From NCBI GenBank assembly GCA_018335895.1, contig JAGXQU010000190.1:1-32696 (forward strand): 32,696 nt of DNA, written 5' to 3'. Every line of letters starts with the position of its first letter. Within the stretch, counting starts at the first letter, position 1. The stretch is from Hyphomicrobiales bacterium (GTDB taxonomy: Bacteria; Pseudomonadota; Alphaproteobacteria; Rhizobiales; Xanthobacteraceae). This document shows, piece after piece, positions 1-32,696 of the stretch. Both the position numbers and the translations under genes were made by a program. The notes beneath the pieces were generated by a model. It saw only the letters and a list, made by a program, of their open reading frames with translations. It was not told the origin of the DNA and made no database searches.

Positions 1-179
1 AGCCCGACGGCCTCCTCAAGCCGAGCCTGCGGATCGCGGAAGACCGCGCCCGACTCCTTGCCGCGCGAAGTTACCGGCACCACGACCACGACCCTCGTCG
101 CGTCGCGCGCACTCGTTTCGCCTGCCGCCGGGTTATCCGGCTGCCGCGATTTCCTGCGTTTCGGTTTTGCGGGCTCCAA
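1..179 (-). CDS. hflX: GTPase HflX, N-terminal part (runs off the window)
   Basis: This is the first 59 codons of a gene that continues past the left edge. The reading frame opens with TTG at 177-179, directly after the hfq stop codon with no spacer, and starts MEPAKPKRRK. A basic, low-complexity leader is followed by a strand-like run VVVVVPVTSRG (about residues 30-40) and then RDPQARLEEAVGL, which resembles the start of the HflX N-terminal domain. HflX is a ribosome-associated GTPase that acts on stalled or heat-damaged ribosomes. The hfq-hflX order is common in proteobacteria, which supports the call although no G-motif is inside the window. The zero spacing suggests translational coupling to hfq. 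The rare TTG start is inferred from frame and context, because no ATG is available nearby. Confidence 0.8.
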   Translation of the reverse strand, partial: MEPAKPKRRKSRQPDNPAAGETSARDATRVVVVVPVTSRGKESGAVFRDPQARLEEAVG

Positions 180-443
180 CTAGAGCTTGTCTCCGGCGGC
201 GATGCTGTCGTCCGTACCTTCGAACAAGGATATGGGTGCGCCAGGCATGATCGTCGAGATCGCGTGCTTGTAGACGAGCTGCCCGTGTCCGTCCCTGCGC
301 AGCAATACGCAGAAGTTATCGAACCACGTCACGACGCCCTGCAACTTCACCCCGTTTACGAGAAAGATCGTAAGCGGGGTTTTGTTCTTCCTGACGAAAT
401 TGAGAAAGGTATCCTGGAGATTCTGGTTTCTTTCCGCCGCCAT
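180..443 (-). CDS. hfq: RNA chaperone Hfq
   Basis: An 87-residue protein starting [15 protein letters not shown]. It carries both Sm motifs: the Sm1 region (residues about 10-50, including [20 protein letters not shown]) and the Sm2 signature YKHAIST (about 60-66). A short acidic tail follows. Hfq forms a hexameric ring that pairs small RNAs with mRNAs and, in rhizobia, also influences nitrogen-fixation regulators. The frame is open for 39 codons upstream, but the ATG at 441-443 is chosen because it gives the family N-terminus and is preceded by a strong purine-rich ribosome site (AAGAAGGAAA). The length fits alphaproteobacterial Hfq, which is shorter than the E. coli protein. hflX follows immediately. 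Confidence 0.97.
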
Positions 444-610
444 GGGGATTTTCCTTCTTGGTTCGGGCGAGCGATTTGTGGGATGGCCCTTTCCGGCCAC
501 CCTGCCCGGACATTTTGTGTCCGTATCGACTATTAGATGCACGTTCCTGCCGCCGCGCAAGATTGTACCGTCACAACTTGGCGATTGTTTCTTACAGGTA
601 TTTCAACGCC
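444..610 (-). promoter_or_regulatory. hfq leader and probable promoter region with two hairpins
   Basis: This is the 167-bp gap between the transaminase stop and the hfq start. In the sense direction of hfq it contains a hairpin with arms GGACA/TGTCC and an A-rich loop (508-522). A second hairpin follows with 8-bp arms GGGTGGCC/GGCCATCC, including one G-U pair (481-502). The ribosome site comes next, just before the ATG. A TACAAT hexamer (562-567 on the complementary strand) could be a -10 element, but I find no matching -35. Hairpins and gap are visible; promoter and regulatory roles are inferred. Confidence 0.4.
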
Positions 611-1477
611 TTACGTTATGGAACGGCCTAATTCCGCCTTCCGGTAGAACGCTTCTCGCAGCCGGGTCGTAAGCGGACCCGGTCTACCGGACCCGACCGC
701 ACTGCCGTCGATCCGGACCACAGGCATCACGGTTTGGGTCGCAGAAGTGAGGAAAGCTTCGTCCGCAGCGCGTACCTCTTCCACGGTAAAGGCTCGTAAG
801 TCCACTTTGATCTGGAGGTCCGCCGCGAGCTCCTTCACGACCATCATGGTGATCCCGGTAAGGATACGGCTGGAACTCTCGCGCGTACGAAGAATACCGT
901 CCTTCACGATCCACGCATTCGATGACGCTCCTTCGGTGACGAAACCCTCGTCATCCACGAACCAGGCGTCCTTAGCACCCGCCTCCTTCGCGGCCTGACG
1001 CGCAAGCACATTCGGCAGCAGCCCTATCGTTTTGATGTCGACGCGACCCCAGCGATCGTCCGGTACCGTAATGACGGAAATTCCCGTTCTCGCACTCGCG
1101 TCGATTTTCGCTCGATCGAGCGCACGCACCGTCACGACAAGAGCCGCTTTGGGCGACCTCTCCGGGAAGCCATGATCGCGCCGCGCCACGCCGCGCGTGA
1201 TCTGAACGTAAACGAGGCCTTCCCTTACCCGATTGCGCCGGACGGTTTCCGCGACAACGAAACGAAGCGGCTCACTTGAGAGCGGCGGCACAATGCGCAG
1301 CGCGGCCAGCGAACGCGATAGCCGCTCGAAATGACGGCGCTCATCCACAAGCGCTCCATCCCGGATCTCGCAGACTTCGTACACCCCGTCGCCAAGCTGA
1401 TAGCCGCGGTCTTCAACGTGAACGTGAGCCTCTCCAAATGGAAGATATCGTCCATTCACGTATGCGATGCGCGACAT
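611..1477 (-). CDS. dat: D-amino-acid transaminase (class IV PLP aminotransferase)
   Basis: A 288-residue fold-type IV PLP enzyme. The N-terminus (VNGRYLPFGEAHVHVEDRGYQ) and the VYEV segment near residue 32 match the D-alanine/branched-chain aminotransferase family. The PLP-binding lysine is probably K149 in RVDIKTIGLLPN, and TEGASSN (181-187) supplies the conserved cofactor-side glutamate. D-amino-acid transaminases exchange amino groups between D-amino acids and 2-oxo acids, giving for example D-glutamate for peptidoglycan. Class IV members are hard to separate by eye, so a branched-chain or 4-amino-4-deoxychorismate role is possible, but the D-AAT-like motif set favours this call. The gene lies 15 bp downstream of ntrX and upstream of hfq, so it is probably cotranscribed with the nitrogen-control genes. 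Confidence 0.82.
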   Translation of the reverse strand: MSRIAYVNGRYLPFGEAHVHVEDRGYQLGDGVYEVCEIRDGALVDERRHFERLSRSLAALRIVPPLSSEPLRFVVAETVRRNRVREGLVYVQITRGVARRDHGFPERSPKAALVVTVRALDRAKIDASARTGISVITVPDDRWGRVDIKTIGLLPNVLARQAAKEAGAKDAWFVDDEGFVTEGASSNAWIVKDGILRTRESSSRILTGITMMVVKELAADLQIKVDLRAFTVEEVRAADEAFLTSATQTVMPVVRIDGSAVGSGRPGPLTTRLREAFYRKAELGRSIT

Positions 1478-1492
1478 CTGCGGAAAGCCGGC

Positions 1493-2872
1493 CTAGCGGT
1501 CCCGCTCGTCGATCCCGAGCGCTTTCAGCTTGCGGTGCAAGGCCGAACGCTCCATCCCCACGAACTCCGCGGTACGTGAGATATTTCCGCTAAAGCGGTT
1601 GATCTGCGCCACGAGATATTCCCGCTCGAATACTTCGCGGGCGTCGCGGAGCGGAAGGCTCATCAGCTGTTCGCCGCCGTTGCCGTTCGGCATGCTCGGC
1701 ACCAGCGAACCGACGTCGGGCGGAAGCAGACTCGCTGTGATCGTGCTGTGGGCGTCGCCGCCCGCGAGAATAAGAAGCCGCTCCACGTTGTTGCGAAGCT
1801 GGCGCACGTTGCCCGGCCAGTCGTGCGACTGGAGTACCGCAAGCGCGTCCTCGCCGATCGTCCGTTTCGACAGGCCGGTCGTAATGGAAATCTGCTCGAG
1901 AAAGTGCTGTACGAGTTCGGGGATATCCTCTCGGCGCTCCGCAAGCGGAGGCACCCGGATCGGAACCACGCTCAGGCGGTGGAACAGGTCTTCCCGGAAG
2001 CGGCCATCCGCGATCTCCTGTTCGATGTCTCGCGCCGTCGAGGAGATGACGCGCACGTCGACCTGCACCCTCACGTTTCCCTTCAGCCGCTGAAAGGTCT
2101 GCTCGGTGAGCACGCGCAGGATTCTGTTCTGCGTCTCTTTGGGCATGTCGGCGATTTCGTCGATGAACAGCGTCCCGCCGTCCGCTTCCTCGAGCGCGCC
2201 GACCTTGCGCGGATGCTCGCCGTCGCCCTCGGTGCCGAATAGCTCAAGCTCCATGCGCTCCGGCGTAATCGCCGCCGCATTGATGACGACGAAAGGACCG
2301 TGCGCGCGGGCCGAGGCATTATGGATCATCCGCGCGGTGAGTTCCTTGCCGCAGCCCGAAGGTCCTACGATCAGGATACGGCTGTTGGTCGGCGCGACGC
2401 GCTCAATGGTCTGGCGAAGCGAATTCATCGCGGCGGATTGTCCAACCAGCGCTTGCGCGTGCGGGGTCAGTTGCTTCAGCGAATTCACTTCGCGGCGCAG
2501 CCGCAAGGTTTCGATCGCACGGCTTGCGATCACGACCAGCCGGTCGGCGTTGAACGGCTTTTCGATAAAGTCGTATGCGCCTTGCTTGATCGCGGCGACC
2601 GCGGTTTCGATATTGCCGTGCCCGGAAATCATCACGACCGGCAATTCGGGGTGATCGGCCTTGATGACATCGAGGAGCGCGAGGCCGTCGAGCCGGCTGC
2701 CTTCGAGCCAGATATCGAGCAGCACGAGCTGCGGCCGCCGGCTTTCGATCGCCGTCAATGCATCATCGGCGTTGCCCGCGGTGCGGACGACATAGCCTTC
2801 GTCCTCCAGAATGCCCGCGACCAGATCGCGAATGTCCGCTTCATCGTCGACTACAAGGATATCGTTCGCCAT
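1493..2872 (-). CDS. ntrX: NtrX nitrogen response regulator
   Basis: A 459-residue response regulator. The receiver domain (about 1-120) has the acidic pocket DD at 9-10 and the phosphoacceptor D53 in LLDIWLEG. An AAA+ domain follows, with Walker A GPSGCGKE (170-177) and Walker B TLFIDEI (234-240). A Fis-type helix-turn-helix ends the protein (NISRTAEFVGMERSALHRKL). The L1 loop region (about 210-230) reads ELFGTEGDGEHPRKVGALEEA and lacks the GAFTGA motif that sigma-54 activators use, so this protein probably does not remodel sigma-54 RNA polymerase in the standard way. It starts 2 bp after the ntrY stop, so the pair is translationally coupled. Partner kinase: NtrY. The pair is linked to nitrogen, redox and envelope control in alphaproteobacteria. 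Confidence 0.96.
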   Translation of the reverse strand: MANDILVVDDEADIRDLVAGILEDEGYVVRTAGNADDALTAIESRRPQLVLLDIWLEGSRLDGLALLDVIKADHPELPVVMISGHGNIETAVAAIKQGAYDFIEKPFNADRLVVIASRAIETLRLRREVNSLKQLTPHAQALVGQSAAMNSLRQTIERVAPTNSRILIVGPSGCGKELTARMIHNASARAHGPFVVINAAAITPERMELELFGTEGDGEHPRKVGALEEADGGTLFIDEIADMPKETQNRILRVLTEQTFQRLKGNVRVQVDVRVISSTARDIEQEIADGRFREDLFHRLSVVPIRVPPLAERREDIPELVQHFLEQISITTGLSKRTIGEDALAVLQSHDWPGNVRQLRNNVERLLILAGGDAHSTITASLLPPDVGSLVPSMPNGNGGEQLMSLPLRDAREVFEREYLVAQINRFSGNISRTAEFVGMERSALHRKLKALGIDERDR

Positions 2873-2874
2873 CT

Positions 2875-5139
2875 TCAGCTCACTGCGTCCTGTTTGTTGC
2901 TTTCAGCCGCGTTGACCGCGGCATTCGTTCCGTTTGCTGCGAGCGTCAGCCTGATCCAGGCGCCGCGCCCCCCCGCGAAATCGGCCGGTGCATCGTTCAG
3001 TTCGATACGCCCGCCGTGTTCCTCGAAAATCTTGCCGACGATCGCGAGTCCGAGCCCGGTCCCCTTCTCGCGCGTCGTGACGTAGGGTTCGAGCAGGCGG
3101 TCGCGGTTTTCTTTCGGCAGCCCGGGGCCGTTGTCGATCACGTCGATTGCGATCATGCTGCCCTCGCGGGTCGCGCGGACCAGAATGCGGCCCTTCTCCC
3201 GTTCGTCCTGCGGCAAAGCCTCGATCGCCTCGCCCGCGTTCTTCAGAATGTTTGTCAGCGCCTGCGAGATCAGCCGCCGATCGAACCGCGCCGTCATGAC
3301 GCCCTGCGGAAGTTCGGTTTCGAATTTGATGTTCTGATGGCCGACCCGCTGCAGAAATACGGCCTGACGGATCGTTTCCGCGAGATCCTGCGATTCCACC
3401 ACGGGCTTGGGCATGCGCGCAAAGGACGAAAACTCGTCCACCATGCGGCCGATGTCGCCGACCTGCCGGATGATCGTCTCGGTGCACTGTTCGAAGATCT
3501 CGCGGTCCTGAAGCAATGTCTTTCCGTACTTGCGCTTCAGGCGTTCGGCGGAAAGCTGGATCGGCGTCAGCGGATTCTTGATCTCATGCGCGATGCGGCG
3601 CGCGATATCCGCCCAGGCAGAACTGCGCTGCGCCGTCACCAGTTCGGTAATATCGTCGAGCGTAATCACGTAGCCGTGCTCGGTTTCGTCGGCCTGCTCG
3701 GTCGTCACGCGTACGTTGAAGGTGCGCTCGCGGCCCCCGCGCGACATGGAGATGGTGCCGTTCACGCGCTGACTGTCGGCAAAGGCCTCGCGGATGAGAC
3801 CTGCTATCTCGGGCAGGACTTCGGCTGCATCCTTGCCGGTCATCTGGCCTTCCCGGACGCCAAGCAGCCGCTCCGCGGAGCGATTAATGATAGTGATCTT
3901 GCCGGCTGCATCGAGGCCGATAACCCCGGCACCGACGCCCGCGAGCACGGCCTCCGAAAAGCGGCGGCGTTCGTCGATCTGGTCGCGCGCGCGGATGAGG
4001 TCGGAGTTCTGCGCGCGGAGCTCCGAGGTCATTTTGTTGAAGCTCTCGCCGAGATTGGCGAGATCGCCTTCGGACTGGCGAACCGGAACCTGCACATACA
4101 GGTTGCCGGAAGCGACGAGATCGGCTGCGGTAATCAGGCGGCGGATCGGCGCTACGAGACGGTTCGCGAAGTTGAGGCCGATCCAAACCGAAGACAGCAG
4201 CAGGATCATCGCGATCACCGCATACATCAGCGCGAATGCGATCTGCACGCCGAAACGCCTTTGCTCAAGCCCGCGATACTCGAGCAGGTTGGCTTCCGTC
4301 TGCCGGAGATACTGGATCACGCGCGGGTCGATCGGCCGCGCGACGAAGAGAAATGTGTCCTCGAAATTGATGATCGGGATAATGGCGGCGACGTAATCCG
4401 CCGACGGTGAAACATACACGATCGGCTGTTGCGCGGTCGCTTCCGCGACCTTGATGTTCTGCGGGATGAGAAACTCGCGCCCGACATTGACGTCGGCCTT
4501 TTCGAGCACCGTAAGGTCCGAGCGTATCAGCACGGCGCTTGGCACGCCGCGCACCTGCGCCTGAAACGTCAGAACCTGCCGGAACTTCGTACGATCGGTG
4601 TCGTAGAGTTCTTTCATCCGCGTCAGGTCGCTCGCCATCGCGACCAGATCCTGCCGGATGTTCAAGCCATGTTCGCGTACATACGTTTCGGCTACCGTAA
4701 GCGCGTTGCCGATGATTGCGCGTGTCCGCAACGAGAACCAGCGGTCGAGGCCGCGGTCGAGTGTGATGCTCGCGATCACCGCGACGAGAATGGCGGGCAC
4801 GACGGCGACGATGCCGAACAGAAGAACGATGCGGCCATGCAGACGGGCGCCGGCCCTGCCCCTGCGTTGCGCGCGGATGACGTTGATGACTTCCCACGCG
4901 ACGACGACGAACAGAATCGCGACCATGCCGGCGTTCGCGAGCAGCACCGTCACGACCACGTTATGGGTCGGGGAAATCCGGGTCATGCCGGTCAGGACGA
5001 GGAAGGTGACCAGCGCCGAAAGCAGCGACATCACCACCATGAACGGCGCGAAGTAACTGCTCAGCCGTCGCGGCGGTTTCGGGAACGGAGCCGACTGGGC
5101 CGGCAGCTCGCTATCGGTGGGGGCGATTGTGTCGGTCAT
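2875..5139 (-). CDS. ntrY: NtrY membrane sensor histidine kinase
   Basis: A 754-residue kinase. Two hydrophobic segments lie near residues 32-52 and 60-85, another at about 103-126, then an extracytoplasmic sensing region (about 130-295) and a further membrane segment at about 298-324. A HAMP domain follows (about 325-378), then a PAS domain (about 395-500). The phosphoacceptor is H518 in [13 protein letters not shown]. The ATPase domain shows the N box LTNILKNAGEAIEA, the G1 box DNGPGLP and the G2 box KGTGLGLAI. The protein should sense a signal at the membrane and phosphorylate NtrX. It lies 125 bp downstream of ntrC, so it may have its own promoter (see 5140-5264) and also receive read-through from ntrBC. 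Confidence 0.96.
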   Translation of the reverse strand: MTDTIAPTDSELPAQSAPFPKPPRRLSSYFAPFMVVMSLLSALVTFLVLTGMTRISPTHNVVVTVLLANAGMVAILFVVVAWEVINVIRAQRRGRAGARLHGRIVLLFGIVAVVPAILVAVIASITLDRGLDRWFSLRTRAIIGNALTVAETYVREHGLNIRQDLVAMASDLTRMKELYDTDRTKFRQVLTFQAQVRGVPSAVLIRSDLTVLEKADVNVGREFLIPQNIKVAEATAQQPIVYVSPSADYVAAIIPIINFEDTFLFVARPIDPRVIQYLRQTEANLLEYRGLEQRRFGVQIAFALMYAVIAMILLLSSVWIGLNFANRLVAPIRRLITAADLVASGNLYVQVPVRQSEGDLANLGESFNKMTSELRAQNSDLIRARDQIDERRRFSEAVLAGVGAGVIGLDAAGKITIINRSAERLLGVREGQMTGKDAAEVLPEIAGLIREAFADSQRVNGTISMSRGGRERTFNVRVTTEQADETEHGYVITLDDITELVTAQRSSAWADIARRIAHEIKNPLTPIQLSAERLKRKYGKTLLQDREIFEQCTETIIRQVGDIGRMVDEFSSFARMPKPVVESQDLAETIRQAVFLQRVGHQNIKFETELPQGVMTARFDRRLISQALTNILKNAGEAIEALPQDEREKGRILVRATREGSMIAIDVIDNGPGLPKENRDRLLEPYVTTREKGTGLGLAIVGKIFEEHGGRIELNDAPADFAGGRGAWIRLTLAANGTNAAVNAAESNKQDAVS

Positions 5140-5264
5140 GCATTGCGATCAGGACCGGACCACCCGGCGGCCTGGTGCATACTAACAACACTGGTGCAAA
5201 AATGTGACAGACCTAGGTAGCCAAATTGGGTGGCTAACCAGCCATCTTGATGGATTCCGGGGTT
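5140..5264 (-). promoter_or_regulatory. ntrC-ntrY intergenic region with NtrC-like half-sites and an inverted repeat
   Basis: Two identical copies of CTGGTGCA lie at 5172-5179 and 5191-5198, 19 bp apart as direct repeats. TGGTGCA is the right half of the known NtrC dyad (TGCACY-N5-GGTGCA), but no facing left half is present, so these are half-sites at best. Nearer ntrC an inverted repeat TAGCCA-N7-TGGCTA occupies 5218-5236, and CCATC-TT-GATGG occupies 5242-5253. These could weakly terminate ntrC transcripts or form a protein-binding site. No clear sigma-70 or sigma-54 promoter could be placed. The repeats are seen directly; the regulatory meaning is inferred. Confidence 0.4.
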
Positions 5265-6707
5265 TCAGCGGGTCGAACGGATTACCTGGATATCAAGATC
5301 CCTGATTTTCTTCCGCAACGTGTTCCGGTTCACCCCCAGAAGCTCGGCGGCCTTGATCTGGTTGCCGCGGGTCGCCGCAAGTGCCGCCGAGATCAGCGGC
5401 GTCTCGACCTCGCGGAGGATGCGGTGGTAGAGGCCCGGTGGCGGCAGGTTATCGCCGAAGCCGCCGAAGTATTTCGACAGATGCCGTTCGGTAGAGGCGC
5501 CAAGCGACTCGTCTTTCGCGCTGGCCTCCGGCGACGGCTCGGCGGCGGGCTGCGCCAGTTCTGAATCGATGATCGCGAGCGAAATCACTTCCTGCGGATA
5601 GAGTGCCGAGAGACGGCGCACGAGATTTTCAAGTTCGCGGACGTTTCCCGGCCAGCGATACCGTCGCAGTCGCTCGAGCGCTGCGTTCTCGATCTGCTTC
5701 TGCGGCAAGCCTTCCCGCGCGGCGATCGTGAAGAAGTGCCGGATCAGGTCCGGGACATCTTCCGTACGCTCGCGCAGCGGCGGCAGCCGGAGCGGCACGA
5801 CATTGAGGCGGAAGAACAGATCCTCGCGGAACAAACCCTGCTGAATCAGAATCCGCAGATCCTTGTTGGTAGCCGCGATGATGCGGACATCCGACTTGAT
5901 CGGCGTCCGGCCGCCGACCGTCGTGTATTCGCCCTGTTGCAGCACGCGCAACAGACGGGTCTGCGCCTCCATCGGCATGTCACCGATTTCGTCGAGGAAC
6001 AGCGTGCCGCCTTCTGCCTGCTCAAAGCGGCCGATGTTCTTCGTGTTCGCTCCCGTAAACGCGCCCTTCTCGTGACCGAACAATTCGGCCTCGATCAGGT
6101 CGCGCGGGATCGCAGCCATGTTGATCGGCACGAACGGGCCGGAACGGCGTTTGCCGTAATCGTGCAGCGCGCGCGCCACCAGTTCCTTGCCGGTACCGGA
6201 TTCACCCGTGATCATCACCGTGAGATCGGTCTGCATCAGCCGCGCGAGCAGCCGGTAAATTTCCTGCATCGCAGGCGAACGGCCGACGAGCGGAATGTTC
6301 TCCATGTCCTCCGGCTTGGAGGATGCCGAATTGGTCTTCTTCGGCTCGGAAAGCGCGCGCCCGACGATGCCGATCAGCTCCTTCAGGTCGAACGGCTTCG
6401 GCAGATATTCGTAAGCGCCGTGTTCGGAAGCCTTGATCGCGGTCATGAACGTGTTCTGCGCGCTCATGACGATCACCGGCAGTTCCGGCCGCATCTTCTT
6501 CAGGCGCGGCAGCATGCTGAACGCGTCCTCGTCGGGCATGACGACGTCGGTAATCACGAGGTCGCCGTCGCCCTGGCTGACCCAGCGCCAGAGCGTCGCG
6601 GCGTTGCCGCAGGAGCGCACTTCGTAACCGGCGCGCGACAGCGCCTGACTGAGCACAGTGCGGATTGCAGAGTCGTCGTCAGCAACAAGAATGTTTCCAG
6701 AAGGCAT
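5265..6707 (-). CDS. ntrC: NtrC nitrogen regulator, sigma-54-dependent activator
   Basis: A 480-residue activator with all three standard parts. The receiver domain has phosphoacceptor D54 in [10 protein letters not shown]. The AAA+ domain has Walker A GESGTGKE (168-175) and an intact GAFTGA loop (215-220), so it can contact sigma-54. The C-terminal Fis-type HTH contains [20 protein letters not shown]. NtrC-P activates ammonium assimilation and nitrogen scavenging genes when nitrogen is short. The frame extends 33 codons upstream inside ntrB, but the ATG at 6705-6707 gives the family start [12 protein letters not shown] and has a GAGGA ribosome site overlapping the ntrB stop. The gap to ntrB is 11 bp, which fits a two-gene unit under NtrB. 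Confidence 0.98.
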
Positions 6708-6718
6708 TTGCGCCGTCC

Positions 6719-7852
6719 TCACTGATCCGTATGCGCAATCGCGCCGTTTTGAGAATAGGTAGGCATCAATACGCGGAACGTCGTGCGTCTCGGCTGGCTG
6801 TCGCACTCGACAATGCCGCCGTGATCGCCGATGATTTTTGCGACGAGCGCGAGGCCGAGGCCGCTGCCGCTGGTCTTGGTCGTGACGAAAGGATCGAACA
6901 GGTGCGGACGGACGTCCTCCGGCACGCCGGGGCCGTTATCGCGCACGCAGAACTCGAGCGGCAGGCTCACGCGCGTCGAAGAACCGGGAACCGTGAGCCG
7001 CACGCCGGGCCGGAACGCGGTGCTGAGATGAATTTCGCCTTCGTCGGCGTCGCCGATCGCTTCCGCCGCATTCTTGATGAGGTTCAGAAACACCTGCACG
7101 AGCTGGTCGCGGTTAGCGAAAACCGGGGGCAAGGAGGGGTCGTATTCCTCGACGAATTTGATGCGGCTCGCGAAACCCGAAGCTGCGAGTTTCTTCACAT
7201 GCTCCAGCACGGCATGAATGTTCACGGCACTGCGCTCGATCGGGCGCTCATCGGAAAATACTTCCATGCGGTCGACGAGCTTCACGATCCGGTCGGCTTC
7301 GTCGCAGATCAGGCGAGTCAGTGCGCGGTCGCCGTCATCCGCGGATTGTTCGAGCAGTTGAGCTGCGCCGCGGATGCCGGAGAGAGGATTCTTGATTTCA
7401 TGCGCGAGCATGGAGGCAAGAGCCGTGACCGAGCGGGCAGCGCCGCGATGCGTTAGCTGCCGGTCGATCTTGTCGGCCATCGTGCGCTCCTGCAGCATAA
7501 CGACGACCTGATCGGGGTTATCGGGCATCGGCGCGACATGGATATCGACGACGCGCTCGCCGCCGTTCCGCGGCGTACCGAGATCGACACGGTACTCGTT
7601 CACCGCGGCGTTGCGAGCCCTCACCTGCTCGATCAGCGCGATCAGCGGGCTGCCGAACGGAACGATCTCGTGGATGCGGTGGCGGCGCAGCACCGGTACG
7701 CCGGCTTCGAAGAAGGCTTCCGCGGCTGCGTTCGCGTTCGCGATCGTCCCGCTGGAAGAAATCGTGATCACCGGATGCGGAAGCGCATCGAGCACCGCAT
7801 CGGCGGCGCCGGAAACTTGCGTCAAGGGCTTTTCCACGCGGGCATTTCTCAT
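6719..7852 (-). CDS. ntrB: NtrB (NRII) nitrogen sensor kinase/phosphatase
   Basis: A 377-residue soluble histidine kinase with no membrane segment. A PAS-like domain occupies about residues 15-125 ([16 protein letters not shown]). The dimerisation and phosphotransfer helix carries H151 in [20 protein letters not shown], typical of NtrB. The ATPase domain has the N box [14 protein letters not shown], the G1 box DNGPGVP and the G2 box [10 protein letters not shown]. NtrB phosphorylates or dephosphorylates NtrC in response to the PII protein. Its ATG overlaps the dusB stop by 4 bp (ATGA, 7849-7852), so dusB, ntrB and ntrC form one translationally coupled unit, an arrangement common in alphaproteobacteria. 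Confidence 0.97.
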
Positions 7853-8877
7853 GCGGCGGCTTTCCAGCCGAGTTCATCGAACGCGTCACGGATGCCGAGC
7901 ACCACGTGCGACGGAGAGTTCTCTGCAAGCAAAAGCGCGCGCCAGTGCTTCACCCAATCCGCGGACAGATTGACCGCATGCGCTGCGGCCTCCAGCGCCC
8001 AGCCGATATGCTTCCGGGCTTCCTTCGCGCCGCGCGCATGACCGTACTGGCCGAGCCAGGCGTCGTAGAGTTCGATCAGGTTGTCGCGCTGATCTTCGAT
8101 CTCGGGATCGGGTGCGCGGGCCCCGGTCGCGAGAAAGCGCGCGATATTTCCAGGCAGCCACGGGCGGCCACGGGCGGCACGGCCAACCATCACGGCGTCC
8201 GCTCCGGATTCCGCGATCATCGCCGCGGCGTCTTCGTAGGTTGCAAGATCCCCGTTTGCGACGACCGGGATCGAAACGGCCGCTTTCACGCGGGAAATCG
8301 CCCGCCAGTTTGCATTGCCTTTGTAGAACTGCTGGCGCGTGCGGCCGTGTACAGTCACTAGCTTGACACCGGCCGCTTCCGCGCGCCGCGCAAGCTCGGG
8401 CGCGACGATCGCGCTGTCGTCCCAGCCAAGCCGCATCTTCACGGTGACCGGGATTTTGACAGCCCCGACCGCCGCCTCGATTAGGCGAACCGCGTTGTCG
8501 ATGTCGCGCAAAAGAGCTGCACCGGCCGCTCCGGTCGTCACCGACTTCGCTGGGCACCCCATATTGAGATCGACGATGTCCGCGCCCGCGGCTTCGGCGA
8601 TACGCGCCCCTTCCGCGAGCCAGCGGGTTTCGCAGCCAGCAAGTTGGACGACATGCAGCCCGACGCCCGAACCTTCCGCGCGGAGCTGCGCTTCAGCGCT
8701 GCCGCCGGCGAGCCACTCGCAGGCGATCATCTCGGAAACCACGAGCCCCGAGCCATAGCGGGTTGCCATCCGCCGGAACGGCAAGTCCGTGATCCCTGCC
8801 ATCGGCGCGAGAAATGCCCGCGCTGCAATCTCATGAGGACCAATCTGCAGGCTCTTGCTGGTCGGTGGTGTGTTCAC
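7849..8877 (-). CDS. dusB: tRNA-dihydrouridine synthase DusB (NifR3-like)
   Basis: A 342-residue flavin enzyme with a TIM-barrel domain starting at [15 protein letters not shown]. It shows the Dus signature [11 protein letters not shown] with the catalytic cysteine at about C108, and the later [10 protein letters not shown] segment and [12 protein letters not shown], which bind tRNA and FMN phosphate in the family. It reduces uridines to dihydrouridine in tRNA. The nifR3 name reflects its long-known position ahead of ntrBC. The start is uncertain: GTG at 8875-8877 gives a family-like short leader, while an in-frame GTG at 8914-8916 would add 13 residues. It is the first gene of the ntrBC unit and is transcribed divergently from ispDF. 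Confidence 0.93.
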
Positions 8878-9033
8878 TATGCCCTGCCCACAAAATAGGC
8901 CCGAAAATTCGTGCACACATCTTAATCAAGCGTACTTCAGAGGCAAGCGCTTTATTGCATCGCAACCAACAGGACCTATGCGCCGGAATGAGCTAGAGAA
9001 TCCTCAAATTTCGAGACTTTGGGGTCGTTCCAT
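8878..9033. promoter_or_regulatory. Divergent promoter region between dusB-ntrBC and ispDF
   Basis: These 156 bp separate two divergent genes, so they should hold the promoter of the dusB-ntrBC unit on one strand and of ispDF on the other. I could not place convincing -35/-10 or -24/-12 elements. A single TGCAC at 8912-8916 is not enough to propose an NtrC site. The region is AT-richer than its neighbours around 8890-8970, as expected of a promoter. Confidence 0.35.
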
Positions 9034-10215
9034 ATGGAATTTGCGGCATTGGTCGTGGCCGGAGGCGGCGGAACCCGTGCAGGAGCCGGAACCCCGAAGC
9101 AATACCGCCCGATCCGGGGCGAACCGGTGCTGCGCCATTCGTTGCGGTTATTCACAGATCATCATGCGGTCGGCACGGTTCAGGCCGTGATCCGTAACGA
9201 GGATGTCGCCGCTTTCGAGCGAGCCTCGGCGGGTCTGCCGAAGTGTCTTCCGGCCGTCCCCGGCGGAGCGACACGCCAGGCCTCTGTCCTTGCCGGCCTG
9301 GAGAGTCTCGTGCGTGCAGCGCCGCGCTTCGTGCTTGTCCACGACGCGGCGCGTCCTTTTGCAGATCAGGCATTGCTCGACCGAGCGATGCAGTCGGTGC
9401 GGATCAGCGGAGCAAGCATCCCGGCCATCCCTGTCTCCGATACGATCAAGCAGGTGGATGGCAACGGGAACGTCACAGCCAATATCGAACGTAGCGCGCT
9501 TCGCGCGGTACAGACGCCCCAGGCATTCACTTTCGAGACGCTGCTAGCCGCGCATCGTCGTGCTGCCGCCGAAAACCTGCACGACTTCACGGACGACGCC
9601 GCGCTGATGCAATGGGCTGGAGTTCCGGTTACGACATTTGAAGGCAGCATTCTGAACGGCAAGCTGACGACGCCCGAAGATTTCGAACGCGCCAACGCCT
9701 ATGCGGCGCAGGCGCTCGGCGATGTGCGCACCGGCATGGGATACGACGTGCACGCTTTTGCCGACGGCGACCACGATCACGTTACGCTCGGCGGCGTGAA
9801 AATTCCGCACAATAAAAAACTCTCGGGCCACTCCGACGCCGATGTGCTGCTGCACGCGATTACCGACGCCATTCTGGGCTCGATCGGCGACGGCGACATC
9901 GGCCACCATTTTCCGCCCGCCGACCAGAAATGGCGCGGAGCGGATTCCGCGATGTTTGTCCGTTTCGCAGTTGAACGCGTGCAGGCGCGCGGCGGCATGA
10001 TCGCACATATCGACGGCACGCTGATTTGCGAGGCCCCCAAGATCGGCCCGCACCGCGAAGCCGTGCGGGCAAGCATTGCAGAGATTTGTGGGATCGAAAC
10101 CGGCCGCGTCGGCGTTCAAGCCACGACAAACGAAGGTTTGGGTTTCATCGGACGCAATGAGGGAATTGCGGCAATGGCGACCGTGACAGTCAGGCTGCCA
10201 TGGAGCGTGAAGTGA
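9034..10215 (+). CDS. ispDF: Bifunctional IspD/IspF, MEP isoprenoid pathway
   Basis: A 393-residue fusion. Residues 1-228 are the IspD cytidylyltransferase: the nucleotide loop AALVVAGGGGTRAG (4-17) with PKQY (20-23), VHDAARPF (101-108) and AVQTPQAF (157-164). It makes CDP-methylerythritol. From about 229 the IspF domain begins: MGYDVHAF carries the metal ligands D237 and H239, GHSDADVLLHA adds H273, and ATTNEGLGFIGRNEGI is the C-terminal IspF signature. It makes the cyclic diphosphate MEcPP. Such fusions are typical of alphaproteobacteria and lack the intervening IspE enzyme, which must be elsewhere. The ATG at 9034 is chosen over an in-frame TTG at 9019 because the IspD fold begins there. 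Confidence 0.97.
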   Translation: MEFAALVVAGGGGTRAGAGTPKQYRPIRGEPVLRHSLRLFTDHHAVGTVQAVIRNEDVAAFERASAGLPKCLPAVPGGATRQASVLAGLESLVRAAPRFVLVHDAARPFADQALLDRAMQSVRISGASIPAIPVSDTIKQVDGNGNVTANIERSALRAVQTPQAFTFETLLAAHRRAAAENLHDFTDDAALMQWAGVPVTTFEGSILNGKLTTPEDFERANAYAAQALGDVRTGMGYDVHAFADGDHDHVTLGGVKIPHNKKLSGHSDADVLLHAITDAILGSIGDGDIGHHFPPADQKWRGADSAMFVRFAVERVQARGGMIAHIDGTLICEAPKIGPHREAVRASIAEICGIETGRVGVQATTNEGLGFIGRNEGIAAMATVTVRLPWSVK

Positions 10216-10718
10216 CCGACAAGGAAACACGCGAAGCCGCACTTCGCGTGTTCGAACTCTGCCGCGAACTCGGATTAACCCTCACGACCGCTGAGTCCTG
10301 CACTGGCGGTCTGGTCGCCGCTGCAATCACGGATTGTCCGGGCTCGTCGCATGTGTTCGATCGCGGCTTCGTCGCCTATTCGAATAACGCGAAAATGGCC
10401 TTTTTGGGCGTGAGCAAGGATCTGCTCGCGAAGCACGGTGCCGTCAGCGCGGAATGCGCGAAAGCGATGGCAGCAGGCGCACTCAGCGCCGCAGGCACCA
10501 GCATCGCCGTATCGATTACCGGAATAGCCGGTCCCGGCGGAGGCTCGCCCGAAAAGCCGGTCGGACTTGTGTTCTTGGCAGCGGCCGATCGCACGGGAAA
10601 CTTTCACGCGCGCGAATGCCGCTTCGGCGATCTTGGACGTGACGAAGTTCGCAGGAGATCGGTGATCGCCGCCTTCGCGCTAATTCAAGAGCTGCTTGGC
10701 GCGCCGCTCAGCGCCTAG
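10200..10718 (+). CDS. pncC: CinA-type nicotinamide-nucleotide amidase (PncC)
   Basis: A 172-residue stand-alone CinA C-terminal domain. It shows the catalytic serine motif TTAESCTGGLVAA (S33) and the lysine/tyrosine segment FVAYSNNAKMAFLGV (about 57-71), followed by SITGIAGPGGGSPEKPVG. The family deamidates nicotinamide mononucleotide to nicotinic acid mononucleotide in NAD recycling. The MoeA-like N-terminal half of full CinA is absent, as in many proteobacteria. The gene overlaps ispDF. The ATG at 10200 gives a 16-bp overlap, but GTG at 10212, with GGAG six bases upstream and a 4-bp GTGA overlap with the ispDF stop, may be the real start. The stop overlaps that of the convergent gene at 10715. 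Confidence 0.9.
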   Translation: MEREVTDKETREAALRVFELCRELGLTLTTAESCTGGLVAAAITDCPGSSHVFDRGFVAYSNNAKMAFLGVSKDLLAKHGAVSAECAKAMAAGALSAAGTSIAVSITGIAGPGGGSPEKPVGLVFLAAADRTGNFHARECRFGDLGRDEVRRRSVIAAFALIQELLGAPLSA

Positions 10719-12964
10719 AACTTCTTCCGCATCATCGCGCTCAACAAATCGGAGTAGTCGTCGGTCCATGGCCGCACGCCCTCGCCCGACACCTTCTCCC
10801 ATCCGGGAAGACGCGCAATACCCGCAATGTCATTTGCGTCGCGTGCAAGCACGGCAACCGTGGCGTTCGACTTGTAGTCCTTCGCAAAGCTGTTGGCCGA
10901 AACGTCGGTCTTCACCAGCGTCACGAGCCCCTCGCTCGCTCCGACCGCAGCAACGATATTGGCAAGCTCCAGATGGCGGTTCGAGATGTGCATCACGATC
11001 ACGCCATGCGGCTTCAGCCGCGCGAGATAGCCGGCCACGGCTTCTCGTGTCAGCAGATGCGCCGGGATTGCGTCAGACGAGAATGCATCCAGCACGATCA
11101 GATCATAGGAGGATTTGGAATCCGACAGCGTCAGCCGCGCATCGCCGAGCACGACCGGGATGCCGGGTGTGCAGCTCGAAATAAAACGGAACCGTTGCGG
11201 ATCGCGTGCGAGACGCACGACTTCGGGGTCGATCTCGAAGAAGGTCCAGTTCTCACCCGGTTCGCGATAGCAGGCGAGACTGCCGGTGCCGAGGCCGACG
11301 GCGGCGACGTCCTGAAGCCGCCCTCGCGCCGCACGCGTAGCAAGAATGGTCTCCGAAATCGGGCCGCCGCGATAGTAATAGGCGAGCGGCTCCGCGCGGC
11401 CAGACACCGGCGAGCCATCGTCGTTCGTGATCCGATCAGCGCCGTGAATTGTCGTGCCGTGGAACAGGAGGCGGTATTTCCCGTCCGCCGAGTCCGCAAG
11501 CTTGTGGACGCCGAAGAAGCTGCGGGTGGTCTCCAGATGGGATTGTCCCGGCTGCCACAGCCCGCTCAGCGCAAAAGCTAGAACAACTAGCCCGAATATC
11601 CGCGCCGGCTTCTTTCTGGACAGGAGGATCATCGTGGCAACCACGATAAGCGTCGCCTGGAAGCCGATCATCCAGTCGAGCGAAATTCTGAACGGCGTCA
11701 GCGCGTGGGCGAGAAACAACACCACGGCCATCCCAAGCGGAACAGCCGCATCCTTTAGCGCCGCTCTAGCCCCACTGGAGAACGTGCAGGGCAAGGCAAG
11801 CACCGCGGCGGCAACAAGGATTGGATACTCCGTCGTGGTCGAAAATACGTTCGGCGCGATCAGGCCGGTAAACACGCCGCCCGCCACACCGCCAATCGAG
11901 GTCGCGAGATAAAAATCCGTCAACTGCGAAGGATGCGGGCGGCGCCGATAGAGTTCGCCGTGACAGAGCAATGTGAGCACGAAGAACGCGATCAGATGCA
12001 GTGCGATCGTGACGAGCCAGAACGCCTTGTCCCCGCCGAGCATGCTGATCGCAAGCGGCGCCACGACATAGGGCACCATGAGCGCGACCGCCGTATGCGA
12101 CACCCACGGCCGCTCGTTGAATACGGCGACGAAGGTGAGGAGATAAAGCGCGAGCGGAACAACCCAGAGGAACGGTGCGGCCGCGACGTCCGTGCTGATA
12201 TGCGCGGTGACGGCAACGACCAGACCCGCAGGAACCGCCGCGAGTGCGATCCACGAAAGCCTGTCGGCGAGCGCAGGCGCGCTCGCAGTCGAAACATGGT
12301 CTTGCTTCTCCGTAGCCCCGGAGGCGACCACGAGAGCCGAAGTTGCGATCAGAATCGCGAGCAACGCAAACCCTGCAGCCCAAAGCGCTGTCTGCGCCTG
12401 CAGCGCGAGCAATGGCTCAATCAGGACCGGATAGCTGAGCAGTGCTGCGAACGATCCGAGGTTCGAAGCGGCGTAAAGCACGTAAGGGTTCGACGCACGG
12501 GCATGCCCGCTCACGGCAAACCAGCGCTGCAGAAGCGGCGCGCTCGCCGCCAGTGCGGTGAACGGCAATCCGATCGACATCGCAAACAACGCGAGCAGCC
12601 ACAACTCGATATGCGTGGACGGCGGCGTTCCGAAGCCTCCGGCGATGCCGAGCGGCAACGAAAGTGCAGCAAGTCCAAGCACCGCGAGATGAACGAGCGC
12701 GCCGTGGCGCGGGCTCAGATACTTCGTCAGCCAATGCGCGTAGGCATAGCCGAGCAGCAACGCCGCCTGAAAGAACACCATCGCGACCGACCAGATCGCA
12801 GGCGCGCCGCCGAGCTTCGGCAGCACCATCTTCGTGAACATGGGCTGCACCGCGAACAGCAGGAGCGCGGACACGAACAGCGTCCCTGCGAACACGGCAG
12901 GGGCATGACGGAACAGACGGGCCGCAAAGGGATGTGGGCTGGCGGCGGCTTCGAAAGCGGACAT
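10715..12964 (-). CDS. Multi-pass membrane protein fused to a spermidine-synthase-like methyltransferase-fold domain
   Basis: About 749 residues. The first half is strongly hydrophobic with many membrane segments (for example VFAGTLFVSALLLFAVQPMF near the N-terminus), interrupted by a short charged linker (ATEKQDH). The C-terminal third is soluble with a Rossmann SAM-type fold: glycine loop GLGTGS (about 557-562), acidic FFEIDPEV, and DLIVLDAFSSDAIPAHLL (about residue 620). This matches proteins annotated as fused MFS/spermidine synthase. The classic SpeE GGGDGG loop is replaced, so a true aminopropyl-transfer role is doubtful and the substrate is unknown. Start uncertain: ATG at 12962-12964 is chosen; an upstream in-frame ATG (12998-13000) or TTG would add 12 to 16 residues. 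It follows the COQ10-like gene on the same strand. Confidence 0.8.
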   Translation of the reverse strand: MSAFEAAASPHPFAARLFRHAPAVFAGTLFVSALLLFAVQPMFTKMVLPKLGGAPAIWSVAMVFFQAALLLGYAYAHWLTKYLSPRHGALVHLAVLGLAALSLPLGIAGGFGTPPSTHIELWLLALFAMSIGLPFTALAASAPLLQRWFAVSGHARASNPYVLYAASNLGSFAALLSYPVLIEPLLALQAQTALWAAGFALLAILIATSALVVASGATEKQDHVSTASAPALADRLSWIALAAVPAGLVVAVTAHISTDVAAAPFLWVVPLALYLLTFVAVFNERPWVSHTAVALMVPYVVAPLAISMLGGDKAFWLVTIALHLIAFFVLTLLCHGELYRRRPHPSQLTDFYLATSIGGVAGGVFTGLIAPNVFSTTTEYPILVAAAVLALPCTFSSGARAALKDAAVPLGMAVVLFLAHALTPFRISLDWMIGFQATLIVVATMILLSRKKPARIFGLVVLAFALSGLWQPGQSHLETTRSFFGVHKLADSADGKYRLLFHGTTIHGADRITNDDGSPVSGRAEPLAYYYRGGPISETILATRAARGRLQDVAAVGLGTGSLACYREPGENWTFFEIDPEVVRLARDPQRFRFISSCTPGIPVVLGDARLTLSDSKSSYDLIVLDAFSSDAIPAHLLTREAVAGYLARLKPHGVIVMHISNRHLELANIVAAVGASEGLVTLVKTDVSANSFAKDYKSNATVAVLARDANDIAGIARLPGWEKVSGEGVRPWTDDYSDLLSAMMRKKF

Positions 12965-13035
12965 TGGGCTCGCGGAATCACATGGAAAGCGGAGCCTCAT
13001 GCCTAGCCGCAATGTCTTAAATTGCCTTTACGGCG

Positions 13036-13497
13036 TCAGATCGCCTTTTCCCGGTAGATTTTGTCGGCCCTGCGTTCGAACGCCTCCGCGAAACGCCGGA
13101 ACGCGGAGTCGAACAGCGCCCCCATCACCAATCCGAGCATCTTCGACTTGAACTCGTAGGCGATGAAAAAGTCGACCTCGGACGCCGCATCGTTCTCGGG
13201 GCGGAAACGCCAGCGGTTCTCGAGATGGGAGAACGGCCCGTCCAGATACTCAACCAGGATCGCGAGCCGCTGCCGGTCGAGCGTGACCCGGCTTGAGAAT
13301 GTCTCGCGGATCACTTTGTAGGCGACCGTCATATCCGCGATGATGATCTCGACGCCTTCCGCCTCGCCGCTCCGCTTGCGCAGGTGCAGGCTCTCGCACA
13401 TCGGCACGAACTCGGGATAGCGCTCGACGTCCGCCACCAGATCGAACATCCGGGCCGCCGAGTGCTTGACGCGGCGCGTGGTGCGGTAGGAATGCAT
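13036..13497 (-). CDS. COQ10-like START-domain protein (also annotated RatA-like)
   Basis: A 153-residue single-domain protein of the polyketide cyclase/START superfamily. It begins RTTRRVKHSAARMFDLVADVERYPEFVPMCE, followed by alternating strands, and ends in the long C-terminal helix ALFDSAFRRFAEAFERRADKIY that closes the lipid pocket. Its closest known relatives are COQ10, a ubiquinone-binding chaperone of the respiratory chain, and E. coli RatA. Automated pipelines often call such genes RatA toxin, but no antitoxin-like partner lies beside it. A quinone or lipid role fits better in an alphaproteobacterium. It starts 6 bp after the lipA stop, so cotranscription with lipA is likely. Confidence 0.88.
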   Translation of the reverse strand: MHSYRTTRRVKHSAARMFDLVADVERYPEFVPMCESLHLRKRSGEAEGVEIIIADMTVAYKVIRETFSSRVTLDRQRLAILVEYLDGPFSHLENRWRFRPENDAASEVDFFIAYEFKSKMLGLVMGALFDSAFRRFAEAFERRADKIYREKAI

Positions 13498-13503
13498 GGA
13501 AAG

Positions 13504-14466
13504 CTAAACGCGATTGTGCGCGTTGTCGCGCGCGGCGCGCAGTTTCTCGAAGTCCTCGCCGGCGTGATGCGATGAGCGCGTCAGCGGCGAAGAAGAGACC
13601 ATGAGAAAGCCCTTCGCGCGCGCAATGGCCGCAAAATTTTCAAACTCGTCCGGCGTCACATAGCGCGCAACCGCATGATGCTTTCGGCTCGGCTGGAGAT
13701 ACTGCCCGATCGTGATGAAATCGACTTCCGCGGAGCGCAGGTCGTCCATCACTTGCAGCACTTCGTTTCGCTCTTCGCCAAGGCCCACCATAATACCGGA
13801 CTTCGTGAACATGCGCGGATTGAGCTCCTTCACGCGCTGGAGAATCCGCAGAGAGTGGAAATAGCGCGCGCCCGGCCGCACCGGCAGATAGAGCGACGGG
13901 ACGGTTTCGAGGTTATGATTGAAGACGTCGGGTGCGGCCTCGACCACGATTTCCAGCGCGCCGTCCTTGCGCAGGAAATCCGGCGTCAGCACTTCGATCG
14001 TGGTCTCCGGGTTCAGCTTCCTGATAGCCCGGATCGTCTGGGCGAAGTGATCGGCTCCGCCGTCGGCGAGATCGTCGCGATCAACAGAGGTCACGACGAC
14101 ATGCCGGAGACCGAGCCGCGCCGTCGCTTCCGCGACTTTCAGCGGTTCATCGGCATCGAGCGCGCCCGGCAGCCCCGTCTTCACGTTACAGAACGAGCAC
14201 GCACGCGTGCAGGTGTCGCCCATGATGAGGAAGGTCGCGTGCTTCTGCGCCCAACACTCCCCGATATTCGGGCACGACGCTTCCTCGCACACCGTATGCA
14301 GGCCGTTAGCGCGCACGAGCCGTGCCGTCTCGCCGAACGCTCCCGGACCCGGCGCACGCACGCGGATCCAATCGGGCTTCGGCAGAAGCGCGGTGTCCGC
14401 CCGGCGCGCCTTCTCGGGATGGCGCGGCCGGGCGTTCTTCTTCAGCGTGTCGATGACGACGGCCAT
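13504..14466 (-). CDS. lipA: Lipoyl synthase LipA
   Basis: A 320-residue radical-SAM enzyme. The auxiliary cluster motif is C60-x4-C65-x5-C71 ([12 protein letters not shown]) and the radical-SAM cluster motif is C86-x3-C90-x2-C93 (CTRACSFC). The C-terminal RSSHHAGE holds the conserved serine that caps the auxiliary cluster. LipA inserts two sulfurs into octanoyl groups on lipoyl domains, the last step in making the cofactor of PDH, 2-oxoglutarate dehydrogenase and the glycine cleavage system. It lies between the PDH E3 gene lpdA (with the small membrane gene in between) and the COQ10-like gene, and pdhB and pdhC nearby encode its substrates. LipB/LipM must be elsewhere. Confidence 0.98.
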
Positions 14467-14482
14467 TTCGCTCCGCGTTCCG

Positions 14483-14770
14483 TTACATCGACTGACGGCG
14501 GTTCATGATCGCGCGCCAGACGAAAATGATGATGATCGCCCCGATGCTCGCGGAAATAAGGCCACGCCAGAAGCCGAACACCTGAAGCTGCGCGATCTCG
14601 GCGAGTTTGTTGCCGACGAAAGCGCCGGCGACGCCGACCAGAAGATTCGTGAGGAGGCCATGGTTGCTGGAAGTCACCTTCTCGGCGATCCAGCCGGCAA
14701 TGATGCCGATGATCAGCGTGAGGAAGAAACCGGCAGCCGGATTGCCAAGCAGCGTTTGTGCGTCGTTCAT
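14483..14770 (-). CDS. GlsB/YeaQ/YmgE-type small membrane protein
   Basis: A 95-residue protein with three predicted membrane segments (about 12-28, 40-58, 68-86). It has the glycine-rich family pattern [11 protein letters not shown] (22-32), [17 protein letters not shown] (42-58) and a hydrophobic end [13 protein letters not shown]. Members of this transglycosylase-associated family are often stress-induced, but no biochemical function is established. It lies 36 bp after lpdA and 16 bp before lipA, all on one strand, so it is probably cotranscribed. A link to lipoate or PDH is only positional. Confidence 0.85.
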
Positions 14771-14806
14771 CGCGTCACCCCATTGTTAAATTCGGTGTCG
14801 AATCCA

Positions 14807-16201
14807 TCATACATGAACCACGCGCCCATAGGCATCCATGACGCTCTCATGCATCATTTCCGAGAGCGTCGGGTGCGGGAACACGGCGTGGATCAGTTCC
14901 TCCTCGGTCGTCTCGCAGTTCATCGCGATCACGAAACCCTGGATCAGTTCGGTCACTTCGGCGCCGATCATATGCGCGCCAAGCAGCTCGCCCGTCTTCT
15001 TGTCGAAGATCGTCTTCACGAAGCCCTCGGTCTCGCCAAGCGCGATCGCCTTGCCGTTCCCCATGAAAGGGAAGCGGCCAACCCGGATTTCCCGGCCCCG
15101 CTCCTTCGCCTTCTTCTCGGTCAGGCCCACGGAAGCGATCTGCGGATGACAATAGGTGCAGCCCGGGATTCGGCTCTTTTCCATCGCATGCGGCTTCAGG
15201 CCCTTGATCGCCTCGACGCAGATCACGCCTTCATGCTCGGCCTTGTGCGCGAGCATCGGCGGACCCGCGACGTCGCCGATCGCGTAGATGCCCGCGACGT
15301 TCGTTTTGCCGTAGCCGTCCGTGACGATGGTGCCGCGATCGGTTTTCACGCCGATCGCTTCGAGCCCGAGGTTTTCGATGTTGCCGACGACGCCGACGGC
15401 GGAGATCACCCGCTCCACTTCGAGCGTCTGGGGCTTGCCCTTGCCGTCATCGATCGTTGCGACGACTGAATTTGATTTCTTGTCGAGCTTCGTCACCTTC
15501 GCGCCCGTCATCACCTTGATGCCCTGCTTCTCGAAGCGCTTGCGTGCGAAGGCTGCGACTTCCTCGTCCTCGGCCGGAAGGATCTGCGGCAGCACTTCGA
15601 CAACGGTCACTTCCGAGCCCATGGTCCGATAGAACGACGCAAACTCGATGCCGATCGCGCCCGAGCCAATCACCAAGAGCGACTTCGGCATCTCTTCGGG
15701 AACCATCGCCTCGAAATACGTCCACACGAGTTTTTTGTCCGGCTCGATCCCGGGCAGTACGCGCGGCCGCGCTCCGGTCGCGACGATGATGTGCTTCGCC
15801 TGATAGGTTCCGGCATCTTTCCCGCTCACCGTCACCGTGCCCGGCTTCGCGATTTTTGCTTCGCCGTCGATCACCGCGATCTTGTTTTTCTTCATCAGAA
15901 AACCGACGCCGTTATTCAGTTGCTTGGAAACGGCGCGCGAGCGCGCGACTACGGCAGCCGCGTCGAACGAAACATTCGAAGCCGAAAGACCGTAATCCTT
16001 CGCATGCTGCATGTAGTGATAGATTTCGGCGGAGCGCAGGAGCGCTTTCGTAGGGATGCAGCCCCAGTTCAGGCAGATGCCGCCGAGATGGGCACGCTCC
16101 ACGACCGCAGTCTTGAAGCCGAGCTGCGCCGAGCGGATCGCCGCGACATAGCCGCCCGGCCCGCCGCCGACGATTAGGACATCAAAATTCGATTCAGCCA
16201 T
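14807..16201 (-). CDS. lpdA: Dihydrolipoyl dehydrogenase (E3)
   Basis: A 464-residue flavoprotein. The FAD-binding motif GGGPGGYVAA occupies 12-21, the redox-active disulfide is C43/C48 in GGICLNWGCIPTKALL, the NAD-binding GSGAIGIEFASFY lies mid-protein, and the C-terminal catalytic pair is H443/E448 in HPTLSEMM. It reoxidises dihydrolipoyl groups of the E2 subunit and passes electrons to NAD+. The open frame runs another 64 codons upstream, but ATG 16199-16201 gives the standard start MAESNFDVLIVGGGPGG. The protein has no N-terminal lipoyl domain. It is separated from pdhABC only by an unknown gene and a two-gene transporter on the opposite strand, so it most likely serves PDH. Confidence 0.97.
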   Translation of the reverse strand: MAESNFDVLIVGGGPGGYVAAIRSAQLGFKTAVVERAHLGGICLNWGCIPTKALLRSAEIYHYMQHAKDYGLSASNVSFDAAAVVARSRAVSKQLNNGVGFLMKKNKIAVIDGEAKIAKPGTVTVSGKDAGTYQAKHIIVATGARPRVLPGIEPDKKLVWTYFEAMVPEEMPKSLLVIGSGAIGIEFASFYRTMGSEVTVVEVLPQILPAEDEEVAAFARKRFEKQGIKVMTGAKVTKLDKKSNSVVATIDDGKGKPQTLEVERVISAVGVVGNIENLGLEAIGVKTDRGTIVTDGYGKTNVAGIYAIGDVAGPPMLAHKAEHEGVICVEAIKGLKPHAMEKSRIPGCTYCHPQIASVGLTEKKAKERGREIRVGRFPFMGNGKAIALGETEGFVKTIFDKKTGELLGAHMIGAEVTELIQGFVIAMNCETTEEELIHAVFPHPTLSEMMHESVMDAYGRVVHV

Positions 16202-16407
16202 GTTGCAGTGCCCAACGATTTTTCTTCCGCGCATGTAGCAGGCAATGCCCGCGCCGTCAGCCGCAACGCGGAACGTCAGCCCTGCCGGTTCCGCATAGGC
16301 TTTTCTACGCCCCAGACCCTTGTGCCAGCCGCCTTGGGCCGCGTACCCTCCGTTCCAAGAATAACAAGCGGCTGGCCAACGTGCCCTCCGCATCTTGGGA
16401 GAAAAGT
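16202..16407. promoter_or_regulatory. Divergent promoter region between lpdA and the TRAP transporter
   Basis: This 206-bp gap is the longest in the window and must hold the start signals of lpdA (minus) and the TAXI binding-protein gene (plus). The only clear element is the Shine-Dalgarno GGGAGAAAAGT directly before the ATG at 16408. A weak candidate TTGGGC-N17-AAGAAT pair can be fitted on the plus strand near 16337-16365, but it scores poorly. I see no strong operator-like dyad. Confidence 0.3.
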
Positions 16408-17358
16408 ATGAAACGCCACACTACAGCGGCCGTGCTCGCTTTGGGCATTGCCGTAGCCATTTCAACGCCCGCCGCTTCGCAGGAAGTCCGCCTCATGACC
16501 GGCCCCCAGGGCGGCGTATGGGTGCCCCTCGGCGGCCAGTTGAAGGACCTCTGGGAAAAGGCCGTTCCCGGCATGAACATTCAGAATCTGCCCGGCGCCG
16601 GTATTGCGAACGTCCGCGGCGTACAGGAAGGCAAGGCCGAAATCGGTTTCGGAAACTCGATTTCAACCGTTGACGCAGTCGCCGGCAGAGAGCCGTTCAA
16701 GACACCGCACGCGAACGTCTGCAACATCGCCACGCTCTACCCGCAGTATTATCAGCTGGTCGTGACGAAGGACTCCAACATCAAGTCCGTGAAAGACCTG
16801 AAGGGCAAGAGCATCACCACGCAGCAGCGCGGCAATACCGGCGAACTCATTACCAAGCAGCTGCTCGAAGTTCACGGCATGACCTACAACGACGTGAAGA
16901 TGAGCTACGTCTCCTATACGGACTCGGTAGCGCAGGTGAAAGACGGGCACGCCGTCGCGTTCGGTCTCGGCACCGCGATTCCCGCAGGCGCCGTCATGGA
17001 TCTCGCTGCCGCGCGCGACATCGAACTGCTCGATCTTTCCAGCAGCCTTGCCGGCATGAAGAAGCTCAACCCGGGCTATACGCTCGTTACCGTGCCCGCC
17101 AATACCTACCCGAAGAATGACAAGGACGTTCAGGTGATCGGTTACGCGACGCATCTGGTGGTGTCGTGCAAGATGCCCGAAGATACGGTCTATGCGATGA
17201 CGAAGGCGATCGCGGCGAACATTCCGACGCTTGCATCCGTCAACAAGGGCATGGCCAAGCTGACGCCGAAGGACATGGCCGAGAACATCGGCGTCCCGTT
17301 CCACAAGGGTGCGGCCCGCTTCTACAAGGAAGCCGGCATCAACGTTCCCACGAACTGA
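16408..17358 (+). CDS. TAXI-type TRAP transporter substrate-binding protein
   Basis: A 316-residue exported protein. The signal peptide is clear: basic MKRH, hydrophobic VLALGIAVAISTPA, and an AAS-Q cleavage site near residue 24. The mature part starts VRLMTGPQGGVW, the TAXI-family opening, and continues with GIANVRGVQEGKAEIGF. Later segments (KGKSITTQQRGNTGE) fit the two-lobed binding fold. It should capture a small organic acid or amino acid in the periplasm and hand it to the permease; the ligand cannot be read from sequence. The ATG at 16408 is chosen over an upstream in-frame GTG because it gives the signal peptide and has a strong ribosome site. A terminator-like hairpin separates it from the permease gene. 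Confidence 0.93.
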   Translation: MKRHTTAAVLALGIAVAISTPAASQEVRLMTGPQGGVWVPLGGQLKDLWEKAVPGMNIQNLPGAGIANVRGVQEGKAEIGFGNSISTVDAVAGREPFKTPHANVCNIATLYPQYYQLVVTKDSNIKSVKDLKGKSITTQQRGNTGELITKQLLEVHGMTYNDVKMSYVSYTDSVAQVKDGHAVAFGLGTAIPAGAVMDLAAARDIELLDLSSSLAGMKKLNPGYTLVTVPANTYPKNDKDVQVIGYATHLVVSCKMPEDTVYAMTKAIAANIPTLASVNKGMAKLTPKDMAENIGVPFHKGAARFYKEAGINVPTN

Positions 17359-17374
17359 TACGAGTGACTGCAAG

Positions 17375-17410
17375 CGGCGCGGACGTACTCCGCGCCGTTT
17401 CTTCTTTTTC
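17375..17410 (+). terminator. Strong hairpin plus T-tract between TRAP binding protein and permease genes
   Basis: A perfect 9-bp GC-rich stem, CGGCGCGGA (17375-17383) and TCCGCGCCG (17389-17397), with a 5-base loop is followed by a T-rich tract (TTTCTTCTTTTT). It sits 16 bp after the binding-protein stop and 14 bp before the permease start. In form it is an intrinsic terminator. Since the permease gene has no obvious separate promoter in the 66-bp gap, it probably works as a partial terminator that also protects the upstream mRNA 3' end. Confidence 0.85.
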
Positions 17411-17424
17411 GCGGGGGCACTCAG

Positions 17425-19314
17425 ATGAATACCAGCAGCCAGGCAGCGTGGTCATGGAATCACGCAAGCCTCTATCGCGTTTTGACCATCATGGTCGCAC
17501 TCGCGATGGGTCTCTATCACATCTGGGTAATCCTGTTCGGGTCCTCCGAAGCGTTGCTCTTCCGCGGCACGCATGTCCTCTTTGCGGTGACCCTAACGCT
17601 GCTGCTCTATACGACCTTCTCCCGCAAGCAGGATGAGGCGCCCGGCATTCTCGACTATGCGGTTCTTGCAATCAGCATAGCACCCGTCATCTACGTACTG
17701 TGGAATCAGCAGTATATCGACGAGCGCACGCCGTTCGGCATCGACCCAATGCTGCCATGGGACATCATCATGTCGATCATCATGGTCGTCGTGGTGCTCG
17801 AGGCGACGCGGCGTGTAATCGGTCTCGCCTTGCCGCTGACGGCTATCGTTTTCCTCGTTTACGGCTTCTGGCTGTTCCGTAACGAGCCGACGCGCGTTCT
17901 GGAGCAATTGTACATGGGCACCGAAGGCATCTTCGGCATCCCGATATCCGTTTCCGCCACCTATGTTCTGATCTTCGTTCTGTTCGGCGCGTTCATGGAG
18001 CGCACCGGGACCGGCCAGCTGTTCATGGACTTCGCAATGGCCCTCACCGGGCACACCGCAGGCGGGCCCGGTAAAGTCGCAGTTGTAAGCTCGAGCCTGT
18101 TCGGCACGATCTCGGGCAGTGCCGTCGCAAACGTGATGGTAGACGGCCCGATCTCGATCCCACTGATGAAGCGATCCGGCTTTCCCGCGCACTTCGCGGC
18201 GGGCGTGGAGGCGACGGCGTCGACCGGCGGTCAGATCATGCCGCCAATCATGGGGGCCGCAGCTTTCCTGCTCGCGCAGAATCTTCAGGTCAGCTATTCG
18301 CAAGTCATCATCTGGGCGCTCATTCCCGCCATTCTGTATTATGTCGCTTGCTTCTGCGCGGTCCACTTCGAGGCGAAGCGCAACGGCATTCACGGCGTTC
18401 CGCGCTCCGAACTGCCGCAGTTCAAGATCGTGATGGCCGAACGCGGCCATCTGTTCCTGCCCATCATCATCATCCTGGTCGTCATGTATTCCGGCTACAG
18501 CGCGCCACTCGCGGCATTGGCTGGCACTGCGGCCTGCTTCCCGGTCGCCGCGCTGCGCAAGTCGACGCGCGTCAACTGCACGCTCCAGAACCTTATCGAA
18601 GCCTTCTATGACGGCGCGAAGAACGCTCTCGGTGTTGCGCTGGCCTGTGCCTGTGCGGGCATAGTGATTGGCGTGGTCACGCAGACTAACCTCGGCATCA
18701 TTTTTACGCAGTACGTCACGCACATCTCCCAGAACACCCTGCTGCTTGCGCTCGTTTTGACCATGGTTGCGGCCATCGTCCTCGGGATGGGCATGCCGAC
18801 CACGCCCGCCTACATCATCCTTACCGCGCTACTTATTCCTGCCATCATCAAACTCGGCGTCGATGAACCGGCCGCGCACATGTTCGCGTTCTACTTCGCC
18901 GTGCTTTCCGCGATCACGCCGCCGGTCGCGCTGGCGGTGTTCGCAGCAGCGGGCATCGCAAAGGCCGATCTATGGAAGAGCGGCATGGCTGCCGTGAAAG
19001 TCGGTGCCGCCGGCTTCATCGTGCCGTTCATGTTCGTCTACGAGCCGGCGCTGCTCATGATCCACGACAGTTGGGGCTGGATCCTGTGGCGCTTTGTTCT
19101 CGCGCTGGTGGGAATCGCAATGCTATCCGGCGGTTTGCACGGTTACTTTGTTGACCGCGCAAGTACCTGGCAGCGAATTGTGCTTGTCGCTGCAGGCTTC
19201 GCGCTCGTCGCCCCCAACCTTTGGGCCGACTTATTCGGCATCGGTGCGGCCACCTTCATAATCGTCATACAGTGGCTGCAACGTAAACGGGTAGCTGCGA
19301 CCGCGCGGCCGTAG
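17425..19314 (+). CDS. TRAP transporter permease, fused small and large subunits (DctQM type)
   Basis: A 629-residue integral membrane protein. Roughly the first 150 residues give four helices resembling the small DctQ subunit; the rest is the DctM-type large subunit. It shows the family signatures FGTISGSAVANVMVDG (226-241), ASTGGQIMPPIMGAAAF (about 265-281) and, later, GMGMPTTPAY. Fusion of both membrane subunits is characteristic of TAXI-type TRAP systems, which fits the binding protein upstream. Transport should be driven by an ion gradient (Na+ or H+), not ATP. Its stop lies one base from the stop of the convergent gene at 19316. The substrate is unknown. Confidence 0.95.
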   Translation: MNTSSQAAWSWNHASLYRVLTIMVALAMGLYHIWVILFGSSEALLFRGTHVLFAVTLTLLLYTTFSRKQDEAPGILDYAVLAISIAPVIYVLWNQQYIDERTPFGIDPMLPWDIIMSIIMVVVVLEATRRVIGLALPLTAIVFLVYGFWLFRNEPTRVLEQLYMGTEGIFGIPISVSATYVLIFVLFGAFMERTGTGQLFMDFAMALTGHTAGGPGKVAVVSSSLFGTISGSAVANVMVDGPISIPLMKRSGFPAHFAAGVEATASTGGQIMPPIMGAAAFLLAQNLQVSYSQVIIWALIPAILYYVACFCAVHFEAKRNGIHGVPRSELPQFKIVMAERGHLFLPIIIILVVMYSGYSAPLAALAGTAACFPVAALRKSTRVNCTLQNLIEAFYDGAKNALGVALACACAGIVIGVVTQTNLGIIFTQYVTHISQNTLLLALVLTMVAAIVLGMGMPTTPAYIILTALLIPAIIKLGVDEPAAHMFAFYFAVLSAITPPVALAVFAAAGIAKADLWKSGMAAVKVGAAGFIVPFMFVYEPALLMIHDSWGWILWRFVLALVGIAMLSGGLHGYFVDRASTWQRIVLVAAGFALVAPNLWADLFGIGAATFIIVIQWLQRKRVAATARP

Positions 19315-19315
19315 G

Positions 19316-19837
19316 TCAGCCTCCGCTCGTGGCGCTCCGCACGCAGTCGTTGTTCATGGAGCCGAACATTTCGTCGGCTTTGCCGAACAGCTTTTCGGAA
19401 TCCGCGACCGGCGCGCTTTTCGCGAGATCGACGACCCGCGCGAGTTCGCGCGAAAGCATCGTATACTCGTAGCGTTTCTGCTCGCCCTGGAAGTTCGCGA
19501 GATAGGTGCCATAGGCACCAAAACGGCTGACCGCATTCTGCGCTTCGGAAGCCGCCGCAACCACTCCGGGCGAATTCGGATTCTTCTCCCGCTCCAGCGC
19601 CGCGCTCAACGTCGCGGTCCTGAACTTGATCTGGAAGAAGGCGTCGATCAGGTCTTTGCAGATACGGGCAGTTTCAGACCGCGCCACGCCGGACTGGATC
19701 AGCTCGACGAAGCGGGTGTTCAGATAGCCCTGGTACATCGACGTCACCAGCGACAGCGCGGCGACGAAGAACGAAACATAGGCGAAGGAGTTCGCGTTGA
19801 ACCGGCCCGTTTCGGATTTTTTCTGCGGACGCTTCAT
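19316..19837 (-). CDS. Unknown single-pass membrane protein
   Basis: A 173-residue protein I do not recognise. A basic N-terminus (MKRPQKKSETGR) leads into one hydrophobic segment at about residues 17-34 (SFAYVSFFVAALSLVTSM). A mostly helical, soluble domain follows, rich in Ala, Glu, Arg and Lys, with two cysteines (about C59 and C165). By the positive-inside rule the C-terminal domain should face the periplasm. It starts 27 bp after the pdhC stop on the same strand, so it may be the last gene of the pdh operon. No catalytic motif is visible. Codon use looks like its neighbours, so it is probably a real gene. Confidence 0.7.
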   Translation of the reverse strand: MKRPQKKSETGRFNANSFAYVSFFVAALSLVTSMYQGYLNTRFVELIQSGVARSETARICKDLIDAFFQIKFRTATLSAALEREKNPNSPGVVAAASEAQNAVSRFGAYGTYLANFQGEQKRYEYTMLSRELARVVDLAKSAPVADSEKLFGKADEMFGSMNNDCVRSATSGG

Positions 19838-19864
19838 TGGCGCAACCCCGGTCCCGGCAGCCTA

Positions 19865-21193
19865 TCACGCCATCAACGAAAGCGGCTTCTCGACGGCCTC
19901 GCGGAAGGCGGACAACAACTGCGCGCCGAGCGCACCGTCTACGGCCCTGTGATCGCAGGACAACGTCACCGTCATGATGCTCGCAGGAACGACCTGCCCG
20001 TCGCGGACCACCGGCCGTTCTTCGCCCGCACCGACCGCGAGGATCGTCGCTTGCGGGGGATTGATGACGGCCGCGAAATCCTTCACGCCGTACATGCCGA
20101 GATTGGATATTGCCGTGGCCCCGCCCTGAAATTCGTTGGGCTTCAGCTTCTTCGCCTTGGCGCGGCCCGCGTAATCCTTCATCTCGTTCGAGATGGCGGA
20201 AAGCGACTTGCCTTCGGCATGGCGGATGACCGGCGTCACGAGCCCGCCCTCGATCGCAACCGCGACGCCGATATCCGAGTGCTTGTGCCGAAGCATCGCC
20301 GCCTCGGTCCAGGTCACGTTCGCGTGCGGCACCTTCTGCAACGCAAGCGCCATCGCCTTGATGACGAAGTCGTTCACCGAGAGCTTGAAGGTTGGCTTAC
20401 CGTCCTTGTCTTTCGGCGCGGTCGCGTTGATCTCTTCGCGTACCCGCAACAGCGCACCGATATCGCAGTCCGCGGTGAGATAGAAATGCGGGATCGTGAG
20501 CTTGGACTCGAGGAGCCGCCGCGCGATCGTCTTGCGCATGCTGTCATGCGGGACCTGCTCGTAGCTGCCATCCTGATAAAGCGCGCGGATCTGTTCGTCG
20601 CTCGGCACCGAGATGCCGGGCATGGTGCCACCCGAAGGCGCTGATGGCGCACGCATCTGCGCGCTGCCGGAACGCGCGGCTTCGATATCGCGCGCGATCA
20701 CGCGGCCATGCGGGCCCGAGCCAGAAACGCGGGCGAGATCGATGCCGGCATCTTTTGCAAGCCGCCGCGCGAGCGGGGATGAAAATACACGCCCGCCGCT
20801 GCCATTGGATTTCGGAGCGGAAGGAGCCTGTAAACCAGCAGCGTTTTGCGCGGGCGCGGGAGCCGCCATCGGCGCTTCTGCCTTCGGAGCGGCTGCGGCC
20901 TGCGGCTTTGGCGCGGAAGGCGCGTCTTTTGCGGCAGCGCTCGCGTCTTCGCCCTCTTCGGCAAGCACGGCAATCACCTGATTGACCGGAACGTCGGCGG
21001 TACCTTCCGCGACCATGATCTTAGCGATCGTGCCTTCATCGACCGCCTCGACTTCCATCGTCGCCTTGTCGGTCTCGATCTCGGCGATTACGTCGCCCGC
21101 CTTGACCTTGTCGCCTTCCTTCTTGTGCCACTTCGCGAGATTGCCCTTCTCCATCGTGGGCGAAAGCGCGGGCATAAGGATGTTGACGGGCAT
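19865..21193 (-). CDS. pdhC: Pyruvate dehydrogenase E2, dihydrolipoamide acetyltransferase
   Basis: A 442-residue E2 subunit. A single N-terminal lipoyl domain (1-80) carries the lipoylated lysine K43 in [15 protein letters not shown]. An Ala/Pro-rich linker (about 85-135) is followed by the E1/E3-binding domain (about 137-173, SSPLARRLAKDAGIDL...GPHGRV). The catalytic core ends with the active-site motif DHRAVDGALGA (H415, D419). It accepts acetyl groups from E1 and transfers them to CoA, forming the core of the complex. It starts 10 bp after pdhB with a GAGGA ribosome site overlapping the pdhB stop. Its first 80 residues and their DNA closely resemble the start of pdhB. Confidence 0.97.
   Translation of the reverse strand: MPVNILMPALSPTMEKGNLAKWHKKEGDKVKAGDVIAEIETDKATMEVEAVDEGTIAKIMVAEGTADVPVNQVIAVLAEEGEDASAAAKDAPSAPKPQAAAAPKAEAPMAAPAPAQNAAGLQAPSAPKSNGSGGRVFSSPLARRLAKDAGIDLARVSGSGPHGRVIARDIEAARSGSAQMRAPSAPSGGTMPGISVPSDEQIRALYQDGSYEQVPHDSMRKTIARRLLESKLTIPHFYLTADCDIGALLRVREEINATAPKDKDGKPTFKLSVNDFVIKAMALALQKVPHANVTWTEAAMLRHKHSDIGVAVAIEGGLVTPVIRHAEGKSLSAISNEMKDYAGRAKAKKLKPNEFQGGATAISNLGMYGVKDFAAVINPPQATILAVGAGEERPVVRDGQVVPASIMTVTLSCDHRAVDGALGAQLLSAFREAVEKPLSLMA
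21127..21175 (-). repeat. Near-identical lipoyl-domain DNA, copy in pdhC
   Basis: These 49 bases match 22511-22559 in pdhB at 47 positions, including 26 consecutive identical bases (21150-21175). The two copies are direct repeats about 1.38 kb apart and code for the same stretch of the lipoyl domain. The similarity continues more weakly through the rest of both domains, including third codon positions around the lipoylated lysine. Confidence 0.85.
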
Positions 21194-21203
21194 CGCGCGG
21201 TCC

Positions 21204-22577
21204 TCAGCGATACGTTACCGCGCGCGCTGCCTCGATCACCTTCGCGGCGGTCGGCAGCGCGAGCTTCTCGAGATTCGCGGCATAAGGCATCGGCACATCT
21301 TCGCCGGTCACACGCCGCACCGGCGCATCGAGATAGTCGAAGGCTTCGTCCATGATGCGCGCGGCGATCTCGGAGCCCACGCCGAATTGTGGCCAGCCCT
21401 CTTCGACGGTCACACAGCGTCCGGTTTTCTTCACCGACTCGATGATCGTCTGCATGTCGAGCGGACGGATGGTGCGCAGGTCGATGACTTCCGCGAAGAT
21501 GTGTTTTTTCGCGAGTTCTTCCGCCGCTTCCAGCGCCCAGGTCATGCCGATGGACCACGCGACGATGGTGACGTCCTTGCCAGGGCGCGCGATCTTCGCC
21601 TTGCCGATGGGAACGAGATAGTCGTCGAGCTTCGGCACCGGGAAGGTCTTGCCGTAGAGAATTTCGTTTTCAAGAAATACGACCGGATTCGGATCGCGGA
21701 TCGCGGATTTCAGCAATCCCTTCGCGTCCGCGGCCGTGTAGGGCGAAACAACTTTCAAGCCGGGGATGTGCGCGTACCATGACGCGAAATCCTGGCTGTG
21801 CTGGGCGGCAACGCGCGCGGCCGCTCCGTTCGGGCCGCGGAATACGATCGAGCAGCCGACCTGACCGCCGGACATATAAAGCGTCTTCGCAGCCGAGTTC
21901 ACGATCTGGTCGATCGCCTGCATCGAGAAATTGAACGTCATGAATTCGACGATCGGCTTGAGGCCGGTGAATCCCGCGCCGACGCCGACGCCCGCAAAGC
22001 CATGTTCGGTGATCGGCGTATCGATCACGCGGCGTGCCCCGAATTCCTGCAACAGTCCCTGCGTGATCTTGTAAGCGCCCTGATACTCGGCGACCTCCTC
22101 GCCCATGACGAAGACATCCGGATCGCGGCGCATTTCTTCGGCCATCGCATCGCGCAGCGCCTCGCGAACCGTCGTGGCCACCATCTCGGTGCCTTCGGGC
22201 ACATCCATCTCTTCGGGCGCGGCTTCTGCCGGTTTGCCGGTGCTGGCGGCGGCGCCATCTTCGCCCGCCACCGGTTTCGCCGGTGAGTCCGTTTTCTTCG
22301 GCGCGGATTTCGCAGGCGCATCCGAAGCGCTCTCGCCTTCGCCGAGGATCAGGGCAATCGGCGTATTGACGGCGACATCCTGCGTGCCCTCGGGAACGAG
22401 AATTTTCCCGAGTTTGCCCTCATCGACCGCCTCGACTTCCATCGTTGCCTTGTCGGTTTCGATTTCGGCGATCACATCGCCGGCTTTCACGTCATCGCCT
22501 TCCGCCTTCAGCCACTTGGCGAGATTGCCCTTTTCCATCGTGGGCGAAAGCGCGGGCATGAGGACTTCGATCGGCAT
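21204..22577 (-). CDS. pdhB: Pyruvate dehydrogenase E1 beta subunit with N-terminal lipoyl domain
   Basis: A 457-residue protein. Residues 1-80 are a complete lipoyl domain with lysine K43 in [16 protein letters not shown] flexible Ala/Pro/Glu linker (about 82-130) leads to the transketolase-like E1-beta domain, beginning [15 protein letters not shown], with [16 protein letters not shown] and [14 protein letters not shown]. With PdhA it decarboxylates pyruvate using thiamine diphosphate. A lipoyl domain on E1-beta is unusual outside alphaproteobacteria and gives the complex a second swinging arm type besides that of E2. The ATG at 22575-22577 is chosen over an upstream in-frame start because the lipoyl domain begins there. 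It lies 11 bp after the small membrane gene. Confidence 0.97.
22511..22559 (-). repeat. Near-identical lipoyl-domain DNA, copy in pdhB
   Basis: This is the partner of the repeat at 21127-21175, with 47 of 49 bases identical. The longest exact run is 22534-22559 (26 bases). Confidence 0.85.
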
Positions 22578-22588
22578 TACTGACCTGC

Positions 22589-22867
22589 TTATCGCGGCGC
22601 GGTGGCGAAGATGAACGCGCCACCCGCAAGAATGAGGCAAACGAAGAATACGGCCATCGCGATATGTACCCTGCGGGCGTTCTCGCGCGCTTCTCCGGTG
22701 AGCCTGCCATTGACGAAGAGCCAGTTGAAGAACAACTGGCTGCGAAGATGCTGCTGCTCGGGCGCGAGCGAGGCGTGAGTCCGCACGTAGAAGAAAGCCG
22801 CCGCTAACCAGCTCAGCCCGATCCCGATCAGGGCGGCGTAAGCGACAAGAAACCCGAGCGTGCGCAT
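22589..22867 (-). CDS. Small two-helix membrane protein between pdhA and pdhB
   Basis: A 92-residue protein I do not recognise. The first membrane segment lies at about residues 5-27 ([24 protein letters not shown]), a charged loop of roughly 40 residues follows ([21 protein letters not shown]..., with an Arg-rich [14 protein letters not shown]), and the second segment lies at about 69-89 ([20 protein letters not shown]). It sits 12 bp after pdhA and 11 bp before pdhB, so it is almost certainly cotranscribed and translated between the two E1 subunits. No enzyme motif is visible. A membrane tether or assembly role for PDH is possible but is inference from position only. Confidence 0.78.
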
Positions 22868-22879
22868 GACCGTGTTCCC

Positions 22880-23902
22880 TCAGCGCAGAACGTCGGTATA
22901 GAGCTCCGAAACATCGGGCTCCGGATCGTTGGTGGCAAATTCGGCGGACTCGTTCACGATCCCGCGGATTTCAGCATCGATCTTCTTGATCTCGTCTTCG
23001 GAGGCGAGCTTTCTTTCGAGGATGCGGTTGCGCACGCGCTCGATGGGGTCGCGCTCGGTGCGCATCTTGTCCACTTCGTCCTTCGAGCGGTATTTCGCGG
23101 GATCCGACATGGAGTGGCCGCGGTAGCGGTAGGTCTGCATTTCGAGGATGAACGGGCCGTTGCCGGTGCGGGCGTACTCGACCGCCTTCAGGCCCGCGTC
23201 ATAGACCGCGCGCACATCCATGCCGTCGACTTTCTCGCCGGGGATGTTGAAGGAAGCGCCGCGCTTTGAAAAATCCGTAAGCGCCGACGAGCGGTCCACC
23301 GACGTGCCCATCGCGTATTTGTTGTTCTCGATGATGTAGACGACTGGCAGCTTCCAGAGCTCCGCCATGTTGAAGCTCTCATAGACCTGGCCCTGGTTCG
23401 AAGCGCCGTCGCCGAAATAGGTGAGACAAACATTGCCGTTATCGCGGTAGCGGTTCGCGAAGGCGATGCCGGTTCCGAGCGATACTTGAGCACCGACGAT
23501 GCCATGACCGCCGAAGAAGTTCTTCTCGACGCTGAACATGTGCATCGAGCCGCCTTTGCCCTTGGAATAGCCGCCGCGGCGTCCGGTAAGCTCGGCCATG
23601 ACGCCATTCGCTTCCATGCCGCAAGCGAGCATGTGGCCGTGATCGCGGTACGCCGTGATGACCTGGTCGCCATCCTTTAGCGCCATCTGCATGCCGACGA
23701 CGACGGCTTCCTGACCGATGTAGAGATGGCAGAAGCCGCCGATCAGTCCCATGCCGTAGAGCTGTCCCGCTTTTTCTTCGAAGCGGCGGATCAGCAGCAT
23801 CTCGCGATAGGCTTTGAGTTCCTGCTCCTTGCCCCACGCAGCAGTTTTCGTTGCGCGTGAAACGGACTTGTCTGCTTTGTCAGCTTTAGCGGCTGCCGGC
23901 AT
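22880..23902 (-). CDS. pdhA: Pyruvate dehydrogenase E1 alpha subunit
   Basis: A 340-residue thiamine-diphosphate enzyme subunit. The TPP-binding motif begins GDGASNQG (164-171) and ends with [11 protein letters not shown] (191-201). The early segment [16 protein letters not shown] (55-70) and the loop [11 protein letters not shown] (258-268), equivalent to the regulatory phosphorylation loop of mitochondrial E1, are intact. With PdhB it decarboxylates pyruvate and acetylates E2. The frame extends far upstream, but ATG 23900-23902 gives the usual start with a short lysine/alanine-rich leader. A 149-bp gap separates it from ftsB, so it may have its own promoter. This is the E1-alpha/E1-beta heterotetramer type, not the single-chain AceE type. 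Confidence 0.97.
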
Positions 23903-24051
23903 TTTTGTTGTCTCACTCCCGTCGGCTTCGATTAGCGCAAATCGATTGCCTGCGCCACCGCTTCCGCTGGAATGCCAGACGGATGCAATTGAAACTAAAC
24001 GAAATTTCGGGGTTTCCGCTTGCCGCGCAACAGGATTGCGAAAGCTATGCG

Positions 24052-24366
24052 TCAGCGCCGGAGGATCATGATCAAATCGTTTGGCAGCGCAAAAGCGAGA
24101 TCCTTGCGCGCCAGTTCTTCCAGAAGGTCGGGATCGATCTGATTGGACTTGAGCAGGTGATTGCGGTGCTCCAGCGCGGTGCGCTCGACTACGAGCTGGT
24201 CGCGCTCGACGGTCAGGTTCGCTATTTCTTCTTTGAGCGCCCTGCCGGCTTCGATGCCGTAATTCCCGTGCTGCGCGTGAAATGCAAAATACGCGATCAT
24301 CGCTGCCGCGATGCAATAAAGACCCAGAACACGGAAAAAGCGGCCGAGCCGCGTGCGCGTGACCAT
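24052..24366 (-). CDS. ftsB: FtsB/DivIC-family septum formation initiator
   Basis: A 104-residue bitopic protein: a short basic cytoplasmic tail (MVTRTRLGRFFR), one membrane segment at about residues 13-33 (VLGLYCIAAAMIAYFAFHAQ), then a periplasmic coiled coil (EEIANLTVERDQLVVERTALEHR, about 46-68) and an ending DPDLLEELARKDLAFALPNDLIMIL typical of FtsB. It links FtsL and FtsQ in the divisome. The frame runs 63 codons further upstream into the eno end, but ATG at 24364-24366 gives the expected topology and length. Position between eno and pdhA is the usual alphaproteobacterial one; E. coli also has ftsB beside eno. Confidence 0.9.
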   Translation of the reverse strand: MVTRTRLGRFFRVLGLYCIAAAMIAYFAFHAQHGNYGIEAGRALKEEIANLTVERDQLVVERTALEHRNHLLKSNQIDPDLLEELARKDLAFALPNDLIMILRR

Positions 24367-24400
24367 CCGGCTTTGATAAGGGACCGGAGTTGCCCAGCCG

Positions 24401-25687
<1,287 letters not shown>

Positions 25688-25778
25688 TCAAGCTGGAGAT
25701 GCGGGGCTTCTACAGGAAGCCGCACAGCCGGAAAAGCGCGGGGTGCACCGATTTCAGCAATCGGCTACGTTCCGCCGC

Positions 25779-26228
25779 ATGAAAAAACCGACCCATCTCG
25801 GCAAAGTCTCGGGGATTCCCGTGTCTCCCGAAAAGGCTACGCTGGACCGCGTGCCGAACCCGCATCCGGACACGGACTATGCGGCACGCTTCACCGCGCC
25901 TGAATTCACGACGCTTTGCCCGATCACCGGCCAGCCCGACTTCGCGCACCTCGTGATCGATTACGTGCCGGGCAAGTGGCTCGTGGAGTCGAAATCGCTG
26001 AAGCTCTACCTCGCGAGCTTCCGCAACCACGGCGGCTTCCATGAGGACTGCACGGTCGAAATCGGCCGGAAGCTCGTAAAGCTCATGGCGCCGAAGTTTC
26101 TCCGCATCGGCGGTTACTGGTACCCGCGCGGCGGCATCCCGATCGACGTGTTCTGGCAGCACGGCAAGTTGCCGTCCGGCGTCTGGCTGCCCGATCAGGG
26201 GGTCGCGCCCTATCGCGGCCGTGGCTAA
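25779..26228 (+). CDS. queF: NADPH-dependent preQ0 reductase QueF
   Basis: A 149-residue enzyme of the short (YkvM-like) QueF class. The catalytic cysteine is C47 in [14 protein letters not shown] with D54 nearby, and the QueF signature [21 protein letters not shown] (70-90) holds the substrate and NADPH contacts. It reduces 7-cyano-7-deazaguanine to preQ1 for queuosine in tRNA. The ATG at 25779 is chosen because the upstream open frame overlaps eno antisense. The DUF1835 gene follows 9 bp after the stop. I looked for a preQ1 riboswitch in the 100-bp leader and saw no convincing one. The other queuosine genes are not in the window. Confidence 0.97.
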
Positions 26229-26237
26229 CTTCCACTG

Positions 26238-27164
26238 ATGGCGCGCATCCTGATAACGAACGGCGACCACGCCGCGAACGCGCTCGCGGCGCACTTTCCC
26301 GATGCGGAAATTCTGATCTGGCGCGACGTGCTGGTCGAAGGCCCCGTCCCCGGCGGTATCGGCGACGAACGCCTTGCCGATATCCGTGCGCGGCACATCG
26401 AAGAAGCTTTCGGTATGCACGATGTGCGTGCCGACTTCACGCGCCGCGATCAGGCCTTCAGCCGCATCAATCCGTCTGACCGCGTCGAACTCTGGTTCGA
26501 AACCGATCTTCACGATCAGTTGCAACTCATGCAGGTTCTTGCGCGCTTTCATGCGCAGCCCGAAATTCCCGCGCTGTGGCTGACGCTTGCGGCTCCGCCG
26601 TTGCTCCAGCACATCGACGAGATGGCGGCGCGCCTTGCGCACGTGACGCGAGCGCAACTCGCTGAAGGGGTCGAGCTTTGGAGCGCGTTTCGCAGCCCGG
26701 ACCCGGGGCCCATGATCGAAGCATCCGGCGCGGAGGGCGCACTGCCGGAAGCGCGTTCGGCGCTATACCGCCTGCTGGAAGAATATCCGGCAACACATGA
26801 CGGCCTTGGCCGCATCGAGCGCAATGCGCTGCTCGCGATCCGTGACGGCGCGATCGCGCCCATGCTCGCGTTTCGTCACTACCAGCAAACCGAGGCGCTC
26901 CCGTTCCTCGGCGATCTCGGATTCTTTCATCGCCTCGACGCGCTTGCCTTTGCGGCGCATCCGTTGATCAAAGGTATTCCCGAAGGCGGTATCGCGCAGG
27001 CAAGCAGGACGAAACAGACGCTCGAATACGCAAACGCGCAGATCGAACTTACCGAAAATGCGCATCGCATTCTCGAAGGACAGGCCGACTTCGTGAAGCT
27101 GAACGGGATCGACCGCTGGATCGGCGGCGCCCATCTCAACGACTTCGACGTCTGGCGCTGCTAA
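26238..27164 (+). CDS. DUF1835 domain protein of unknown function
   Basis: A 308-residue protein. The N-terminus ILITNGDHAANAL (4-16) and WRDVLVEGPVP (28-38) match the DUF1835 pattern, which is followed by a mostly helical region with LWFETDLHDQLQLMQVLARF (about 86-105) and a C-terminal section ending GGAHLNDFDVWRC. Some relatives lie near RNA polymerase sigma-factor genes, but no biochemical activity is established. It starts 9 bp after queF on the same strand, so the two are probably cotranscribed; whether this links it to tRNA modification is unknown. Its stop is 9 bp from that of the convergent MFS gene. No signal peptide or membrane segment. Confidence 0.82.
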   Translation: MARILITNGDHAANALAAHFPDAEILIWRDVLVEGPVPGGIGDERLADIRARHIEEAFGMHDVRADFTRRDQAFSRINPSDRVELWFETDLHDQLQLMQVLARFHAQPEIPALWLTLAAPPLLQHIDEMAARLAHVTRAQLAEGVELWSAFRSPDPGPMIEASGAEGALPEARSALYRLLEEYPATHDGLGRIERNALLAIRDGAIAPMLAFRHYQQTEALPFLGDLGFFHRLDALAFAAHPLIKGIPEGGIAQASRTKQTLEYANAQIELTENAHRILEGQADFVKLNGIDRWIGGAHLNDFDVWRC

Positions 27165-27173
27165 TCCTTAGCG

Positions 27174-28331
27174 CTACTTGGCTCTCGGAAAAAGGAAATG
27201 CGCGCCGCCGACGCCGGCCGCCGCAGTAATGACGGCCGCAGCAAGCAGGGTCGCGACGATACCCGTGTGCGCCAGCCCCCAATAATAAAACACTGGGCCA
27301 ACAGCGTGACCGATGAAGAAGAACGACGAGTGCAACGCCAGCGCAGAGCCGCGCGCCTTCGGCGCAATCTCGGATGCGGCAAGCTGGAAGCAGTTGTGCA
27401 TCATGTAGAAGCCGATGCCCAACACGAAGAAGGCCGCAAACTCGACCGGCCACGAAAGCCTGAGCGTGGAGAAGCAGAGCATCGATGCCGCGATCAGCCC
27501 GCCCCAGATCATCAGCCCGCGCGTGCCGAAAATCCGCAGCATCGGCGACACCACCAGTCCGAAGACAGCGCCGCCGACCGCGAAGCCCGCGATCACGAAG
27601 CCAGCGATGGTCGCGCGATACTCGCCGCTTTCGTGCAAGAGAATCGCGACGAAAGGAAAGAGGCCGAAGATCGCGATGCCTTCCAGCAGTACGCCGAGAT
27701 AGGTCCACTTCGCACGCGGATTGGCGAAGATCATCTTGTAGCTGTTGACCGCGAAGGCGAGATCGAAACGCTCGCCTTTCTCGTGCTTCACGCCGCGAAA
27801 GCCCCAGAGCCCGAGCATCAGCGCGAGCGCACCGCAGATCGTCGCCGCGAACAGAACGCCGCGCCAGTTCGTCAGATCGCCGACGATGCCGCCCGCCCAG
27901 GCGCCGGTCAGATTGCCGGCGAGCGCGGCCGCGACGTAACGGCCGAGCACGACCTGCCTGCGTTCGACGGCAACCGAATCCGACACGAACGCGAGTCCTG
28001 CGGGGAAAATTCCGCCGGCTGCGACGCCCGCGACAATGCGCGTGACCAGCAGCCAGGTGAAGCTTTGCGCGAACGCGCCGATCAGCGTCGTCAGCACGAG
28101 CAGGCACATGCCCGCGATCATCAGTTTCGTCTTGCCGAAGAAATCGCCGACCGGCCCGAGTAGCGGCTGCACGATGGCGAAGGGCAGCGCGAAGGCCGTC
28201 GCAAGCAGTGCGACGTCGGCTGCCGGCATGCCGAATTCGCTGGAAATTTGCGGCACGACCGGATCGATCGCGCGCATGAACAGGCTCGTCGAAAACGCGA
28301 TGAAGCTTACGACAACGAGCGCACGGTTCAT
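27174..28331 (-). CDS. MFS transporter
   Basis: A 385-residue integral membrane protein with about twelve predicted helices in two halves. The loop after helix 2 reads GPVGDFFGKTKLMI, a recognisable form of MFS motif A, and helix 4 contains RIVAGVAAGGIFPAGLAFVSD, also family-typical. A central cytoplasmic loop (FRGVKHEKGERFD, about 174-186) separates the halves. The style resembles drug- or sugar-efflux MFS proteins, but the substrate cannot be predicted. It begins 27 bp after the kdsA stop on the same strand and may be read from the same transcript. Confidence 0.9.
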   Translation of the reverse strand: MNRALVVVSFIAFSTSLFMRAIDPVVPQISSEFGMPAADVALLATAFALPFAIVQPLLGPVGDFFGKTKLMIAGMCLLVLTTLIGAFAQSFTWLLVTRIVAGVAAGGIFPAGLAFVSDSVAVERRQVVLGRYVAAALAGNLTGAWAGGIVGDLTNWRGVLFAATICGALALMLGLWGFRGVKHEKGERFDLAFAVNSYKMIFANPRAKWTYLGVLLEGIAIFGLFPFVAILLHESGEYRATIAGFVIAGFAVGGAVFGLVVSPMLRIFGTRGLMIWGGLIAASMLCFSTLRLSWPVEFAAFFVLGIGFYMMHNCFQLAASEIAPKARGSALALHSSFFFIGHAVGPVFYYWGLAHTGIVATLLAAAVITAAAGVGGAHFLFPRAK

Positions 28332-28358
28332 GGTTTTGTTCTGGGTACTTTCAGGCGG

Positions 28359-29213
28359 CTAGCGCTTCGATTTCGCAAGCGTGTCGAATGCGATGAGATC
28401 GGAGAGAAGCCGCTCCAGATCCTTGAGCGGGATCATGTTCGGCCCGTCCGAAGGCGCCTTGTCCGGATCGGGATGCGTCTCGATGAAGACGCCCGCGACA
28501 CCGATCGAAACCGCGGCCCGCGCGAGCACGCCGACATATTTCCGCTCGCCGCCCGAGGAGGTGCCCTGGCCGCCCGGCTGCTGTACCGAATGGGTCGCGT
28601 CGAAGATCACCGGCGCACCGGTATCGCGCAGCACGGGGATCGCACGCATGTCGGAAACGAGCGTGTTGTAGCCGAACGAAACGCCGCGCTCTGTCACGAG
28701 CACGTTCGGATTTCCCGCGCTCGTCACTTTCTCGACGACATTCTTCATATCCCACGGGGCGAGGAACTGGCCCTTTTTAACATTCACGACGCGCCCGGTT
28801 TTCGCCGCGGCGGTCAGAAGATCGGTCTGGCGGCAGAGGAACGCGGGGATCTGAAGGACGTCGCAGGCTTCCGCCGCGCGCGCGCATTGCTCGATCTCAT
28901 GCACGTCGGTCAGCGTCGGCAGCCCGAGTGTCTCGCGAATTTCAGCAAACACCGGAAGCGCCGCGTCGATGCCCATGCCGCGTGCGGATTTCGCGCTGGT
29001 GCGGTTCGCCTTGTCAAAGGATGTTTTGTAGACGAGCCCGATCTTCAGACGGCCCGCGATCTCCTTCAGCGCGCGCGCGACTTCGAGCGCATGCGCCCGG
29101 CTTTCCATCTGGCAGGGACCGGCGATCAGCGCGAGCGGCAAGTCGTTGCCGAAGCGCGCATTTCCGGCCGAAACAACGGCATTCGGAGCAGGATTGGATG
29201 CAGGCTTGTTCAT
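28359..29213 (-). CDS. kdsA: KDO-8-phosphate synthase, metal-dependent type
   Basis: A 284-residue TIM-barrel aldolase that joins arabinose-5-phosphate and phosphoenolpyruvate to make KDO-8-P for lipopolysaccharide. Visible motifs: IAGPCQMES (30-38), KTSFDKANRTS, LPTLTDVHE, DVLQIPAFLCRQTDLL, VNVKKGQFLAPWDM and FIETHPDPDKA. C34 in AGPCQ replaces the asparagine found in the E. coli enzyme, which marks the metal-dependent class as in Aquifex. The gene follows the VOC gene by 33 bp. In many relatives pyrG, kdsA and eno are close together; here a transporter and the queF pair lie between kdsA and eno. Confidence 0.97.
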   Translation of the reverse strand: MNKPASNPAPNAVVSAGNARFGNDLPLALIAGPCQMESRAHALEVARALKEIAGRLKIGLVYKTSFDKANRTSAKSARGMGIDAALPVFAEIRETLGLPTLTDVHEIEQCARAAEACDVLQIPAFLCRQTDLLTAAAKTGRVVNVKKGQFLAPWDMKNVVEKVTSAGNPNVLVTERGVSFGYNTLVSDMRAIPVLRDTGAPVIFDATHSVQQPGGQGTSSGGERKYVGVLARAAVSIGVAGVFIETHPDPDKAPSDGPNMIPLKDLERLLSDLIAFDTLAKSKR

Positions 29214-29246
29214 CGCAGCGGACCTTGCGTCGGGGCTGCGGTCCGG

Positions 29247-30107
29247 TCAACCGGCAGCATCGAGATCAAACGCAAGCACTGCGCCATGCGCATGGACGAC
29301 GAGACGGCCATGGCGTTCCTGCGCGGCTATTCCACTGTTTGAAACCGCGCTGCGGATTTTTCCGCTGTCGCCGGCAAAGCTGACTGCCGAAAAACGCAGC
29401 CCGCCTCCCGCCGACAGTACCATGCCGAACGCATCCTCGAACGGACGCGCCTCCGTGATCTGCACGCTGCCGCGCTTCGTTTCGGCAACGACGCCGAGCG
29501 AAGTGGAACGCGGCGCGCGAATTCCGGTCCACGCCTGCAGGAAATACTGGTGATCGGTCGGGCTGTTCGCGGTGAAAACCGCTGCCGAGATGCGGGTCAC
29601 GCCGTTCGCGTGGGTCTGCAATTCAGGGAACCAGAAATTCTCCGGCCGCTTGTGATGCGCAACGAAGGTCATGACGTCGGGCGATTGCGCCTCACGCAAA
29701 AACGCGAGCGAAAAGGCAAGTTCCGCTTCGGTGCCGTCGGGGCGCTTTCCCATGCGCCCGAAATCGAACACCGGAAATCCGCCGAAGCCGGCCTTGTCGA
29801 ACGCAGCCTTGTCGGCCTGTGCATCGCTGCTCGCGAGCACAAGGCCGGTCAGGCCCTCGCCGTTTCTGCTTAGATAGCCTTGGTGAAAATGCGGAAACGA
29901 AACCGGACTGCCCTGCCCTTCGATTTTTTCCGGCTCCGCGACTTCGAGTATTTCGATGTAGCAGCGATCGAGCTGCGCGATCCGGTTATGCGTTCCGAAC
30001 GGATGCTTGTTCCGGCTGCTCACGAGAAAGCCGAGTTTCTCATAGGTGGACGCCGCCGCGTCGAGATCGCGGACGAGATGGATGACGTGGTCGATGCCGC
30101 GGGACAT
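29247..30107 (-). CDS. VOC-superfamily (glyoxalase-like) protein
   Basis: A 286-residue protein opening with MSRGIDHVIHLVRDLDAAASTYEKLGF, the first beta-alpha-beta module of vicinal-oxygen-chelate proteins. H7 is a probable metal ligand and the E in CYIEILEV a second. It fits the long Glyoxalase_3-type architecture, with a second, more divergent half after residue 150. Relatives include dioxygenases and glyoxalases, but the reaction here is unknown. It lies between pyrG (6 bp upstream) and kdsA (33 bp downstream) on the same strand, so it is probably expressed with them. Confidence 0.85.
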   Translation of the reverse strand: MSRGIDHVIHLVRDLDAAASTYEKLGFLVSSRNKHPFGTHNRIAQLDRCYIEILEVAEPEKIEGQGSPVSFPHFHQGYLSRNGEGLTGLVLASSDAQADKAAFDKAGFGGFPVFDFGRMGKRPDGTEAELAFSLAFLREAQSPDVMTFVAHHKRPENFWFPELQTHANGVTRISAAVFTANSPTDHQYFLQAWTGIRAPRSTSLGVVAETKRGSVQITEARPFEDAFGMVLSAGGGLRFSAVSFAGDSGKIRSAVSNSGIAAQERHGRLVVHAHGAVLAFDLDAAG

Positions 30108-30113
30108 CGCAGC

Positions 30114-31754
<1,641 letters not shown>

Positions 31755-31840
31755 TTAAACCCCCGGGTTCGATTCTGCGAGGGCAAAAACGTCACCCCTG
31801 CACTGAAAAATCCCGATACCCCGGGAAAATATCCGGGCCC

Positions 31841-31870
31841 CAAAATCAAAAGGGCCGGTTTCCCGGCCCT
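31841..31870 (-). terminator. Intrinsic terminator of secG
   Basis: On the minus strand an 8-bp perfect stem AGGGCCGG/CCGGCCCT (31863-31870 and 31851-31858) closes a stable GAAA tetraloop and is followed by TTTGATTTT. It begins 7 bp after the secG stop codon. Stem, GNRA loop and U-rich tail make this the clearest terminator in the window. Confidence 0.93.
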
Positions 31871-31877
31871 CTGAAAC

Positions 31878-32228
31878 TTATTTGGACTGCGGAACCTGGG
31901 GTCCCTTCGGCGCCTGCTTTTGCAGCTGTTCCAGGATCGACGGCCCCTGCGGGTTGATCGTCGTCGGCGTCTGACCCGGATTGATGAGCGTAGGCCCAGC
32001 CGGACGCCAGCCGGCGAGAATCGATAGCAGCAGGCTTGTGATGAAGAAGCCCGTCGCAAGGATTGCGGTGGCGCGGGTCAGCATGTTGGCCGTGCCGCGG
32101 CTGTTCATGAAGCCGCCGCCACCGCCGCCGCCGATCCCGAGCGCGCCGCCCTCGGAGCGCTGCAAAAGAACGACACCGATCAGCGAGAGCACGATCAGCA
32201 AGTGAATGACAATAACGGTCGTAAGCAT
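31878..32228 (-). CDS. secG: Preprotein translocase subunit SecG
   Basis: A 116-residue protein. The first membrane helix (about 2-21, LTTVIVIHLLIVLSLIGVVLLQRSEGG) carries the SecG signature VLLQRSEGG and is followed by a glycine-rich loop (GIGGGGGGGFM), then RGTANMLTRATAILATGFFITSLLLSILA as the second helix. The Pro/Gln/Thr-rich tail after residue 75 is typical of alphaproteobacterial SecG and looks disordered. SecG sits beside SecYE and aids protein export. It lies between tpiA and pyrG on one strand, a common order in rhizobia, and ends at the terminator above. Confidence 0.96.
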   Translation of the reverse strand: MLTTVIVIHLLIVLSLIGVVLLQRSEGGALGIGGGGGGGFMNSRGTANMLTRATAILATGFFITSLLLSILAGWRPAGPTLINPGQTPTTINPQGPSILEQLQKQAPKGPQVPQSK

Positions 32229-32386
32229 GGATGGATTCCATCATGGAGCGCGAAAGGCTCCGGAAATTTGCGCGAAGCCATACAAGGCGAGGCCGGAAAA
32301 GCCAAGGGTCGCTTCTATAGGTGCAGCTAGATCGGTATTCTCAGAAAACAGATCAAGAAGTTACGGGCGTCACCATACTTAAGCGA
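32229..32386 (-). promoter_or_regulatory. tpiA-secG intergenic region
   Basis: These 158 bp between the tpiA stop and the secG start are AT-richer than the surroundings and probably contain the secG promoter. An inverted repeat ATACTT/AAGTAT (about 32375-32394) overlaps the tpiA stop, but it lacks a U-tract and is a weak terminator at best. No tRNA-like cloverleaf was seen here. Confidence 0.3.
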
Positions 32387-32696
32387 TCAAGTATAAGCCG
32401 ATGCGATACCTAAGAAATCTGTAGCCTTCAGGCTTGCGCCACCGATGAGCGCCCCATCGACATCAGGCTGAATTATGAGCTCTCGGGCATTCTCCGGCTT
32501 GACCGATCCACCATACAGGATTCGGGTCGCGCCGCCGGCGGCACCGAAGCGAAGCTCCAGCAAATGACGAATTTGCGCGTGAATCTTGGCGACGTCGCCG
32601 GGCGTCGGCGTAAGCCCTGTACCGATGGCCCAGACCGGCTCGTAGGCAACCACCAGCCTGTCCGGGTTTGCCCCGTCCGGAACCGAGCCCGCCAGC
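32387..32696 (-). CDS. tpiA: Triosephosphate isomerase, C-terminal part (runs off the window)
   Basis: About 102 C-terminal residues are visible; the gene continues past the right edge. The TIM active-site signature [13 protein letters not shown] contains the catalytic glutamate, followed by [11 protein letters not shown] and GALIGGASL, which bind the substrate phosphate. It interconverts dihydroxyacetone phosphate and glyceraldehyde-3-phosphate. The frame stays open to the window edge, and the upstream codons ([15 protein letters not shown]) continue the protein, so the fragment is cut by the window and not a pseudogene. secG lies downstream on the same strand. Confidence 0.96.

Follow-up and report, generated by a model that had tools for sequence, protein, structure and literature searches.

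Between the genes for the two pyruvate dehydrogenase (PDH) E1 subunits of a Hyphomicrobiales bacterium (Xanthobacteraceae) lies a small gene whose product belongs to an unnamed family of small membrane proteins, lineage-restricted and patchy in its distribution, and which we tentatively put forward as an accessory inner-membrane protein acting with PDH E1, a candidate partner whose contact with the enzyme would be physical. The stretch of DNA analysed (contig JAGXQU010000190.1, 32,696 nucleotides, hereafter the window) had earlier received a sequence-only reading, which described at 22589-22867 an ORF of 92 residues with two membrane helices, separated by 12 bp from pdhA ahead of it and by 11 bp from pdhB behind it. 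Our coordinates match, with gaps of 12 bp from the end of pdhA (22880) and 11 bp to the start of pdhB (22577), and the strand, unstated in that reading, is the minus strand only, the plus strand containing a stop over the same positions. Read along the minus strand, the gene order is eno (named by eye), a gene for a DivIC-type septum protein, pdhA, the small ORF, pdhB, pdhC and a 173-aa ORF (Table 1).

Table 1. Features of the pdh gene run and of the small protein encoded within it
Feature	Positions	Strand	Basis
pdhA, E1 alpha subunit	22880..23902	-	Pfam E1_dh E=1.2e-107 on 22880-23890; start codon picked by eye
RBS-like GAGGGA, overlaps pdhA stop, precedes small gene	22876..22881	-	by eye
Small-protein gene, 92 aa from ATG	22589..22867	-	ORF reading; comparative evidence (homologues in slot, dN/dS)
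First membrane helix, residues 2-32	22772..22864	-	AlphaFold2 model, hydrophobicity
Positive loop, predicted cytosolic; short helix 36-50 ends at W49-x-F51	22697..22771	-	model, charge, alignment
Second membrane helix, residues 58-89	22601..22696	-	AlphaFold2 model, hydrophobicity
RBS-like GCAGG, abuts small-gene stop, precedes pdhB	22584..22588	-	by eye
pdhB, E1 beta subunit, N-terminal lipoyl domain	21204..22577	-	Pfam Biotin_lipoyl, Transket_pyr, Transketolase_C
pdhC, E2, same gene run	19865..21193	-	Pfam 2-oxoacid_dh, E3_binding

The 173-aa ORF after pdhC (19316-19837, minus strand) encodes a second uncharacterised protein, in which a single hydrophobic stretch is seen by eye close to the N-terminus and for which a Pfam scan gave no match at E <= 0.1. 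Relatives of it were found in 16 of 100 genomes of the window's family, 14 of them on the pdhA contig within about 7 kb, and its product may be another membrane-anchored protein of the PDH operon. There is no strict pairing with the gene between pdhA and pdhB, which is present in 8 of the 16 carriers and missing from 6, the remaining 2 having an unreadable junction.

The length of the small ORF by itself is weak evidence of a gene, since 1921 of 20000 mononucleotide shuffles stay open over the length of 22589-22867. Comparison with relatives is what indicates that the ORF is a genuine gene under protein-level selection, because proteins of 71-79% identity occupy the same place in three congeners and at L014 and L015, because dN/dS of the small gene is 0.11-0.57 in all 14 pairs of close relatives, and because 35 members from 17 genera share the slot between pdhA and pdhB. 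By the same measure the small gene is less constrained than pdhB, whose dN/dS of 0-0.16 lies below that of the small gene in 13 of 13 computable pairs (the pair with G081, whose pdhB forms a long odd branch, being left out); when dN alone is considered, the small gene exceeds pdhB in 12 of the 13.

A direct protein search recovers only 13 of the 100 family genomes, the window included. Because the small protein diverges fast, we located the junctions through pdhA, for which a match was present in all 100 genomes and which yielded 97 readable pdhA-pdhB junctions; G047 and G068, with no pdhA orthologue among the matches listed, and G054, where the contig ends, gave none. The length of the gap is bimodal: it spans 8-94 bp in 60 junctions and 268-674 bp in 36, and the one junction between these classes has 155 bp with no ORF of 50 aa. 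A two-helix protein alignable to that of the window is encoded in 35 of the 97 junctions, that is in 35 of the 36 gaps of at least 200 bp, and the carriers come from 17 of the 47 genera sampled; the gene is missing from the other 62 junctions. The sole wide family gap without a member, in G032 (L036), holds a different ORF of 200 aa with one hydrophobic segment. A profile search over the 100 genomes gave 35 strong matches (E <= 5.1e-22), each adjoining pdhA in the slot, after which the best remaining match was partial and had E = 0.0037. Many of the recovered sequences are among the 25 members from which the profile (A2) was built, and finding these again is a matter of construction. No full-length copy outside the pdhA-pdhB slot was seen among the candidate stretches scored, at most 49 per genome in the 100 genomes, a limit at which a very diverged copy elsewhere could escape the search.

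Within the order, 140 junctions besides the window were measured, 4 in the window's family and 136 in other families. They were read from pdhA because a profile search there, which scored 17 candidates per genome and matched 3 of 297 genomes including the window, misses diverged members. Twenty of the larger gaps, all in other families, were read as sequence and the small ones assessed by length alone; G164 and G231 were dropped since their subunits lie on separate contigs, and G235, G107, G165, G166 and G103, with gaps outside the family estimated at 90 bp or more, were left out of the slot reading. In these 20 junctions family f18 accounts for two copies, one intact and one interrupted, and there is one borderline case besides. 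The intact f18 homologue, in G158, reaches 26.4 bits with a profile from which it was excluded, against 8.8 bits for the best of 200 segment-preserving shuffles. In G189 (L109) a stop breaks the frame of the slot gene, which looks like a copy in decay, and three further f18 genomes (G116, G216, G240) show 81-87 bp between the two genes. The borderline case is G104 of family f6, where a two-helix ORF of 130 aa (L111 188-580, plus strand) nearly fills the slot and scores 13.0 bits against 9.4 for the best shuffle. Judged by these scores, f18 is the only family besides the window's own that clearly carries the gene, among the families sampled.

Across the class, 109 junctions were measured. In 92 of them the genes lie less than 90 bp apart, in 6 the distance is 93-128 bp, and in 11 it exceeds 300 bp; small gaps were judged by length, and the count excludes G137, which belongs to the window's own order, along with six genomes that offered no usable pair. 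None of the 11 widest gaps, all of which were read, contains a member, three being accounted for by the lipoyl domain of pdhB (G468, G453, G459) and eight by other ORFs. When 192 genomes of the class were searched with the profile, 25 candidates being scored in each, so that diverged members can be missed as in the order, only the window and two weak matches came up; both were taken as chance, G430 (E=1.2e-4) having two stops inside and G404 (E=0.009) being partial. The sequence-only reading had considered what a conserved membrane partner in this place would suggest and had proposed recording how often it lies between pdhA and pdhB. Conservation holds only inside the window's family, in 35 of 97 junctions, and in at least one other family; none of the 11 wide gaps read among the 109 of the class contains the gene. 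Homologues scattered away from pdh genes, which that reading had named as evidence against its idea, were not encountered, all 35 strong profile matches lying in the slot.

The slot itself recurrently accepts small genes. In the order, G238, G179 and G108 hold slot ORFs without membrane segments, and 8 of the 109 class junctions hold other ORFs, two of them encoding a MAPEG-like membrane protein. These two belong to family f50 (G507, G391), where the gene stands shortly before pdhB (L154 245-634, plus strand; L156 138-527, minus strand); the G507 copy, the only one scanned, matches Pfam MAPEG at E=4.4e-19. The MAPEG protein is likewise a membrane protein in the pdhA-pdhB slot, in another alphaproteobacterial family, and it differs from the protein described here in its 129 aa, its three to four hydrophobic peaks and the lack of a credible score with the slot-protein profile. 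At L112 and L151, from two different families, slot ORFs of 127 and 139 aa resemble VOC/glyoxalase-type proteins (by eye). Since the slot holds other genes elsewhere, a position between the E1 genes speaks for the tolerance of the slot and is no proof of a role in PDH.

When presence and absence are placed on a quick pdhB tree of the family (96 rows, G076 being too short to include), 11 changes are needed, compared with 28.4 in shuffles, none of 500 shuffles being as low. The starred branches alone force only 2 changes, and such counts do not separate gain from loss. Given the f18 homologue, it would be simpler to suppose that the gene arose early and was lost repeatedly, and the interrupted copy in G189 fits loss. 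Patchy presence also means that PDH works without the small protein.

The observations of the last two paragraphs bring us to the reading that competes most closely with an accessory role, namely that the protein is a passenger of the operon with an unrelated job in the envelope, whose gene entered the slot in an ancestor and has been kept since thanks to a stable, well-expressed operon. Insertion is evidently tolerated, as other lineages carry other slot genes, and both the patchy presence and the weaker constraint relative to pdhB agree with this reading, to which we assign a probability a little short of even. A passenger would be expected elsewhere in the genome at least sometimes, yet all 35 strong matches sit in the slot and the 100 genomes, with at most 49 stretches scored in each, gave no other full-length copy.

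The shape of the protein is consistent across the family. The two hydrophobic segments of the window protein reach Kyte-Doolittle peaks of 2.01 and 2.71, and two strongly hydrophobic segments are present in 35 of 35 members, this being a selection criterion for members. An AlphaFold2 model, made with 3 close sequences, predicts helices at 2-32, 36-50 and 58-89 with a mean pLDDT of 80.7 and a pTM of 0.66, two of the five models lying near 80 pLDDT and three at 57-65. The inter-helix loop measures 33-54 residues in the 35 members and concentrates the positive charge, with a mean K+R of 6.49 compared with 0.14 before helix 1 and 1.91 after helix 2, and the loop exceeds both ends combined in every member. 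By the positive-inside rule, the positively charged parts of membrane proteins face the cytosol, and the loop is therefore predicted to be cytosolic, in the compartment of PDH, and both termini periplasmic. In a 25-member alignment W49 is the sole invariant column and W20 is nearly invariant; the consensus also includes R29, WPF in the loop and, where helix 2 begins, a VNKA-type sequence, and no acidic residue reaches 50% in it. The window protein retains W20, R29, W49-x-F51, A64 and V67, with WLF for WPF and VHIA for VNKA, as its genus has WLF and either VHIA or VN variants at the start of helix 2. It has the full set of features of the pdh-slot hairpin, namely the slot, two helices, the W near the end of helix 1, R29, the loop motif and the helix 2 start, the last features in variant form.

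The sequence-only reading recognised no known family, and this is borne out, no credible match having been obtained in Pfam, NCBIfam, PDB sequences or PDB folds; a match to a known unrelated family, which it had named as a refuting result, likewise did not occur in the Pfam and NCBIfam scans. The window protein had no match above cut-off in either collection. For 14 and 25 relatives, scanned with cut-offs not given, the best values were E=0.0033 in Pfam (EptA_B_N) and 0.0024 in NCBIfam (ArlG), each from a single member, and we rejected both families. A PDB sequence profile returned three kinesins at E about 2, also rejected, and a PDB fold search gave no match at E <= 0.001. LapA_dom (PF06305), a short membrane-protein domain, shows a faint profile similarity over window residues 4-42 (E=0.017, 15.5 bits, below the curated cut-off of 28 bits); it is the one family that several members match, weakly, in 7 of 14 and 6 of 25. 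Phage_holin_3_6 (PF07332) scores 10.6 bits with the window protein, under its curated cut-off of 28.4 bits.

A small membrane protein within the PDH gene run recalls the mitochondrial pyruvate carrier, which is likewise functionally adjacent to PDH, and the hairpin could be imagined to oligomerise into a carrier or channel that brings pyruvate or another small molecule to its enzyme. The conserved W and common R residues close to the helix ends would suit a transport subunit. We nevertheless consider it very unlikely, since the mitochondrial carrier family does not appear among the 23 families that a scan of 25 members lists at E <= 1, no pyruvate-transporter family being among these weak matches, and the fold search and the lack of a consensus acidic residue also speak against it. 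The mitochondrial family has three helices, whereas the slot protein has merely two membrane segments in 35 of 35 members and two long helices in the model. The least probable of the readings is that translation matters more than the product, a membrane-targeted frame pulling the polysome to the membrane or setting the E1 alpha:beta ratio, with the pdhB start site at its 3' end; the tight spacing and the RBS-like sequences that overlap or touch the neighbouring stops agree with it, but protein-level selection (dN/dS 0.11-0.57) and conserved loop residues indicate a working product, and the stop lies exactly 5 bp ahead of pdhB, with AAGAG or CAGAG within the end of the coding sequence, in only 12 of 35 members, the distance reaching 366 bp in one.

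Our proposal, then, is that of an accessory protein, held at about equal odds with the passenger. A helical hairpin of the inner membrane would be made from the pdh transcript, its turn coming after E1 alpha and before E1 beta, with both ends periplasmic and an arginine-rich loop of 33-54 residues, bearing a W-P-F-type motif, in the cytosol. At the membrane surface this loop would touch E1, either newly made or already assembled, and the contact would modulate or position part of the enzyme; operon co-expression, contact with E1 and an effect on PDH are each presumed here, and tethering or assembly control may be the outcome. Because many relatives do without the gene, the role would be conditional and non-essential. 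For a link to PDH speak the exclusive slot over 17 genera, the f18 homologue in the same position, the short spacings, protein-level selection and the charged, W-bearing loop predicted to be cytosolic; against it speak the 62 of 97 junctions without the gene, the 11 changes on the tree, the failure to find it in nearly all other sampled families, a dN/dS above that of pdhB in 13 of 13 pairs, the other genes in the slot, and the fact that gene order may persist by inertia. We think it unlikely that the accessory protein is a dedicated PDH membrane adaptor of one lineage, whose arginine/WPF loop docks E1 and thereby places the production of acetyl-CoA and NADH beside the respiratory chain.

Our literature search, judged from its results and not from full texts, turned up no account of a membrane protein encoded in the pdhA-pdhB slot. 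The nearest functional precedent found would be PdhI (YneR) of Bacillus subtilis, a PDH E1 inhibitor reported to bind the PdhA-PdhB module, to co-elute with large PdhA/PdhB assemblies and to occlude the active site (PMC10090944). PdhI is a non-catalytic protein tied to the PdhA-PdhB module (PMC10090944), and the slot protein would act on the same part of the enzyme. PdhI is not described there as a membrane protein (PMC10090944), unlike the slot protein, and we liken the two by function and not by sequence.

Should the protein prove to be a passenger, the pdhA-pdhB gap would still be instructive as a place where a central operon has taken in small extra genes again and again. PDH is treated as a soluble complex, and a family tied to the E1 pair, under selection as a protein and with a charged loop predicted to lie in the cytosol, offers a direct route to testing whether PDH is anchored or tuned at the membrane in some bacteria. 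The patchy distribution of the gene supplies natural pairs for such a comparison, relatives that carry it beside relatives that lack it.
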